From: Microbacterium sp. Leaf151
GTDB taxonomy: Bacteria; Actinomycetota; Actinomycetes; Actinomycetales; Microbacteriaceae
Direction of reading: 5' to 3'
DNA: 64,000 bases
Assembly (NCBI RefSeq): GCF_001424225.1
Contig: NZ_LMOR01000002.1
Span: 310,001-374,000 of the forward strand
Made by a program: the position numbers and the translations under genes. The notes under the pieces were generated by a model. It searched no databases. It was not told the DNA's origin and saw nothing but the letters and a program-made list of their open reading frames with translations. Below, one piece after another: positions 1 through 64,000 of this stretch. Each line of letters starts with the position of its first letter. The first letter of the stretch is position 1.

Positions 1-649
1 ACTGGATGATCGCGAGGTCATCGGCCGCGGGGCCGGGATGCGAGGCCGGAAGCGCCGTGTGCCGGACGAGATCGTCCCAGTCGACCGCGCCTTTCGTCTT
101 CGCATGGAGTGCCGACCGCGACCGCCGTGCCTTGGCGAGCGGAAGTCGGAGGGCGAGACGCGTCATCAGGGGCATCGCGCGGGTCACGTCGACCGAGACG
201 AGCGTGTCGACGCGGAGGTCGACGGGGAACTCCTGCACCGTCGCGACGACCTTGCTCCACACGATCGCGTGCTTCGCACCGTGGTCTTCGAACTGCTTGC
301 GCAGTTCGCGCGGGGTGTAGAGCGGATTGTGTTCGACCACCACTGCGCCCAGGCGCAGCACCGCGTAGAAGGCGACGATGTGCTGCGGACAGTTCGGCAG
401 CACGATGGCGACGGGATCCCCCGCACGGACACCCTGGGCCGCCAAGGCGGCAGCTGCGCGCGCGATCTGCTCGGAGAGCTCGGCGTAGGTCGTCTCCCGT
501 CCGAAGAACTGCAGGGCAGGGGCGTCGGGATAATCGCGGACGGACGCGTCGACGATGTCGATGAGCGAACCGCTCTGCGGGGCCAGGTCTTCCGGCACCC
601 CCGCGGCGTAGCTCGTGGTCCAGGGTCGCGGCGGATCGAAGCTCGTCAC
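1..649 (-). CDS. Long-chain acyl-CoA synthetase (AMP-forming), N-terminal part
   Basis: Acyl-activating enzyme of the ANL superfamily, which couples a carboxylic acid to CoA through an acyl-adenylate. Only the first 216 residues are present because the gene runs off the left edge. The stretch PNCPQHIVAFYAVLRLGAVV around residue 80 and the following NPLYTPRELRKQFEDHGAK are typical of the N-terminal domain of FadD-like long-chain acyl-CoA synthetases. The ATP-binding loop and adenylation motif are outside the window, so chain-length preference cannot be judged. The GTG at 649 is chosen because TAGGCT lies six bases upstream and VTSFDPPRPW aligns with the usual short N-terminus. Transcribed divergently from gatC. 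Confidence 0.85.
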   Translation of the reverse strand, partial: MTSFDPPRPWTTSYAAGVPEDLAPQSGSLIDIVDASVRDYPDAPALQFFGRETTYAELSEQIARAAAALAAQGVRAGDPVAIVLPNCPQHIVAFYAVLRLGAVVVEHNPLYTPRELRKQFEDHGAKHAIVWSKVVATVQEFPVDLRVDTLVSVDVTRAMPLMTRLALRLPLAKARRSRSALHAKTKGAVDWDDLVRHTALPASHPGPAADDLAIIQ

Positions 650-655
650 CCGGCC

Positions 656-661
656 AGCCTA
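656..661 (-). promoter_or_regulatory. -10 element, leaderless acyl-CoA ligase
   Basis: TAGGCT on the minus strand, six bases before the GTG at 649; no space for a ribosome-binding site. Confidence 0.6.
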
Positions 662-791
662 GAACGCGGGCTGTTCCCGCCGGCCGACCTGTCCACAGCC
701 GACGAGGAACGATCGGTCACCCGGTTCCCGGGGGACGGGAATCGACGCGCACCCCATCCACCGCGGTCCCGGGTGTCGGCGACGCGCGAAC

Positions 792-797
792 TAGACT
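792..797 (+). promoter_or_regulatory. -10 element, leaderless gatC
   Basis: TAGACT followed by six bases and the GTG of gatC at 804, placing the predicted transcript start on the start codon. Confidence 0.6.
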
Positions 798-803
798 CGA
801 CGG

Positions 804-1103
804 GTGTCTGAAATCACCCCTGATCTCGTGCGCCATCTCGGTGTGCTCGCTCGGATCCAGTTGAGCGACGAAGAGGTGCAGAGCCTCACCGGCCAACTGG
901 ATGCCATCGTCGACAACATCGCGAAGGTGTCCGAGGTCGCGACCCCGGATGTCGTCGCGACGAGCCACCCGATCCCGCTCGAGAACGTCTTCCGCCCCGA
1001 CGTCGTGCAGCCGCAGCTGACGCGCGAGCAGGTGCTGCAGAACGCGCCCGACCAAGCCGACGGCCGTTTCCGCGTCACCGCGATCCTGGGGGAGGAACAG
1101 TGA
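804..1103 (+). CDS. gatC: Asp-tRNA(Asn)/Glu-tRNA(Gln) amidotransferase subunit C
   Basis: Smallest subunit of the GatCAB complex, which amidates mischarged Glu-tRNA(Gln) (and Asp-tRNA(Asn) in some species); GatC wraps around GatA and holds it against GatB. The 99-residue length is normal. The first helix [16 protein letters not shown] and the central segment [10 protein letters not shown] are family hallmarks. The GTG start is supported by the -10 box six bases upstream. First gene of gatC-gatA-gatB; 64 bases separate it from gatA. Confidence 0.95.
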
Positions 1104-1167
1104 CCGGCAACATCCCGTCGACGACCGACCTCGTGTGCACTGCGTCCGCGAAGAAGGAGCAGGGACG

Positions 1168-2709
1168 ATGAGCGATCTCACCCGCCTGACCGCAGCCGAG
1201 CTGGCCGCGAAGCTCTCGGCATCCGAGGTGTCCAGCGTCGAAGCCACGCAGGCGCATCTCGACCGCATCGCCGCCGTCGACGGTGACGTCCACGCCTTCC
1301 TCCACGTCAGTGACCACGCGCTCGACGTCGCGCGCGACATCGACCGCCGCCGCGCCGCCGGTGAGCCGCTGCACGAGCTGGCCGGTGTTCCCCTGGCGGT
1401 GAAAGACGTCCTGGTCACCACCGACATGCCCTCCACGAGCGGATCGAAGATCCTCGAGGGCTACATGTCGCCCTACGACGCCACTGTCGTTGCGCGCTCG
1501 CGCGCTGCGGGCCTGGTTCCGCTGGGCAAGACCAACATGGACGAGTTCGCGATGGGCTCCTCCACCGAGTTCTCGGCATACGGCCCCACCCGGAACCCGT
1601 GGGATCTCGACCGCATCCCCGGAGGCTCCGGCGGTGGGTCGGCCGCGGCCGTCGCCGCTTTCGAGGCGCCGCTCGCCCTCGGCTCCGACACCGGCGGCTC
1701 GATCCGCCAGCCTGCGCACGTCACCGGCACGGTGGGCGTGAAGCCGACCTACGGCGGAGTGAGCCGGTACGGCGCCATCGCGCTGGCATCCAGCCTCGAT
1801 CAGGTCGGGCCGGTCACCCGCACCGTGCTCGACGCGGGACTGCTGCACGACGTCATCGGCGGACACGACGCGAACGACTCGACCTCGCTCTCTGACGCGT
1901 GGCCGTCGTTCGCCGCGGCCGCCCGCGAGGGTGCGACGGGTCAGGTGCTGAAGGGACTCAGGGTCGGCGTCGTCCGCGAGCTCGACGGCAGCGGCTTCCA
2001 GTCGGGTGTCACCGCGTCGTTCCGTGCGGCGCTGTCGGCGATGGAGGCACAGGGGGCCGAGATCGTCGAGATCAGCGCGCCGCACTTCGAATACGGCGTG
2101 GCCGCCTACTACTTGATCCTCCCCGCCGAGGCGTCGAGCAATCTCGCGAAGTTCGACTCCGTGCGCTTCGGCATGCGTGTGAACCCGCGGGGCGCGGCCA
2201 CCGTCGAGAACGTCATGGCCGCGACCCGCGACGCCGGCTTCGGCCCCGAGGTCAAGCGACGCATCATCCTCGGCACCTACGCCCTGTCGGCCGGCTACTA
2301 CGACGCCTATTACGGCAGCGCGCAGAAGGTGCGCACGCTCATCCAGCAGGACTTCGACGCGGCCTTCGGCCAGGTCGACGTCATCGCGACCCCGTCGGCA
2401 CCGACCACGGCGTTCCGCATCGGCGAGAAGATCGACGACCCGCTGCAGATGTACCTGAACGACATCACGACGATCCCGGCGAACCTCGCGGGAGTCCCGG
2501 GCATCTCCATCCCCAGCGGCCTCGCCGAAGAAGACGGTCTGCCCGTTGGCATCCAATTCCTCGCCCCCGCCCGCGAAGACGCCCGTCTGTACCGTGTCGG
2601 CGCGGCGCTCGAAGCGCTGCTGGTCGACCAATGGGGCGGACCGCTGCTGGATCGTGCCCCCTCTCTCACCCTTCGACAGGCTCAGGGACCGAAGGCAGGA
2701 TTGATCTGA
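1168..2709 (+). CDS. gatA: Asp-tRNA(Asn)/Glu-tRNA(Gln) amidotransferase subunit A
   Basis: Glutaminase subunit that releases ammonia from glutamine for the kinase/amidase site in GatB. The amidase-signature triad is intact and at the textbook positions: Lys79 (AVKDVL), cis-Ser154 in the GGSGGGS loop and nucleophile Ser178 in [10 protein letters not shown]. The ATG at 1168 is preferred over an in-frame GTG at 1135 because AAGGAG (1153-1158) is ten bases before it. 513 residues. The last codons (LRQAQGP and following) are encoded by a copy of an intergenic repeat at 2669-2690, so the C-terminus looks extended or replaced. The stop TGA overlaps the gatB ATG (TGATG), implying coupled translation. 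Confidence 0.96.
2671..2690 (+). repeat. REP-like repeat copy inside gatA 3' end
   Basis: CTTCGACAGGCTCAGGGACC, the same core as the palindromic element at 54594-54642 and, degenerate, at 5821-5840. Here it is read as the gatA C-terminal codons LRQAQGP. A mobile-type repeat within an essential gene's coding end is unusual. Confidence 0.7.
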
Positions 2710-4226
2710 TGGCCAAAGACGCACTCATGGACTTCGACGAGGCGCTCGAGCTCTTCGAACCCGTCCTCGGCTTCGAGGTGCACGTCGAGTTGAACACCGC
2801 CACCAAGATGTTCTCGGCGGCACCCAACCCGGCCAACGAGGCCAACCACGGCGCAGAGCCCAACACGCTCGTCGCCCCCGTCGACATGGGACTCCCGGGT
2901 GCCCTCCCGGTGGTCAACCAGGAGGCGATCCGCTCCTCGATCAGCCTCGGCCTCGCCCTCGGCTGCTCGATCGCTCCGTCGAGCCGCTTCTCGCGGAAGA
3001 ACTACTTCTACCCCGACCTCGGGAAGAACTACCAGATCTCCCAGTACGACGAGCCGATCGCCTTCGAGGGCTCGGTCGACGTCGAACTCGCCGACGGGAC
3101 GATCGTGACGATCCCGATCGAACGGGCGCACATGGAGGAGGACGCGGGAAAGCTCACCCACATGGGAGGCTCGACCGGTCGCATCCAGGGTGCGGAGTAT
3201 TCGCTGGTCGACTACAACCGCGCCGGAGTCCCCCTCGTCGAGATCGTCACCAAGCCCATCTTCGGTGCCGAGCACTCGGCTCCCGACCTGGCGAAGGCCT
3301 ATGTCGCGACCATCCGCGACATCGTCCGCGGACTCGGCATCTCGGAGGCGAAGCTCGAGCGCGGCAACCTGCGCTGTGACGCGAACGTGTCGCTGCGCCC
3401 CCGCGGTCAGGAGAAGCTGGGCACCCGCACCGAGACGAAGAACGTCAACTCGATGCGCTCGGTCGAGAGAGCGGTGCGTTACGAGATCCAGCGGCAGGCC
3501 GCGATCCTCGCCAAGGGCGGCACGATCACGCAGGAGACGCGGCACTGGCACGAGGACACCGGGCGCACCTCGCCCGGCCGTCCCAAGTCGGATGCCGACG
3601 ACTACCGCTACTTCCCCGAGCCTGATCTGCTGCCCGTGGTCCCCGCGCCGGCGCTCATCGAAGAGCTGCGCGCAGCTCTCCCCGAGCCGCCGGCCACTCG
3701 CCGTCGCCGTCTGAAGGCCGAATGGGGCTTCACCGACCTGGAGTTCCAGGACGTCGCGAACGGTGGACTGCTCGACGCCGTCGCCGAGACCGTCGCGGCG
3801 GGTGCCGCCCCCGCGGCCGCTCGAAAGTGGTGGACCGGTGAGATCACCCGCGTCGCCAACACCCAGGAGCGCGACGCCGCCGACCTCGTGTCGCCCGGCA
3901 ACGTCGCCGCGCTCCAGAAGCTCGTCGACGCGGGAACCCTCACCGACAAGCTCGCGCGCCAGGTGCTCGAGGGCGTCATCGCCGGCGAAGGAACACCGCA
4001 GGAGGTCGTCGACTCGCGCGGTCTCGCGGTCGTCTCCGACGACGGGGCGCTCATCGCGGCGATCGACACCGCCCTCGCCGCTCAGCCCGATGTGCTCGCG
4101 AAGATCCGCGACGGCAAGGTGCAGGCAGCCGGCGCCGTCATCGGCGCGGTCATGAAGGCCATGAGAGGTCAGGCCGACGCCGCGCGTGTACGCGAGCTCG
4201 TGCTGGAGCGCGCCGCCGCGCTGTGA
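2709..4226 (+). CDS. gatB: Asp-tRNA(Asn)/Glu-tRNA(Gln) amidotransferase subunit B
   Basis: Subunit that binds and phosphorylates the mischarged tRNA and carries out transamidation using ammonia channelled from GatA. 505 residues. It shows the GatB/PET112 core (FEVHVELNT near residue 20, [21 protein letters not shown] near 100, the [16 protein letters not shown] segment near 215, [10 protein letters not shown] near 300) followed by the helical YqeY-like tail ([11 protein letters not shown] onward, ending [11 protein letters not shown]). The start overlaps the gatA stop by one base, so expression is coupled to gatA. A strong hairpin follows, ending the operon. Confidence 0.97.
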
Positions 4227-4231
4227 GACAC

Positions 4232-4281
4232 CGGATGCCACGACCTCGGCCGTCATGAACGGCTCGGGGTCGTGGCATCCG
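4232..4281 (+). terminator. Hairpin after gatB
   Basis: Perfect 14-bp stem (4232-4245 with 4268-4281, arms CGGATGCCACGACC) enclosing a smaller GCCGT/ACGGC stem. There is no T-run, which is common for actinobacterial terminators. The arms carry GGATGCC and GGCATCC. Confidence 0.7.
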
Positions 4282-4345
4282 TCGTTCCGTCAAGGGTCGG
4301 CGGCCGGGCGAGCCCCGGCCCCGGCCCGATGTCGGAGGTCCGGGA

Positions 4346-4351
4346 GACAAT
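4346..4351 (+). promoter_or_regulatory. Candidate -10 element of dinB
   Basis: GACAAT six bases before the ATG at 4358; it departs from TAnnnT at the first base only. No LexA-type operator is obvious in the 130-bp gap. Confidence 0.45.
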
Positions 4352-4357
4352 GGAAGC

Positions 4358-5614
4358 ATGGGACGCGGAGACGGCACGGGGCGCATCGTCTCGCGCGCCG
4401 ACGCCGATGACACCGGCACGGGCATCCTGCACGTCGACATGGATGCGTTCTTCGCATCTGTGGCCGTCCTCGACGACCCGTCGCTGGCGGGCAAGCCGCT
4501 GATCATCGGGGGATCCGAGGGCCGTGGCGTCGTCTCGAGCGCGTCCTATGAGGCCCGTCGGTACGGGGTCAAGTCGGCCATGCCCGTCGCCATCGCCCTT
4601 CGACTGTGCCCGACGGCGATCGTGGTCAATCCGCCGTACCACCGTTACACCGAGATGTCGCGTCAGGTGATGGCACTCTTTCACGACGTCACTCCTCTGG
4701 TCGAACCCCTCTCGATCGACGAGGCCTTCCTCGACGTCCGCGGCGCGCGGCGGCTCTGGGGCAGCCCCGGCACCATCGCCCGCGAGCTGCGCGCCCGGGT
4801 GAGGGCAGAGACCGGACTCACCTGCAGCATCGGCGTGGCGGCGACCAAGCACGTGGCCAAGATGGCCTCGACGATCTCGAAGCCCGACGGGTTGCTCGTC
4901 GTGGCGGCGGCCGACACCGAAGCGTTCCTCCGACCCCGTTCGGTGCGGGCGCTGTGGGGCGTCGGCCCCAAGGCGGCCGAGGCGTTGGAGTCCCGCGGCA
5001 TCCGGCTCGTGTCCGACATCCTCGACACTCCGCGGCATGCCCTGGATCAGGTCCTGGGTGGCGCGATGGGCGAGCGGATCTGGCATCTGTCGCGGGGCAT
5101 CGATGCGCGCGAGGTGCACACGGGTCGCTCCGAGAAGAGCGTCGGTCACGAAGAGACTTTCCACACCGACATCTCCGACACCGCCACGCTCCACGTCGAA
5201 CTCCGACGCCTCGCCGACCGTGTCGGCGCGCGTCTGCGTGCCCAGCAGTACGAGGCGTCGACCATCTCCATCAAGGTGCGCTTCTCCGACTTCACGACGC
5301 TGAGCCGCTCGCGCACGCTGACCGAGCCCACCTCGGTCGGCCAGCGCATCGGCGACGCGGCGATCGAGCTGTTCGATTCCGTCGACCGCCGGCAGGCCGT
5401 GCGGCTCGTCGGAGTGCGCGGCGAGAAACTCAAGCCCGCGGCCATGGCGGCCACCCTCTGGGATGACGACGCCGAGTGGCGCCGCGTCGAGGGGGCGCTC
5501 GATGGGGCCACCGCCCGCTTCGGACGCGGCGCGGTGACACGCGGTTCGCTGCTGGGACCGTCACGGGGTGGGGGAGCGCTGCCGACGAACCCGCGGCCGT
5601 CGTACGACCACTGA
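4358..5614 (+). CDS. dinB: DNA polymerase IV (Y-family)
   Basis: Error-prone translesion polymerase that extends past damaged or mismatched template. 418 residues. Palm-domain motifs are present: HVDMDAFFASV (catalytic Asp near residue 28), YEARRYGVKSAM and SIDEAFLDV with the paired acidic residues near 125, followed by the HhH segment (LWGVGPKAAEALESRGI) and the little-finger domain (EKSVGHEETF, IKVRFSDFTTLSRS). The C-terminus has no clear clamp-binding QxxLF motif. Single gene with its own leaderless-type promoter after the gatB terminator. Confidence 0.95.
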   Translation: MGRGDGTGRIVSRADADDTGTGILHVDMDAFFASVAVLDDPSLAGKPLIIGGSEGRGVVSSASYEARRYGVKSAMPVAIALRLCPTAIVVNPPYHRYTEMSRQVMALFHDVTPLVEPLSIDEAFLDVRGARRLWGSPGTIARELRARVRAETGLTCSIGVAATKHVAKMASTISKPDGLLVVAAADTEAFLRPRSVRALWGVGPKAAEALESRGIRLVSDILDTPRHALDQVLGGAMGERIWHLSRGIDAREVHTGRSEKSVGHEETFHTDISDTATLHVELRRLADRVGARLRAQQYEASTISIKVRFSDFTTLSRSRTLTEPTSVGQRIGDAAIELFDSVDRRQAVRLVGVRGEKLKPAAMAATLWDDDAEWRRVEGALDGATARFGRGAVTRGSLLGPSRGGGALPTNPRPSYDH

Positions 5615-5918
5615 GTCGTCGGGACGCACGTGCCCTCCGCCGGGCTCAGGAACCTCGGTGCAGCGGTCTGGTGGGATGAATCCTTCCGATGGGCTCGGGG
5701 GGCTTCGGTACGGGTCCGTGCGGTCCCTTCGCGAGCTCACGAACTCCGATACAGCGGCTTGGCGAGACCGGCCCTCTTGACGCGCTCGGGGCCTCGGCGT
5801 GGCCCGGGTCCGCGCGGCCCCTTCGACGAGGTCGGGGACCCGGCTGGGACGTCGCACGCGCGCGAGCTCGATGCAACGCCCCTTCGACGCGACGGAGCCA
5901 CCCGCTACGGTGGTGCAC
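5615..5918. repeat. Intergenic region with degenerate repeats
   Basis: No gene seen. Two related 22-base segments lie at 5650-5671 and 5741-5762 (GAACCTCGGTGCAGCGGTCT and GAACTCCGATACAGCGGCTT at their cores). A degenerate copy of the CTTCGACAGGCTCAGGGACC element lies at 5821-5840 (16 of 20 bases). It reads as decayed REP-like DNA between dinB and the next promoter. Confidence 0.5.
5906..5911 (+). promoter_or_regulatory. -10 element, leaderless GerW-like gene
   Basis: TACGGT, seven bases before the ATG at 5919. Confidence 0.5.
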
Positions 5919-6239
5919 ATGCCCAACATTGCACTCGAACTCGGCAAGCAGTCCACCCACTTCGGCGTCTCCGCCGCATACGGCGAGCAGCAGGATGTCG
6001 ACGGCGTGCGCATCGTCCCCGTCGCCCTCGTGTGGGCCGGTTACGGCGGCGGCTCCGACGAGCAGGGCAACGGCGGTGGCGGGGGTGGCGGCTACACGTT
6101 GCCGCTCGGCGCCTACATCCGCCGCGGCGACGACCTGCGCTTCGATCCGAACCTCGTGTCGCTGCTCGCCGTCGGCATCCCGTTCGTGTGGGTCGCCGGT
6201 CGCGCGCTCAGCCGTGTCATCCGCGCCCTCAAGAAGTAA
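5919..6239 (+). CDS. GerW/YtfJ-like small protein
   Basis: 106-residue protein. Its layout resembles the YtfJ (GerW) family: a first half with conserved small/aliphatic residues (FGVSAAYGEQQDVDGVRIVPVALVWAGYG), a central glycine run (GGGGGGGYTLPLGAYI) and a C-terminal hydrophobic stretch (VSLLAVGIPFVWVAGRAL) that could anchor it in the membrane. In Bacillus the family is a spore-germination factor; in non-sporulating actinobacteria its role is unknown. The ATG is set by TACGGT seven bases upstream. The next gene overlaps or abuts it, suggesting one transcript. Family assignment is tentative. Confidence 0.6.
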   Translation: MPNIALELGKQSTHFGVSAAYGEQQDVDGVRIVPVALVWAGYGGGSDEQGNGGGGGGGYTLPLGAYIRRGDDLRFDPNLVSLLAVGIPFVWVAGRALSRVIRALKK

Positions 6240-6807
6240 CACCGATCCGATCGACGTCGCCCTCGGCGCGGCGGTGGTCGCGCTGGCCGACCGCGTCGCC
6301 GCCGTCGGAGCGTCCAACCCGGTGGTCGTGCTCGACGGCCGCAGCGGGGCCGGCAAGAGTTCTCTCGCCCGCCGGCTCGTCGCCGGCTGGCCCGGTCGGG
6401 ACCGCGTGCAGCTCGTCGCGCTCGATGACGTCTACCCGGGCTGGGACGGCCTCGCCGACGGCGTCGCCTACGCGCGCGAGAGCATCCTGCGCCCCCACGC
6501 GCGGGGGCTGATCGGGGTGTGGGAACGGTGGGACTGGGAGGCGGACGCACGGGCCGAGGCCCATGCGGTCGATCCGTCGCTGCCCCTCGTCGTCGAAGGT
6601 TCGGGTCTGCTCACACCGGAGGTCGCCGCCCTCGCCGACGTGTCGGTCTGGGTCGAGGCGCCGACCTCGTCGCGCAAAGCGCGCGCTCTGAGCCGCGACG
6701 GCGACACCTACCGTCCGCATTGGGACCGGTGGGCGCTTCAAGAAGACCATCACATCGCCGTGCACGACCCGGTTTCGCTCGCCTCGCTGGTCGTTCGGGT
6801 GCCGTAG
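6214..6807 (+). CDS. P-loop kinase-like ATP-binding protein
   Basis: Small nucleotide-binding protein resembling uridine/cytidylate kinase-type P-loop proteins of actinobacteria. The Walker A loop GRSGAGKS is at residues 42-49. LDDVYPGWDGLADGV follows a second strand, VVEGSGLLTPEVAALADVSVWVEAP forms the Walker B-like strand, and SRDGDTYRPHWDRWALQE is the typical end. No ATG exists at the 5' end. GTG 6214 (overlapping the previous gene by 26 bases) gives 197 residues; GTG 6274 would give 177 and is equally possible. The substrate is unknown. Confidence 0.7.
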   Translation: MSSAPSRSNTDPIDVALGAAVVALADRVAAVGASNPVVVLDGRSGAGKSSLARRLVAGWPGRDRVQLVALDDVYPGWDGLADGVAYARESILRPHARGLIGVWERWDWEADARAEAHAVDPSLPLVVEGSGLLTPEVAALADVSVWVEAPTSSRKARALSRDGDTYRPHWDRWALQEDHHIAVHDPVSLASLVVRVP

Positions 6808-6847
6808 CGTCGTCGTCCTCGACGCGTCGTCCATCATGCACACGCGG

Positions 6848-7330
6848 TCAGCGTCGGTCGAGGGCGGTCATCAACCCGTCGAGGCGGTAACCGATCCAGT
6901 CGTACACCCCGAAGCGCGGGTCGTCGGGCTGATGGTCGTCTTCGGTCTGGATGCCGAGCCGTGTCGCCAGCACCAGACGGACCGCCGACAGCGTCCGCAT
7001 CCATGCCAGGGCCTCGCCCTCGCCCAGCGCGACGGCGATCGTGGCATCCGGGTCGCTCGTGGGGTCGAGATCGGCGCCGTCGATGCCCAGGGTCCGGAGG
7101 ACCGTCGCGGCATCCTGCCCTCGACGCTCGAGGAGGTCGCCGCCCGTCAGTCGGCGGAATTCTCGACTCGCAGCCTCATCGTCGGGGTACGCATCGGGAA
7201 GCAGCCGCGTCACCGCGGGATCGGCGGCCGACCGGGTGTCGGCGAGGAGATCGCGGAACTGACCGACGATGCCGGCGAGGTGCAGAGCTTCGAGCCCGCT
7301 GATCTCGAGCACGACGATGCGCTCACTCAC
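6848..7330 (-). CDS. DUF2017 family protein
   Basis: 160-residue, mostly helical protein of the actinobacterial DUF2017 family, almost always found next to clpS. It opens VSERIVVLEISGLEALHLAGIVGQF and carries RLLPDAYPDDEAASREFRRLT, a conserved acidic/arginine segment, then DPRFGVYDWIGYRLDGLM at the end. No enzymatic motif is visible. The GTG start overlaps the clpS stop by four bases (GTGA), so it is co-translated with clpS and may act with the N-degron adaptor; that link is inference from context. Confidence 0.85.
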   Translation of the reverse strand: MSERIVVLEISGLEALHLAGIVGQFRDLLADTRSAADPAVTRLLPDAYPDDEAASREFRRLTGGDLLERRGQDAATVLRTLGIDGADLDPTSDPDATIAVALGEGEALAWMRTLSAVRLVLATRLGIQTEDDHQPDDPRFGVYDWIGYRLDGLMTALDRR

Positions 7331-7626
7331 GCCGGGTCCTTTCTGACAGTGGCCCAGAGGCCGAAGTCGTGCATGGCCTGCGTGTGCGCCTCCATCACCT
7401 CTCGGGGTCCGCGCGCGACGACCGCGTGGCCGTCGTGATGAACGGCGAGCATCAGACGGTGCGCGGTGGGGGCGTCGAAGCCGAAGTAGTTGCGGAAGAC
7501 GTGCGCGACGTAGCTCATCAGATTCACGGGGTCGTTCCACACGACGGTCTGCCACGTCGAGGGGGGCTGTTCCGACGGCGCCCGATCGGTTTCGGCGTCG
7601 AGGTCGGGCATGGTCAGGCCACCCAT
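7327..7626 (-). CDS. clpS: ATP-dependent Clp protease adaptor ClpS
   Basis: Adaptor that delivers substrates with destabilising N-terminal residues to ClpC/ClpA for degradation by ClpP. 99 residues. The core WQTVVWNDPVNLMSYVAHVF carries the NDPVN turn that recognises the N-degron, followed by MLAVHHDGHAVVARGPREVMEAH. The ATG at 7626 overlaps the upstream gene's stop (TGATG). Middle gene of a three-gene minus-strand operon. Confidence 0.95.
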   Translation of the reverse strand: MGGLTMPDLDAETDRAPSEQPPSTWQTVVWNDPVNLMSYVAHVFRNYFGFDAPTAHRLMLAVHHDGHAVVARGPREVMEAHTQAMHDFGLWATVRKDPA

Positions 7627-8075
7627 CACGCCCACCCGAGCTCGTGGAGCCGCTCGTCGTCGATGCCGTAGAAGTGGGCGATCTCGTGCACGAGGGTCGT
7701 GTGGATCTCATCGCGCAACTCGTCCTCGTCGGCGCACGCCGCGAGGTGGGGCTCGCGGTACAGGATGATGCGGTCGGGGAGTTCCCCCACGCCATATCGA
7801 TCGCGCTCGGTCAACGCCCACCCGTCGTACAGGCCCAGCAGGTCGAGGGAGCCGTCCTCGGGGCGGTCCTCGACGACGAAGACGACGTTGTCGAGGCCCT
7901 CGATCATGTCGTCGGGAAGCTGATCGAGCTCGTCCACCACGAGGCGTTCGAAAGCCTCGGCGTCGAGGGTGAGAGCGGGATGATCCTGGATGCCGTCACC
8001 GGTCGGCGTCGTGGCCCCCTCGCGCTCGGACGAGGTCGTCATGCTCCCCGCGTACGGGTCTTCGCCGTCGTGCAC
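7626..8075 (-). CDS. Metallopeptidase family protein (zincin-like)
   Basis: 149-residue protein with an HExxH zinc-site motif (LVHEIAHFYGIDD) at the C-terminal end and the conserved LPDRIILYREPHL strand before it, as in the short bacterial metallopeptidase family related to minimal gluzincins. Whether it is an active protease is not established. GTG 8075 is preferred over ATG 8042 because GGGAGG lies five bases before it, while a purine tract sits only one base before the ATG. First gene of the operon with clpS and the DUF2017 gene. Confidence 0.85.
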   Translation of the reverse strand: MHDGEDPYAGSMTTSSEREGATTPTGDGIQDHPALTLDAEAFERLVVDELDQLPDDMIEGLDNVVFVVEDRPEDGSLDLLGLYDGWALTERDRYGVGELPDRIILYREPHLAACADEDELRDEIHTTLVHEIAHFYGIDDERLHELGWA

Positions 8076-8141
8076 GCGAACCTCCCGGGGGTGTGTGGAG
8101 CACGTGGCCGGCTCCGGCGTCGGGTCGCTACTCCGTCGTCG

Positions 8142-8147
8142 ATTCTA
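8142..8147 (-). promoter_or_regulatory. -10 element of metallopeptidase-clpS-DUF2017 operon
   Basis: TAGAAT on the minus strand about 67 bases before the GTG at 8075. This operon has a real leader with a ribosome-binding site. Confidence 0.5.
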
Positions 8148-8177
8148 CGGGCGCGCGGTCCTCGCGGGCCGGAAACA

Positions 8178-8212
8178 CGAGAGCCCGGCGGAGTGTGTCC
8201 GCCGGGCTCTCG
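8178..8212 (-). terminator. Terminator of tRNA-His
   Basis: Perfect 15-bp stem (8178-8192 with 8198-8212) and five-base loop, downstream of tRNA-His on its strand and upstream of the metallopeptidase promoter. Confidence 0.75.
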
Positions 8213-8259
8213 ATGAGGGAGGAGCGTGCTTTTGCCCGATCTTCCTTTGGTTCGACTGG

Positions 8260-8333
8260 GGTGGCTAACGGGACTTGAACCCGCGACCCCCGCGACCACA
8301 ACGCGGTGCTCTACCGACTGAGCTATAGCCACC
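8260..8333 (-). tRNA. tRNA-His (GTG)
   Basis: Cloverleaf folds with anticodon loop TTGTGGT (anticodon GTG). The extra 5' G (8333) faces a discriminator C (8260), the identity feature of histidine tRNA. T-arm GCGGGTTCAAGTCCCG. CCA is not encoded. Confidence 0.95.
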
Positions 8334-8368
8334 ATGTGTCTGCCGCAGCAGACAACTGAACGATTATG

Positions 8369-8995
8369 TCATACGTCCAGTGCGAACGACGACACGGCTG
8401 CCGTCGAAACGGCCTTCGCCTCGTCGCTCGTGGGACCGGGCTGGGGGACGAAGACCGCGGCGCGATAGTAGGCAAGTTCGCGGATCGATTCGCGGATGTC
8501 GGCGAGGGCGCGGTGGCCCCCGTGCTTGGCCGGCGCCTGGTAGTAGGCGCGCGGGTACCACCGGCGCGAGAGCTCCTTGATGCTCGAGACGTCGACGTTG
8601 CGATAGTGCAGCCACCGGTCGACGCGCGGCATGTATTTCGCCAGGAACATGCGATCGGTGCCGATCGTGTTGCCGGCGAGGGGCGCTTTGCCCTCGACCG
8701 GGGCGAAGCGCTGAATGTACTCGAGCGCCTGGAACTCGGCATCCGCGAGGCTCACCCCGTGCGGGATTTCGTCGAGCAGGCCGGAGGACCGGTGCATCTC
8801 GGTGACGAAGTCGCCCATGTTGGCCAGGGCGGAGTCGTCGGGCTTGATGACGATCTGGAAGCCGGGGTCGATCACGTTCAGCTCGAAGTCGGTGATGACG
8901 ACGGCGATCTCGACGAGTTCGTCGACCGCGAGGTCGAGGCCCGTCATCTCGCAGTCGATCCAGACGAGCCGGTCGTTCTCGGAGGCGTTTACCAT
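8369..8995 (-). CDS. orn: Oligoribonuclease
   Basis: 3'-5' exoribonuclease of the DEDDh family that degrades 2-5 nt RNA and the linear dinucleotides left by cyclic-di-nucleotide turnover. 208 residues. ExoI motif VWIDCEMTGLD near residue 11, ExoII AGNTIGTDRMFL near 112 and ExoIII GGHRALADIRESI near 160 (His and Asp) are all present. ATG 8995 is chosen because TAGAAT lies six bases upstream; an in-frame GTG at 9001 would fall inside the spacer. Flanked by tRNA-His and tRNA-Arg on the same strand. Confidence 0.95.
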   Translation of the reverse strand: MVNASENDRLVWIDCEMTGLDLAVDELVEIAVVITDFELNVIDPGFQIVIKPDDSALANMGDFVTEMHRSSGLLDEIPHGVSLADAEFQALEYIQRFAPVEGKAPLAGNTIGTDRMFLAKYMPRVDRWLHYRNVDVSSIKELSRRWYPRAYYQAPAKHGGHRALADIRESIRELAYYRAAVFVPQPGPTSDEAKAVSTAAVSSFALDV

Positions 8996-9001
8996 CCCCA
9001 C

Positions 9002-9007
9002 ATTCTA
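9002..9007 (-). promoter_or_regulatory. -10 element, leaderless orn
   Basis: TAGAAT, minus strand, six bases before the ATG at 8995. Confidence 0.6.
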
Positions 9008-9031
9008 GTGAGGGGGCTCGGCGAGGGGATC

Positions 9032-9107
9032 TGGTCCCCCAGACACGATTCGAACGTGTGACCGGCGGATTAGAAGGCCGCTGCTCTATCCACTGAGCTA
9101 CTGGGGG
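9032..9107 (-). tRNA. tRNA-Arg (TCT)
   Basis: Acceptor CCCCCAG/CTGGGGG, anticodon loop CTTCTAA (anticodon TCT) and T-arm with GTTCGAATC. The CCA end is encoded (9032-9034), unlike the other three tRNAs in the window. Confidence 0.95.
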
Positions 9108-9175
9108 TCGTCTTCAGGATATCCGTCGTCGCCGACGCGCCGCACCAGCCCCTGGCGCGCCCGCCCGCGCGGGCG

Positions 9176-9181
9176 TAATCT
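9176..9181 (+). promoter_or_regulatory. Candidate -10 element
   Basis: TAATCT, 28 bases before the ATG at 9210, which also has AAGGAG at 9199-9204. Confidence 0.4.
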
Positions 9182-9209
9182 CCGGCGCAACGAGAGCGAA
9201 GGAGCACTC

Positions 9210-9419
9210 ATGTCGGAAACGGTGACCAAGCGTCTCTGGGTGGCCTACGGACCCGTCGGGGTCGTCGGGAAGATCCAGCAGGATGCCGAGGGATACAGCG
9301 TGCACATGGCGGGCAAGGGTGAGCGGCTCGGCGTCTACCCGTCGATGGAGATCGCGAAGAACGCCCTCCACTCCCACCTCAAGCCCGGGAGCGACCGGCC
9401 GGAGTTCCGCGAGCACTGA
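9210..9419 (+). CDS. Small conserved-type hypothetical protein
   Basis: 69-residue basic protein beginning MSETVTKRLWVAYGPVGVVG, with GYSVHMAGKGERLGVYPSMEIAKNALHSHL at the centre. The pattern (small beta-rich start, then a helix) looks like a compact single-domain protein, but I do not recognise the family or a catalytic motif. A good ribosome-binding site (AAGGAG, five bases before ATG) and codon use like its neighbours support it as a real gene. Confidence 0.65.
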   Translation: MSETVTKRLWVAYGPVGVVGKIQQDAEGYSVHMAGKGERLGVYPSMEIAKNALHSHLKPGSDRPEFREH

Positions 9420-9583
9420 AAATGGCTGCGCCTCTCGGGTTCGGAGGATCCGGCCCGGGGGCGCATCACTGCACGTGTCGGGTGGCGCTGAGTACGCGCT
9501 TCGCTTTCGCGGGGAAACCCACTCCGGTGGTGCTCATCGGAACCGGCATGCCATTGGACGCTTCGGTATGACCGGGCCCCGCG

Positions 9584-10192
9584 TCACGCGCGGGCGAGCC
9601 GCCGGGTGCGCGGCGCGGTGCGGGTGAAGGCGAGCAACGGCATCGCGACGTGCACGAGTGGGCCGATGCCCAGGGCGAAGACGAGCGTGCCCACGCCGAC
9701 GGTCCCGCCGAGGAGCCAGCCGAGGATGAGCACCGTTCCCTCGACCGTGAGCCGGCACGCCCAGATGGGCCATCCGAGCCGTCCATGCAGACCCGTCATG
9801 AGTCCGTCGCGTGGGCCGGGTCCGAAGCGGGCGCCGATGTAGAGCCCCGAGGCGACCGCCACCAGCACGACACCCGCGACGAGCAGCAGCACCTGCATCC
9901 AGAGTGCGTCGGGGTGCGGGAGGATCCCGAGTGCGATCTGCATGCTCGTCCCGACGAGGAGGATGTTGGCGATGGTGCCGACCCCGGGCTTCTGGCGAAG
10001 CGGGATCCACAGCAGCAGCACGGCGAGACCGACGATGTTGGTGATCCAGCCGATCCCGAGGCCCGTGACGCGCGACAGGCCTTGAGCGAAGACCGTCCAC
10101 GGGTCGACGCCGAGTCCGGCGGCCACGGTGAGCGCGCACCCGACGCCGTACAGCACGAGTCCGACGAACAGGCGGGAGATTCGGGAGAGCAT
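9584..10192 (-). CDS. YczE/YitT-type integral membrane protein
   Basis: 202-residue membrane protein with about five hydrophobic segments (LFVGLVLYGVGCALTVAAGL, IVGLAVLLLWIPL, LLLVAGVVLVAVASGLYIGA, VEGTVLILGWLLGG, LVFALGIGPLVHVAMPLLAF). The family motif GLGVDPWTVFAQGLS, the second conserved stretch GPGPRDGLMTGL and its place opposite a MocR-type gene identify the YczE group. The function is unknown; a transporter for a vitamin B6- or amine-related compound has been suggested only from this linkage. ATG 10192 is preferred; TTG 10204 is also in frame. CCAATC operators overlap its promoter. Confidence 0.85.
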   Translation of the reverse strand: MLSRISRLFVGLVLYGVGCALTVAAGLGVDPWTVFAQGLSRVTGLGIGWITNIVGLAVLLLWIPLRQKPGVGTIANILLVGTSMQIALGILPHPDALWMQVLLLVAGVVLVAVASGLYIGARFGPGPRDGLMTGLHGRLGWPIWACRLTVEGTVLILGWLLGGTVGVGTLVFALGIGPLVHVAMPLLAFTRTAPRTRRLARA

Positions 10193-10200
10193 GGAGAGAT

Positions 10201-10237
10201 CCAATCATGAGATTGGACGCAGGTGAGGATGCCAATC
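10201..10237. promoter_or_regulatory. Candidate MocR operator sites
   Basis: CCAATC at 10201-10206, its inverse GATTGG at 10211-10216, and a further direct CCAATC at 10232-10237, 31 bases from the first (about three helical turns). All lie between the divergent yczE-like and MocR genes, which is the arrangement expected for an autoregulating dimeric MocR protein. Confidence 0.55.
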
Positions 10238-10241
10238 CGGC

Positions 10242-10247
10242 TATCGT
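10242..10247 (+). promoter_or_regulatory. -10 element, leaderless MocR gene
   Basis: TATCGT six bases before the ATG at 10254 and four bases after the third CCAATC site. Confidence 0.55.
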
Positions 10248-10253
10248 GGCACG

Positions 10254-11672
10254 ATGGACTCCCGCATCTCCGCTCGCGCTCTTTCCGTCGCTCTCGGCGG
10301 CTGGCGGGGGAGCGGACCCGCCTATGAGGCACTCGCCGACGGCATCCGGTTGCTGTGTCTCGACAACAGGCTCGCCCCCTCGACGGCCCTGCCCGCTGAG
10401 CGAGAACTCGCGTCGGCTTTGCACCTGAGCCGGACGACGGTTGCTGCCGCGTACCGCAGTCTGCGCGACAGCGGGCACATCGAGAGTCTGCGCGGGAGCG
10501 GCAGCGTGACGCTTCCCCTGCGGAGGAACGACCCCGGGCGGTTGGACGCCGGCGATGCGGCCATCGACCTGCAGCAGGCGAGCCCCGCCGCGTGGCCCGG
10601 CCTGCCCGCGGTCATCGCCGAGGCGACGCAGGATGCCCCTGCCCTGGTCTCGCGTATCGGGTACGACGTGGTCGGCGACGCGGGGTTGCGTGCCGCGATA
10701 GCGCAGCATTACGCGGGGCGCGGCATGCCCACGTCGCCCGACCAGATCCTCGTCACGACGGGCGCCCAGAGCGCCATCCACCTCATCGCCTCGGTGCTGC
10801 TCGGCCGAGCAGACCGGGTGATGCTGGAGACGCCGACGTATCCGCACGCCGCCGACGCCTTCCGACGCGTCGGGGCGCGGCTCATCGGCGTGCCGGTCGA
10901 CTCGGACACCGGATGGGACCTCGAGCGCGCCGCGCAGAGCTTCGCCCGCGCTCTGCCGACGTTGGCCTACCTGATGCCCGACTTCCACAATCCGACGGGC
11001 CGGACCATGACCCTCGAAGAGGTTTCGGCCTTCGTATCGGCGGCCCAGGCGGCGGGCACGCTGCTGGTGCTCGACGAGACGACGGCGCAGCTCGACATCG
11101 ACCGCCCGGTCGGACCTGCGCCGTTCCCCGACGACGATCGCATCATCCGTGTCGCATCGCTCGGCAAGACCGTGTGGGGCGGGCTTCGCGTCGGGTGGAT
11201 CCGCGCGGCCCCTGACATCGTCAGGCGCCTCGCGAGCGGACGTCCGGTGCACGATCTCGGCACTCCCGAGATCGAGCAGGCCATCGCCCGGCGACTCGTA
11301 CCCCGTCTCGACGAGATCGCGCATCAACGCGGGGAGCTGCTGCGCGCGGGCCGCGACAGTCTGGTCGCGGCGCTTCGCCGGACGCTGCCCGACTGGGAAG
11401 TGCCCGACGTGTTCGGCGGCGTGTCGCTGTGGGTGGGTCTCGGCGAGCCGCTCAGTACGCCGCTGGTCATGAATGCCCGCGCGCGTGGGCTGGCGCTCTC
11501 GGCGGGGTCGCGCTTCGCCGTGGAGGGCGGTCACGATCGGCGCCTGCGCGTTCCGTTCACGTCGCCCCCGGCGACGCTCGAACGTGCCGTCGACGTCTTG
11601 CGCGCCGCCTGGGACGATGTGCGCGGCGGTCGGACGAGTGCCGCCCGCGAAGACTTCGCCCGGGTCGTCTGA
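10254..11672 (+). CDS. MocR-family regulator (GntR wHTH + aminotransferase-like domain)
   Basis: Transcription factor with an N-terminal winged helix (residues about 20-85: YEALADGIRLLCLDNRLAPS, LPAERELASALHLSRTTVAAAYR) fused to a fold-type I PLP aminotransferase-like domain. The PLP lysine is in ASLGKTVWGGLRVGW near residue 305, preceded by the PDFHNPTGRTM loop. 472 residues, typical for MocR proteins, which sense PLP or an amine adduct. It faces the YczE-like gene, matching the YczR-YczE pair known in Firmicutes and Actinobacteria. Target genes are inferred from position only. Confidence 0.92.
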   Translation: MDSRISARALSVALGGWRGSGPAYEALADGIRLLCLDNRLAPSTALPAERELASALHLSRTTVAAAYRSLRDSGHIESLRGSGSVTLPLRRNDPGRLDAGDAAIDLQQASPAAWPGLPAVIAEATQDAPALVSRIGYDVVGDAGLRAAIAQHYAGRGMPTSPDQILVTTGAQSAIHLIASVLLGRADRVMLETPTYPHAADAFRRVGARLIGVPVDSDTGWDLERAAQSFARALPTLAYLMPDFHNPTGRTMTLEEVSAFVSAAQAAGTLLVLDETTAQLDIDRPVGPAPFPDDDRIIRVASLGKTVWGGLRVGWIRAAPDIVRRLASGRPVHDLGTPEIEQAIARRLVPRLDEIAHQRGELLRAGRDSLVAALRRTLPDWEVPDVFGGVSLWVGLGEPLSTPLVMNARARGLALSAGSRFAVEGGHDRRLRVPFTSPPATLERAVDVLRAAWDDVRGGRTSAAREDFARVV

Positions 11673-11709
11673 CCCGCCCGGCTGGAGCTGACGCTTCGCC
11701 GACTGCGCA

Positions 11710-11967
11710 TCAGCGCGCATAGCGCAGGCACTCGAGCGCGTCGCTCGACGACCAGAATTCTCCGAGCCGGCGGAAGCCGCCGGATGCGGCGTGGAACCGC
11801 TCGGCCGCGTAGCGCCAGCCGCCGTCGGACGAGATCGCCCGGATGTGACCCACGACGATGCCGCGCGGATCGGCGATGCGCCAGAGGCCGGCGGCGACGT
11901 GCGTCGCCGCTCCCCACCCGGCCGAGCGCGGAGCCGGGGCGAGATCGTTCCACAGTGCGGTGGTCAT
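11710..11967 (-). CDS. Hypothetical protein (85 aa)
   Basis: Short protein MTTALWNDLAPAPRSAGWG..., with AGLWRIADPRGIVVGHIRAI and RFHAASGGFRRLGEFW. I see no catalytic motif or membrane segment and do not recognise a family. TACCGT six bases before the ATG gives the same leaderless layout as its neighbours, and it is convergent with the MocR gene. Real gene likely; function unknown. Confidence 0.6.
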   Translation of the reverse strand: MTTALWNDLAPAPRSAGWGAATHVAAGLWRIADPRGIVVGHIRAISSDGGWRYAAERFHAASGGFRRLGEFWSSSDALECLRYAR

Positions 11968-11973
11968 GCCTCG

Positions 11974-11979
11974 ACGGTA
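11974..11979 (-). promoter_or_regulatory. -10 element, leaderless 85-aa gene
   Basis: TACCGT on the minus strand, six bases before the ATG at 11967. Confidence 0.5.
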
Positions 11980-12111
11980 CGACCGACCTCCGACATCGAC
12001 TCCGGCGCGGGCAAGGGGCCGTTCCTCCCCAGCCGAGCGTCACCGTCATCCCTCCACGGAACGGTGGAATCGTGTCACCCGCGCTCGCTCGACCCGGTCA
12101 TTCTGAGTGAA

Positions 12112-12144
12112 CTCCGGCATCCGTCGGGCACACGGATGCCGGAG
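12112..12144. terminator. Hairpin upstream of ssb-like gene
   Basis: Perfect 12-bp stem CTCCGGCATCCG/CGGATGCCGGAG with a nine-base loop, ending 26 bases before the ssb-like ATG. It either ends upstream transcription or sits in the 5' leader as a control element. No T-run follows. Confidence 0.5.
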
Positions 12145-12170
12145 CGCACATCACGTCGAGAGGACACATC

Positions 12171-12710
12171 ATGAGCGATCACATCACCCTCGTGGGCAAC
12201 ATCGTCGGGGACATCGAACAGCGGGCCACACGTGCCGGCGGCTCCGTCGCCGCCTTTCGTCTCGCCGTCGGCGAGCGAAGGCTCGACAAGGAGCGCGGTG
12301 AGTGGGTGGACGCGCACACCAACTACTACTCGATCTCCGTGTTCGGGGAGTTGGGCGCCAATGCGCTCCGATCGCTGCGAAAAGGCGAGCGCGTCGTCTT
12401 GAGCGGAAGACTGAGGTTGCGCGAGTGGGAGACCGAGACCAAACGCGGTGTGAGCGCCGATGTCGTCGCCGATGCCATCGGCCACGATCTGCGGTGGGGA
12501 ACCACGCGCTTCGACCGTGCGCCCAAGCCCGGCGCTCCGACGGAGGCGGCATCCGACTCCGTCACGGCGGCCACCGCCCGTGGCGGAGCAGAAGGGGCGG
12601 ACGCCGCGGAGGAGGCGGCGTGGTCGGTGCCGGGTGCGCCGAACGAACCGGTCGGTGTCGGCGCGGGCCCGGGTGGCGCCGTTGCGATGGACCCCGACAG
12701 ACCGTTCTGA
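12171..12710 (+). CDS. Single-stranded DNA-binding protein
   Basis: 179 residues. The OB-fold domain fills the first 105 (HITLVGNIVGDIEQRATRAG, NYYSISVFGELGANALRSL, KGERVVLSGRLRLREWE), followed by an Ala/Gly-rich flexible linker and an acidic/aromatic tip DPDRPF equivalent to the DDDIPF tail that recruits partner proteins. It stands alone, not in the rpsF-ssb-rpsR operon where the housekeeping copy normally lies, so it is probably the second SSB paralogue common in actinobacteria. GAGAGG lies nine bases before the ATG. Confidence 0.85.
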   Translation: MSDHITLVGNIVGDIEQRATRAGGSVAAFRLAVGERRLDKERGEWVDAHTNYYSISVFGELGANALRSLRKGERVVLSGRLRLREWETETKRGVSADVVADAIGHDLRWGTTRFDRAPKPGAPTEAASDSVTAATARGGAEGADAAEEAAWSVPGAPNEPVGVGAGPGGAVAMDPDRPF

Positions 12711-12759
12711 CCACTGCCCGCGGTGGGCGGCGGCCGAGGGAGCGCGGCGTGCGGGTCCG

Positions 12760-12765
12760 TAGACT
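12760..12765 (+). promoter_or_regulatory. -10 element, leaderless lipoprotein gene
   Basis: TAGACT, seven bases before the GTG at 12773. Confidence 0.55.
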
Positions 12766-12772
12766 CGAAGCC

Positions 12773-13279
12773 GTGTCTCGCTCCTTCGGTCGCCCTCTCG
12801 CCGCCCTGACCCTCCTGGCCGTTCTGGCCGTCACGGGCTGCACCGGCGAATCTCCCACGACGCCGACCGACACGGTCGACACGAGCGCCCCGGTGTCGTC
12901 GGCTCCGACGGATGCCGTTACCGCTGCACCGAGCTCGCCGGCTGCCGTCGCATTCGTTCCGGGCGGGAGCGCGCAGCAGAACCTCCCCTTCTTCACGCAG
13001 GTCGTCGCCACGGTCTGGGCGGGACCCGGTCAGGTCGACGGACGCGCCTACATCGACGCGCTGGCGGGGGCGGGGTTCGACAAGGGGGCTATGCAGGTGA
13101 CACCCGACGAGTCGACGATCGGGAACGCCGCCGAGAGCATCGAGTTCTCCGTCCGGCTGGGCGCGGACTGCCTCGTCGGTCAGGTCGGACCTTCCATCGG
13201 CAATCCCGTCACGACGGTGCTACCCGGCCTTTCGTCGGGCGGGTGCCTGATCGGGCAGACGCGGCCGATCGACTGGTGA
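12773..13279 (+). CDS. Secreted lipoprotein of unknown function
   Basis: 168 residues. The N-terminus VSRSFGRPLAALTLLAVLAV ends in lipobox VTGC, so Cys23 would be lipidated and the protein anchored outside the membrane. A Thr/Ser/Pro/Ala-rich linker (about 30-70) precedes a small domain with paired cysteines (DCLVGQVG and GGCLIGQT) that could form a disulfide. I do not assign a function. Single gene between the ssb-like gene and ettA. Confidence 0.75.
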   Translation: MSRSFGRPLAALTLLAVLAVTGCTGESPTTPTDTVDTSAPVSSAPTDAVTAAPSSPAAVAFVPGGSAQQNLPFFTQVVATVWAGPGQVDGRAYIDALAGAGFDKGAMQVTPDESTIGNAAESIEFSVRLGADCLVGQVGPSIGNPVTTVLPGLSSGGCLIGQTRPIDW

Positions 13280-13335
13280 GAGGCGTTCGGCGCCCGTCGG
13301 CTCCCGCCGCACGCCGCCCCTAGACTGGACGGGAT

Positions 13336-15007
<1,672 letters not shown>

Positions 15008-15015
<8 letters not shown>

Positions 15016-15547
15016 CACTCCTGCAACCCCCGACTCGGGTCCGGCCGGCGCCGGACCCGAGCGGGTGCACGTGCCGATCCCCCTGCGGTGGGGCGATCTC
15101 GACGCCCTCGGACACGTCAACAACACCTCGATGCTGAAGCTGCTCGAAGAGGCTCGCCTGCGCGCATTCTGGCGCGGCGACGACGACGGCATCCCGCTGC
15201 CGACCGCGGTGTTCGACATGAGCGTGCTCGAGAGCGGGGGAGAGCGCGCGACGCTCATCGCGCGCCAAGAGATCGAGTACCTCCGCCCCGTTCCTTACAG
15301 CCAACGCCCTCTCGACGTGCGCCTGTGGATCGGTGCGATGGGGGGATCGAGCGCTGACATCTGCTTCGAGGTCTTCAGCCCGACGGGTTCCGACGAGCCG
15401 GTGCTCTACGCCCGAGCGACCGTCGTCGTCGTCCTCGTCGACACCGCCAGCGGTCGTCCGATCCGCTGGAGTTCCGCCGAGCGAGAGGCGTGGGCGCCGT
15501 ACATCGGCGACCCGATCGACTACCGTCGACGTTCCGCTCGGGGCTGA
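15008..15547 (+). CDS. Acyl-CoA thioesterase (4HBT hotdog fold)
   Basis: 179-residue hotdog-fold protein likely to hydrolyse acyl-CoA esters. It shows the 4HBT signature WGDLDALGHVNNTSMLKLLEEAR near residue 28, with the catalytic-type Asp and HVNN, then EYLRPVPYSQRPLDV. The GTG start overlaps the last eight bases of ettA, so the two are co-transcribed. The substrate is not predictable from sequence. Confidence 0.85.
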
Positions 15548-15679
15548 CGGCGAAGGCGCGATGCGGCTCAACGCTCGTTCGCGTCGTCTGACGAGCGCCG
15601 ACTTCGGCACCCTTGGCGCCGGTGGCCGGCGTCAGCCGCTCGCGGCCCCGGCCATCGCTCTCGGCATCCGCCGACGGCG

Positions 15680-16549
15680 TCAGTCGCGCGGCACCCGCAC
15701 CATGATCTCCTGTGCCACGCTCGCCACGAGCAGACCGTCGCGCGTGTAGATGCGTCCGGTCGACAGGCCGCGGCCGCCGCGCGCGTTGGGCGACTCCTGA
15801 ACGTACAGGAGCCAGTCGTCGACGCGGCCGGGACGATGCCACCACATCGCGTGGTCGAGGCTGGCGACCTTGAGCCCCGGCGTGCTCCACGCCACACCGT
15901 GAGCTCGAAGGATCGTCTCCTGGATGGTGAGGTCGCTGAGGTACGCGAGTGCGGCGCGGTGCACCGCGGGATCGTCGGGCAGGGGGCGACGCGTGCGCAT
16001 CCACACGGCCTGACGAGGCACGTGCGGGCCCTCGACCGAGGTGTACAGGGGTGAGGGGACGTGCAGTACGTCGGCCGGACGCTCGGAGAACATCCGACGA
16101 CTCAGCGGGTGCAGACCCTGCGGATCGAACTCCGGGAGGTCTTCGGGGAGCGGGATGCCGTCGGGCATCGGCTCGGCGTGCTCGAGACCCGGGTCGTCGT
16201 CTTGGAACGAGGCGATCATCGAGAAGATGGGCACGCCCGCCTGGTAGGCCTGGGTGCGGCGTGTCGAGAACGAGCGGCCGTCGTGGATGCGATCCACCGA
16301 GAACGTGATGCCGTCGGCGGGGTCGCCGGGGCGCAAGAAGTAGCCGTGCATCGAGTGCACCGTGCGTTCGGGTGGCAGGGTGCGTGATGCCGCGACGATC
16401 GACTGCGCGAGCACCTGGCCGCCGTAGACGCGGCCGAACGGCATAGCCTGCGAGACGCCGGTGAAGATGTCTTCGGTGGTCCGGGCTCCGGCGTCGCGGA
16501 GGTCGAGGACCGCGAGCAACGACGCCACGGGATCGACGGCGTCGGTCAC
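15680..16549 (-). CDS. tesB: Acyl-CoA thioesterase II
   Basis: Double-hotdog thioesterase that hydrolyses medium- and long-chain acyl-CoA. 289 residues, as usual. The first hotdog shows GRVYGGQVLAQSIVAA and MHGYFLRPGDP; the second carries LDHAMWWHRPGRVDDWLLY, with the catalytic Asp, and GRGLSTGRIYTRDGLLVASVAQE at the end. GTG 16549 is chosen because VTDAVDPVASLLAVLDL begins the family's conserved region. Convergent with the preceding thioesterase, divergent from the next gene. Confidence 0.95.
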   Translation of the reverse strand: MTDAVDPVASLLAVLDLRDAGARTTEDIFTGVSQAMPFGRVYGGQVLAQSIVAASRTLPPERTVHSMHGYFLRPGDPADGITFSVDRIHDGRSFSTRRTQAYQAGVPIFSMIASFQDDDPGLEHAEPMPDGIPLPEDLPEFDPQGLHPLSRRMFSERPADVLHVPSPLYTSVEGPHVPRQAVWMRTRRPLPDDPAVHRAALAYLSDLTIQETILRAHGVAWSTPGLKVASLDHAMWWHRPGRVDDWLLYVQESPNARGGRGLSTGRIYTRDGLLVASVAQEIMVRVPRD

Positions 16550-16588
16550 GCTGACTCCATTCCGGTACGGCGAGCCCGCACCGCTTGG

Positions 16589-16594
16589 TAGTTT
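16589..16594 (+). promoter_or_regulatory. -10 element, leaderless gene at 16602
   Basis: TAGTTT, seven bases before the GTG. Confidence 0.5.
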
Positions 16595-16601
16595 AGGGCG
16601 G

Positions 16602-17270
16602 GTGTCCGCGCGTCTGTTGTTCCCCGATCCGCAGGCGGCCGCCGACCTGCTCACCTTCGCGTCCCGCGCGATCCGCTTGGGCGACGGGACGGTGCGACTC
16701 CGGGCCGAGAACGGCGTGCTCGTCACGACCGCCGCACCCCTCGCGCCCCGCGGCCTCTTCGACACCACGCCCACGGTGCTGGGACTGCGTGTGTCGGCCA
16801 TCGATCCCGAGCTGGAGTGCGATCTCGTCGTCGACGCCGCGGCTCTGCTCCCGGCTCCCGATGATGCGCAGGCCGTGATCCTTCCCGAGACCGCGACCTC
16901 TCCCGCGTGGGCGGGGATCTCGCCGCCGCGCAGCGGATGGGACCAGACGGATGCCATCGACGCGGCGGTTCTGGCATCCCGTGCGCAGTTCGGAGTCGCC
17001 GCCGTCGCGGACGCTCTGCCCGCGGACGCAGGCGAGGACGTCGTGCGCGTGATTCGCGCGCAGGTGTGGGGTCAGCCCGATGACGCTCTCGGCGGCCTGC
17101 CGCTGGGGACGGCGTTCGCCGCATTCGCGCTGGGGTTCATCGCCGGCGGCGAGACGGCTACGGTGCGCACGAGCGGCGCCTGGACGCGCGTCACACTCGC
17201 GCGCGGCCACGTGCTCGTGCGGGGCCCGGTGCGATCCGGACTCACGGCCGTGCGCGCGACAGGCGCCTGA
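16602..17270 (+). CDS. Hypothetical protein (222 aa), actinobacterial type
   Basis: Soluble, Ala/Val-rich protein opening VSARLLFPDPQAAADLLTFA. A central segment RAQFGVAAVADALPADAGED is followed by GLPLGTAFAAFALGFIAGGE, a moderately hydrophobic stretch. No known domain, signal peptide or catalytic motif is visible to me. The leaderless promoter and typical codon use support a genuine gene. Confidence 0.7.
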   Translation: MSARLLFPDPQAAADLLTFASRAIRLGDGTVRLRAENGVLVTTAAPLAPRGLFDTTPTVLGLRVSAIDPELECDLVVDAAALLPAPDDAQAVILPETATSPAWAGISPPRSGWDQTDAIDAAVLASRAQFGVAAVADALPADAGEDVVRVIRAQVWGQPDDALGGLPLGTAFAAFALGFIAGGETATVRTSGAWTRVTLARGHVLVRGPVRSGLTAVRATGA

Positions 17271-17441
17271 CCCAGCAAGCGCATAGGTGGCCGCCATACG
17301 ATGAGGGAAGCAAGGGGAGTACTCCCGTCGCGATGCATCCGTCATCACGAGGCCACCGCTGGTCTCCGGGTGCATTGGTCCGATTCGGGCGGAGGAGACC
17401 TTGACGTCGCAGCCCCGTGCTGCCCGTCGAAGGGTGCCCCT

Positions 17442-18329
17442 GTGGTCTCGTTCTCCCGTCTGTTCGATCTCGCGTCCAAGGCCGTCGACAAGGCATCGTC
17501 GTCGTCGTCATCGCCGCGTCCGCCGGCCGCGGCCGGCGGCAAGGATTGGCGCGACATGGTGCGCTCCGCAGCAGATGCCGTCACCGGTGATCGGCGCACG
17601 GGTTCGGCTGCCGCGGTGCCGCCCGCCCCGCCGGCCGGTCACGGTGCCCCGCCCGCGCCGACCGGGCGTTACGCTCCACCCACGGCATCCGGAGGCTCGT
17701 CGAGCCTCTCGCCCGACGATCGCGCCGCGATCGCACGCTACGACTACCTGCTGCGCACCGCCGACCCTGACCGGGTCGAGCAGATGCACCGCGAAGCCTT
17801 CGAACGGCTGACGCCGGCGCAGCGAGCACACGTGCGGGAGCGGATGGATGCCGATCTTGCGCCCCACGAGCGCCCGCGCTCCGACACCCCCGATGAGCTC
17901 GCTCGGACGGCGGCGCGCGCGGAAGCAGCGCGCCCCGGACGCATGTCGACCCTGCTTGCCCGCGCCGGCCGCGGGGGCCTGATCGGAGCCGGTGTCGTCG
18001 GTGCCGGGGGGCTCCTCGCGGCCGTCGCGGGCGGCGCCGTCGTGAGCGCCGTCGCCGGTCCCCTGCTCGCGCAGGCCGGTCAGATGGGTGTCGACTTCAT
18101 GGGGCTCGCCGAGGGCGTCGACCTCGAGGGTCTGGCATCCGGGGTCGATCTCGCAAGCCTTGCCGAGGGCGTCGATGTCGGGGCCGCGGGCGAGTGGGCC
18201 GGCGGCGCAGCCGACTGGGTCGGCGGCGCGCAGGATGCCGTGTCGGGTGCAGGCGATCGCATCAGCGGCTTTGGTGACAGCATGTCGAACTTCGACCTTC
18301 CGGGCTTCGGCGACTTCCTCGGTCGCTGA
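17442..18329 (+). CDS. Hypothetical protein with glycine-rich membrane segment and heptad-like repeats
   Basis: 295 residues. A low-complexity Ser/Pro/Ala N-terminal third (about 1-90) is followed by a conserved-looking helical module (ARYDYLLRTADPDRVEQMHREAFERLTPAQRAHVRERM). Next come a hydrophobic glycine-rich stretch (GGLIGAGVVGAGGLLAAVAGGAVVSAVAG, near 188-216) that could span the membrane and an acidic tail of short repeats (GLAEGVDLEGLASGVDLASLAEGVD). Some relatives are labelled cation-transporting ATPase, but no P-type ATPase motif (DKTGT) is present, so I reject that label. GTG 17442 follows GAAGGG by about nine bases; the start is uncertain. Confidence 0.65.
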   Translation: MVSFSRLFDLASKAVDKASSSSSSPRPPAAAGGKDWRDMVRSAADAVTGDRRTGSAAAVPPAPPAGHGAPPAPTGRYAPPTASGGSSSLSPDDRAAIARYDYLLRTADPDRVEQMHREAFERLTPAQRAHVRERMDADLAPHERPRSDTPDELARTAARAEAARPGRMSTLLARAGRGGLIGAGVVGAGGLLAAVAGGAVVSAVAGPLLAQAGQMGVDFMGLAEGVDLEGLASGVDLASLAEGVDVGAAGEWAGGAADWVGGAQDAVSGAGDRISGFGDSMSNFDLPGFGDFLGR

Positions 18330-18340
18330 CGCGTCCCGGG

Positions 18341-18391
18341 CGACGTGCGGTGCGGCTGGGCCCAGCCAGGCTCGCCCGCGCCGCACGTCTC
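18341..18391. terminator. Hairpin between convergent genes
   Basis: GACGTGCGG and CCGCACGTC arms enclose an inner GGCTGGGCCCAGCC palindrome. It lies between the 295-aa gene and glbO and can serve both. Its CCGCACGTCTCCG end recurs at the rne terminator. Confidence 0.5.
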
Positions 18392-18588
18392 CGGTTCCGG
18401 CCGCGGCCACAGGCCCCGCAGGACGCGGTCGTGAAGTCCGCGGGATCGGGCGCTGCGCATTCTTCCTCAACCCGCTTCGCCTGGCTCACCGGCGAACTCC
18501 TCGCCGTCACCCGGTGAAGCGGACTCCGTGTTGGCGGGCTCCATGCCGTCACTCGCTAGCCGGCGTTCACGCCGCCGCCCCCGTCTCG

Positions 18589-19038
18589 CTACTCGGCGGC
18601 GCGCACTGGCAACCCGGTGTCGGGACGACCGTTCTGCTGAGGACCGATGCCGCGGGGCTCGAAGGTGTTGACCATGGCGTGGGCGGCGCGCTCGAGGTAG
18701 TCCCAGAGCGGCGCCTCGAACGCGGGCGGGAGGGCGATCTCGTCGACCGCTGCACGCATGTGTCGGAGCCATCGGTCGCGCGCATCGGGGTCGACGTGGA
18801 AGGGCATGTGCCGCATGCGCAGACGCGGGTGTCCGCGTGTCTCGCCGTAGATGGGGGGACCGCCCCAGTACTGCGCCAGGAACAGCGTCAAGCGCTCTGC
18901 GGCGGGGCCCAGGTCTTCTTCGGGGTACATCGGCTTGAGCACCTCGTCGGAGGCCACGCCGCGGTAGAACGCATCGACGAGGCGACGGAAGGTGTCCATC
19001 CCCCCGACCTGGTCGTAGAAGCTGACGGGTTCGCTCAT
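18589..19038 (-). CDS. glbO: Truncated hemoglobin, group II
   Basis: Small haem protein for O2/NO handling at the membrane in actinobacteria (HbO type). 149 residues: SFYDQVGGMDTFRRLVDAFYRGV at the start with the B10 aromatic region, WGGPPIYGETRGHPRLRMRHMPFHV carrying the proximal His and the group II-type loop, and RDRWLRHM with the conserved Trp. The ATG overlaps the stop of the upstream MscS gene by four bases (ATGA), so the two are translated together. Confidence 0.93.
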   Translation of the reverse strand: MSEPVSFYDQVGGMDTFRRLVDAFYRGVASDEVLKPMYPEEDLGPAAERLTLFLAQYWGGPPIYGETRGHPRLRMRHMPFHVDPDARDRWLRHMRAAVDEIALPPAFEAPLWDYLERAAHAMVNTFEPRGIGPQQNGRPDTGLPVRAAE

Positions 19039-20264
19039 CTCGTGCCTTCTTCGTCGGCGCGGACGGCCGGGGGCGTGGGTTTGGGGGTGTCGGCGCCCGG
19101 CAGGTCGAGCGTCGTCGTGGGCGCCGCGTCGTGCACTGTCTTCTTCTGCGTCACGGGTGCGGCGTCATCGCCGTCGCCGGCCGAGGCGAGGGGCTTGCTG
19201 CGTCGGCGCGGTTTCCAGACCGGGCGTGCGTCGCCCGCCGCGACGGGCGTCTCTTTCGTCTTGGGCGGGTGTGCGCCGCGGACGCTCTGCGCGCCCTCGG
19301 CTCCGGTGAGCACGATGGAGTTCAGCTGCGGCAGCGAGATGCCCAGCTCGTCGATCGCGCGCTTGAGGCGGGCGCGCAGTTCGCGAGCGACGTCGTCCTT
19401 CGCGCTCGAGCGCGTCTTCATCACCAGACGGATGACGATCGCGTCGCCGCCGATGGATTCGAGGCCCCAGATCTCGGGCTGCTCGATGATGCGCGAGCGC
19501 CACTTGTTCTCTTTCGCCATCGTCTTCGCGGCGCTCAGCATCGCTTTCTCGACGACGTCGAGGTCGGCATCCACCGGTACGGCCAGATCGATGATGACGC
19601 GCGACCAGCCCTGCGACATGTTTCCGATACGGGTGATCTCGCCGTTGCGGACGTACCAGAGCGTGCCGTTGACGTCGCGCACGTGCGTGATGCGCACGCT
19701 GACGAACTCGACGATGCCGGTCGCGAGGCCCAGATCGACCACGTCGCCGATGCCGATCTGATCCTCGGCGACGATGAAGATGCCGTTGAGCACGTCTTTG
19801 ACGATGTTCTGGGCGCCGAAACCGAGCCCGGCGCCGATCGCCGCGGTGAGCAGGGTCAGCGACGCGAGGGCGTCAGGGGCGACGATCCCGGCGATCCACA
19901 CGAGCGCGACGATCACGAGGATGACGTTGACGATGTTCTGCAGGATTGTGCCGAGCGTGCGGGTGCGCTGCACGAGGCGGACGGCGCTGAGCGGGGAGCG
20001 GTCGAGAGCCTGCGTGTCGTCGACGCGGGCCTTGCTCTTGGCACCGTTGACGATGCGGTCGACCACGCGGCGGATGATCACGCGCAGGATCCAGGCGGCG
20101 ACAGCGATCCCGACGATGATGCCGAGGACCCGCAGAAGAACGCCACCGAAGCCGAGCAACTGGCCACCGATCCAGGTCCAGGTGTCGAGGTCGGCCAGCT
20201 GTGCGGGCGAAGTGATGGAGGGAGACGGGCTTGGTTCGGGAATGGTTTCGGCGAGAACGGACAT
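19035..20264 (-). CDS. MscS-family mechanosensitive ion channel
   Basis: 409-residue channel that opens under membrane tension to release solutes during hypo-osmotic shock. The hydrophobic N-terminal half includes LLGFGGVLLRVLGIIVGIAVAAWIL and the pore helix region IAGIVAPDALASLTLLTAAIGAGLGFGAQNIVKDVLNG, followed by the MscS beta domain (GDVVDLGLATGIVEFVSVRITHVRDVNG) and a charged 100-residue cytoplasmic tail rich in Lys/Arg/Pro. ATG 20264 is set by TAGTCT seven bases upstream. First gene of a two-gene unit with the truncated globin. Confidence 0.9.
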   Translation of the reverse strand: MSVLAETIPEPSPSPSITSPAQLADLDTWTWIGGQLLGFGGVLLRVLGIIVGIAVAAWILRVIIRRVVDRIVNGAKSKARVDDTQALDRSPLSAVRLVQRTRTLGTILQNIVNVILVIVALVWIAGIVAPDALASLTLLTAAIGAGLGFGAQNIVKDVLNGIFIVAEDQIGIGDVVDLGLATGIVEFVSVRITHVRDVNGTLWYVRNGEITRIGNMSQGWSRVIIDLAVPVDADLDVVEKAMLSAAKTMAKENKWRSRIIEQPEIWGLESIGGDAIVIRLVMKTRSSAKDDVARELRARLKRAIDELGISLPQLNSIVLTGAEGAQSVRGAHPPKTKETPVAAGDARPVWKPRRRSKPLASAGDGDDAAPVTQKKTVHDAAPTTTLDLPGADTPKPTPPAVRADEEGTR

Positions 20265-20271
20265 CCCATTC

Positions 20272-20277
20272 AGACTA
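20272..20277 (-). promoter_or_regulatory. -10 element, leaderless mscS-type gene
   Basis: TAGTCT on the minus strand, seven bases before the ATG at 20264. Confidence 0.55.
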
Positions 20278-20280
20278 ACG

Positions 20281-20319
20281 ACGGATGCCTCGGCGCCGGC
20301 TGAGCGTCGAGGCATCCGT
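20281..20319 (-). terminator. Hairpin after ABC exporter operon
   Basis: Perfect 12-bp arms ACGGATGCCTCG/CGAGGCATCCGT around a 15-base loop, just downstream of the ABC permease stop and next to the mscS-type promoter. Confidence 0.65.
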
Positions 20320-20345
20320 CTGGTCGGAAGCGTGGGGAGGAGGGG

Positions 20346-21146
20346 TCAGGCGTCGCGTGTCCGCAGCGCCGCCCACCCGAGCAGAACGGGCACGAGTGCC
20401 CATGCGGTCAGCGCGATCGCGGGACCCGCGAGGTCGGTCGCGCCGGGAGTGGTGAGCTGTGCGGCGGCGTTCATCGGCAGGTACTGGGCCGAATCGAGGA
20501 GCCACTGCCACCGCTCCCCGGCGAAGGCGAACAGGCTCACCACGACGGGGAGGACGAACAACACCCCGACGGTGGCGGCGATGGCTCCCGCGCCATTACG
20601 CACCAGGAAGCCGAAACCGAGCCCGATCAGGCTGAAGGCGATCATCGAGGCGACGCCCAGAGCGAGCGGGATGATCGAACCGGAGGGATCGGACCAGTCC
20701 ATGCCCGCCGAGACCAAGGGGGCCGTGACGGCACTCGCGAGCAGGTAGGTCAGGGCCGTCGCGACAGCCATGACGGTCGACACGACGACGGCTTTGGCCA
20801 GAAGGACCAGGCCACGTCGGGGTTCGGCCGTCAGGGTCGACCGGATCATGCCGGTCGAATACTCACCGGTGATGACGATCGCACCGAAGATCCCGGCCAC
20901 CAGCATCGTGAACTGGACGGGCGCGGTCAGCAGGGTGGCGGGGGCGAATCCGCCACCGTTGTCATTTGCCGCGAGGGCGAGCAGGAACGAGATCCCCAGC
21001 GATAGCACCGCGGTGATTCCCAGCGACCACCACGTCGAGCGCAGGGTCAGGATCTTGATGGTCTCGCTGCGCAACAGGCGAGCGAAAGTAAGGCGGTGGG
21101 CGGGTGCGTGCGTGGCGCGGCGGGGTGCCGCAGCGAGCGAGGTCAT
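20346..21146 (-). CDS. ABC-2 type transporter permease
   Basis: 266-residue membrane subunit with about six hydrophobic segments (LGITAVLSLGISFLLALA, LLTAPVQFTMLVAGIFGAIVITGEY, AVVVSTVMAVATALTYLLAS, IIPLALGVASMIAFSLIGLGFGF, IAATVGVLFVLPVVVSLFAF, AIALTAWALVPVLLGWAAL). The EYSTGMIRSTL motif is typical of ABC-2 permeases that partner BcrA/NatA-like ATPases. Its ATG overlaps the ATPase stop (ATGA). Exporter of unknown substrate; a peptide, antibiotic or ion cannot be told apart here. Confidence 0.85.
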   Translation of the reverse strand: MTSLAAAPRRATHAPAHRLTFARLLRSETIKILTLRSTWWSLGITAVLSLGISFLLALAANDNGGGFAPATLLTAPVQFTMLVAGIFGAIVITGEYSTGMIRSTLTAEPRRGLVLLAKAVVVSTVMAVATALTYLLASAVTAPLVSAGMDWSDPSGSIIPLALGVASMIAFSLIGLGFGFLVRNGAGAIAATVGVLFVLPVVVSLFAFAGERWQWLLDSAQYLPMNAAAQLTTPGATDLAGPAIALTAWALVPVLLGWAALRTRDA

Positions 21147-22054
21147 GCGATCTCCTTGGTCTTGTATTCGACCGAGTCCTCGGTCAGGGCGAGGTAGGCG
21201 TCTTCGAGAGAGCCGCTTCGCGGGGTGAGTTCGTAGAGGGGGATGCCGTGTCGAGCGGCGAGGTCGCCGATGGTCTGGGCGGTGACCCCCGTGATCTGGG
21301 CGGTGCCCGGCTCGAGCACCGAGACGGTGGCATCCGGGATCTGGAGGGCCGCGACGAGGTCGGACAGGCGGGGGGAGCGCACAACCAGCGCCGTCGAGGT
21401 CCACGACCCGACGAGCTCCGACAGGGGAGCGTCGGCGAGCACCCGCCCGCGCCCCAGGACGATGACGTGGTCGGCCGTCTGTGACATCTCGCTCATCAGG
21501 TGACTCGACAGCAGCACGGTCCGCCCCTCCGAGGCGAGGTGACGTACGAAGGTGCGCACCCAGCGGACGCCCTCGGGATCGAGACCGTTCACCGGCTCGT
21601 CGAGGATGAGGGTGTGGGGGTCGCCGAGCAGCGCGGACGCGATCCCGAGACGCTGGCCCATGCCGAGCGAGAACTTGCCGGCGCGCTTTCCCGCGACCGA
21701 TCCGATTCCGGTGAGTTCGATCACCTCGTCGACGCGCGCGCGGCCGATGCCGTGCGTCGCGGCGAGGGCGCGGAGGTGGTCCCGGGCCGAGCGTCCGGTG
21801 TGCACGGCCTTGGCATCCAGCAGCACGCCGACCTCGGTGAGGGGGGAACGCAGCCGCTGGTAGTCCTGTCCGCCGACGGTGACGGAACCGGCCGTGGGCC
21901 GGTCGAGCCCCACGATCATGCGCATCGTCGTCGACTTGCCCGCGCCGTTGGGGCCGAGGAAGCCGGTCACACGTCCCGGGGCGACGGTGAAGGAGACGCC
22001 GTCGACCGCGGTCTTGGCGCCGAATCTCTTGGTGAGGTTTTCTGCAACGATCAT
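21143..22054 (-). CDS. ABC-2 type transporter ATP-binding protein
   Basis: 303-residue ATPase of the BcrA/DrrA-like exporter class: Walker A GPNGAGKST near residue 36, Q-loop region, signature FSLGMGQRLGIASALL, Walker B LILDEPVNGLDPEG and switch His in LLSSHLMSEM. A C-terminal extension of about 80 residues (ALVVRSPRLSDLVAAL...) is usual for this class. ATG 22054 is set by TAGCGT six bases upstream. First gene of the exporter pair. Confidence 0.92.
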   Translation of the reverse strand: MIVAENLTKRFGAKTAVDGVSFTVAPGRVTGFLGPNGAGKSTTMRMIVGLDRPTAGSVTVGGQDYQRLRSPLTEVGVLLDAKAVHTGRSARDHLRALAATHGIGRARVDEVIELTGIGSVAGKRAGKFSLGMGQRLGIASALLGDPHTLILDEPVNGLDPEGVRWVRTFVRHLASEGRTVLLSSHLMSEMSQTADHVIVLGRGRVLADAPLSELVGSWTSTALVVRSPRLSDLVAALQIPDATVSVLEPGTAQITGVTAQTIGDLAARHGIPLYELTPRSGSLEDAYLALTEDSVEYKTKEIA

Positions 22055-22060
22055 GCTTCC

Positions 22061-22066
22061 ACGCTA
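22061..22066 (-). promoter_or_regulatory. -10 element, leaderless ABC ATPase gene
   Basis: TAGCGT, minus strand, six bases before the ATG at 22054. Confidence 0.55.
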
Positions 22067-22137
22067 GGAAGCCGCGCTCGATCGGTCGTCCTCCCCGGGG
22101 ATGACGTGGACGCACCGCGAGGATGATCCGCAACGAC

Positions 22138-22169
22138 GGATGCCCCCTCCCGAAGGGGAGAGGGCATCC
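22138..22169 (-). terminator. Terminator of pepN
   Basis: Stem of 14 bp with one mismatch (22138-22151 with 22156-22169) and loop GAAG, just after the pepN stop. The outer arms are GGATGCC/GGCATCC. Confidence 0.7.
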
Positions 22170-22185
22170 GATCCGGCGGAAGCGT

Positions 22186-24735
22186 TTACTGCGCGTCGCG
22201 CTCCTGCACGGACAGCGCGCGCTCGACGCCGGCGAGGTTCTCGCCCACCAGGCGACGGAGCGCGGGGGCGGCGTCGGCGTTCTGCGTCAGCCACTGACGC
22301 GTCGCGTCGCGGAGGGCCTTGTTCGCGAGAGCGGCGGGATAGAGCCCGACGATGAGGTACTGCGCGATCTGGTAGCTGCGCGACTCCCAGATGGGCAGCA
22401 GCATGGCGAAGTAGGGCTCGACGAACTCGGCCAGCGCGTCGACCGTGGCGGGGTGGGTGAAGCCCGCAGCCGTCGCCCGCACGATCGTGTTCGGCGCATC
22501 GGCGGAGTCGATGAGCGAATCCCACGCCTTCTGCTTCGCTTCGCGCGACGGCAGGGACGCCAGCGCGGTGGCGGCGAATTCGCCGCCCTTCGCCGTGTTG
22601 TCCGCGGCGCGCGCCGCCTCGATGTCGGCCGCGGTCGCCACCCCCGCCGCAGCGAGCGAGATGAGCAGCTGCCACGACAGGTCGGTGTCGACCTCGAGTC
22701 CCGCGAGCACCGTGTCGCCGTCACGCAGCGAGCGCACCGTCTCGGCGTGAGCCGGGGTGGACGCCGCCGACGCGAATGCCGTGACGAACTGCAGCTGGCT
22801 GTCGCTCCCGGCTTCCGCGGACTGCGCCAGCTCCCACAGACCGTCGGCGACGCGCTGACGCGCCTCGTCACGGGTGGCGGGGGTGACATAGGCGTTGGCC
22901 GCGAGCTGCAACTGAGCGAGGGTCGTGCGCACCGTGGTGGACTCGGTCTCGGAGCCGATGTTGCGCAGCACGAGGTCGAGGTAGTCGGTGGCCGGGGCCT
23001 CGGCATCCCGGGTCTGGTCCCAGGCCGCGCCCCACACGAGCGAGCGCGCGAGGGGGTCGGAGATGTGCTTCAGGTGCGCGATCGCCGTGGCGAGCGAGCG
23101 CTCATCGAGACGGATCTTGGCGTAGGCGAGGTCGTCGTCGTTGAGCAGGACGAGATCAGGACGACGGATGCCGCGCAGCTCCGCCACCTCGGTGCGGTCG
23201 CCGTCGACGTCGAGCTCGATCCGGTGGACGCGCTCCAGGGCGCCCGCGTCGTTCAGCGAGTAGAAGCCGATCCCCAGGCGGTGGGGGCGGATCGTGGGGT
23301 AGTCGGACGGCGCCGTCTGCACGATCGCGAAGCGAGAGATCGTGCCGTCGGCGCCCTCCTCGATCAGCGGGGTGAGGGTATTGACGCCGGCGGTCTCGAG
23401 CCACTTCTTGGCCCAGTCGCCCAGGTCGCGCCCGCTCGTGGTCTCGAGCTCGGTGAGCAGATCGCCCACCTCCGTGTTCGACCACTGGTGCTTCTGGAAA
23501 TAGGCCGCGACTCCCGCGAAGAACTGCTCGATGCCGACCCAGGCGGCGAGCTGCTTGAGCACCGACCCGCCCTTGGCGTAGGTGATGCCGTCGAAGTTGA
23601 CCTGCACGTCTTCGAGGTCGTTGATCTCGGCGACGACCGGGTGGGTCGAGGGCAACTGGTCCTGGCGGTACGCCCAGGTCTTCTCCATCGCGTTGAAGGT
23701 CGTCCAGGCGGCCTCCCACTCGGTGGCCTCGGCGGTGGCGATCGTCGACGCCCATTCGGCGAACGACTCGTTGAGCCACAGGTCGTTCCACCACTTCATG
23801 GTGACCAGGTCGCCGAACCACATGTGGGCGAGCTCGTGGAGGATCGTCACCACGCGGCGTTCCTTCACGGCATCCGTCACCTTGCTGCGGAAGACGTAGG
23901 TCTCTGTGAAAGTGACCGCCCCGGCGTTCTCCATGGCACCGGCGTTGAACTCGGGCACGAAGAGCTGGTCGTATTTGGCGAAGGGGTAGGGGAAGCCGAA
24001 CTTCTCCTCGAAGTACGCGAAGCCCTGACGGGTCTTCTCGAAGACGTAGTCGGCGTCGAGGTGCTTCCACAGGCTCTTGCGGGCGAAGACACCGAGGGGG
24101 ATGACGCGGCCGTCGGCGCTCGTCAACTCGCTGAAGGTCGACTCGTAGGGACCGGCCACGAGGGCGGTGATGTACGAGGAGATGCGCGGCGTCGGCGGGA
24201 AGTCCCACCGCGCGACGTCGTCGGAGACGGCGACCGGATCGGGCGTGGGGGAGTTGGAGACGACCTTCCACGCCGCGGGCGCGGTGACCGAGAAGGTGAA
24301 CGCGGCCTTCAGATCGGGCTGCTCGAACACCGTGTACACACGGCGCGAGTCGGGTACCTCGAACTGCGAGTAGAGGTAGACCTCGCCGTCGACGGGGTCG
24401 ACGAAGCGGTGCAGGCCCTCGCCGGTGTTGGTGTACTCGCAGTCGGCCTCGACGACGAGCTCGTTCTCGGACCCGAGGCCCTCGAGCGCGATGCGCGAAT
24501 CGGCGAACACCTCCGCCGGGTCGAGGGGGCGGCCGTTGAGCGTGACGGCGTGCACCGTGCGGGCGATCAGATCGATGAAGGTCGACGACCCCTCGGTGGC
24601 GGCGAAGGTGACGACCGTGCGCGAGGAGAAGACCTCGTCACCGCGGGTGAGGTCGAGCTCCACCCGGTACTCGCGGGTGTCGACGATCGCGCGGCGTTCC
24701 TGCGCTTCGATGCGGGTGAGGTTCTCTCCTGGCAC
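22186..24735 (-). CDS. pepN: Aminopeptidase N (M1 family)
   Basis: Cytosolic zinc aminopeptidase that removes N-terminal residues from peptides in the last stage of protein turnover. 849 residues. Exopeptidase motif GAMEN near residue 266; zinc site HELAHMWFGDLV at 300-304 with the third ligand Glu in NESFAEW about 18 residues later; the catalytic Tyr lies further on. The C-terminal half is the helical ERAP1-like domain (LVWGAAWDQTRDAEAPATDYLDLVLRN onward). GTG 24735 is chosen because GGGAG lies seven bases upstream and VPGENLTRIEAQERR is the usual actinobacterial start. Divergent from hemH. Confidence 0.95.
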   Translation of the reverse strand: MPGENLTRIEAQERRAIVDTREYRVELDLTRGDEVFSSRTVVTFAATEGSSTFIDLIARTVHAVTLNGRPLDPAEVFADSRIALEGLGSENELVVEADCEYTNTGEGLHRFVDPVDGEVYLYSQFEVPDSRRVYTVFEQPDLKAAFTFSVTAPAAWKVVSNSPTPDPVAVSDDVARWDFPPTPRISSYITALVAGPYESTFSELTSADGRVIPLGVFARKSLWKHLDADYVFEKTRQGFAYFEEKFGFPYPFAKYDQLFVPEFNAGAMENAGAVTFTETYVFRSKVTDAVKERRVVTILHELAHMWFGDLVTMKWWNDLWLNESFAEWASTIATAEATEWEAAWTTFNAMEKTWAYRQDQLPSTHPVVAEINDLEDVQVNFDGITYAKGGSVLKQLAAWVGIEQFFAGVAAYFQKHQWSNTEVGDLLTELETTSGRDLGDWAKKWLETAGVNTLTPLIEEGADGTISRFAIVQTAPSDYPTIRPHRLGIGFYSLNDAGALERVHRIELDVDGDRTEVAELRGIRRPDLVLLNDDDLAYAKIRLDERSLATAIAHLKHISDPLARSLVWGAAWDQTRDAEAPATDYLDLVLRNIGSETESTTVRTTLAQLQLAANAYVTPATRDEARQRVADGLWELAQSAEAGSDSQLQFVTAFASAASTPAHAETVRSLRDGDTVLAGLEVDTDLSWQLLISLAAAGVATAADIEAARAADNTAKGGEFAATALASLPSREAKQKAWDSLIDSADAPNTIVRATAAGFTHPATVDALAEFVEPYFAMLLPIWESRSYQIAQYLIVGLYPAALANKALRDATRQWLTQNADAAPALRRLVGENLAGVERALSVQERDAQ

Positions 24736-24882
24736 TGGCGTTCTCCCGGGGATCAGGGTGGATCGTCGCAGACGCGTCGGCACGGGTGGCGACGGACGCC
24801 GTCGGCGACGACGACAACCACATAAGCCTAGTGTCGAGATACCCCCCGTCCGGGCTGTGCAGGCAAGTGGGAGGATGTCTGC

Positions 24883-26070
24883 GTGAGCACGACCGACACG
24901 GACAGCACCCCCGAAACCGTCCTCTACGCCTCTCCCGCCGCGTCCTCCGGACCCAAATGGGTCGAGACGCCCGTGGCCTACGACGGCATCCTCCTCGCCG
25001 GGTTCGGCGGACCGGAGGGGCAGGACGACGTCATCCCGTTCCTGCGCAACGTCACGCGCGGACGCGGCATCCCCGACGAGCGCCTCGAGGAGGTGGCCCA
25101 CCACTACCGGCACTTCGGCGGCGTGAGCCCCATCAACCAGCACAACCGCGAGCTGAAGGCGGCGCTCGAGGCCGAGATCGCGGCGCGCGGCCTGGGTCTG
25201 CCGGTCTACTGGGGCAACCGCAACTGGGAGCCCTACCTCGAAGAGGCGGTGACAGAGGCTGCCGAGGCCGGCGACACCACGCTGCTGGCGATCGCGACGA
25301 GCGCGTACAGCTCGTTCTCGAGCTGCCGTCAGTACCGCGAAGACTATGCGCGTGTCCTGGAGGCGACGGGGCTCGGCGAGACGGTGACCATCGACAAGGT
25401 GCGCCAGTTCTTCGACCACCCCGGTTTCGTGACGACGTTCGTGCGCGGGGTGACGGATGCCGTGTCGGCCTACGTCGCGGAGGGCATCGTGCCCGAGAAG
25501 ATCCGTGTGCTCTTCTCCACCCACTCCATCCCGTCGGCGGACGCCGAGCGCTCCGGACCCCGCGACGTCGACTTCGGCGAGGGCGGTGCGTACGCCGCCC
25601 AGCACAAGGCCGTCGCGGCGTTCGTCATGGCCGAGGTCGCGGCCGCCGTCGCCGACGTGGAGTGGGAGCTGGTCTACCAGTCGCGCTCCGGCCCGCCCAC
25701 GCAGCCCTGGCTCGAACCCGACGTCAACGACGTGATCGCCGAGCTCCCTGGCCGCGGTGCGGAGGCCGTGGTGATCGTGCCCCTCGGCTTCGTCAGCGAC
25801 CACATGGAGGTGCTCTGGGACCTCGACACCGAGGCGATGGAGGCGGCCGAGGAGGCCGGCATCAAGGCGGTGCGAACCCCGACGCCCGGCATCGACCCCG
25901 CCTATGTCTCGGGGCTCATCGACCTGGTGGAGGAGCGGCTCGCGGGCACGCCGAAGGCCGAACGTCCGCACCTCACCGACCTCGGACCTTGGTACGACGT
26001 CTGCCGACCCGGCTGCTGCGAGAACATCCGCGCGGGCTTCAAGCCGGTGGCCGCGGGTCTTCGTCCCTGA
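24883..26070 (+). CDS. hemH: Coproporphyrin/protoporphyrin ferrochelatase
   Basis: Inserts Fe2+ into the porphyrin ring at the end of haem synthesis; in actinobacteria the usual substrate is coproporphyrin III (CpfC). 395 residues. LLAGFGGPEGQDDVIPFL is the family start, FSTHSIP near 211 carries the active-site His, and YQSRSGPPTQPWLEPDV and PLGFVSDHMEVLWDLD follow. Cys148 and the C-terminal CRPGCC (374, 378, 379) match the one-plus-three cysteine spacing of actinobacterial ferrochelatases with a [2Fe-2S] cluster. GTG start; both GGGAGG and a weak -10 (GAGGAT, six bases) lie upstream. Confidence 0.95.
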   Translation: MSTTDTDSTPETVLYASPAASSGPKWVETPVAYDGILLAGFGGPEGQDDVIPFLRNVTRGRGIPDERLEEVAHHYRHFGGVSPINQHNRELKAALEAEIAARGLGLPVYWGNRNWEPYLEEAVTEAAEAGDTTLLAIATSAYSSFSSCRQYREDYARVLEATGLGETVTIDKVRQFFDHPGFVTTFVRGVTDAVSAYVAEGIVPEKIRVLFSTHSIPSADAERSGPRDVDFGEGGAYAAQHKAVAAFVMAEVAAAVADVEWELVYQSRSGPPTQPWLEPDVNDVIAELPGRGAEAVVIVPLGFVSDHMEVLWDLDTEAMEAAEEAGIKAVRTPTPGIDPAYVSGLIDLVEERLAGTPKAERPHLTDLGPWYDVCRPGCCENIRAGFKPVAAGLRP

Positions 26071-26077
26071 GACCATC

Positions 26078-26114
26078 GACGCCGCCCGTTCCCTCGAAGG
26101 GGGCGGGCGGCGTC
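26078..26114 (+). terminator. Hairpin between hemH and rpiB
   Basis: Perfect 11-bp arms GACGCCGCCCG/CGGGCGGCGTC with a 15-base loop, directly after the hemH stop. Confidence 0.65.
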
Positions 26115-26148
26115 GGCGTATCCGCCCCGCGGTGTCGGTGATCCTCAA

Positions 26149-26154
26149 TAGGAT
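26149..26154 (+). promoter_or_regulatory. -10 element, leaderless rpiB
   Basis: TAGGAT, six bases before the ATG at 26161. Confidence 0.6.
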
Positions 26155-26160
26155 TCCCTC

Positions 26161-26703
26161 ATGCGCATCCACATCGGCACCGATCACGCCGGTCTCGAGT
26201 TCTCCACCCAGATCCAGCACCACCTCGCCTCGCAGGGGCACGAGGTGATCGACCACGGGCCCGTCGAGTACGACCCGCTCGACGACTACCCCGCCTTCTG
26301 CATCCGGGCAGCCCAAGCGGTCGTCCGTGACCAGGCGGAGGGCGTCGACGCCCTCGGCGTGGTCTTCGGCGGCTCGGGCAACGGCGAGCAGATCGCCGCC
26401 AACAAGGTGCTCGGCGTACGCGCCGCGCTCGTGTGGAACATCTCGACCGCCGAGCTCGCCCGCGAACACAACGACGCCAACGTCATCTCGATCGGCGCGC
26501 GCCAGCACTCCTTCGAAGAGGCCAGCTCGTTCATCGATCGCTTCATCGCGACCCCGTTCTCGGGTGAGGAGCGTCACGCGCGACGCATCGGGCAGCTCGC
26601 CGCGTTCGAGCAGGACGGGGTGCTGCTGCCCGATCCGCGCGCGGGCGCCTCCGAGAGCACCATGACCGACGCCAGCGACTCGTTCGACCCCGAGGCAGGC
26701 TGA
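26161..26703 (+). CDS. rpiB: Ribose-5-phosphate isomerase B
   Basis: Interconverts ribose 5-phosphate and ribulose 5-phosphate in the pentose phosphate pathway. It opens MRIHIGTDHAGLEF. GGSGNGEQIAANKV has the glutamate-based active site seen in the mycobacterial enzyme rather than the cysteine of the E. coli form, and NVISIGARQHSFEEA follows. 180 residues, longer than many RpiB because of an acidic C-terminal tail. The stop overlaps the next ATG (TGATG). Confidence 0.93.
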   Translation: MRIHIGTDHAGLEFSTQIQHHLASQGHEVIDHGPVEYDPLDDYPAFCIRAAQAVVRDQAEGVDALGVVFGGSGNGEQIAANKVLGVRAALVWNISTAELAREHNDANVISIGARQHSFEEASSFIDRFIATPFSGEERHARRIGQLAAFEQDGVLLPDPRAGASESTMTDASDSFDPEAG

Positions 26704-27692
26704 TGCCCGAAGGGCATTCCGTCCACCGCATCGCCCGGCAGTTCGAGCGCAACATCGTGGGCCGCACGGTCGCGGCATCCAGTCCCCAGGGCCGTTTCGT
26801 CGAGGGCGCCGAGGTCATCGACGGGCGCGAGGCGCTCGAGGTGCAAGCCGTCGCCAAGCAGATGTTCCTGCGGTTCGACGGAGACGTCTGGCTGCGTGTT
26901 CACCTGGGGATGTACGGCGCCTGGGATTTCTCGGGCGACGTGTCGGTCGATGCGACCATCGCGTCGTCCAACGGACGCATGGGGCAGACGAACCAGCGCG
27001 GCACGGTGATCGACGACGCCATCATGGATGCCGCCGGCGAGAACTCCCTCAGTTCGATCGGCGCCCCGCGACGCGCCCGCGTGCGCATGTCGGAGCAGAC
27101 CACCGGGCTCGACGAGCAGACGGAATGGCCGCCGCCGGTCGTGGGCGCGGTGCGCCTGCGTCTTCTCACCGAGACGACCTGCGCCGATCTGCGGGGTCCG
27201 ACGGCGTGCGTCCTGCAGACACCCGACGAGATCGCCGCGGTCATCGCCAAGCTCGGCCCCGATCCCCTCGTCGACGATGTCGCCGAGGGGGAGGAGCGCT
27301 TCACCGCCACGGTGAGGAAGAAGCCGACGGCGATCGGACTGCTGCTGATGGACCAGGCGGTGGTGAGCGGGATCGGCAACGTCTACCGCGCCGAGCTGCT
27401 GTTCCGTGCGCGGCAGAACCCCCACACCCCCGGCCGTGAGGTGCCGGAAGAGGTCGTGCGCGGTATCTGGCGCGACTGGGCGCGACTGCTGCCCATCGGC
27501 GTCGAGACCGGTCAGATGATGACCATGGACGACCTCGACCCCGCGGCCTACCGCCGCGCCATGGCCCACCGCGACGACCGGCACTGGGTGTACCACCGCG
27601 CGGGCCTGCCCTGCCGTGTCTGCGGCACCACTGTGCTGATGGAGGAGGCGGCGGGGCGCAAGCTCTACTGGTGCCCGAGGTGCCAGGCGTGA
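26703..27692 (+). CDS. nei: Fpg/Nei-family DNA glycosylase
   Basis: Base-excision repair enzyme that removes oxidised bases and cleaves the abasic strand. The N-terminus MPEGHSVHRIARQF gives the catalytic Pro2-Glu3 pair with the Nei-type EGH rather than the MutM-type PELPEV. The H2TH region is DQAVVSGIGNVYRAELLF near 220, and the C-terminal zinc finger is CRVCGTTVLMEEAAGRKLYWCPRC. 329 residues with an insert (about 80-140) relative to short Nei proteins. Translationally coupled to rpiB. Confidence 0.92.
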   Translation: MPEGHSVHRIARQFERNIVGRTVAASSPQGRFVEGAEVIDGREALEVQAVAKQMFLRFDGDVWLRVHLGMYGAWDFSGDVSVDATIASSNGRMGQTNQRGTVIDDAIMDAAGENSLSSIGAPRRARVRMSEQTTGLDEQTEWPPPVVGAVRLRLLTETTCADLRGPTACVLQTPDEIAAVIAKLGPDPLVDDVAEGEERFTATVRKKPTAIGLLLMDQAVVSGIGNVYRAELLFRARQNPHTPGREVPEEVVRGIWRDWARLLPIGVETGQMMTMDDLDPAAYRRAMAHRDDRHWVYHRAGLPCRVCGTTVLMEEAAGRKLYWCPRCQA

Positions 27693-27747
27693 GGCGGCGG
27701 GCGGTCTTCCGCGCGGGCTGCTGAGCTCGCCCGCGCCACCGGCGTTC

Positions 27748-27753
27748 TAGGCT
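27748..27753 (+). promoter_or_regulatory. -10 element, leaderless PaiB-like gene
   Basis: TAGGCT, six bases before the GTG at 27760. Confidence 0.6.
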
Positions 27754-27759
27754 GAACCG

Positions 27760-28383
27760 GTGCGTCAGAACCCCAGCTTCGCGATGACCGACGTCGGTGA
27801 GATCCGACGCCTGATCGACCGCCACCCGTGGGTCACACTCGTCAGTCAGACCGACGACGGCCTCGTCGCCTCGCACTACGCCGTCATGCTCGACGACGAA
27901 CGTGACGACCTCACCATCGTCGGTCACGTCGGCAAACCCGACGACCTCATCCTCGGGCTCGGCGATCGCGAACTGCTCGTGGTCGTACAGGGCCCCCACG
28001 GCTACATCACCCCCCGGTGGTACGGCGACGTCCCGGCCGTGCCGACGTGGAACTTCGTGTCGGCGCACCTGTCCGGCATCCCGGAACTGCTCACGCCGCA
28101 GGAGAACCTGCGCGTGCTCGAACGTCTGGTGGCCCGTTTCGAGGGCGACGACGCCGACGCGCGCGGCCTCTACGCGCTGCCCAACGACGCCGCGTTCGTG
28201 GAGCGGCTGGAGCGTGGGACGGTCGGCTTCCGCCTCACGCCCACGCGGGTCACCGCCAAGCGCAAGCTCAGCCAGAACAAGAGCGCCGAGGTGGTCGAGA
28301 CGGTGATCCAGGGCGTGTCCGCACAGAACCCCGAGCTCTCGGCCGAGATGCGTCGGGCCGCCGACGCGCGGGTGCGCCCGTGA
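27760..28383 (+). CDS. PaiB-like FMN-binding protein
   Basis: 207-residue split-barrel flavin-binding protein of the PaiB family: RQNPSFAMTDVGEIRRLIDRHPWVTLVSQ at the start, VGHVGKPDDLI, then GPHGYITPRWYGDVPAVPTWNFVSAHL, the most conserved segment, and GFRLTPTRVTAKRKLSQNKS at the end. In Bacillus PaiB is a regulator of protease and sporulation genes; here an oxidoreductase role is equally possible. It overlaps the next gene by four bases (GTGA). Confidence 0.88.
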   Translation: MRQNPSFAMTDVGEIRRLIDRHPWVTLVSQTDDGLVASHYAVMLDDERDDLTIVGHVGKPDDLILGLGDRELLVVVQGPHGYITPRWYGDVPAVPTWNFVSAHLSGIPELLTPQENLRVLERLVARFEGDDADARGLYALPNDAAFVERLERGTVGFRLTPTRVTAKRKLSQNKSAEVVETVIQGVSAQNPELSAEMRRAADARVRP

Positions 28384-29870
28384 TCGGCGAGAGCGCGGGG
28401 TTCCTCCGCGCGGTGCGGGTCGCGGGTCCCGGTAGCGAGTTCCTCCCCACCGATGAACCGGTCGACATCGTCATCGCGGGCGGGCGAATCGCCGACATCG
28501 CGCCCACCGGCAATCTGCGTCCGACCGGTCTCGTGATCGACGGCGAGGGCGGCTGGTTGCTTCCAGGGCTCTGGGACCACCACGTCCACGCGCTCCAGTG
28601 GGCGCTCGTCGCTGATCGCGTCCCCCTCGCCGGAGTCTCGTCGGCGCGCGAGGCGGCCGCCGTCATGGGCGCGGCGGCGCTGAGCGAGGGATGCCGCGTC
28701 GGCGTCGGATTCCGCGACGGCCTGTGGTCCGACGCGCCGAGCCTGCAGATGCTGGATGCCACCACCGGCGTCTTTCCGACCTATCTCATCAACGCCGACG
28801 TGCACAGTGTCTGGCTCAACTCGGCGGCCTTCCGGCGCGAGGGCTTCGCGCCCGTGGCATCCGGGATGCTGCGCGAGGAGGACGCCTTCGAGATCTCGCG
28901 TCGCCTGAACGCCGTCCACCCCGAGGTCGCCGACCGGGCCGTGGAGCGCATGGCGCGGGCAGCCGCCGCCCGCGGAATCGTGGGCATGGTCGATCTCGAC
29001 ATGACGTGGAACGACGGCCCGTGGCAGCGGCGCGCGGCGCGCGGTTTCGACACGGTGCGCGTGACGTACGGCACATACCCGCAGCACCTGGATCGGGCGA
29101 TCACCGAGGGCCTTCGCACGGGAGACCCCGTGCGCGGCGCCGTCGACGACCTGATCCGTGTCGGACCGTTCAAGGCCATTACCGATGGATCGCTCGGGAC
29201 ACGCACCGCCGCGTGCGCGCACCACTACCCGGGCGACGTCGACAACCACGGCCTGCTGACCGTGGCACCCGACGAGCTCGTCGAGATGATGACGCGGGCG
29301 ACGGCGGCGGGTCTGGAGTGCGCCATCCACGCGATCGGCGACGTCGCCAACAGTCACGCCCTCGACGCGTACGCACGAAGCGGTGCCGTCGGCACCATCG
29401 AGCACGCGCAGCTCGTCGCCCACGCCGACATCCCGCGCTTCGCTCGGCTGGGGGTGGCGGCGAGTGTTCAGCCCGAGCATGCGCTGGACGACCGCGACAT
29501 GACGGATGCCGTGTGGGCGGAGCAGTCCGCGCAGCCGTACCCGCTACGGGCCCTGGTCGACAGCGGCGCGAACGTGCGCTTCGGGTCCGACGCCCCGGTG
29601 GCGCCGCTCGATCCGTGGGCGGCAATGGCGTCGGCGGTGTTCCGCACACGCGACGGGCGCGACGCCTGGCAGCCGCACCAGAGAGTCGACATCGGCACGG
29701 CGATCGCGGCATCCACCGTCGGCGGATCGACGGCGCCGGCCGAGATCTCACCCGGCGCGGCGGCGGATCTCGTCATCGTCGGAGCAGACCCCCTCACGGC
29801 CGACGAGCGGAGCCTGCGGACGATGCCGGTGCGCACGACGCTGATCGCCGGTCGGGTCACGCACGGCTGA
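28380..29870 (+). CDS. Amidohydrolase (YtcJ-like, amidohydrolase 3)
   Basis: 496-residue metal-dependent hydrolase. GLWDHHVHALQW near residue 62 carries the first pair of metal ligands, AIHAIGDVAN and IEHAQLV carry the barrel His residues, and VRFGSDAPVAPLDPW the final Asp. The N-terminal beta-sandwich start (VDIVIAGGRIADI) and the C-terminal ADLVIVGADPL complete the fold. Natural substrate unknown. The GTG start overlaps the PaiB-like gene, so they share a transcript. Confidence 0.88.
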   Translation: MIGESAGFLRAVRVAGPGSEFLPTDEPVDIVIAGGRIADIAPTGNLRPTGLVIDGEGGWLLPGLWDHHVHALQWALVADRVPLAGVSSAREAAAVMGAAALSEGCRVGVGFRDGLWSDAPSLQMLDATTGVFPTYLINADVHSVWLNSAAFRREGFAPVASGMLREEDAFEISRRLNAVHPEVADRAVERMARAAAARGIVGMVDLDMTWNDGPWQRRAARGFDTVRVTYGTYPQHLDRAITEGLRTGDPVRGAVDDLIRVGPFKAITDGSLGTRTAACAHHYPGDVDNHGLLTVAPDELVEMMTRATAAGLECAIHAIGDVANSHALDAYARSGAVGTIEHAQLVAHADIPRFARLGVAASVQPEHALDDRDMTDAVWAEQSAQPYPLRALVDSGANVRFGSDAPVAPLDPWAAMASAVFRTRDGRDAWQPHQRVDIGTAIAASTVGGSTAPAEISPGAAADLVIVGADPLTADERSLRTMPVRTTLIAGRVTHG

Positions 29871-29960
29871 GCCCCGCGCGTGAGGGGTCGATGAGCGTCG
29901 CCTGGCATTCACTCGGCGACACGTGCTGACCCCTCACGCGATCGTCACGAGAACGACGAA

Positions 29961-29986
29961 GGGGGCGGCGCCGAAGCACCGCCCCC
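29961..29986 (-). terminator. Terminator of dps
   Basis: 8-bp GC stem GGGGGCGG/CCGCCCCC with a ten-base loop just after the dps stop; TTCGTCGTT follows on the minus strand. Confidence 0.6.
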
Positions 29987-30000
29987 TCAGAAAACACGTC

Positions 30001-30486
30001 TTACGCGGCGAGGTGCGCGAACAGGAACCAGCGGTCCTTGTCGAGGCCGCGCTTGATCTCGATGGCGACGTCCTGGCTCGACATGTCGACCTCGTTGAGG
30101 CCCTCGATGGCGGCCTCGAGGTCGACGAGCACGGCGTCGATGTCGGCGATGACGGCGCGGATGACGACGTCGGACTGTGCGAAGCCGGCGGGCACCTCGG
30201 TGGCCTTGGCCTTGGCTGCGACGGTCGACAGACGGGCGTCGATCGGCAGGCCCAGGGCGACGATGCGCTCAGCGGCGAGGTCGGCCCAGTCCTGCGCGTG
30301 GGCGACGACCGTGTCGAGCAGCTCGTGCACGCCGATGAAGTTGGCACCGCGCACGTGCCAGTGTGCCTGCTTGCCGTTGACGACGAGCGCCTCGAGGCCG
30401 ATCACGACGGGGGAGAGGAACTGGGCGGTGCCGGCTGCCATGGTCGGATCGACGGTGGTGGCGGCGGGGGTCTGAACGATGCTCAT
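30001..30486 (-). CDS. dps: Dps/ferritin-like DNA-protection protein
   Basis: Forms a 12-subunit shell that oxidises and stores iron and shields DNA from peroxide. 161 residues. The ferroxidase ligands sit in KQAHWHVRG (His42, His44), VHELLD (His54, Asp58) and the DLAAERI segment (Asp69, Glu73). No long Lys-rich N-terminal tail, so DNA binding may be weak. AAGGAG lies five to six bases before the ATG. The upstream region is unusually AT-rich and contains a partial DtxR/IdeR-like site. Confidence 0.93.
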   Translation of the reverse strand: MSIVQTPAATTVDPTMAAGTAQFLSPVVIGLEALVVNGKQAHWHVRGANFIGVHELLDTVVAHAQDWADLAAERIVALGLPIDARLSTVAAKAKATEVPAGFAQSDVVIRAVIADIDAVLVDLEAAIEGLNEVDMSSQDVAIEIKRGLDKDRWFLFAHLAA

Positions 30487-30559
30487 TTTTGCTCCTTAGG
30501 CGACGTTCGAAGTCTGATGTAAAGAACGCTACTCACTCTGTTCCATTCCGCAAGCAAGA

Positions 30560-30578
30560 TGAGGCTCGGCTAAATCCC
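30560..30578. promoter_or_regulatory. Possible DtxR/IdeR-like iron box upstream of dps
   Basis: TGAGGCTCGGCTAAATCCC shares its left two thirds with the actinobacterial consensus TWAGGTTAGSCTAACCTWA (about 11-12 of 19 bases); the right end is poor. It lies about 75 bases before dps. Confidence 0.25.
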
Positions 30579-30641
30579 TGGTGAATAGGCAATCCTCACC
30601 TACTCTCCGGCGGCATTTGCGGCGGCGTCGGCGACCGTGGA

Positions 30642-30647
30642 TAGGGT
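30642..30647 (+). promoter_or_regulatory. -10 element, leaderless gamma carbonic anhydrase gene
   Basis: TAGGGT, seven bases before the ATG at 30655. Confidence 0.55.
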
Positions 30648-30654
30648 CGGGCGC

Positions 30655-31215
30655 ATGACGATCGCCCCGGATGCCACCGTGCTCGCCCTCCCTGACGCCG
30701 CCCCCGCTCTCGATGCCGCCGCGTTCGTGGCATCCGGTGCGCGGATCGTGGGGGAGGTGCACCTCGGCGAAGGCGCGAGCGTCTGGTACAACGCGGTCCT
30801 TCGAGCGGACAGCGCGTCGATCACGGTCGGGGCGCGCAGCAACCTGCAGGACAACGTCTCGGTGCACGTCGATGCCGGGCGGCCCGTGGTCATCGGGGCC
30901 GACGTGTCGGTGGGGCACAACGCCGTCGTCCACGGATGCACGATCGGCGACGGCTCGCTGATCGGCATGGGCAGCGTCGTCCTCTCCGGCGCCGAGATCG
31001 GACCCGGATGCCTCGTGGCCGGGGGAGCGGTCGTGCTCGAGGGCACGGTGGTGCCGGCGGGCTCGCTCGTGGCGGGCGTTCCGGCGAAGGTGCGGCGTGC
31101 GCTCAGCGACGATGAGCGGGCTAAGATGCTGCGGAACGCGCAGACCTACGTCGCGCACAGCGCTCGGCACCGTTCAGCGCTGCTCGTCGGAGAACGGCCG
31201 GCACTCGGCGAGTGA
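30655..31215 (+). CDS. Gamma-class carbonic anhydrase-like protein
   Basis: 186-residue left-handed beta-helix protein built of hexapeptide repeats, ending in an alpha helix. His71 (SVHVD), His88 (VGHNA) and His93 (VVHGC) match the three zinc ligands of gamma carbonic anhydrases, and Gln65-Asp66 are conserved. The catalytic Glu loop of the Methanosarcina enzyme is absent, as in most bacterial homologues, so CO2 hydration activity is likely but unproven. Confidence 0.88.
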   Translation: MTIAPDATVLALPDAAPALDAAAFVASGARIVGEVHLGEGASVWYNAVLRADSASITVGARSNLQDNVSVHVDAGRPVVIGADVSVGHNAVVHGCTIGDGSLIGMGSVVLSGAEIGPGCLVAGGAVVLEGTVVPAGSLVAGVPAKVRRALSDDERAKMLRNAQTYVAHSARHRSALLVGERPALGE

Positions 31216-31243
31216 AGCCCCTTGCGGGACGCGGGTCGGTCCG

Positions 31244-31249
31244 TAGGCT
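31244..31249 (+). promoter_or_regulatory. -10 element, leaderless 120-aa gene
   Basis: TAGGCT, six bases before the ATG at 31256. Confidence 0.55.
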
Positions 31250-31255
31250 CGCGCC

Positions 31256-31618
31256 ATGCACATCACGTCACTGCAACCGGGTGAAGTCTTCGTCTTCGGA
31301 TCGAACGCATCCGGCGCGCACGGCGGGGGAGCGGCGCGCTTCGCCCTCGACCACTTCGGCGCCGTCTGGGGTCAGAGCGAAGGACTGCAGGGCCAGTCGT
31401 ACGGCATCGACACGATGTCGGGGCTGACGGTGTTCGAGGAGCAGGTGCGACGGTTCGTCGCCTTCGCGGCCGCGCATCCTGACCTGCGGTTCCTCGTCAC
31501 CGAGGTGGGGTGCGGGATCGCCGGGTACCGCCCGAACCAGGTCGCGGGCTTCTTCGCGGATGCCGGGGAGAACGTCGTCCTGCCGAAGTCTTTCCGTGCG
31601 GTGACGGACGCGACATGA
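31256..31618 (+). CDS. A1S_2505-type (phage non-structural-like) protein
   Basis: 120-residue protein. The block FVFGSNASGAHGGGAARFAL is followed by FGAVWGQSEGLQGQSYGIDT and FLVTEVGCGIAGY, a pattern I recall from small proteins labelled A1S_2505 family phage non-structural protein, often found in phages and plasmids. The glycine-rich GSN-G-HG-GAA loop suggests a nucleotide- or ADP-ribose-type binding fold. No other phage gene is nearby, so it may be a domesticated single gene. Function unknown. Confidence 0.65.
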   Translation: MHITSLQPGEVFVFGSNASGAHGGGAARFALDHFGAVWGQSEGLQGQSYGIDTMSGLTVFEEQVRRFVAFAAAHPDLRFLVTEVGCGIAGYRPNQVAGFFADAGENVVLPKSFRAVTDAT

Positions 31619-31632
31619 CAGCCAGGATGTGG

Positions 31633-31703
31633 AGGGGCTGACGAGAATCGAACTCGCATCATCTGTTTGGAAGACAGAGGCTTTACCACTAAGCTACAGC
31701 CCC
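31633..31703 (-). tRNA. tRNA-Gly (TCC)
   Basis: 71-base cloverleaf: acceptor GGGGCTG/CAGCCCC, anticodon loop CTTCCAA (anticodon TCC), T-loop GTTCGATTC. Discriminator T; CCA not encoded. Confidence 0.95.
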
Positions 31704-31840
31704 GAATTTCGGCATCCTGAAGAGGACGACGAACTCGAACTCGACCACTCTACGACACCCGCGCGGGTGGTGCGAACGCGACCCACGGGCGTCTCCGCCG
31801 GTTCCTGTCTGGCGGGACCTGCGCGCTCAGGCCGATCGAC

Positions 31841-31846
31841 TAGACT
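31841..31846 (+). promoter_or_regulatory. -10 element of tRNA-Pro (and perhaps tig)
   Basis: TAGACT about 40 bases before tRNA-Pro. No terminator separates tRNA-Pro from tig, so read-through is possible. Confidence 0.45.
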
Positions 31847-31885
31847 TTCAGCGGTCGTTTCGTCGGCGCGTGCCGCGCGCCGCCC

Positions 31886-31959
31886 CGGGGCGTAGCTCAG
31901 CTTGGTAGAGCGCCCGCTTTGGGAGCGGGAGGCCGCAGGTTCAAATCCTGTCGCCCCGA
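31886..31959 (+). tRNA. tRNA-Pro (TGG)
   Basis: 74-base cloverleaf: acceptor CGGGGCG/CGCCCCG, anticodon loop TTTGGGA (anticodon TGG), T-arm GGTTCAAATCC. CCA not encoded. 73 bases upstream of tig. Confidence 0.96.
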
Positions 31960-32032
31960 CGTCACGGCCCCACAGACCACAGGCCTAGCCGGCCCCCGCG
32001 TGCGCGCGGGCCACACGAGGAGAACGAACCGC

Positions 32033-33517
32033 ATGGTCAACAGCACCGTCGAGAAGCTCAGCCCCACCCGGGTCAAGCTCCACATCACGGTCTCGCCCGA
32101 CGAGCTCAAGCCGAGCATCGCGCACGCCTACGAGCACATCGCCAAAGATGTGCAGATCCCCGGCTTCCGCAAGGGCAAGGTGCCCGCGCCCATCATCGAC
32201 CAGCGCATGGGCCGCGGCGCCGTCATCGAGCACGCCGTCAACGAAGGGCTCGACGGGTTCTACCGCGCGGCCGTCGAGGCGAATGACCTGCGCGTGATCG
32301 GTCGCCCCAACGCCGAGATCATCGAACTGCCCGAGCTGAAAGACTTCTCGGGTGACCTGATCGTCGACGTCGAGGTCGACGTGCGCCCCGAGTTCGACCT
32401 GCCCGCGTACGACACCATCACGGTGACCGTCGACGCCGCCGAGGTCGACGAGGCCGGCATCGACGCCGAGCTCGACAAGCTGCGCGCCCGTTTCGGCACG
32501 CTCGTCACCGTCGACCGTCCCGCGACGACCGGTGACTTCGTCGAGCTCGACCTCGTCGCCACCATCGACGGTGCCGAGATCGACCGCGCCGAGGGCGTGT
32601 CGTACGAGATCGGTTCCGGCGAGCTGCTCGAGGGCATCGACGAGGCCATCGAGTCGCTCACCGCCGACGAAGAGACCACGTTCCGCTCGAAGCTCGTCGG
32701 CGGCGACCACGCCGGTGAAGAGGCCGAGGTGGCCGTGACCATCAAGGCCGTCAAGGAGCGCGAGCTCCCTGACGCTGACGACGACTTCGCCCAGATGGCA
32801 TCCGAGTTCGACACGATCGCCGAACTCCGCGAGTCGCTCAACGAGCGTGTCTCGCAGCAGTCGGTGTTCACGCAGGGCGCCGCTGCGCGCGACAAGTTCA
32901 TCGAAGCCCTCCTCGAGGCCGTCGAGATCCCCGTGCCGCCGGCGCTCATCGAGGACGAGGTCCACAACCACCTCGAGGGCGAGAACCGCCTCGAAGACGA
33001 CGAGCACCGCGCCGAGGTGACCGAGGCGAGCGAGAAGCAGTTCCGCACGCAGATGGTCCTCGACAAGATCGCCGAAGACGCCAACGTCCAGGTGTCGCAG
33101 GACGAGCTGACCCAGTACCTCATCCAGTCGGCCGCGCAGTACAACATGGCGCCGCAGGACTTCGTCAACGCGCTGCAGCAGGGCAACCAGCTGCCCGCGC
33201 TCGTCGGAGAGGTCGCGCGCAACAAGGCCCTGGCCATCGCGCTCGGCAAGGTCACGGTCGTCGACACCGACGGCAAGCCCGTCGATCTGACCGGCTTCGT
33301 CGCCGTCGAGGGCGAAGAGCCCACCGACGGCGAGGACGAGGTCGTCGAAGAGGCGCAGGAGATCGCTGACGCCGCGGCCGACGCCGACGCCGTCGTCGAG
33401 GCAGAAGAAGCGCCCGCCGAAGAGTCGCCCGCCGAGGAGGCCCCCGCGAAGGCCCCCGCCAAGAAGCGCGCCCCCGCCAAGAAGAAGGCCGCCGACAAGG
33501 CCGCTGACAGCGAGTAA
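32033..33517 (+). CDS. tig: Trigger factor
   Basis: Ribosome-bound chaperone and peptidyl-prolyl isomerase that meets nascent chains at the exit tunnel. 494 residues. The ribosome-binding domain shows the [15 protein letters not shown] signature near residue 43; the FKBP-like domain ([17 protein letters not shown]) covers about 160-245, then the helical chaperone arms. The last 70 residues are an acidic stretch followed by Lys/Ala/Pro repeats ([14 protein letters not shown]), a disordered tail found in some actinobacterial trigger factors. GAGGAG lies before the ATG. Followed by a strong terminator, then the Clp genes. Confidence 0.97.
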
Positions 33518-33523
33518 GTCATG

Positions 33524-33561
33524 ACGAAGGGGGCGGATGCCGTGGCATCCGCCCCCTTCGT
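33524..33561 (+). terminator. Terminator of tig
   Basis: Perfect 18-bp stem (33524-33541 with 33544-33561) with only GT between the arms; the inner parts are CGGATGCC and GGCATCCG. It starts seven bases after the tig stop. Confidence 0.8.
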
Positions 33562-33583
33562 CGTTCCCGGATGCCGTCCCTAC

Positions 33584-33654
33584 CCCCTGTTGAGTGTCCA
33601 GGACACGCCGCAGGCCAGCCACCCGAACGGCGATTCCTGGACACTCAACAGGGG
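33584..33654. repeat. GTGTCCA palindromic element, copy A1
   Basis: Perfect 20-bp inverted arms CCCCTGTTGAGTGTCCAGGA (33584-33603) and their complement (33635-33654) around a 31-base core; TTTT follows on the plus strand. Member of the family also at 33700, 42787 and 48145-48439. Confidence 0.85.
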
Positions 33655-33699
33655 TTTTGGGGACGGGGCGTGCGAGCGAGTCGGCGGTGGCCCCGGATG

Positions 33700-33764
33700 C
33701 TGTTGAGTGTCCAGGACACGCCGCGCGGGGCCCGGTGATGCGGCGTGTTGTGGACAATCAACAG
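33700..33764. repeat. GTGTCCA palindromic element, copy A2
   Basis: Arms at 33700-33724 and 33740-33764 (25 bases, three mismatches), with the CACGCCGC inner part also seen at 48 kb. It lies 34 bases before the TPR gene, so it may be in its leader or promoter. Confidence 0.8.
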
Positions 33765-33797
33765 GACAGCACGACCCCAGGAGACCGGAGAGACGTC

Positions 33798-34286
33798 ATG
33801 GACGACTGGCAGAGCCGAGTGGATGCCGTGTGGGCCGACGAAACGCTCGACCCCACTGACGTGATCACCCGCATCGACGAGCTCGCTACGGAGCGTCCCC
33901 AGGACGACGCGGTGGCGCTGTTCGAGCGGGCCGGGGCCCGCGATTCGGCCGGGCGAGAGCGGGAGGCGGAGGGACTGTACCGCAGGGCGCTCCAGATCGG
34001 TCTCGACGACGAGCGTCGTACTCGTGCGACCATCCAACTCGCCAGCACGATCCGCAACCTCGGTGAGACGGCGGAAGCGCTGGCCCTGCTACGGGCGGAG
34101 TACGAGCGCGAGCCGCGCGGCGACCTGCACGACGCGGCGGCCGCCTTCTACGCGCTCGCGCTGGTGTCGAACGGGGAGCCCGAGAGGGCGGCATCCATCG
34201 CTCTGCAGGCGCTCGCCCCGCACCTACCGCGCTATACCCGGTCGGTGACCGGATACGCGCGTGAAATCGCCGAAGAACCGCGCTGA
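33798..34286 (+). CDS. Tetratricopeptide-repeat protein
   Basis: 162-residue helical protein with TPR-like pairs (ALFERAGARDSAGREREAEGLYRRALQIG and RATIQLASTIRNLGETAEALALLRAEYE), typical of a small protein-interaction scaffold. No enzymatic motif. The ATG at 33798 has CGGAGAG upstream. It lies alone between the palindrome cluster and clpP1; a chaperone-related role is only suggested by its neighbours tig and clp. Confidence 0.8.
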   Translation: MDDWQSRVDAVWADETLDPTDVITRIDELATERPQDDAVALFERAGARDSAGREREAEGLYRRALQIGLDDERRTRATIQLASTIRNLGETAEALALLRAEYEREPRGDLHDAAAAFYALALVSNGEPERAASIALQALAPHLPRYTRSVTGYAREIAEEPR

Positions 34287-34329
34287 TCCGCCCGCGGCGA
34301 ACACGGCATCCCGCCCCGGAACGCGCCGG

Positions 34330-34335
34330 TAGATT
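34330..34335 (+). promoter_or_regulatory. -10 element of clpP1-clpP2
   Basis: TAGATT, 30 bases before the clpP1 ATG; leaves a short leader with GAGGAG. Confidence 0.5.
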
Positions 34336-34364
34336 CGTTGAAGATCACCGGAAGAGGAGCACAC

Positions 34365-34952
34365 ATGCCCGAACCCCTTATGGCAACGAGCGTCTTCGAC
34401 AGGCTGCTGAAGGACCGCATCATCTGGCTCGGTTCCGAGGTGCGCGACGATAACGCCAACGAGATCTGCGCCAAGATCCTGCTGCTCGCAGCAGAAGACC
34501 CGCAGAAGGACATCTACCTCTACATCAACTCGCCTGGCGGCTCGATCACAGCCGGCATGGCGATTTACGACACCATGCAGTTCGTGCCGAACGACATCGT
34601 CACCGTCGGCATCGGCATGGCGGCGTCGATGGGCCAGTTGCTGCTGACCAGCGGCACCAAGGGCAAGCGCTACATCACGCCCAACGCCCGCGTGCTGCTG
34701 CACCAGCCGCACGGTGGCTTCGGCGGAACGTCGAGCGACATCCAGACGCAGGCGCAGCTCATCCTCGACATGAAGCGTCGCCTCGCCGAGATCACTGCGG
34801 CGCAGACGGGCAAGAGCGTCGAGCAGATCAACGAGGACGGCGACCGGGACCGTTGGTTCACGGCGCAGGAGGCCCTCGAGTACGGCTTCGTCGACCACAT
34901 GCGTGAGCACGCCACCGACGTCACCGGCGGCGGCGGAACCGCTGCGGTCTGA
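34365..34952 (+). CDS. clpP1: ATP-dependent Clp protease proteolytic subunit ClpP1
   Basis: Serine protease subunit of the Clp chamber. Catalytic triad Ser88 (GMAASMGQ), His113 (LLHQPHGG) and Asp162, spaced exactly as in E. coli ClpP. 195 residues. ATG 34365 is set by GAGGAG seven bases upstream; a TTG at 34338 and an ATG at 34380 are in frame but less likely. In actinobacteria ClpP1 and ClpP2 form a mixed two-ring tetradecamer. Followed 23 bases later by clpP2. Confidence 0.96.
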
Positions 34953-34975
34953 GGCGAGAGGAAAAGGACACCGAC

Positions 34976-35638
34976 ATGAACATCCCCACCTTCGGCGGCG
35001 CCGCGGCGCACATGCCCTCGAGCCGCTACGTCCTCCCTCAGTTCGAGGAGCGCACGGCCTACGGCTACAAGCGCCAGGACCCCTACAACAAACTGTTCGA
35101 GGACCGCGTCATCTTCCTGGGCGTCCAGGTCGACGACGCCTCGGCCGACGATGTCATGGCCCAGCTGCTCGTGCTCGAGTCGCAGGACCCCGACCGCGAC
35201 ATCATCATGTACATCAACTCGCCCGGTGGCTCGTTCACGGCCATGACGGCGATCTACGACACGATGCAGTACGTCTCGCCGCAGATCCAGACCGTCGTGC
35301 TCGGCCAGGCGGCCTCGGCTGCCTCGGTGCTGCTCGCCGCCGGCGCCCCCGGCAAGCGTCTCGCCCTGCCGAACGCCCGCATCCTGATCCACCAGCCCGC
35401 GATGGGCGAGGCGGGCCACGGGCAGGCGTCCGACATCGAGATCCAGGCGCAGGAGATCCTCCGCATGCGCACCTGGCTCGAAGCCACGATGGCGCACCAC
35501 ACCGGTCAGGACGTCGCGAAGATCAACAAGGACATCGACCGCGACAAGATCCTCTCCGCTCACGAGGCGATGGAGTACGGCATCGTCGACCAGGTGCTGA
35601 CCACGCGCAAGCGTGTGCCCGCGGCTCTCACCGCCTGA
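34976..35638 (+). CDS. clpP2: ATP-dependent Clp protease proteolytic subunit ClpP2
   Basis: Second ClpP ring subunit. Triad Ser114 (QAASAASV), His139 (LIHQPAMG) and Asp188. 220 residues, with a 20-residue N-terminal extension (MNIPTFGGAAAHMPSSRY) likely removed on assembly. It is the ring that normally docks ClpX or ClpC in actinobacteria. GAGGAAAAGGACACC upstream provides the ribosome-binding site. A terminator follows. Confidence 0.96.
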   Translation: MNIPTFGGAAAHMPSSRYVLPQFEERTAYGYKRQDPYNKLFEDRVIFLGVQVDDASADDVMAQLLVLESQDPDRDIIMYINSPGGSFTAMTAIYDTMQYVSPQIQTVVLGQAASAASVLLAAGAPGKRLALPNARILIHQPAMGEAGHGQASDIEIQAQEILRMRTWLEATMAHHTGQDVAKINKDIDRDKILSAHEAMEYGIVDQVLTTRKRVPAALTA

Positions 35639-35652
35639 GGCACTCACCGCAC

Positions 35653-35688
35653 GAAGCCCCGCAGACCTCGTTCGGTCTGCGGGGCTTC
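35653..35688 (+). terminator. Terminator of clpP1P2
   Basis: Perfect 15-bp stem (35653-35667 with 35674-35688), loop TCGTTC, 15 bases after the clpP2 stop. Confidence 0.8.
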
Positions 35689-35964
35689 GCCGTGTTCGGC
35701 CGGCCCGCCATCCGTCGAACTCCGGGCGCGCGGTTCGCATCGACGCTGCATCACGGTGGCAGGCTGCAGCCGAGGTGTCAGGGACACGTCGTCTCGACGC
35801 ACGCTGCGTCGCCGCTGACGGGTGGACCGCGGGCGTCAGCGGATGCCGCGCGTCCGCCCTGGGCGATCATGACACCGCCGCGGTCGTAAATGCCCTTGGT
35901 TCGTACGGGCACGGGTTAGGCTCGACTACACACCGGCGGGGGCCGGGTGACGGGAGGAACCGGC
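35689..35964. other. Gap between clpP2 terminator and clpX
   Basis: 276 bases without a supportable gene. A TAGGCT -10 at 35917-35922 and GGGAGG at 35952-35957 serve clpX. No repeat or ClgR-type operator is clear to me in the remainder. Confidence 0.5.
35917..35922 (+). promoter_or_regulatory. -10 element of clpX
   Basis: TAGGCT, 42 bases before the clpX ATG; upstream TTGGTT (35896-35901) is a poor -35 at 15-base spacing. Confidence 0.45.
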
Positions 35965-37233
35965 ATGGCACGTATCGGTGAGAGCGCCGACTTGTTCAAG
36001 TGTTCCTTCTGCGGCAAGAGCCAGAAGCAGGTTCAGCAGCTCATCGCCGGTCCCGGCGTGTACATCTGCGACGAGTGCGTCGAGCTGTGCAACGAGATCA
36101 TCGAAGAGCGCATGGCCGAATCGTCGGCCGGTGACGTCGCCGAGTTCGATCTTCCCAAGCCCCGCGAGATCTTCTCCTTCCTCGAGGAGTACGTCGTCGG
36201 TCAGGATGCCGCGAAGCGTGCCCTCGCCGTCGCCGTCTACAACCACTACAAGCGCATCCGCGCGCACGGCACGCTGCAGCCCGCTGAGGCCCGCGCCGAA
36301 GAGATCGACATCGCCAAGAGCAACATCCTGCTGCTCGGTCCCACGGGATGTGGAAAGACGTACCTCGCACAGACGCTCGCGAAGCGTCTCAACGTGCCCT
36401 TCGCGGTGGCGGATGCCACGGCCCTCACCGAGGCCGGCTACGTCGGTGAAGACGTCGAGAACATCCTGCTCAAGCTCCTGCAGGCCGCCGACTTCGACGT
36501 GAAGCGCGCCGAGACCGGCATCATCTACATCGACGAGGTCGACAAGATCGCCCGCAAGGCGGAGAACCCTTCGATCACGCGCGACGTCTCCGGTGAGGGC
36601 GTTCAGCAGGCGCTGCTGAAGATCCTCGAGGGCACCGTCGCCTCCGTCCCGCCGCAGGGTGGACGCAAGCACCCGCACCAGGAGTTCATCCAGATCGACA
36701 CGACCAACGTGTTGTTCATCGTCGCCGGCGCTTTCGCGGGTCTCGAGGAGATCATCTCCGCGCGTGTCGGTAAGCACGGCGTCGGTTTCGGTGCCCCGCT
36801 GCACCGCAAGGAAGACGCGCCCGACCTCTTCAGCGAGGCGCTGCCCGAAGACCTCCACAAGTTCGGCCTGATCCCCGAGTTCATCGGTCGTCTGCCCGTT
36901 GTTGCATCCGTGTCTCCGCTCGACCAGGACGCGCTGATGGAGATCCTCACGGCGCCTCGGAACGCGTTGGTCAAGCAGTACCAGCGCATGTTCGAGATCG
37001 ACGGGGTGCAGCTCGAGTTCGACGAAGACGCCCTGCGTGCCATCGCCGACCTCGCCGTGCTGCGCAAGACGGGCGCCCGCGGGCTTCGCGCCATTCTCGA
37101 AGACGTGCTCGGGCCGATCATGTTCGACGTGCCCTCGGCCGACGACATCGCGAAGGTCGTCATCACGCGCGCTTCCGTCGAAGACGGCGCGCAGCCGACG
37201 ATCGTGCTCGCGCAGAAGCGCCGCAGCGCCTGA
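35965..37233 (+). CDS. clpX: ATP-dependent Clp protease ATP-binding subunit ClpX
   Basis: AAA+ unfoldase that feeds proteins into ClpP. 422 residues. The N-terminal C4 zinc domain has Cys13, Cys16, Cys35 and Cys38. Walker A GPTGCGKT is at 125-132, Walker B IIYIDEVD at 186-193, pore-loop GYVGEDVE near 158, and the ClpP-binding loop near IGF is [12 protein letters not shown]. It has its own promoter, separate from clpP1P2. The final codons and stop are part of a 32-base tandem repeat. Confidence 0.97.
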
Positions 37234-37340
37234 GCCACCCGCGCACCGGGGACGGCAGCGCCTGAGCCGCCCGCGCACCGGGGACGGTAGCGCCTGAGCC
37301 GCCCGCGCACCGGGGACGGTAGCGCCTGAGCCGCACGACG
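37224..37340 (+). repeat. 32-bp tandem repeat beginning in clpX stop region
   Basis: Three complete 32-base units start at 37224, 37256 and 37288, with a partial fourth from 37320. Each begins (C/T)AGCGCCTGAGCC; the first contains the last clpX codons and TGA. Unit length is not a multiple of three, so later copies are out of frame. No CRISPR-like spacers. Confidence 0.85.
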
Positions 37341-37492
37341 CCGACGGCCATCGCGACTGCGCGCGCCGGGCCTCACCCGTGCCTGCGCAGAAACGCCACG
37401 GCGCGCGAGCACGCCCCGCACACAAGCGCACGCACCGACGACACCCGTTCCGGTCCGGTGCGGGGGCGCTATGCGCGCCCCCGCGCGCGGTG

Positions 37493-39544
37493 TCACCCCG
37501 TGAGGCCGCGTCGCTCCAGGAGCGGGCGGATGTCGGCATCCCGTCCACGGAAGTCGCGGTAGGCCGCGAGCGGGTCGCCGGCGCCACCGACGCCCAACAC
37601 CTTCTGGCGGAAGCGCTCACCGTTCGCGCGGGCCAGACCGCCGTTCTCGCGGAACCATTCGACGGTGTCGGCGTCGAGAACCTCGCTCCAGATGTAGGAG
37701 TAGTACCCGGCGCTGTACCCACCCGAGAACACGTGCGCGAAGTACGTCGAGGCGTACCGGGTCGGCACGACGGGATTGTCGAGGCCGATGTCGGCCAGAG
37801 CAGCGGCCTCGAACTCGGCGACGTCGATCTCGGCCGACGCCTCGTCGACGGACAGGCCGTGCCACGCCTGATCGATCCAGGATGCCGCGAGGTACTCGCT
37901 CGTCGCGAAGCCCTGGTTGAACGCCTCCGAGGCATGCAGGCGATCGACGACGTCGGACAGGAGCGGTTCGCCGGTGTCGATGTGACGGGCGTAGTTCGTG
38001 AGGATCTCGGGCCAGAGGATCCACATCTCATTCACCTGGCTCGGGAACTCGACGAAATCGCGGTAGACCGCGGTGCCGGCGAAGTGCGGGTACGTCACCG
38101 TGGCGAACAGGCCGTGCAGGGCGTGACCGAACTCGTGGAACAGCGTCGTGACCTCATCCAACGTCAGAAGGGTCGGCGTGCCCGGGGCCGGCTTGTTGAC
38201 GTTGAGATTGTTGACGACGACGGGGGCGGTGCCGCGCAGCGTGGACTGCGTCACGATCGAGTTCATCCACGCGCCGCCCCGCTTGCTGTCGCGGGTGTAG
38301 AGGTCGAGCAGGAACAGCCCGAGCTCGCCACCGTCGGCGTTGCGCACCTCGAACACGCGCACCTCGGGATGGTAGCCCTGCAGGTCGTGACGTTCGGCGA
38401 TGGTCACGCCGTACAGCTGTTCGGCGGCGAAGAAGACGCCGTCGCGCAGAACGCGCTCCGCTTCGAACCAGGGGCGCAGCTCCGCGCGATCGAGGTCGTA
38501 CCGCTCGGCGCGTACCTTCTCGGTGTAGAGGGCCCAGTCGGCGGCCTCGATGTGGATGCCGTCCGCATCGGCGATCTTCTGGAGGGCGTCTTGCTCGGAC
38601 CGCGCGTTGGCGGCGGCGGGCACAGCGAGTCGGCGGAGCAGGTCGCGGGCGGCATCCGGAGACCCCGCCGTCTGGTCCGCGAGGACGGCGGCCGCGTGCG
38701 AGGGGTATCCGAGCAGGGCGGCGCGCTCCGCGCGCACGCGCACGATCTCGCGGAGGACGTCGCGGTTGTCGTGGGCGTTGCCGCGCGCGGCGCGTGAGCG
38801 GGACGCCTCGAGCAGACGTCGACGGCTCTCGCGGTTGGTCAGTGACGCGAGGTAGGGGTGACCGGTGTACAAGGTCAGGGTGACGACGTACCGCCCGTCC
38901 AGGCCTCGACTGGTCGCCGCCTGCGCCGCGGCCGACAGCTCGCCCGCGCCCAGGCCGTCGAGCTCGGCCGCGTCGTCGAACACGACGGCCAGGTCGTTGG
39001 TGTCGGCGAGCAGGTTCTTCTCGAACGTCGTGGTGAGGACCGAGAGACGCTGGTTGAGGTCGGTCAGGCGCGCCTTCTGCGTGTCGTCGAGCCCCGCGCC
39101 GGCCAGCGACATCTCGCGGTGACGGCGTTCCACGAGGTAGCGGCTCTCGGCATCGAGATCGAGTCGGTCGAGATGGGCGTGCACCTCCGCGATGCGCGCG
39201 AACAGGGTGGCGTCCAGCTGGATCGCGTCGCTGTGCGCGGCCATGAGGGGGGCCAGCTCCTCCTCGATCGCCTGGATCTCGGCGGTGCCGTCGGCAGACG
39301 TGACGGTGTAGAAGGTCCGCGCCACACGATCGAGAAGAACGCCGCTGCGCTCCAGAGCGAGAAGGGTGTTCTCGAACGTGGGCTCATCCGTCTGCGCGGT
39401 GATGGCGTCGATCTCGGCGCGATGAGCGGCGAACGCCTCGTGGAAGGCGGGCAGGTAGTGCTCGGGCCGGATGCTTCCGTACGGGGGGAGGTCGAAGGGG
39501 AGAGCGGGCGGTGCGAGGAGGGGATTGGTCACGGCATCCGTCAT
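37493..39544 (-). CDS. M3-family oligopeptidase (Dcp-like)
   Basis: Zinc metallopeptidase that cleaves peptides, either releasing C-terminal dipeptides (Dcp) or acting as an oligopeptidase; it finishes degradation of Clp products. 683 residues. Zinc site TLFHEFGHALHGLF with His470 and His474, and the third ligand Glu in the FVEFPSQVNEMW segment about 28 residues on. The N-terminal helical lid covers the first 200 residues. ATG 39544 is set by TAGGCT six bases upstream. Convergent with clpX across the 32-bp repeats. Confidence 0.93.
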   Translation of the reverse strand: MTDAVTNPLLAPPALPFDLPPYGSIRPEHYLPAFHEAFAAHRAEIDAITAQTDEPTFENTLLALERSGVLLDRVARTFYTVTSADGTAEIQAIEEELAPLMAAHSDAIQLDATLFARIAEVHAHLDRLDLDAESRYLVERRHREMSLAGAGLDDTQKARLTDLNQRLSVLTTTFEKNLLADTNDLAVVFDDAAELDGLGAGELSAAAQAATSRGLDGRYVVTLTLYTGHPYLASLTNRESRRRLLEASRSRAARGNAHDNRDVLREIVRVRAERAALLGYPSHAAAVLADQTAGSPDAARDLLRRLAVPAAANARSEQDALQKIADADGIHIEAADWALYTEKVRAERYDLDRAELRPWFEAERVLRDGVFFAAEQLYGVTIAERHDLQGYHPEVRVFEVRNADGGELGLFLLDLYTRDSKRGGAWMNSIVTQSTLRGTAPVVVNNLNVNKPAPGTPTLLTLDEVTTLFHEFGHALHGLFATVTYPHFAGTAVYRDFVEFPSQVNEMWILWPEILTNYARHIDTGEPLLSDVVDRLHASEAFNQGFATSEYLAASWIDQAWHGLSVDEASAEIDVAEFEAAALADIGLDNPVVPTRYASTYFAHVFSGGYSAGYYSYIWSEVLDADTVEWFRENGGLARANGERFRQKVLGVGGAGDPLAAYRDFRGRDADIRPLLERRGLTG

Positions 39545-39550
39545 CGTCCC

Positions 39551-39556
39551 AGCCTA
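39551..39556 (-). promoter_or_regulatory. -10 element, leaderless oligopeptidase gene
   Basis: TAGGCT, minus strand, six bases before the ATG at 39544. Confidence 0.6.
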
Positions 39557-39580
39557 CGAGCACGAGCGACGGATCCGGGG

Positions 39581-39654
39581 GGAGGACTTCCGATGGGCGG
39601 AGGATCCTGGGAGCGTGCGCCGTCCTCCGCCGCCGGAAACTCCTCCACTCCCGG
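39581..39654. repeat. 74-bp intergenic repeat, copy 1
   Basis: GGAGGACTTCCG... to ...CTCCCGG. About 60 of 74 bases are shared with copy 2 by eye. It is partly self-complementary through GGAGGA and TCCTCC segments. Confidence 0.7.
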
Positions 39655-39706
39655 ACGTCGGTCCCGCCGTGCGCGCAGGTGCGAACGGCGAGGCGAGCCT
39701 CCGAGC

Positions 39707-39780
39707 GGAGGACTTCCGGCCGGGGGAGGATCCCGGGCGCGTGCGACGTCCTCCGTCCCCCGAATCTCCTCCGCTCCCGG
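39707..39780. repeat. 74-bp intergenic repeat, copy 2
   Basis: Begins 126 bases after copy 1 in the same orientation. Together they fill most of the 317-base gap between the oligopeptidase gene and the small gene at 39862, which holds no other gene. Confidence 0.7.
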
Positions 39781-39807
39781 GCACGACGGGTCGCAAGCGC
39801 CACACGA

Positions 39808-39846
39808 CGAAGCCCGCCGACGCCCCAGAGGGCGCAGCGGGCTTCG
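39808..39846 (-). terminator. Terminator of valS unit
   Basis: 10-bp stem CGAAGCCCGC/GCGGGCTTCG (39808-39817 with 39837-39846) with an inner GCCC/GGGC stem, just after the stop of the 82-aa gene on the minus strand. Confidence 0.65.
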
Positions 39847-39861
39847 TGGCGAACGGACGGC

Positions 39862-40110
39862 TCAGGCGAACTCGTCGTCGTCGTCGTAGCGAACGACGAT
39901 CTCGCCCGCGGCATCCTGGGACACGATGACCCCGGTGTCGAGCTCGGCGACGGGGCGCCCCTCGAGGAACGTCAGCGTCCACCGCGGGGCGGGCGCGCTG
40001 AGCCCGTCGGGATTCAGCGCCTCTTCGACCGCGGCGATCTGCGCGTGCAACGCCTCGGGGACGGCCTTCGGCGGCTGCTCACGGGCGGTCCAACGGGTTC
40101 CGAGCTGCAT
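39862..40110 (-). CDS. Small hypothetical protein downstream of valS
   Basis: 82 residues: helical start (REQPPKAVPEALHAQIAAVEEAL), central TLTFLEGRPVAELDTGVIVSQD and a strongly acidic end RYDDDDEFA. I do not recognise the family. Its ATG overlaps the valS stop (TGATG), so it is translationally coupled to valS and probably made in proportion to it; a role with ValRS is only a guess. Confidence 0.7.
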   Translation of the reverse strand: MQLGTRWTAREQPPKAVPEALHAQIAAVEEALNPDGLSAPAPRWTLTFLEGRPVAELDTGVIVSQDAAGEIVVRYDDDDEFA

Positions 40111-42677
40111 CAGTCCTCCTGGGGTGCGAACACGATGTCGGTGACGGTGGTGGTGTCGCCCTCGGCGAAGGCGATCGTCTCGATGCGCCCGACGGCGCGC
40201 AGGTCGCCCTCAGCGAGGCGCAGCGCCTCGACGTGGGGGCTGGCAACCGTGAGCGATGTCACGGCCGTCTTCTGCGAGGCTTTCGCCTCGGTCTTGGCGC
40301 GACGGATGCCGATGAGCGCGGCGCTGACGGCGGTGAGCACGGCGGGGTCGCCGTCGATGCCGAGCGGCTCCGGCCACGCGGCGGTGTGCACCGAACCCTC
40401 TTCGAACCACGACCAGGTCTCTTCAGCGGCGAACGACAGCACGGGGGCGAACAGGCGCACCAGCGTCGAGAGGGCCGTGCGCAGCGCGAGAGCGGCCGAG
40501 GCCTGACCCACGTCGGACCGGTCGTACGCGCGCTCCTTCACCAGCTCGAGGTAGTCGTCGCAGAACGTCCAGAAGAACGACTCGGTGATCTCCAGCGCCC
40601 GCGCGTGGTCGTACGCCTCGAAGGCGGCGGTGGCGTCTCGAATCACGGCGTCCAGGGTCGCGAGCATCGACGCGTCGAGGTCGTGCGTGACCTCGGCGCC
40701 CTCGGGCACGGGGAAGGACAGTACGAACTTCGCCGCGTTCAGCAGCTTGATCGACAGGCGCCGACCGATCTTCACCTGCGTCGGGTTCTGCGGGTCGAAG
40801 GCGGCATCGGTGCCCAGGCGGCTCGACGCCGACCAATAGCGCACGGCGTCGGAGCCGTGCTGCTTCAGGATGTCGGCGGGAGTGACGACGTTGCCCTTCG
40901 ACTTCGACATCTTCTTGCGGTCGGGATCGACGATGAAGCCCGAGATCGCGGCATCCGACCAGGGGCTCCGGTCGTCTTCGAGGGCGCTGCGCAGCATCGT
41001 CGAGAAGAGCCAGGTGCGGATGATGTCCTGACCCTGCGGTCGCAGGTCGAACGGTGCGACGAGGTTCCACAGCTCCTCGTCGCGCTGCCAGCCACCGGCC
41101 AGCTGCGGGGTGAGCGACGACGTCGCCCAGGTGTCGAGGATGTCGAGCTCAGGGTCGAAGCCGCCGGCCACTCCACGCTGGTCCTCGGTGTACCCCGGGG
41201 GCACATCGACCGTCGGGTCGACCGGGAGGGCGGCGAGGTCGGGGGTCAGCACGCGCGCGTAGTCGCGCTCCCCGTTCTCATCCAGCGCGTACCAGACGGG
41301 GATCGGCACCCCGAAGAAGCGCTGGCGCGAGACGAGCCAGTCGCCGGTGAGGCCGTTGGTCCAGTTCTCGAAGCGCACGCGCATGAAGTCGGGATGCCAC
41401 GACATCTCGCGCCCGAGGGCCACGAGGCGCTCGCGCAGCTCGGCATCCCGAGCACCGTTGCGGATGTACCACTGGCGCGTCGACACGATCTCGAGCGGAC
41501 GGTCGCCCTTCTCAAAGAACTTCACGGGGTGGGTGAAGGGCTTCGGAGCCCCCTCCATGGCGCCGGATTCCTGCAGCAGCTCGACGATGCGCTTCTTGGC
41601 GCTGAACACGGTCTTGCCCGCGAGTTCGTCGTACGCCGCCTTCGCGGCATCCGTCACGATCACGTCGGGGGCGTCGGCGACGATGCGTCCGTCTTTGCCG
41701 ATGATCGTGCGGTTCGGCAGGTCGAGCTCGCGCCACCAGATGATGTCGGTCACGTCACCGAAGGTGCAGATCATGGCGATGCCCGATCCCTTGTCCTTCT
41801 GCGCGAGCGGGTGCGCGAGCACCGGCACCTCGACATCGAAGAGCGGGGTGCGCACGGTCGTACCGAAGAGGGGCTGGTAGCGCTCGTCGTCGGGGTTGGC
41901 CACGAGAGCGACGCACGCGGCGAGCAGCTCGGGGCGGGTGGTCTCGATGAAGACGTCGCCGGAGCCGTCGGTCTTCGCGAAGCCCACGCGGTGGTAGGCG
42001 GCGGGCTGGTCGCGGTCTTCGAGCTCGGCCTGGGCGATCGCCGAGCGGAAGTCGACGTCCCACAGGGTCGGCGCCATCGACTGATACGCCTCGCCGCGCT
42101 CGATGTTGCGCAGGAACGCCAGCTGGCTCGTGCGGATCGAGTCGTCGGAGATGGTGCGGTAGGTCTGCGTCCAGTCGACGCTGAGTCCCAGCTCGCGGAA
42201 GAGCTCCTCGAACTGCTTCTCATCCTCGATCGTGAGCTGCTCGCAGAGCTCGATGAAGTTGCGGCGGCTGATCGGCACCTGGTCGGCGGCCTTGCTGTTC
42301 TTGTTGTCGCCGCCGGCGAACGGCGGGGTGAAGTCGGCGTCGTAGGGGAGCGAGGGGTCGCAGCGCACGCCGTAGTAGTTCTGCACACGGCGCTCGGTGG
42401 GCAGGCCGTTGTCGTCCCAGCCCATCGGGTAGAACACGGTCTTGCCGCGCATGCGCTCGAAGCGCACCTTCACGTCGGTGTGCGTGAAGGAGAACACGTG
42501 GCCGATGTGCAGGCTCCCGGATGCCGTCGGCGGCGGGGTGTCCACGGAGTACACGCCCTGGCGACCGACTTTGGCGGCGCGCAGGCGGTCGAAGACGTAC
42601 GTGCCGCGCTCGTTCCACGCGGCGTCCCACTTCTGCTCGAGGCCTTCCAGGGCGGGCTTGTCGGGAATGGTGGCCAT
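40110..42677 (-). CDS. valS: Valyl-tRNA synthetase
   Basis: Class I synthetase that charges tRNA-Val and edits mischarged threonine. 855 residues. LHIGHVFSF has the HIGH motif at 57-60; KKMSKSKGNVVTP has KMSKS at 589-593; the CP1 editing domain lies between (IETTRPELLAACVALVANP). It lacks the long C-terminal coiled coil of the E. coli enzyme, like the short ValRS type. ATG 42677 is set by GAGGAG six to seven bases upstream. No T-box is visible upstream; the leader region holds a GTGTCCA palindrome instead. Confidence 0.96.
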   Translation of the reverse strand: MATIPDKPALEGLEQKWDAAWNERGTYVFDRLRAAKVGRQGVYSVDTPPPTASGSLHIGHVFSFTHTDVKVRFERMRGKTVFYPMGWDDNGLPTERRVQNYYGVRCDPSLPYDADFTPPFAGGDNKNSKAADQVPISRRNFIELCEQLTIEDEKQFEELFRELGLSVDWTQTYRTISDDSIRTSQLAFLRNIERGEAYQSMAPTLWDVDFRSAIAQAELEDRDQPAAYHRVGFAKTDGSGDVFIETTRPELLAACVALVANPDDERYQPLFGTTVRTPLFDVEVPVLAHPLAQKDKGSGIAMICTFGDVTDIIWWRELDLPNRTIIGKDGRIVADAPDVIVTDAAKAAYDELAGKTVFSAKKRIVELLQESGAMEGAPKPFTHPVKFFEKGDRPLEIVSTRQWYIRNGARDAELRERLVALGREMSWHPDFMRVRFENWTNGLTGDWLVSRQRFFGVPIPVWYALDENGERDYARVLTPDLAALPVDPTVDVPPGYTEDQRGVAGGFDPELDILDTWATSSLTPQLAGGWQRDEELWNLVAPFDLRPQGQDIIRTWLFSTMLRSALEDDRSPWSDAAISGFIVDPDRKKMSKSKGNVVTPADILKQHGSDAVRYWSASSRLGTDAAFDPQNPTQVKIGRRLSIKLLNAAKFVLSFPVPEGAEVTHDLDASMLATLDAVIRDATAAFEAYDHARALEITESFFWTFCDDYLELVKERAYDRSDVGQASAALALRTALSTLVRLFAPVLSFAAEETWSWFEEGSVHTAAWPEPLGIDGDPAVLTAVSAALIGIRRAKTEAKASQKTAVTSLTVASPHVEALRLAEGDLRAVGRIETIAFAEGDTTTVTDIVFAPQED

Positions 42678-42786
42678 GCGGGTACTCCTCGAGCGATATG
42701 GGCGGCACTGTGTGAGCGTGCCTGAAGGGTGTGGCATCCACGATACCGGGGGCGGGGCCGCGGCGCGGGCAGGGCGCCTCCGTGGC

Positions 42787-42851
42787 CGCGTGAGTGTCCA
42801 CGACACCAGGGAGCGGTCGGAGATCGTCCGGGTGTCGTGGACACCCACGCG
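42787..42851. repeat. GTGTCCA palindromic element, copy B
   Basis: 21-base arms with one mismatch (42787-42807 and 42831-42851; core GTGTCCACGACACC) around 23 bases. It sits in the 304-base gap between divergent valS and the binding-protein gene, which contains no gene. A shorter half-site GTGGCATCCACGATACC lies at about 42731. Confidence 0.8.
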
Positions 42852-42941
42852 ACGAGGCGACCCGTGCGCGCTATGGTCGCGCATTCGCCGCGGGCGAGCG
42901 CGCGGGGGCCGGGGTTTCCGCACCGGGTCCAGGAACGCGGG

Positions 42942-42947
42942 TAGGCT
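42942..42947 (+). promoter_or_regulatory. -10 element of ABC importer operon
   Basis: TAGGCT, 34 bases before the ATG of the binding-protein gene. Confidence 0.45.
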
Positions 42948-42981
42948 GGAGGTTCCCCATCGAGATTTCCGAGGTCTCTCC

Positions 42982-44595
42982 ATGCCTTCTGTGCACACCC
43001 GCCGCGCGCTGACGGCGGTCGCCGTCGCTGCTGTCGCCGCCCTGTCCCTCTCCGCGTGCGCGGGGTCCGACCCCGAGGCCTCCGGTGACGGCGAGATCGT
43101 CTGGGCGATCGAGGGCGCCAACCTCTCGGCCGGGCACATGGACCCGCAGACCAGCCAGCTCGATGTGTCGGCCATGGTGCAGCGCGCCGTGCTCGACTCG
43201 CTGGTCTACCAGGAGGCCGACGGCTCGTTCTCGCCGTGGCTCGCGACCTCGTGGGAAGTCGAAGACGGCGGTGCGAGCTACGTCTTCCAGCTCCGCGACG
43301 ACGTGACCTTCCACGACGGCACGCCCTTCGACGCGGCGGCCGTGAAGGCGAACTTCGACCGCATCGTCGATCCCGAGACGGCGTCGGCGCAGGCGGCATC
43401 CATGCTCGGAGGCGACCTGTACGGCGGCACCGACGTGGTTGACGACCACACCGTGCGCGTGCGCTTCTCGCAGCCCTACGCACCGTTCCTTCAGGCCGCC
43501 AGCACGTCGCTGCTCGGGTTCTACTCCCCGGCAGTGCTCGAGACCAAGGCCGACCAGCTCAAGGCCGGCGGCCCCGGCGTCACGGTGGGAACCGGCCCGT
43601 TCGAGCTGACCGAATACACGCCCGACCAGGACATCGTCTACACCCGCAACGACGACTACACCTGGGGCCCCGACGGCACCGGGGCGCCGAGTTTCGAGAC
43701 GCTGCGCGTCGACATCCTGCCCGAGGCCTCGGTGCGCGTCGGCGCCCTTTCCAGCGGCCAGGCCGATGTCGTGACGAACCTGCCGCCGAACCTCGTCAGC
43801 CAGGTTCCCGCCGACGACACCGTCGAGTCGCTCGAGTACCCGGGTCTGCCCTACTCGCTCTTCCTCAACGAGAAGTACGGCGTCTTCGCCGACCAGAAGG
43901 TGCGTCAGGCCTTCACGCGCGCGATCGACGTCGACACCGCCGTGCAGGAGATCTTCTTCGGTCAGTACCCGCGCGCATGGAGCATCCTCGGCTCCACCAC
44001 CCCCGGCTACGACGCGAGCCTCGAGAACTCGTGGCCCTTCGACCAGTCGGCGGCGAACGCCCTGCTCGACGAGGCGGGTTGGACGGGCCGGGATGCCGAC
44101 GGCATCCGCACCAAGGACGGCCAGCGCCTCACGGCCCGCTGGATCGCGTGGACCCCGGTTCCCGACGACCGCGCGGCGCTCGCGAACGCCGCGCAGAGCG
44201 ACCTCAAAGCGGTGGGTTTCGATCTGCAGCGCGAGGTGCTCGAGCCCGGCGCGTACAACGAGCAGTACGGCCCGAAGACGTTCGACGTCACCGACTGGGG
44301 CTTCTCGGGCGTCGACGCCGATCTGCTGCAGAGCCACCTCGCGACCGACGGGTTCCAGAACGCCTCGCAGGTGAGCGATCCCTCCCTCGACGCGCTGTTG
44401 GAGCAGGGTGCCTCGACCACCGACGCCGCGGCCCGCAACGCCGTGTACGCCCAGGTGCAGCAGTGGAACGCCGAGCATGCCGCCATCGTGCCGCTGTACA
44501 GCCCCGCGCTGATCAGCGCCGTGCGCCCTGACGTGAGCGGCCTGACGTTCGACCTCTACGGTCGTCCGCTCTTCGCCACCGCGTCGGTCGGCTGA
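42982..44595 (+). CDS. ABC transporter substrate-binding lipoprotein (peptide/nickel family, SBP_bac_5)
   Basis: Extracytoplasmic receptor of a DppA/OppA/NikA-type importer. 537 residues. The signal sequence (RRALTAVAVAAVAALSLSAC) ends in lipobox LSAC with the lipidated Cys near residue 25. Family segments include WLATSWEVEDGGASYVFQLRDDVTFHDG near 85-115, TGPFELTEYTPDQDIVYTRND and VRQAFTRAIDVDTAV. The ligand (di/oligopeptide, nickel or other) cannot be read from sequence. First of four transport genes transcribed together. Confidence 0.92.
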   Translation: MPSVHTRRALTAVAVAAVAALSLSACAGSDPEASGDGEIVWAIEGANLSAGHMDPQTSQLDVSAMVQRAVLDSLVYQEADGSFSPWLATSWEVEDGGASYVFQLRDDVTFHDGTPFDAAAVKANFDRIVDPETASAQAASMLGGDLYGGTDVVDDHTVRVRFSQPYAPFLQAASTSLLGFYSPAVLETKADQLKAGGPGVTVGTGPFELTEYTPDQDIVYTRNDDYTWGPDGTGAPSFETLRVDILPEASVRVGALSSGQADVVTNLPPNLVSQVPADDTVESLEYPGLPYSLFLNEKYGVFADQKVRQAFTRAIDVDTAVQEIFFGQYPRAWSILGSTTPGYDASLENSWPFDQSAANALLDEAGWTGRDADGIRTKDGQRLTARWIAWTPVPDDRAALANAAQSDLKAVGFDLQREVLEPGAYNEQYGPKTFDVTDWGFSGVDADLLQSHLATDGFQNASQVSDPSLDALLEQGASTTDAAARNAVYAQVQQWNAEHAAIVPLYSPALISAVRPDVSGLTFDLYGRPLFATASVG

Positions 44596-44610
44596 GACCC
44601 CGACCCTCGG

Positions 44611-45588
44611 ATGCCACGCTCTCGCCCGCGCGCGCTGCTGACGCGCCTCGGCGGGGTCGTGGCATCCGTCGTCCTCGTCCTGTGGGGGGCGGCGACGCTG
44701 GCGTTCGTGGCGTTCCGCATCATCCCGGGTGACCCCGTCGAGGTGATGCTCGGGCCGCAGGCGCAGGTGAGCGACGCGGTCAAGGACGCGATCCGCGCCG
44801 ACCTGGGGCTGGACCGACCGGTCTTCGAGCAGTACGGCGCGTTCGTGGGCCGGCTGCTCCGCGGTGACCTCGGGGAGTCGTACCAACTGCGCCTCCCGGT
44901 GGGTGAGGTCATCGGTCGGCAGCTCGGTCCGACCCTGCAGCTCTCGACGCTCGCCCTGGTCATCGCGGTGGTGCTGGTTCTGGCATCCGCCCTGCTCGTG
45001 CGCGGGCGGACGGGCCGAGCCGTGGCATCCGGGATCGAGCTCGTCATACTCTCGTCGCCGGTGTTCTGGACGGGCCTGGTGCTGTTGAGCGTGTTCTCGT
45101 TCCAGCTCGGGTGGTTTCCGGTGTCGGGGGCGAGGGATGCCGCGGCGATCGTGCTGCCGGCGGTCACCCTCGCGCTACCGGTCGCGGCTCTGCTGTCGCA
45201 GGTGCTGCGCGACGGGGTGGAGGCGGCCGAGCGGGAGCCGTTCCTGTTGAGCGTGCGCGCGCGGGGGGCGACGCGGCTCCGCGAGAGCGTCCACCACACA
45301 TTGAGACATGCGAGCGTGGGCGGTCTGACACTCGCCGCCTACCTCGTCGGTTCGCTGCTCGGTGGGGCGGTGCTCGTGGAGACGGTGTTCGCACGGCCGG
45401 GAATCGGGCGCGTGACGCTGACGGCCATCACCGACCGCGACCTGCCCGTGATCACCGGTGTGATCCTGTTGAGTGCGCTGGTATTCGTCGTCGTGAACAC
45501 CGTGGTCGACATCGTCGTGCCGCTCATCGACCCGCGTCTGCGCGCGGCGACCACGGCGCTGGACATCCGCACGGCGGTGCCCTCATGA
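44611..45588 (+). CDS. ABC transporter permease (DppB-like)
   Basis: 325-residue inner-membrane subunit with six predicted helices: VVASVVLVLWGAATLAFVAF (first), then STLALVIAVVLVLASALL, ELVILSSPVFWTGLVLLSV and others. FRIIPGDPVEVMLG after the first helix is the DppB hallmark, and the EAA-type loop VRARGATRLRESVHHTLRHA contacts the ATPase. 15 bases after the binding-protein gene; its TGA overlaps the ATG of the 25-codon ORF that follows. Confidence 0.9.
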   Translation: MPRSRPRALLTRLGGVVASVVLVLWGAATLAFVAFRIIPGDPVEVMLGPQAQVSDAVKDAIRADLGLDRPVFEQYGAFVGRLLRGDLGESYQLRLPVGEVIGRQLGPTLQLSTLALVIAVVLVLASALLVRGRTGRAVASGIELVILSSPVFWTGLVLLSVFSFQLGWFPVSGARDAAAIVLPAVTLALPVAALLSQVLRDGVEAAEREPFLLSVRARGATRLRESVHHTLRHASVGGLTLAAYLVGSLLGGAVLVETVFARPGIGRVTLTAITDRDLPVITGVILLSALVFVVVNTVVDIVVPLIDPRLRAATTALDIRTAVPS

Positions 45589-45662
45589 GCGCTGTCGTGG
45601 GCCTCGCCCGGGGTCGGACCGGCGATACCGGCGTCGACGTTCGCCCGGCGGTCGCCTCGTGA
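45585..45662 (+). CDS. 25-residue ORF coupling the two permease genes
   Basis: MSAVVGLARGRTGDTGVDV... 25 codons. Its ATG overlaps the dppB-like stop (ATGA) and its TGA overlaps the dppC-like GTG (GTGA). It could be a bridge that carries re-initiating ribosomes from one permease gene to the next. The start (MSAVVGLARGR) resembles the following gene's start (VSATTARARLR), so it may be remnant duplicated sequence. No similarity known to me; a translated product is unproven. Confidence 0.4.
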   Translation: MSAVVGLARGRTGDTGVDVRPAVAS

Positions 45663-46498
45663 GCGCAACCACCGCCCGCGCGCGGCTCCGCCCCGGCCGC
45701 ACCGTCGCCCTCTCGCTCGCGGGCGTCGTCCTGGCCGTCATCGCTCTGGCGGCGGTGGCTCCGGCTCTTCTGGCCACCCACGATCCGCTGCTCACCGACG
45801 TGCGCGCGGCGCTCCAGCCGCCGAGTCCCGCGCACTGGTTCGGCACCGATCAGAGCGGCCGCGACGTCTACTCGCGCGTCGTCTTCGGTGCCGGGCGCTC
45901 GGTCGGCATCGGCCTGCTGGCCACGGGGCTCGCGCTGGTGATCGGCGTCATCGCGGGCTCGCTCGCCGCGGTCGCACCGCGCCCTGTCGACACGGTCGCG
46001 ATGCGCATCGTCGACGTGCTTCTGGCGTTCCCGGAGTTCCTCGTGGCGCTGCTGGTGGTGGCGGTGTTGGGACCCGGGCCGGCGAACGTCGCCCTCGCGG
46101 TCACCATCGCGGCCGTGCCCGTCTACATCCGTCTCGCGCGCGCACAGACGCGCACCCTCGCCACCGCCGAGTACGTCGAGGCGGCACGCATCAGTGGAGT
46201 GCCCGCCGTGTTCGTGCACGTGCGCCACGTGCTGCCCGGCGTGCTCGGCGCGGTGAGTGTGCTCGCGACGATCGGTGTCGGCACCTCGATCCTGGCGGCC
46301 GCGGGTCTGAGCTTCCTCGGCCTCGGTCCGACCGAGCCCACACCCGAGTGGGGTCTCATGCTGTCGGCCGGGCGCAACCTGCTGTTGCAGGCGCCGTGGG
46401 TCGCGGTCTTCCCGGGTCTGGCGATCACCGCGACGGTGGTCAGCGTGAGCGTCGTCGGCCGGACCCTGCGGGCGCGCGCCGAGGAGCGCGGGGCGTGA
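45659..46498 (+). CDS. ABC transporter permease (DppC-like)
   Basis: 279-residue partner permease with an N-terminal helix (VALSLAGVVLAVIALAAVAPALL), the family segment HWFGTDQSGRDVYSRVVFGAGRS near residue 55, and EAA loop EAARISGVPAVFVHVRHVLPG near 175. The GTG start is chosen because it overlaps the preceding 25-codon ORF. Its TGA overlaps the start of the ATPase gene (GTGA). Confidence 0.9.
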   Translation: MSATTARARLRPGRTVALSLAGVVLAVIALAAVAPALLATHDPLLTDVRAALQPPSPAHWFGTDQSGRDVYSRVVFGAGRSVGIGLLATGLALVIGVIAGSLAAVAPRPVDTVAMRIVDVLLAFPEFLVALLVVAVLGPGPANVALAVTIAAVPVYIRLARAQTRTLATAEYVEAARISGVPAVFVHVRHVLPGVLGAVSVLATIGVGTSILAAAGLSFLGLGPTEPTPEWGLMLSAGRNLLLQAPWVAVFPGLAITATVVSVSVVGRTLRARAEERGA

Positions 46499-48120
46499 GC
46501 GGGCGGGAGCCCGGGATGCCGGGCGCGCGCCGAGCGCCGGGCTCGAGGAAACCGGACTCCGGGGGGCGGCTCGCGGACGGGGTGCATCTGCGCCGCCTGC
46601 GCATCGACGGGCCCGACGGCTCGATCGTCGACGGGCTCGACCTCGACGTGGCACCCGGGGAGTGCGTTGCGGTCGTGGGGGAGTCGGGCGCGGGCAAGTC
46701 GCTCAGCGCCCGGGCGCTGCTCGGTATCGTGCCGGACGAGCTGTCGTGGTCGGTTGAATCGCTCGAGGTCGACGGGGTCGACGCGGGGTCTCTCACCGAA
46801 CGGCAGTGGCGGGCGCTGCGCGGAAACCGCATCGCGCTCGTGTCGCAGGACGCGCTGGTCTCGCTCGACCCGCTGCGACGGATCGGGGCGGAGGTCGCCG
46901 AGCCCGTCCGCATCCATGAGCCGTCCGTGCGCGGCCGCACCCTCGCCGATCGTGTACGCGCCACCCTGGAACGTGTCTCGCTGCCCGAGCCCGACCTGCG
47001 CGCACGCCAGTACCCGCACGAGTTGTCGGGCGGTCTGCGCCAGCGCGCGCTCATCGCCTCCGCTCTGGCAGCGCATCCGGCTGTGCTCGTCGCCGACGAA
47101 CCGACGACGGCCCTGGATGCCACCGTGCAGGCGCGCGTCCTCGACCTCCTCCGGCGGATCACCGACGACGGCGTCGCCGTGGTCTTCATCAGTCACGACC
47201 TCGGTGCCGTCGCTCGGGTGGCCGACCGCGTCGTGGTGATGCACGAGGGACGCGTCGTGGAGACGGGCGCCACGGCCGACGTGCTGGCATCCCCTCGCCA
47301 TTCCGTCACGAAGGAGCTCGTGGCCGCGGTGTCGCACGAGCCGCTGGAGCGCGAGCTGCGGTCGGACGCGCCGATTTTCACGGCCGACCGCGTGACGAAG
47401 CGGTTCGGTGAGCGGGTCGCTGTCGACGACGTCTCGTTCGAGGTGCGGCGCGGCCGCACGCTCGCGGTCGTGGGGGAGTCGGGGTCGGGGAAGACGACGC
47501 TGGCGCGCATCGTGGTGGGTGTCTCCGCCGCGGATGCCGGGGAGCTCGTCTTCGATGGACGGCCGTGGGGGCGCGCGGTCGCGCGCGGAGCGGACCGGCG
47601 GCGCGTGCAGCTGGTGCAGCAGAACCCGTGGGGAGCGCTCGACCCGCGGTGGAACGTGGGCCGCACGCTCACCGAGGCGGTCGCCGCCGCGGGTGTCGCG
47701 CGCTCCGCGCGAGGATCGACCGTGGCCACCCTGCTCGAGGAGGTCGGGCTGTCGACGGCATTCGTCGCTCGCCGACCGGCGCAGCTGTCGGGCGGTCAGC
47801 GTCAGCGCGTCGCGATCGCCCGGGCCCTGGCCGCGTCGCCCGATCTGCTCGTGCTCGACGAACCCGTCTCGGCGCTCGACGCGACGGTGCGGGCGCGGAT
47901 CCTCGAGCGGCTGCTCGACCTGCAGCGCGAGCGGGAACTGGCGATGGTCTTCGTCACCCATGACCTCGACGTGGTGGCGGCGGTCGCCGATGACGTGATC
48001 GTGATGAAAGACGGCCGGGTCGTGGATTCGGGCGCTGTGTCACGCGTGTTCGCCGCTCCCGGGCACCCGTTCACACGGGAGTTGCTGGCCGCCGCCGGCC
48101 TCCGCGCGCCCGGTGCGTGA
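46495..48120 (+). CDS. ABC transporter ATP-binding protein, fused DppD-DppF type
   Basis: 541-residue double ATPase that powers the importer; two separate proteins in E. coli are one polypeptide here. Domain 1 (about 25-275): Walker A GESGAGKS, signature ELSGGLRQRALIA, Walker B VLVADEPTTALD. Domain 2 (about 290-540): GESGSGKTT, QLSGGQRQRVAIAR, LLVLDEPVSALD. Both sites look catalytically complete. GTG 46495 overlaps the permease stop by four bases. Last gene of the operon; GTGTCCA palindromes follow. Confidence 0.92.
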   Translation: MSGREPGMPGARRAPGSRKPDSGGRLADGVHLRRLRIDGPDGSIVDGLDLDVAPGECVAVVGESGAGKSLSARALLGIVPDELSWSVESLEVDGVDAGSLTERQWRALRGNRIALVSQDALVSLDPLRRIGAEVAEPVRIHEPSVRGRTLADRVRATLERVSLPEPDLRARQYPHELSGGLRQRALIASALAAHPAVLVADEPTTALDATVQARVLDLLRRITDDGVAVVFISHDLGAVARVADRVVVMHEGRVVETGATADVLASPRHSVTKELVAAVSHEPLERELRSDAPIFTADRVTKRFGERVAVDDVSFEVRRGRTLAVVGESGSGKTTLARIVVGVSAADAGELVFDGRPWGRAVARGADRRRVQLVQQNPWGALDPRWNVGRTLTEAVAAAGVARSARGSTVATLLEEVGLSTAFVARRPAQLSGGQRQRVAIARALAASPDLLVLDEPVSALDATVRARILERLLDLQRERELAMVFVTHDLDVVAAVADDVIVMKDGRVVDSGAVSRVFAAPGHPFTRELLAAAGLRAPGA

Positions 48121-48144
48121 GCCCGCGCGGCTACCGGCCGAGTC

Positions 48145-48199
48145 GAGTGTCCACGACATGCCGTATCCACCGGGGCCGGGCGGCGTGTCCTGGACACTC
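48145..48199. repeat. GTGTCCA palindromic element, copy C1
   Basis: Arms GAGTGTCCACGACATGCCG and CGGCGTGTCCTGGACACTC around a 17-base core. First element of the first 160-base unit. Confidence 0.85.
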
Positions 48200-48224
48200 A
48201 CGGGAGCGGGCCGGACCAGGCGTT

Positions 48225-48279
48225 GAGTGTCCACGACGCGCCGCATCCGCCGGGCGTGAGCGGCGTGTTGTGGACACTC
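48225..48279. repeat. GTGTCCA palindromic element, copy C2
   Basis: Arms GAGTGTCCACGACGCGCCG and CGGCGTGTTGTGGACACTC; core includes CCGCCGGGCGTGAG. Confidence 0.85.
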
Positions 48280-48304
48280 GCGCGAGCGGGCCGCACGCGG
48301 TGCT

Positions 48305-48359
48305 GAGTGTCCATGACATGCCGTATCCACCGGGGCCGGGCGGCGTGTTCTGGACACTC
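48305..48359. repeat. GTGTCCA palindromic element, copy C3
   Basis: Duplicate of C1 with a C-to-T change in the left arm (GTCCATGACA) and TTC for TCC in the right arm. Confidence 0.85.
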
Positions 48360-48384
48360 ACGGGAGCGGGCCGGACCAGGCGTT

Positions 48385-48439
48385 GAGCGTCCACGACGCG
48401 CCGTATCCGCCGGGCGTGAGCGGCGTGTTGTGGACACTC
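48385..48439. repeat. GTGTCCA palindromic element, copy C4
   Basis: Duplicate of C2 with GAGCGTCC in the left arm. It is the copy nearest the ileS promoter, 79 bases from its -10. Confidence 0.85.
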
Positions 48440-48517
48440 GACGATCTTCGGCGGCATCGCGCGACCGGCGGGGTGTCCTACGTGCACAGAGCCGCCGCGC
48501 CGAACGCGGCGAGCGCG

Positions 48518-48523
48518 TAGACT
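48518..48523 (+). promoter_or_regulatory. -10 element of ileS leader
   Basis: TAGACT just upstream of the T-box leader. Confidence 0.55.
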
Positions 48524-48529
48524 CGGTCC

Positions 48530-48718
48530 ATCAGCACCGATCCGGCCATCACCGGGGAGCTCGCGGAAGAAACGGGTCCAGACCCGGAGTAGAACCGCGC
48601 GGGGCAGGCCCGTCACAGCCGCAGTGAGAGCGGCGTACCCGCGAGGGTGCGCAATGCAGGGTGGTACCGCGGTCCGCACGGATCGTCCCGGCGAGTAGAC
48701 CTCGACCCGCGGAGTGAC
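48530..48718 (+). promoter_or_regulatory. T-box riboswitch, ileS leader (actinobacterial translational type)
   Basis: RNA leader that senses uncharged tRNA-Ile. The conserved T-box AGGGTGGTACCGCG is at 48658-48671, base-pairing to the tRNA acceptor end. A compact Stem I region GATCCGGCCATCACCGGGG carries isoleucine specifier ATC at 48548-48550. A Stem II-type purine segment (GGAAGAAACGG, AGTAGAACCG) lies between. The sequence after the T-box (GGATCGTCCCGG) would form the antisequestrator/sequestrator. No terminator hairpin with a T-run precedes the ATG; GGAG (48711-48714) is the ribosome-binding site, so control is probably of translation. Confidence 0.92.
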
Positions 48719-51700
48719 ATGACCTACCCACGCCCCTCATCCTTCGGCCCCGCCGCCGACCCGGCAGCGACCGGCACGGCCTCGACCTCGGATGCCGCCA
48801 CCCGCGGTACCGCGACCCCGGATACGTCGGCCCCGGCTGCCGCGACCCCGGCGCCCGGGCAGGCCCCGGCATCCGTCGTCCCGAGCCCCCGGTTCCCGGC
48901 CATCGAGGACGACACGCTGGCGTTCTGGAAGGCCGACGACACCTTCCGCGCATCGATCGCGAACCGCGAGGGCGCCGAGGAGTGGGTGTTCTACGACGGT
49001 CCGCCCTTCGCCAACGGGCTGCCGCACTACGGGCACCTGCTCACCGGCTACGCGAAGGACGTCTTCCCGCGCTTCCAGACGATGCGCGGCAAGAAGGTCG
49101 ACCGCGTCTTCGGGTGGGACACCCACGGCCTCCCGGCCGAGCTCGAGGCGATGAAGCAGCTCGGGATCACCGAGAAGGACGAGATCGAGCGCATGGGCGT
49201 GGCGACCTTCAACGCCAAGGCCCGCGAGTCGGTGCTCGAGTACACGCGCGAGTGGCAGGACTACGTCACCCGCCAGGCGCGCTGGGTCGATTTCGACCGC
49301 GGTTACAAAACGCTCGACACGACCTACATGGAGAGCGTGCTCTGGGCCTTCAAGACCCTGCACGACAAGGGCCTCGCCTACGAGGGTTACCGCGTGCTGC
49401 CGTACTGCTGGCGCGACGAGACGCCCCTGTCGACGCATGAGCTGCGCATGGACGACGACGTCTACAAGATGCGTCAGGACCCCTCGGTCACCGTCACCTT
49501 CCCGCTCGTCGGTGCCAAGGCCGAGGCGCTCGGCCTCACCGGTGTGCGCGCCCTCGCGTGGACGACGACGCCGTGGACCCTCCCGACCAACCTCGCGCTC
49601 GCGGTGGGTCCCGGCATCCGGTACGCCGTGATCGAGGGCGGCCCGAACGGCGCCGCCGACGTGCACCGCGCACCCGACGGCGCGGCCGACGAGGCTTTCG
49701 AGGCCGTCGCGCACCGGTATCTGCTGGCCGAGGACCTGCTGCCGAACTACGCGAAAGACCTCGGATACGAGAGCCCGGATGCCGCCCGCGCGGCCGTGGA
49801 GACGACCATCTCGGGCGCCGAACTCGAGGGCGTGTCCTACGACCGCCTCTTCGACTACTACGCCGACGCCGAGATCTGGGGCACGCAGAACGCCTGGAAG
49901 ATCCTCGTCGACGACTACGTCACCGTGTCGGACGGCACCGGCATCGTGCACCAGGCACCGGCCTACGGTGAGGACGACAAGCGTCTCGCGGATGCCGCGG
50001 GCCTGCCCACGATCATCTCGCTCGACGACGGCGGCCGGTTCCTCTCGGCGGTCACCGACGTGGCGGGGGAACTCTGGTTCGAGGCGAACCGCCCGCTCAT
50101 CCGCCTGCTCACGCAGGCCGGCCGCCTGTTGCGCGAGGCGTCGTACGAGCACTCGTACCCGCATTGCTGGCGCTGCCGGAACCCCCTCATCTACAAGGCC
50201 GTGTCGAGCTGGTTCGTCCGCGTCACCGACATCAAGGACGACCTGCTGGCGAACAACCAGCAGATCACCTGGGTGCCCGAGAACGTCAAGGAGGGCCAGT
50301 TCGGCAAGTGGCTCGAGGGCGCGCGCGACTGGTCGATCAGCCGCAACCGGTACTGGGGCTCGCCGATCCCGGTGTGGAAGAGCGACGATGCGAACTACCC
50401 GCGCGTCGACGTGTACGGCTCGCTCGCCGACATGGAGGCCGACTTCGGCCGCCTGCCCGTGAACGCCGACGGCGAGGTCGACCTGCACCGTCCTTACATC
50501 GACGACCTCACGCGCCCGAACCCCGACGACCCCACGGGGAAGTCGACGATGCGCCGCATCGAGGACGTGCTCGACGTGTGGTTCGACTCGGGATCCATGC
50601 CGTTCGCGCAGGTGCACTACCCGTTCGAGAACCACGAGTGGTTCGACGAGCACGCCCCCGCCGACTTCATCGTGGAGTACATCGGGCAGACGCGCGGCTG
50701 GTTCTACGTCATGCACGTGCTCTCGACCGCCCTCTTCGACCGCCCCGCCTTCACGGGTGTGTCGTGCCACGGCATCGTGCTCGGCAACGACGGGCAGAAG
50801 ATGTCGAAGTCGCTGCGCAACTACCCCGACGTGCGCGAGGTCTTCGATCGCGACGGCTCGGATGCCATGCGGTGGTTCCTCATGTCGAGCTCGGTGCTGC
50901 GCGGCGGCAACCTCGTCGTGACCGAGGAGGGCATCCGCTCGGGCGTGCGCGAGTTCCTGCTTCCGTTGTGGAACGCGTGGTACTTCTTCGCGACCTACGC
51001 GAATGCATCCGGTGCCGAGGGCTACGAAGCCGAGTGGCGCACCGACTCCACCGATGTGCTCGACCGCTACATCCTCGCGCTCACGGGCGACCTCATCGAG
51101 GGTGTCGCGGGCGACCTCGAGGGCCTCGACTCCACGACTGCCGCCGAGCGCCTGCGCGACTTCGTCGAGGTGCTGACGAACTGGTACATCCGCCGCTCGC
51201 GCGACCGCTTCTGGGTGGGTGTGACCGACGACCCCACGAGCCGCGAGGCGTTCGACACGCTCTACACGGTGCTCGAGACGCTCACCCGCGTCGCCGCCCC
51301 GCTGCTGCCGCTGGTGACCGAGCGCGTCTGGCAGGGCCTCACCGGCGGTCGGAGCGTCCACCTCGCTGATTGGCCGGATGCCACGGCGTTCCCGGCGGCC
51401 GAAGACATCCGCACCGCGATGGACACCGTCCGCGAGGTCTCGAGCGTCGCCAACGCGCTGCGTAAGCGCGAGGGCAAGCGCGTGCGCCTGCCGCTGCCGC
51501 GTCTGACGGTGGTGACCCCGGATGCCGCGGGCCTGGCGCAGTTCGACGACATCCTCCGCGAGGAGCTCAACGTCAAGAGCGTCGAGCAGGTCGCCCTGCA
51601 GGACGGCACGGCGGCTGAGTACGGCATCACCCACCGCCTGTCGGTCAACGCCCGCGCCGCGGGTCCGCGCCTCGGCAAGCAGGTGCAGCAGGCGATCAAG

Positions 51701-52204
51701 GCCGCCCGTGAGGGCGACTGGAGCGAGGTCGACGGACAGGTCGTCGCCGGTGGCATCCCCCTCGAACCCGCTGAGTACGACCTCGTGGTCGAGACCGCCG
51801 GTCGCCCCGAGGGCGAGGCTCTCGCCGTGCTGTCGTCGGGCGGCTTCGTGCTGCTCGACACCGTCACCACCCCCGAGCTCGAGGCCGAGGGGCTGGCGCG
51901 CGACATGATCCGCGGCATCCAGGACACCCGCAAGGCCGCCGGCTTCGACGTGAGCGATCGCATCTTCCTGTCGCTGACGTTCGTCGAGGACGCCGACGCC
52001 CAGGCGGTCGCCCAGGCCTTCGACGTCGCTGGGGTGGCATCCGAGACCCTCTCCGAAGCCGTCGTGCTGGCCGGACCCGAGGGCCGTCTCGTCGAACGCG
52101 GTGCGATCGCGCCGGCCGAGTACGAGACCGTCATCGCCGCGAAGACCTACGCGAACGTGGGCGCCGTCACGGTCGCCGTCGCGCGGATCGGAGCCCCCGC
52201 ATGA
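48719..52204 (+). CDS. ileS: Isoleucyl-tRNA synthetase
   Basis: Class I synthetase charging tRNA-Ile, with editing of valine. 1161 residues. [13 protein letters not shown] carries the HIGH-equivalent motif near residue 105; KMSKS is at 694-698 ([11 protein letters not shown]); the CP1 editing domain has [12 protein letters not shown] near 282. Length and motifs fit the large, eukaryal-like (type 2) IleRS. The first 55 residues are an Ala/Thr/Pro-rich extension not part of the enzyme fold. ATG 48719 follows GGAG in the T-box leader. The stop overlaps folC (ATGA). Confidence 0.97.
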
Positions 52205-53553
52205 GCGACCGCACCAGAGCCGACGCCGTCTACAGCGCGCTGCTCGAGCGGCAGGGCGAGCAGTGGGTGCAGCCGCGCGTCGAGCGCACGCGTCGCGTGC
52301 TCGAGCTGCTCGCCGACCCGCAGCGCACCTACCGCGTGATCCACGTGACCGGCACGAACGGCAAGACCTCGACCAGCCGCATGATCGAGAGCCTGCTGCG
52401 CGCCATGGGGCTTCGCACGGGCCTGTTCACCAGCCCCCACCTCGAACGCTTCACCGAGCGCATCCTCATCGACGGAGAACCCGTGGCGGATGCCGCGATC
52501 GCCGACGCGTGGGACGAGATCCAGCCGTTCGTGGACATGGTGGATGCCGAGCTCGCTGCGGCCGGAGACGCCCCGTTGACGTTCTTCGAGCTGCTCACCG
52601 TGCTCGCGTTCGTCGTCGCGGCCGACGCGCCGATCGACGTGCTCGTGCTCGAGGTCGGCATGGGCGGGGAGTGGGACTCCACGAACACTGCCGACGGCGA
52701 CGTCGCCGTGTTCACGCCCATCGACATCGACCACGTCGATCGGCTGGGCTCGACGATCGCCGAGATCGCCACCGTCAAGGCCGGCATCATCAAGCCCGGC
52801 GCCGCGGTCGTGTCGGCCGCGCAGCCCGACGAGGCGCTCCGCGTCATCCGTGCGCGCGCCGAGAAAGAGGGTGCGACGGTGTCGGTCGACGGCGACGGTT
52901 TCGCGCTCGAGGAGCAGACCCTCGCGGTGGGCGGGCAGCAGCTCTCCATCCGCGGCGTCGCCGGCAGGTACGCCGAGGTCTACCTGCCGCAGTACGGCGC
53001 GCACCAGGGCCGTAACGCGGCGCTGGCGGTGGCCGCGGTCGAATCCCTCATCGGCGGGGGTACGCAGCCGTTGGCCGGCGAGGTGGTCGCCGACGGTCTC
53101 GGCAACGCCACCTCGCCCGGCCGCCTGCAACTCGTCGGCACCGCGCCGACCGTGCTCGTCGACGCGGCCCACAACCCGCACGGGGCGCGGGCGCTGGTCA
53201 CGGCCCTCGACGAGGCGTTCGACATCGACGAGTGGGGCGCCGTGGTCGGCATCCTCGACGGGAAGGATGCGGTCGGCATCATGTCGGCGCTCGTGCCCGC
53301 CGTGGCCCGCGTGTTCGCGACCGCCCCCGACAGCGACCGTGCGACCGACCCCGACGTGATCGCCGACGTCGCCGAGGCGGCCGATCTCCCCGTCACCGTG
53401 CACCCCACCCTCGAAGACGCCGCCGACGCCGCGCGCGCGTGGGCCGTGGAGTCGGACCGCCGCGCCGTCGTCATCGCCGGCTCCGTCGTGCTGGCCGGCG
53501 AAGCCCTGCGTCTGTCGGCGCTGGAGGACTGGAAGTCGGGGTGGCAGGCGTGA
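52201..53553 (+). CDS. folC: Folylpolyglutamate/dihydrofolate synthase
   Basis: Mur-ligase-like enzyme that adds glutamate to dihydropteroate or folates. 450 residues. P-loop [13 protein letters not shown] at about 49-61, the metal/substrate segment [20 protein letters not shown], and [13 protein letters not shown] near 150, then the C-terminal ligase domain ([17 protein letters not shown] near 320). ATG overlaps the ileS stop by four bases. Followed by a GTGA overlap with the DUF4233 gene, giving tight coupling. Confidence 0.95.
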
Positions 53554-53963
53554 GTCCTCGCGAACCCCGCGCTCCGCGCCCCCGCCGTCAGCGCGGTGCG
53601 CAAGAATCGCTCGGCGCCGTCGTGCTCGGCTTCGAGTCGGTCATCGTCTTCCTCGGCGGCCTTGTCGTCTACGGCCTCAGGGTGCTGCCGTTCGGGATCG
53701 AACCGTGGTGGGGCATCGTCGGCGGCGTCGTGATGGCGATCGCGATGGTCGCCGTCTCGGGGATGCTCCGTCACCGCTGGGCACTCTTCGCCGGATGGGG
53801 GCTGCAGGTGCTTCTCCTGCTCGGCGGATTCCTCGTTCCCGCCCTCGCCGTGGTCGCGCTCATTTTCGGCGGTATGTGGGCGTATGCGACGATCAAGGGA
53901 GCGGCCCTCGATCGCGCGAATGCGCGGCGCGCCGCTGACCCCGACCTCTCGAACGGAGAATGA
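53550..53963 (+). CDS. DUF4233 membrane protein
   Basis: 137-residue protein with a basic N-terminus (REPRAPRPRRQRGAQESLGAVVLGFE) and four hydrophobic helices (SVIVFLGGLVVYGL, GIVGGVVMAIAMVAVSGML, WALFAGWGLQVLLLLGGFL, ALAVVALIFGGMWAYATI). DUF4233 members sit between folC and ndk in many actinobacteria; the function is unknown. GTG overlaps the folC stop by four bases; ndk starts four bases after its stop. Confidence 0.88.
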   Translation: MSPREPRAPRPRRQRGAQESLGAVVLGFESVIVFLGGLVVYGLRVLPFGIEPWWGIVGGVVMAIAMVAVSGMLRHRWALFAGWGLQVLLLLGGFLVPALAVVALIFGGMWAYATIKGAALDRANARRAADPDLSNGE

Positions 53964-53966
53964 CCC

Positions 53967-54383
53967 ATGGCCACCGAAGAGACTCTCGTCCTCGTCAAGC
54001 CCGATGGCGTCGCTCGCGGCCTCACCGGCGCGATCCTCGCCCGCATCGAGGCGAAGGGCTACGCGCTCGTCGACATCCGCCTCGTCGAACCCGACCGTGA
54101 GACGCTCGCCCAGCACTACGCCGAGCACGAGGGCAAGCCCTTCTACGAGCCGCTGCTGGAGTTCATGCTCTCGGGCCCGTCCGTGGCCATCCGTCTCGCG
54201 GGCAACCGCGTGATCGAGGGCTTCCGCTCGCTCGCCGGCACCACCGACCCCACCACCGCCGCCCCCGGCACGATCCGCGGCGACTTCGGTCGCGACTGGG
54301 GCCTGAAGGTGCAGCAGAACCTCGTCCACGGGAGCGACAGCGTCGAATCCGCCGAGCGCGAGCTCGCGATCTGGTTCGCCTGA
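53967..54383 (+). CDS. ndk: Nucleoside diphosphate kinase
   Basis: Equilibrates NTP and NDP pools through a phosphohistidine intermediate. 138 residues. Opens ETLVLVKPDGVARGLTGAIL; catalytic His121 lies in NLVHGSDSVESAERE, and the nucleotide-binding RSLAGTTDPTTAAPGTIRGDFG is intact. Part of the ileS-folC-DUF4233-ndk transcript, ended by a hairpin. Confidence 0.97.
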   Translation: MATEETLVLVKPDGVARGLTGAILARIEAKGYALVDIRLVEPDRETLAQHYAEHEGKPFYEPLLEFMLSGPSVAIRLAGNRVIEGFRSLAGTTDPTTAAPGTIRGDFGRDWGLKVQQNLVHGSDSVESAERELAIWFA

Positions 54384-54398
54384 TCCCGGATGCCATGG

Positions 54399-54427
54399 TG
54401 GCCGCTACCCTCACCGGGTGGCGGCCA
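54399..54427 (+). terminator. Hairpin after ndk
   Basis: TGGCCGC/GCGGCCA outer stem plus ACCC/GGGT inner stem around TCACC, 15 bases after the ndk stop. Confidence 0.6.
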
Positions 54428-54593
54428 TCGTCTTTCGCAGCATGCGGGCAGTTCGCAGCCTCCGTGCTCTGCGTAGGGTCAGCGGCATCCGGTGCGTTCG
54501 GACTGAGGTTGCGCTGATCGCTGAGGATCTGCGCGGCAGAGTGATCGTGCGGACGCGAACTGCCGGGTGGGTCCGTTCCGCGTCGCCCGGCCC

Positions 54594-54642
54594 CTTCGAC
54601 AGGCTCAGGGACCTCTCGACGAGCGGGCTGAGCCCGTCGAAG
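54594..54642. repeat. REP-like palindrome (CTTCGACAGGCTCAG family)
   Basis: 15-base arms CTTCGACAGGCTCAG (54594-54608) and CTGAGCCCGTCGAAG (54628-54642), one mismatch. It lies in the roughly 300-base gap between convergent ndk and the VKOR-like gene, which otherwise holds only the ndk hairpin. The left arm is the sequence also found inside gatA. Confidence 0.8.
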
Positions 54643-54680
54643 TCGCCGGTCACCGGTGCTCCGTCGCGCTCCCGCACGTG

Positions 54681-55277
54681 TCAGAACTGCGCGAGCACGT
54701 TCAGGCGCACCTGCGCGAGCACCGCGACGACGACGAAGGCGGCCAGCGTCATCAATGGCACCCACACCATCAACCGGTCCGCGACCTCACGCACCCGCGC
54801 CCCCGGGATGACGCCCTCGCGCAGCACGTGCAGCGTGACGACGAAGAACGACGGGATCACGACCGACCACGTCACCATGCACCACGGGCACAGCGTCGCG
54901 AGCACGAACAGGCTCTGCGCGATGAGCCAGATGACGAAGGTCAGCGCGAGGGCGAACCCGAGCCAGAACAGCGCCCAGAACCAGCGGGCGAACCGGGCTC
55001 CGGCCAGCAGCGCGACGCCGACGACGATCGGGGCGATCCAGGCCGACAGACCGATGATGGGGTTGGGGAAACCGAAGACCGCACCCTGAGCCGACTGCAG
55101 GTTCGCCGAGCACTGCACGAGCACGCTGATGTCGCAGGATGCCGCGGCTCCCGGGTTCTCGAGCTGGTGGAAGCGCTCCATCGTCAGCGAGAAGGCCGCC
55201 CACCAGCCGACGATGCCGGCGAAGATCAGCCAGGTCGCGACGACGACCGGGAGTCGGGGGGTGACGGTTTCGCTCAT
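54681..55277 (-). CDS. Vitamin K epoxide reductase (VKOR) family protein
   Basis: 198-residue membrane quinone reductase that, in bacteria, reoxidises a DsbA-like partner for disulfide formation. Five hydrophobic segments. The loop SCDISVLVQCSANL gives the outer Cys pair and LATLCPWCMVTW the CxxC active site in a helix. No DsbA gene is adjacent. ATG 55277 has CAGGAT six bases upstream, a weaker version of the leaderless layout. Convergent with ndk. Confidence 0.92.
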   Translation of the reverse strand: MSETVTPRLPVVVATWLIFAGIVGWWAAFSLTMERFHQLENPGAAASCDISVLVQCSANLQSAQGAVFGFPNPIIGLSAWIAPIVVGVALLAGARFARWFWALFWLGFALALTFVIWLIAQSLFVLATLCPWCMVTWSVVIPSFFVVTLHVLREGVIPGARVREVADRLMVWVPLMTLAAFVVVAVLAQVRLNVLAQF

Positions 55278-55608
55278 ACGACAATCCTGCCACCGCGACT
55301 TTTCCGAGCGCTGAGGACGTGGCATCCAGATGCCCGTGCGCGTGCGCGCGGCGGACGATCGGCATTCCGGGCAGGGCGAACCGACGTGTTCGCTGGCCCT
55401 GGCGCCGGTCCGTGCGATAATGAAGGCCGATGTGCCGCGGCCGCGCCGCAGGAACATCACCCAGAAGACTTCGGGCGACGACCGCCCTTCGCAGCACGAG
55501 CCGCAGGCCTGCTGCAGACCGAATGAGTTCGCGGCCCCGCCGGGTGCGGCGCTGCATGAGATTTCGTCGGGCGACGCGCGGTGTCGCCCGCCAGGGAGAA
55601 CCCCCGAC
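55278..55608 (+). promoter_or_regulatory. Promoter and long leader of rne
   Basis: Extended -10 TGC-GATAAT at 55413-55421 predicts a transcript start near 55428 and a leader of about 180 bases. A 7-bp hairpin GGGCGAC/GTCGCCC (55569-55589) sits just before GGGAGA and the rne ATG. RNase E mRNAs in other bacteria are autoregulated through their 5' leaders; the same here is inference. No gene in this stretch. Confidence 0.5.
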
Positions 55609-58347
55609 ATGGCCGATGTGACAGACGATCAGACCCCCACCGACGAGAGCGCGGCCGACACGTCCGCGCTGAATGCGCCCGACGCTCCGGCCGTCGGGGG
55701 CGAGAGTTCGGCCCAGGCCGACTCCGCCGACATCGACGGAGCGGCCGCCGACGAAGACGAGGCGGCGGCGGTTCAGGATGCCGAGGACGCCGTCGCCGAA
55801 GACACCGGGGCCCCCGCTGTGCTCGAGGCCGACGATGCGCAGACCGCTGATCCGGTGGAGAGCGCCACGGCGGAGAGCGACACCGCGGTGACCGAGACCG
55901 CCGATGCCACTCCCGACGACATCGCGCCCGCGGCACCCGCTGCCGATGAGCCTGCTCCGGCGGCACCCGCTGCCGACGAGCCTGCTCCGGCGGCACCCGC
56001 TGCCGATGAGCCTGCTTCGGCGGAGTCCCCGGCGACCGAGGCCCCGGGCGACACCGAGCCCACGGCCGAGGCGGCAGCGCCCGCAGTCGGCGAGACCCAC
56101 GCCGCCCCCGAGGCTCCCGCCCAGCCGGAGCCCCAGCCCGAGGCGGCTGAGCCGGAAGCCGCGGCCGCACCCGAGAAGCCCGCCCGCCCGACCGCGGTAT
56201 CGCTCGGCCTGCTGCCCGAGAACTTCGTGTCGGCCGTGTCCACGGCGCTGCACTTCTACGCGCCCGCGCTGCCGCCGCTCGCGCTGAGTGACGACTTCGA
56301 CGATCGTGACGACCGCGACGACGAGGGCCCTGCCGAACGCGTGTCCGCCAACGCCCGTCGCCGCAACCGACGCCGTGGCGGCACCGAACCCGCCCCGGTC
56401 GAGCAGAACGACCCCCCGGCCGCCCCCGTCCGCCAGCGCGCCGTCGAGGTCATCACCGAACCGCAGCGCATCAAGGGCTCCACCCGTCTCGAGGCCAAGA
56501 AGCAGCGCCGCCGCGACGGGCGCGAGGCCGGGCGTCGCCGCCCCGTCGTGACCGAGGCCGAGTTCCTCGCCCGGCGCGAGGCGGTCGACCGCGTCATGGT
56601 CGTCCGCTCCAAGGCCGGTCGCATCCAGATCGCCGTGCTCGAAGACAACGTGCTCGTGGAGCACTACGTCGCCCGCAATCAGGACGCCTCCCTCATCGGA
56701 AACGTCTACCTCGGCCGTGTACAGAACGTGCTGCCCAGCATGGAGGCCGCGTTCGTCGACATCGGTCGCGGACGCAACGCCGTGCTGTACTCCGGCGAGG
56801 TCGACTGGGAGGGCGTGGAGACCAACAACCAGCCCCGCCGCATCGAGCTCGCCCTCAAGTCGGGCGACCGTGTGCTCGTGCAGGTGACGAAAGACCCGGT
56901 GGGCCACAAGGGCGCGCGCCTGACCAGCCAGATCTCGCTGCCGGGCCGCTACCTCGTCTACGTGCCGAACGGCACGATGAACGGCATCTCGCGCAAGCTC
57001 CCCGACACCGAGCGGGCCCGCCTGAAGAAGATCCTCAAAGAGGTCCTTCCCGAGTCGTCCGGCGTGATCGTGCGCACGGCCGCCGAGGGCGCCACCGAGG
57101 AGCAGCTGACCCTCGACGTGCAGCGCCTCACCTCGCAGTGGGAGCACGTCTCGAGCCAGCTCAAGACCATCCAGGCGCCCGCCCTGCTGCACTCCGAGCC
57201 CGACCTGCTGGTCAAGATCGTGCGCGACGTCTTCAACGAGGACTTCACGCGCATGCTCATCCAGGGCGAAGAAGCGCTGCAGACGATCTCGAGCTACCTG
57301 CAGGGCGTGGCCCCCGACCTGCTCGAGCGCGTCGAGAAGTACGACGGCGAGCAGGACCCGTTCGACGCGTTCCGCGTCACCGAGCAGATCGAGAAAGCCC
57401 TCGACCGCAAGGTCTGGCTGCCCTCCGGCGGCTCGCTCGTCATCGACCGCACCGAGGCGATGACGGTCGTCGACGTCAACACCGGCAAGTTCGTCGGCTC
57501 GGGCGGCAACCTCGAAGAGACCGTCACGAAGAACAACCTCGAGGCGGCCGAAGAGATCGTGCGCCAGCTGCGTCTGCGTGACATCGGCGGCATCATCGTC
57601 GTCGACTTCATCGACATGGTGCTCGAGTCCAACCGCGACCTCGTGCTGCGCCGACTCATCGAGTGCCTCAGCCGGGACCGCACGAAGCACCAGGTCGCCG
57701 AGGTCACCTCGCTCGGCCTCGTGCAGATGACGCGCAAGAAGCTCGGTCTCGGTCTGCTCGAGACCTTCAGCGAGGCGTGCGAGGTGTGCGCCGGTCGCGG
57801 TGTCGTCGTGCACCACGACCCGGTCGTCAAGCACCGTCCGTCGGGAACCGCGAACGGCAATGGCAACGCGAACGGCGGTTCTTCGAACCGTCGTGGACGC
57901 GGAGGCAACGCCGGTTCGTCGAACAACGCGTCTTCTTCCGCATCGAACACCGGTCACAGCACCGGCAACGGTGCGGCAGCGGCCGCGAACGGCGGCACGC
58001 ACGTCATCACCGAGGGCGTGAAGTCCGCGCTCGCCCAGATCGCGGCATCCACCGTCAAGCCCACCGTCGACGACCCCGCCGTCGTCGAGGCGGCGGTCGT
58101 GGCATCCGTCGAAGCCGTCCTCGAGGCGAAGGTCGAAGCCGACGCGCCGGCACCGGCGCGCGAGAAGCGCCCGCGCAAGAAGCGCGAGCCCAAGACGCCG
58201 CGCACCGAGAAGGACGCCCTGCTGGAGTCGGTGCTCGAGGCGCTGCCCGAGCCGAAGGCCCCGGGCCAGGGCCGTTCGCGCCGTCGCGTGACCACGGCTG
58301 CCCTGACCGGCACCCCTGTGAACGCGCAGCCCACGACGGAGTCCTGA
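55609..58347 (+). CDS. rne: Ribonuclease E/G
   Basis: Endoribonuclease that starts mRNA decay and processes stable RNA. 912 residues. The first 290 are an acidic, Ala/Pro/Glu-rich disordered region with three 10-residue repeats (AAPAADEPAP). The catalytic half follows: S1 domain (LIGNVYLGRVQNVLPSMEAAFVDIGRGRNAVLY), the 5'-sensor/RNase H-like part, DNase I-like active site VDVNTGKFVGSGGNLEETVTKNN with IVVDFIDM, and the Zn-link-like CEVCAGRG. A Gly/Asn/Ser linker and a basic C-tail (EKRPRKKREPKTPRTEK) end it. Actinobacterial RNase E has long N- and C-terminal extensions like these. Confidence 0.94.
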   Translation: MADVTDDQTPTDESAADTSALNAPDAPAVGGESSAQADSADIDGAAADEDEAAAVQDAEDAVAEDTGAPAVLEADDAQTADPVESATAESDTAVTETADATPDDIAPAAPAADEPAPAAPAADEPAPAAPAADEPASAESPATEAPGDTEPTAEAAAPAVGETHAAPEAPAQPEPQPEAAEPEAAAAPEKPARPTAVSLGLLPENFVSAVSTALHFYAPALPPLALSDDFDDRDDRDDEGPAERVSANARRRNRRRGGTEPAPVEQNDPPAAPVRQRAVEVITEPQRIKGSTRLEAKKQRRRDGREAGRRRPVVTEAEFLARREAVDRVMVVRSKAGRIQIAVLEDNVLVEHYVARNQDASLIGNVYLGRVQNVLPSMEAAFVDIGRGRNAVLYSGEVDWEGVETNNQPRRIELALKSGDRVLVQVTKDPVGHKGARLTSQISLPGRYLVYVPNGTMNGISRKLPDTERARLKKILKEVLPESSGVIVRTAAEGATEEQLTLDVQRLTSQWEHVSSQLKTIQAPALLHSEPDLLVKIVRDVFNEDFTRMLIQGEEALQTISSYLQGVAPDLLERVEKYDGEQDPFDAFRVTEQIEKALDRKVWLPSGGSLVIDRTEAMTVVDVNTGKFVGSGGNLEETVTKNNLEAAEEIVRQLRLRDIGGIIVVDFIDMVLESNRDLVLRRLIECLSRDRTKHQVAEVTSLGLVQMTRKKLGLGLLETFSEACEVCAGRGVVVHHDPVVKHRPSGTANGNGNANGGSSNRRGRGGNAGSSNNASSSASNTGHSTGNGAAAAANGGTHVITEGVKSALAQIAASTVKPTVDDPAVVEAAVVASVEAVLEAKVEADAPAPAREKRPRKKREPKTPRTEKDALLESVLEALPEPKAPGQGRSRRRVTTAALTGTPVNAQPTTES
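55931..56020 (+). repeat. Three 30-bp in-frame repeats in rne
   Basis: Three consecutive 30-base copies with only two differing bases, encoding the ADEPAP repeats of the N-terminal tail; prone to length change by slippage. Confidence 0.85.
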
Positions 58348-58359
58348 GCACGACGACGG

Positions 58360-58517
58360 ACGTGAGGGGCTGCTCCTCGTCGCCGAGCCGGGCTCGCGCG
58401 CGACTCGGAGCGGCCCCTCCGCACGTCTCCGCCGGCCGGACCGGGAGCGGCCCCTCCGCACGTCTCCGCCGGCCAGACCGGGAGCGGCCCCTCCGCACGT
58501 CTCAGCCGGCCGGGGCG
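58360..58517 (+). repeat. rne terminator hairpin with 37-bp right arm in three tandem copies
   Basis: AGGGGCTGCTCC (about 58366-58377) pairs with GGAGCGGCCCCT. That right-arm unit (37 bases, GGAGCGGCCCCTCCGCACGT...) is repeated at 58407, 58444 and 58481, so any copy could close the hairpin. No gene in this 219-base gap. Confidence 0.75.
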
Positions 58518-58566
58518 TCCCCACGCGTCCGCGTCGGTATGGCGAGGGATGCCGGGCACGTGCGTG

Positions 58567-58836
58567 TCAGGAGCGTCGCTCGCGCGCGGTGACGCGCAGG
58601 CCCGAGGCCCGCAGGCGCCGCACGAGCTCCTTGCCGCCGACGTGCTCGGCACCGGCGGCGACCAGAGCGGCGTGGCGCTCGTCGGGCACGTCGTAGTGGT
58701 CGAGATCGAACGCGCGGCGGGGGATGCCGGCGGCTGCGGCGAAGGCGTGAAGTTCGTCGAGATCGCTGTCGCTCACGAGGTGCGCCCACAGGCGTCCGTG
58801 CGCGGGCCACTGCGGGTCGTCGATGAGGATCGCCAT
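58567..58836 (-). CDS. DUF4031 protein
   Basis: 89-residue protein of the DUF4031 family: AILIDDPQWPAHGRLWAHLVSD at the start, then the DELHAFAAAAGIPRRAFDLDHYDVP motif with conserved His and Asp residues. Homologues are common as single small genes in actinobacteria; no function is established. ATG 58836 is set by TAGGAT six bases upstream. It lies between convergent-oriented rne and divergent rplU. Confidence 0.88.
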   Translation of the reverse strand: MAILIDDPQWPAHGRLWAHLVSDSDLDELHAFAAAAGIPRRAFDLDHYDVPDERHAALVAAGAEHVGGKELVRRLRASGLRVTARERRS

Positions 58837-58842
58837 TCCGCG

Positions 58843-58848
58843 ATCCTA
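58843..58848 (-). promoter_or_regulatory. -10 element, leaderless DUF4031 gene
   Basis: TAGGAT, minus strand, six bases before the ATG at 58836. Confidence 0.6.
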
Positions 58849-58895
58849 CGGTCGACACGCGGGCCGATGCTTTTGCCGGATGCTGCCCGGTGAGC

Positions 58896-58901
58896 TAAAC
58901 T
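58896..58901 (+). promoter_or_regulatory. -10 element of rplU operon
   Basis: TAAACT, about 147 bases before rplU. The intervening leader is long enough for an L21-type autogenous control structure, but I could not fold a convincing one. Confidence 0.45.
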
Positions 58902-59047
58902 CGACCCTTGGTGCGTCGCGTCCGCCCTACGGGAGCGTGACCCCGCTGACTTTCGTCGGCCGGATCGCACCGAGACTTGGGTCATCAGACCCTCCCAACG
59001 TCATCAGACAACCGGAGCCCCGCGCTCCCGAATGAAACAGGTGTGAA

Positions 59048-59356
59048 GTGGTTTACGCAGTTGTGCGCGCCGGCGGCCGCCAGGAGAAGGTCCAGGTCGG
59101 CACGGTCGTCGTGCTCGACCGCCAGAAGGCGAAGATCGGCGAGAGCATCCAGCTGCCCGCCGTCCTGTTCGTCGACGGCGACGCGGTCACGACCGACGCC
59201 GACAAGCTCGCGAAGGTCTCGGTCACGGCCGAGGTGCTCGGCGAGGAGCGCGGTCCGAAGATCGTGATCCAGAAGTTCAAGAACAAGACCGGCTACAAGA
59301 AGCGCCAGGGCCACCGCCAGGACCTCACGCGCGTCAAGATCACCGGCATCAAGTAA
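59048..59356 (+). CDS. rplU: Ribosomal protein L21
   Basis: Large-subunit protein binding 23S rRNA. 102 residues, normal length: [21 protein letters not shown] at the start and [21 protein letters not shown], the conserved RNA-contact end. GTG start, with the purine-rich AACAGGTGTGAA upstream. Followed 18 bases later by rpmA. Confidence 0.97.
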
Positions 59357-59374
59357 GAGCCAGGAGACGCAGAG

Positions 59375-59635
59375 ATGGCACACAAAAAGGGCGCAAGCTC
59401 CACCCGTAACGGTCGTGACTCCAACGCACAGCGCCTCGGCGTGAAGCGCTTCGGCGGTCAGGTCGTCCTCGCCGGCGAGATCATCGTCCGTCAGCGCGGC
59501 ACGCACTTCCACCCCGGCGCCAACGTCGGCCGTGGTGGCGACGACACGCTGTTCGCTCTGGCTCCCGGTGCGGTCCAGTTCGGCGCCAAGGGCGGCCGCA
59601 AGGTCGTCAACATCGTCACCGCCGCAGCGGAGTAA
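59375..59635 (+). CDS. rpmA: Ribosomal protein L27
   Basis: Large-subunit protein whose N-terminus reaches the peptidyl-transferase centre. 86 residues: [20 protein letters not shown], then [15 protein letters not shown]. The N-terminus has no Firmicutes-type cleavable leader. AGGAGACGCAGAG precedes the ATG. A strong terminator follows. Confidence 0.97.
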
Positions 59636-62121
<2,486 letters not shown>

Positions 62122-62125
62122 GCGC

Positions 62126-63385
62126 ATGACCGTCATCGCCGCCTCCGTCGACGAGCGCCTGCGTCTCGCGAAAGACGCGGCGCGCGAGATCGCCCTCCTC
62201 GATTCCGCTCGCAAGAGCGCACTGCTGAACGCCGTGGCAGACGCCCTCGTGACCGCGTCCGACGACATCGTCGCCGCCAATGCCGACGACCTCGAGCGAG
62301 GGCGGGCGGATGCCATCGGCGAGGCACTCCTCGACCGTCTGCGCCTCGACACCGCGCGGGTGGCCGCCCTGGCCGCCGCCGTCCGCGACGTCGCCGATCT
62401 GCCCGACCCGGTCGGACGCGTGCTCGACGAGCGCACCCTGCCCAACGGCATCCAGCTGCAGAAGGTCGCGGTGCCGTTCGGCGTCGTCGGGTCCATCTAC
62501 GAGGCACGCCCCAACGTGACGGTCGACATCGCCTCGCTCGCCCTGCGCTCCGGGAACGCCGTCGTGCTGCGCGGTGGGTCGGCGGCGCAGCGCACCAACG
62601 CCGTGCTCGTGTCGGTCATGCGTGACGCCCTGCAGTCCGAGGGGGTGTCGCCCGAGGCCGTGCAGAGCGTCGACGACTTCGGCCGCGAGGGTGCGCGCGC
62701 CCTCATGAACGCCCGGGGTCTCGTCGACGTCCTCGTCCCGCGGGGGAGCGCCGGTCTGATAGAGACCGTCGTCACCGAATCCACGGTGCCGGTGATCGAG
62801 ACGGGTGCGGGCGTCGTCCACGTCTTCCTCGACGCCACCGCCCGCGACGACTGGGCGCGCGACATCGTCCTCAACGCCAAGACCCAGCGCCCGAGCGTAT
62901 GCAACGCCGTCGAGACCGTACTCGTGCACCGCGGCGCGGCCGACCGTCTGCTGCCGGAGCTGCTGGCATCCCTTTCCGACGCCGGTGTCACCGTGCACGG
63001 AGACGACGAGACCCGTGCGCACGACGGGCGCGTGGTCGCGGCAACCGAAGAAGACTGGGCGCGCGAATACGGCACGCTCGATCTGGCCGTGCGTGTCGTC
63101 GACGACCTCGACGACGCCCTCGCCCACATCCGCCGCTACTCGACGCACCACACCGAGTCGATCGTCACCGACGATCGGGCCGCCGCCGACCGCTTCCTCG
63201 CCGAGGTCGACTCGGCGGTCGTACTCGTCAACGCCTCCACCCGCTTCACCGACGGGGGCGAGTTCGGCTTCGGCGCCGAGGTCGGCATCTCGACGCAAAA
63301 ACTGCATGCCCGCGGACCCATGGGGCTCGCCGAGCTCACGAGCACCAAGTGGCTCGGGCGCGGCGGCGGCCAGGTCCGCGCCTGA
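62126..63385 (+). CDS. proA: Gamma-glutamyl phosphate reductase
   Basis: Second proline-pathway enzyme; reduces gamma-glutamyl phosphate to the semialdehyde with NADPH. 419 residues. Aldehyde-dehydrogenase fold with GSIYEARPNVTVDIASLALRSGN near 130, catalytic Cys259 in TQRPSVCNAVETVLVH, and the C-terminal TDGGEFGFGAEVGISTQKLHARGPMGL. It can be read from obg-proB and from its own internal promoter. Confidence 0.97.
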   Translation: MTVIAASVDERLRLAKDAAREIALLDSARKSALLNAVADALVTASDDIVAANADDLERGRADAIGEALLDRLRLDTARVAALAAAVRDVADLPDPVGRVLDERTLPNGIQLQKVAVPFGVVGSIYEARPNVTVDIASLALRSGNAVVLRGGSAAQRTNAVLVSVMRDALQSEGVSPEAVQSVDDFGREGARALMNARGLVDVLVPRGSAGLIETVVTESTVPVIETGAGVVHVFLDATARDDWARDIVLNAKTQRPSVCNAVETVLVHRGAADRLLPELLASLSDAGVTVHGDDETRAHDGRVVAATEEDWAREYGTLDLAVRVVDDLDDALAHIRRYSTHHTESIVTDDRAAADRFLAEVDSAVVLVNASTRFTDGGEFGFGAEVGISTQKLHARGPMGLAELTSTKWLGRGGGQVRA

Positions 63386-63435
63386 CCGCCTAAAATGGCT
63401 TTGCGCGCCGCGCAGACCACTCGAACGGAGTACTG

Positions 63436-63660
63436 ATGACTTTCGCCACGCTTCTCGCCCACGCCGCCGAAGAAGGCGGACACCACGGCGGCAACGTGCA
63501 GGCCGAGACCTTCTGGGTCGGTGCCGTGGCATTCGTGGTCTTCGTGCTGCTGAGCCTGGTCACGCTGTCGTACCGCAACGTGTCGAACCGCCACGCGCAC
63601 AAGGCCGAGGCCTACGCGCAGAAGCACGGCGCGCCTGTCCCCGAGGCGCACGGCCACTGA
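63436..63660 (+). CDS. Small His-rich membrane protein
   Basis: 74 residues: [20 protein letters not shown], one membrane helix ([21 protein letters not shown]) and a His-rich C-tail ([17 protein letters not shown], ending EAHGH). Eight or nine histidines on both sides of the helix suggest metal contact, but I know no function. Lies between proA and nadD with CGGAG before the ATG. Real gene likely from position and codon use. Confidence 0.7.
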
Positions 63661-63670
63661 GGCCCACCGT

Positions 63671-64000
63671 ATGTCGGTGACGCGCGCCCCTCGCATCGGG
63701 GTCATGGGTGGGACGTTCGATCCCATCCATCACGGTCACCTCGTTGCGGCGTCCGAGGTCGCGCAGTCGTTCGATCTCGATGAGGTCGTCTTCGTGCCCA
63801 CGGGCCGCCCGTGGCAGAAGCACGACGTCACCGAGAGCGAGCACCGCTATCTCATGACGGTGATCGCGACCGCATCCAATCCGCAGTTCACCGTCAGCCG
63901 CGTCGACGTCGATCGGGCCGGCCCCACCTACACGATCGATACGCTGCGCGATCTGCACGAGCAGCGTCCGGGCGCCGAACTGTTCTTCATCACCGGCGCC
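63671..64000 (+). CDS. nadD: Nicotinate-nucleotide adenylyltransferase, N-terminal part
   Basis: Converts nicotinate mononucleotide and ATP to deamido-NAD in NAD synthesis. The first 110 residues are in the window and the gene runs off the right edge in frame. [15 protein letters not shown] carries the (H/T)xGH nucleotidyl-transferase motif; PTGRPWQKH, then [16 protein letters not shown] near 88 are typical of NadD. ATG 63671 is ten bases after the previous gene's stop. Confidence 0.95.

Follow-up and report, generated by a model that had tools for sequence, protein, structure and literature searches.

The window analysed here is a stretch of 64,000 nucleotides from Microbacterium sp. Leaf151. 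It contains gatA (positions 1168..2709, forward strand), which encodes subunit A of glutamyl-tRNA(Gln) amidotransferase (513 amino acids) and ends with the stop codon TGA at 2707-2709 of the same strand. The assignment is based on the list of open reading frames, a TIGR00132 match of 584 bits, which is over the cut-off, and solved GatA chains. The ATG of the next gene, gatB (2709..4226, forward strand; named from the operon and the sequence), overlaps the gatA stop codon in a TGATG junction. The match to the GatA family model extends to about residue 487 (residues 14-484 are aligned to positions 3-463 of the 466 in TIGR00132), and the solved chains end at approximately 494-500, as judged by ungapped extension. 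Past these ends, from residue 502 onwards, lies a 21-nt repeat insertion, CCTTCGACAGGCTCAGGGACC (2670..2690, forward strand), which reads in frame as LRQAQGP and is delimited by the 21 nt that gatA has over the relative G006 and by exact copies of its core elsewhere. The remainder of the gene (2691..2709, forward strand) encodes KAGLI and the stop, and includes the presumed ribosome-binding site of gatB, which is inferred from a GGAGG-like stretch ahead of TGATG in many relatives. A preliminary description of this DNA had located CTTCGACAGGCTCAGGGACC at 2671-2690 inside gatA, with a core shared with a palindrome at 54594, and had read it as LRQAQGP, a few further residues and the junction with gatB; these readings are correct.

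The core, CTTCGACAGGCTCAGG, is present in exact form at 2671-2686 and at 54594-54609. Allowing up to 3 mismatches gives 7 matches in the window, where 0.95 are expected; not one of 100 shuffles attained as many. The 25-base palindrome GGTCCCTTCGACAGGCTCAGGGACC, with arms GGTCCC/GGGACC at the sequence level and 0.00 expected matches in the window, fits 54589-54613 with 1 mismatch and 2666-2690 with 3 mismatches, every one of them in the left arm; the gatA copy is without the left arm of the palindrome. The intergenic copy, GGCCCCTTCGACAGGCTCAGGGACC (54589..54613, forward strand), comprises the full palindrome, and past a 17-base gap from the 54594 core its inverted partner CTTCGACGGGCTCAGC starts (54627..54642, reverse strand), which the preliminary description did not include. 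The pair can fold as a single large hairpin, with a fold z of -2.1 against shuffles. The same interval is without a copy in G006 and has one in G058. The single copies fold no better than shuffled sequences (z of 1.15 for the 54594 copy and -0.53 for the gatA copy), and a role of the gatA-copy hairpin as terminator or attenuator is unsupported by the latter value. A further sequence, GGCCCCTTCGACGAGGTCGGGGACC (5816..5840, forward strand), previously described as a degenerate copy at 5821, does retain the outer arms at 5 mismatches in 25 positions, but it does not appear in the scan that allowed up to 3 mismatches, and as it is insecure against chance it is regarded as doubtful.

Filled and empty gatA tails

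The gatA tails could be read in 98 of 99 genomes of the genus, with one genome per species; in the remaining genome, G044, gatA is truncated. G006 is the relative placed nearest on the tree; its GatA is 98% identical over residues 1-501, and its gene is without the repeat and exactly 21 nt (seven codons) shorter, with the tail APSLTNGASL followed by TGATG. The earlier proposals that a repeat landed at the end of gatA and altered its C-terminus, and that the TGATG coupling to gatB was retained nevertheless, are thus borne out; TGATG is present at 107 of 109 gatA/gatB junctions. The same difference of 21 nt is found in four pairs of near relatives (G082/G066, G239/G005, G075/G036 and G301/G037). 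Other pairs differ by 12 nt (G365/G049 and G063/G072) or by 3 nt (G111/G064), which implies that some events went beyond a clean insertion or have been altered since. An intact copy is present in eight of the 98 readable tails (G000, G058, G083, G063, G050, G075, G016 and G082), four more (G045, G018, G084 and G033) resemble decayed copies by eye, and an inverted copy is visible in none of the 98.

When 366 genus genomes were scanned for a pattern with the repeat at 4-30 bases ahead of TGATGGC, 28 genomes gave a match, one each: 20 of the matches lie at gatA/gatB and 8 at other TGATGGC sites. As the window alone holds 8 TGATGGC sites, the gatA junction is strongly over-represented. All 20 gatA copies are in the LRQAQ frame, and, when the GatA C-termini of relatives are compared, all 20 LRQAQ tails carry repeat DNA, that of G045 being slightly decayed. 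No relative was seen with the same C-terminal residues and without the repeat, the case that the preliminary description had named as contrary to its proposal. Two insertion points occur in the window's clade, after APSLT and, in G063, after APS; outside this clade every filled tail has the copy at the same codon, between APx and LRQAQ. The repeat codons CTT, CGA, GCT and GGA account for approximately 2.7, 7.8, 6.1 and 9.1% of their families in 109 gatA cores, and these uncommon codons are retained in the intact copies.

Other changes are observed around this place. G065 and G021 carry another insertion, LLSERSETK, within one codon of it, and are 27 nt longer here than their relatives. This second repeat, beside the same codon in two distant lineages (loci L053 and L074), has 36 identical bases in common between the two; its core, GAGCGAGCGAAGCGAG, occurs in four other fetched loci (reversed control 0), and a 22-base form is absent from the window's own genome at up to 3 mismatches. 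The gatA gene is apparently frameshifted in the assemblies of G007 and G310.

The polarity of the change was assessed from other genera of the family, of which 20 of 59 were fetched. The repeat is absent from all 15 GatA tails that could be read among these 20, from which the insertion is taken to be derived. Five of the outgroup tails (G411, G404, G366, G367 and G395) end in APxLGG plus one or two residues, the form that most empty tails of the genus also take. On a tree of the gatA core and gatB (109 rows, 11 of them added for carrying the repeat, outgroups left out), the intact-copy label changes 15 times, at least 12 of these changes being forced by starred branches; shuffled labels change 17.0 times on average, with 36 of 500 shuffles as low as observed. 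Parsimony on the 109 sequences, with the empty state at the midpoint root, gives 15 gains at equal costs, or 19 when decayed copies are counted as present. When a gain is weighted as three losses, the result is 9 gains with 8 losses (8 and 17, respectively, with decayed copies). Eight filled groups lie outside the window's clade: G301; G290 and G349; G050, G145 and G245; G365; G111; G262; G075 and G294; and G082 and G239. Recombination can inflate such event counts, as the quick tree is built from gatA and gatB themselves. Of the notion that a repeat landed at the end of gatA, the insertion thus stands but not the single event; the place appears to be a recurrent target in the genus. That it has received the repeat several times is well supported by these sequence comparisons.

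Repeat copies in other genes and genomes

In the genome that holds the window, the 16-base core has 10 exact copies (reversed control 0) and 220 copies with up to 3 mismatches (reversed control 82). Besides the 10 exact copies there are 25 with one mismatch, several of them arranged as inverted pairs about 30-55 bases apart; according to a rough gene call by codon usage, 28 of these 35 copies are intergenic. In its many near-identical short copies and their mostly extragenic position, the repeat resembles a REP in the broad sense. Further copies at coding ends, for which the preliminary description suggested a search, are present: four of the 10 exact copies, including that of gatA, occupy gene ends and read as LRQAQGP. 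The other three directly follow an ATGA/GTGA stop/start overlap, so that the N-terminus of the next gene reads M(V)TLRQAQGP; these genes encode a putative cyclase (L002, from Pfam), a xylose-isomerase-like barrel (L003) and the thymidine phosphorylase DeoA (L010). A fifth exact copy, at L005, is close to the 3' end of a called gene and in a frame other than LRQAQGP. The left arm, GGTCC/GGCCC, is absent from the four gene-end copies in the LRQAQGP frame and present in the other six exact copies.

A RTGACCCTTCGACANGCTCAGG form of the repeat was found in 23 of 99 genus genomes (reversed control 0). G063 is rich in copies: 20 regions sampled from one contig hold 75, of which 66 are intergenic, and many form arrays in which they alternate, by eye, with an inverted version that has other arms. 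Spacings in these arrays (L344, L330, L340, L346 and L342) are 19, 23, 55-57, 70-74 and 84-95 bases. Another copy in G063 (L336) is gatA-like, with LRQAQGPVGN ahead of TGATG.

Exact 20-mers were counted in 16 of the 17 genomes of the window's clade (G055 was left out). The counts are 9, 38, 38, 173, 6 and 82 in genomes with a filled gatA, and 20, 54, 1, 8, 1, 0, 0, 0, 1 and 0 in those with an empty one; they are higher with gatA filled (one-sided Mann-Whitney p = 0.007, relatedness ignored). The seven genomes with 0 or 1 copy (G072, G020, G092, G053, G009, G007 and G027) are all gatA-empty, and G006 and G070, with 20 and 54 copies, are nevertheless empty too. An N-terminal repeat in deoA is present in six of the 16 genomes (G000, G310, G058, G016, G070 and G083), as two units in G070 and with a changed first codon in G058 and G083. 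By hand count, G000 and G016 have gained 21 nt, G310 24 nt and G070 45 nt. The deoA family model starts at residue 14, past the repeat. As G000, the window's own genome, has no further start codon between the ATG and the conserved sequence, its deoA repeat is very likely translated. In the isomerase-like gene, for which the starts of 9 of 10 orthologues were read, three of the nine have the repeat, with a length of 21 nt in G000 and of 42 nt in both G058 and G083. At gatA, deoA and the isomerase-like gene alike, an in-frame insertion in an open reading frame is accompanied by empty orthologues, the pattern taken as RPE-like.

A wider scan for RTGACCCTTCGACANGCTCAGGGACC, with one genome per species, gave 94 stretches, of which 80 were fetched, with 82 matches. 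By record name these are 61 Microbacteriaceae-like (our own grouping, which takes in records named Planococcus and Actinomycetales), 3 Propioni-, 12 Treponema, 3 Fibrobacter, and 3 Bacteroidales or Prevotella; the records of the last three groups are labelled MAG or uncultured. Among the Microbacteriaceae-like matches, 39 of 61 start an open reading frame of over 100 residues with window-like codon usage, a codon model that is unfit for the distant phyla. Two Propioni- cases bring these starts to 41, and 28 of the 41 overlap with the stop of a coding sequence upstream; as the pattern itself requires RTG, it favours such cases. The 26-base scan pattern is exact in Treponema, Fibrobacter and Prevotella assemblies (L178, L185, L192, L216, L228, L246 and L251), several of which are from ruminant gut by title. 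At L182, L227, L237 and L211, REP-derived N-termini seem to have been expanded by tandem duplication to AQGPDPTQGPDPTQGP-like tracts, and the proteins downstream of these tracts look otherwise ordinary.

A search for the Y1 transposase domain PF01797 gave no match in G000; by this domain alone, no RAYT is found in the window's own genome. The domain is absent from 98 of the 99 genus genomes; the same search is positive in 5 of 14 control genomes. The only domain among the 99 lies at G041:C15:20980-21342 (L177). No constant GTAG or CGTC tag accompanies the 10 exact copies: GTAG lies within 12 bases of the palindrome in one of them and CGTC or GACG in six, at varying positions, which in a genome rich in G+C may be a chance outcome.

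Interpretation and known systems

The most likely explanation, which we regard as quite probable, is that a 21-nt REP-like unit has been inserted in frame at the 3' end of gatA, recurrently, at a permissive site, without a specific function and moved by an enzyme. The in-frame gain in gatA of a 21-nt unit of the dispersed palindromic repeat is itself shown, and the end of gatA would be hit often in surviving genomes as a permissive place. The insertion would lie past the last folded GatA residues and just upstream of the putative ribosome-binding site of gatB, in an operon without intergenic space. The unit could stay there without harm to gatA or gatB, as its length is a multiple of three and five of its six frames are open. 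It is probably tolerated beyond the folded end of GatA, where extra C-terminal residues would do little harm. The added residues presumably have no specific function, and some enzyme, not found in this analysis, would move the unit. Pure tolerance does not predict the constant LRQAQ frame (20 of 20). Tolerance alone accounts neither for this frame nor for the weaker RNA structure ahead of gatB, described below; both are compatible with a site preference or with selection. An actively mobile 21-nt unit with its own mobilising enzyme might prefer tight stop/start junctions, entering after ATGA or just before the ribosome-binding site of the next gene. Near-identical copies would then be spread over actinobacteria, Treponema, Fibrobacter and Bacteroidales, and gatA/gatB would record its activity; this proposal is doubtful.

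Selection for the insertion, either because it loosens the RNA structure before gatB or because the LRQAQ peptide is useful, would account for the constant frame and the recurrence. In a comparison of 17 filled and 83 empty rows (9 of 109 were dropped), the predicted structure is weaker in the filled ones, with means of -22.9 versus -30.4 kcal/mol from -60 to +30 of gatB (p = 5e-6) and -11.6 versus -13.0 kcal/mol from -30 to +20 (p = 0.037), but relatedness is left out of account in these tests, and the G+C content of the repeat is simply lower than that of the sequence around it. In addition, 346 of 366 genomes have no gatA match and some copies appear to decay, and selection is considered unlikely. 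After a few insertions, homologous recombination might also have carried the gatA tail with its repeat from one species to another; such a spread is partly compatible with the preferred explanation and is entertained as a possibility, on the less probable side. G000, G058, G083, G310 and G016 have further tail features in common apart from the repeat while being interleaved with empty genomes on the tree, and all five are filled at deoA too, along with G070. However, such a spread hardly accounts for the other clades with their different flanks, and the common filling of deoA fits genome-wide repeat activity equally well.

Alternatively, the repeat could have been inserted once at the base of the genus and lost many times by deletion, the empty APxLGG tails being deletion products. 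The common codon of all filled tails outside the window's clade, the four tails that look decayed by eye, and the fact that CTGGGA could remain after an internal deletion are consistent with this scenario. Against it, all 15 readable outgroup tails are empty, 9 gains with 8 losses (8 with 17 when decayed copies are included) remain best at a gain cost of 3, and the insertion point of G063 differs. Moreover, the uncommon codons are kept in the intact copies though four-fold sites of the gatA core differ by 45% on average, a biased comparison in that the intact set was chosen by match (120 of 153 pairs usable). A single old insertion is therefore judged quite improbable. As the repeat sequence is short, a chance resemblance, with LRQAQGP as an ordinary GatA tail, might also be proposed, but the copy numbers are far above expectation and the sequence is present or absent as a 21-nt block. 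The counts in the window, in the genome and with the palindrome model rule out a chance origin, leaving this reading a negligible probability.

With recurrent, tolerated insertion as the preferred explanation, a single site within an essential gene seems to serve as a landing spot for small mobile repeats genus-wide, and closely related species differ in whether it is filled. Such close pairs make REP-like movement without a detected RAYT testable. The case also serves as a warning that annotated protein ends may include repeat-derived residues; no direct medical or ecological importance is indicated.

Five variants of the repeat sequence gave no match in the literature searched. Among the matches listed for the repeat peptide strings only other proteins appear, by title, and among those listed for Microbacterium and REP the repeat is unreported by title or start of abstract; the available part of PMC12306157 contains neither 'rayt' nor 'microbacteri'. 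REPs within open reading frames, ends included, are already described in the accessible part of PMC3733652, as are REPs at about the same site in recB of two Xanthomonas species. Like the GTAG- and CGTC-tagged REPs treated there, the present repeats are short imperfect palindromes, mostly intergenic and often in inverted pairs; unlike those, they have no constant tag, an actinobacterial host, and a genus-wide recurrence at a single place in one gene. Dispersed palindromes, inverted pairs and arrays are also features of REPINs and RAYT systems, as far as the available portions of PMC3116915 and PMC2817692 describe them. In contrast to such RAYT-mobilised elements, PF01797 occurs here in one of 99 genus genomes, which is not the window's own. 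With the Rickettsia palindromic elements (RPE), according to the accessible text of PMC3767692, the repeat shares the entry of a palindromic sequence into open reading frames with the frame intact, RPE residing in solvent-exposed parts. RPE-4, -6 and -7 contain an ATGAC motif, and the possibility of hotspots is raised in the same text. RPE are given there as 100-150 bp, whereas the unit described here has 21 nt and the studied cases lie at gene ends. The kind of element is itself known; new are the gatA hotspot, the absence of PF01797 from 98 of 99 genomes and the lack of a constant GTAG/CGTC tag.
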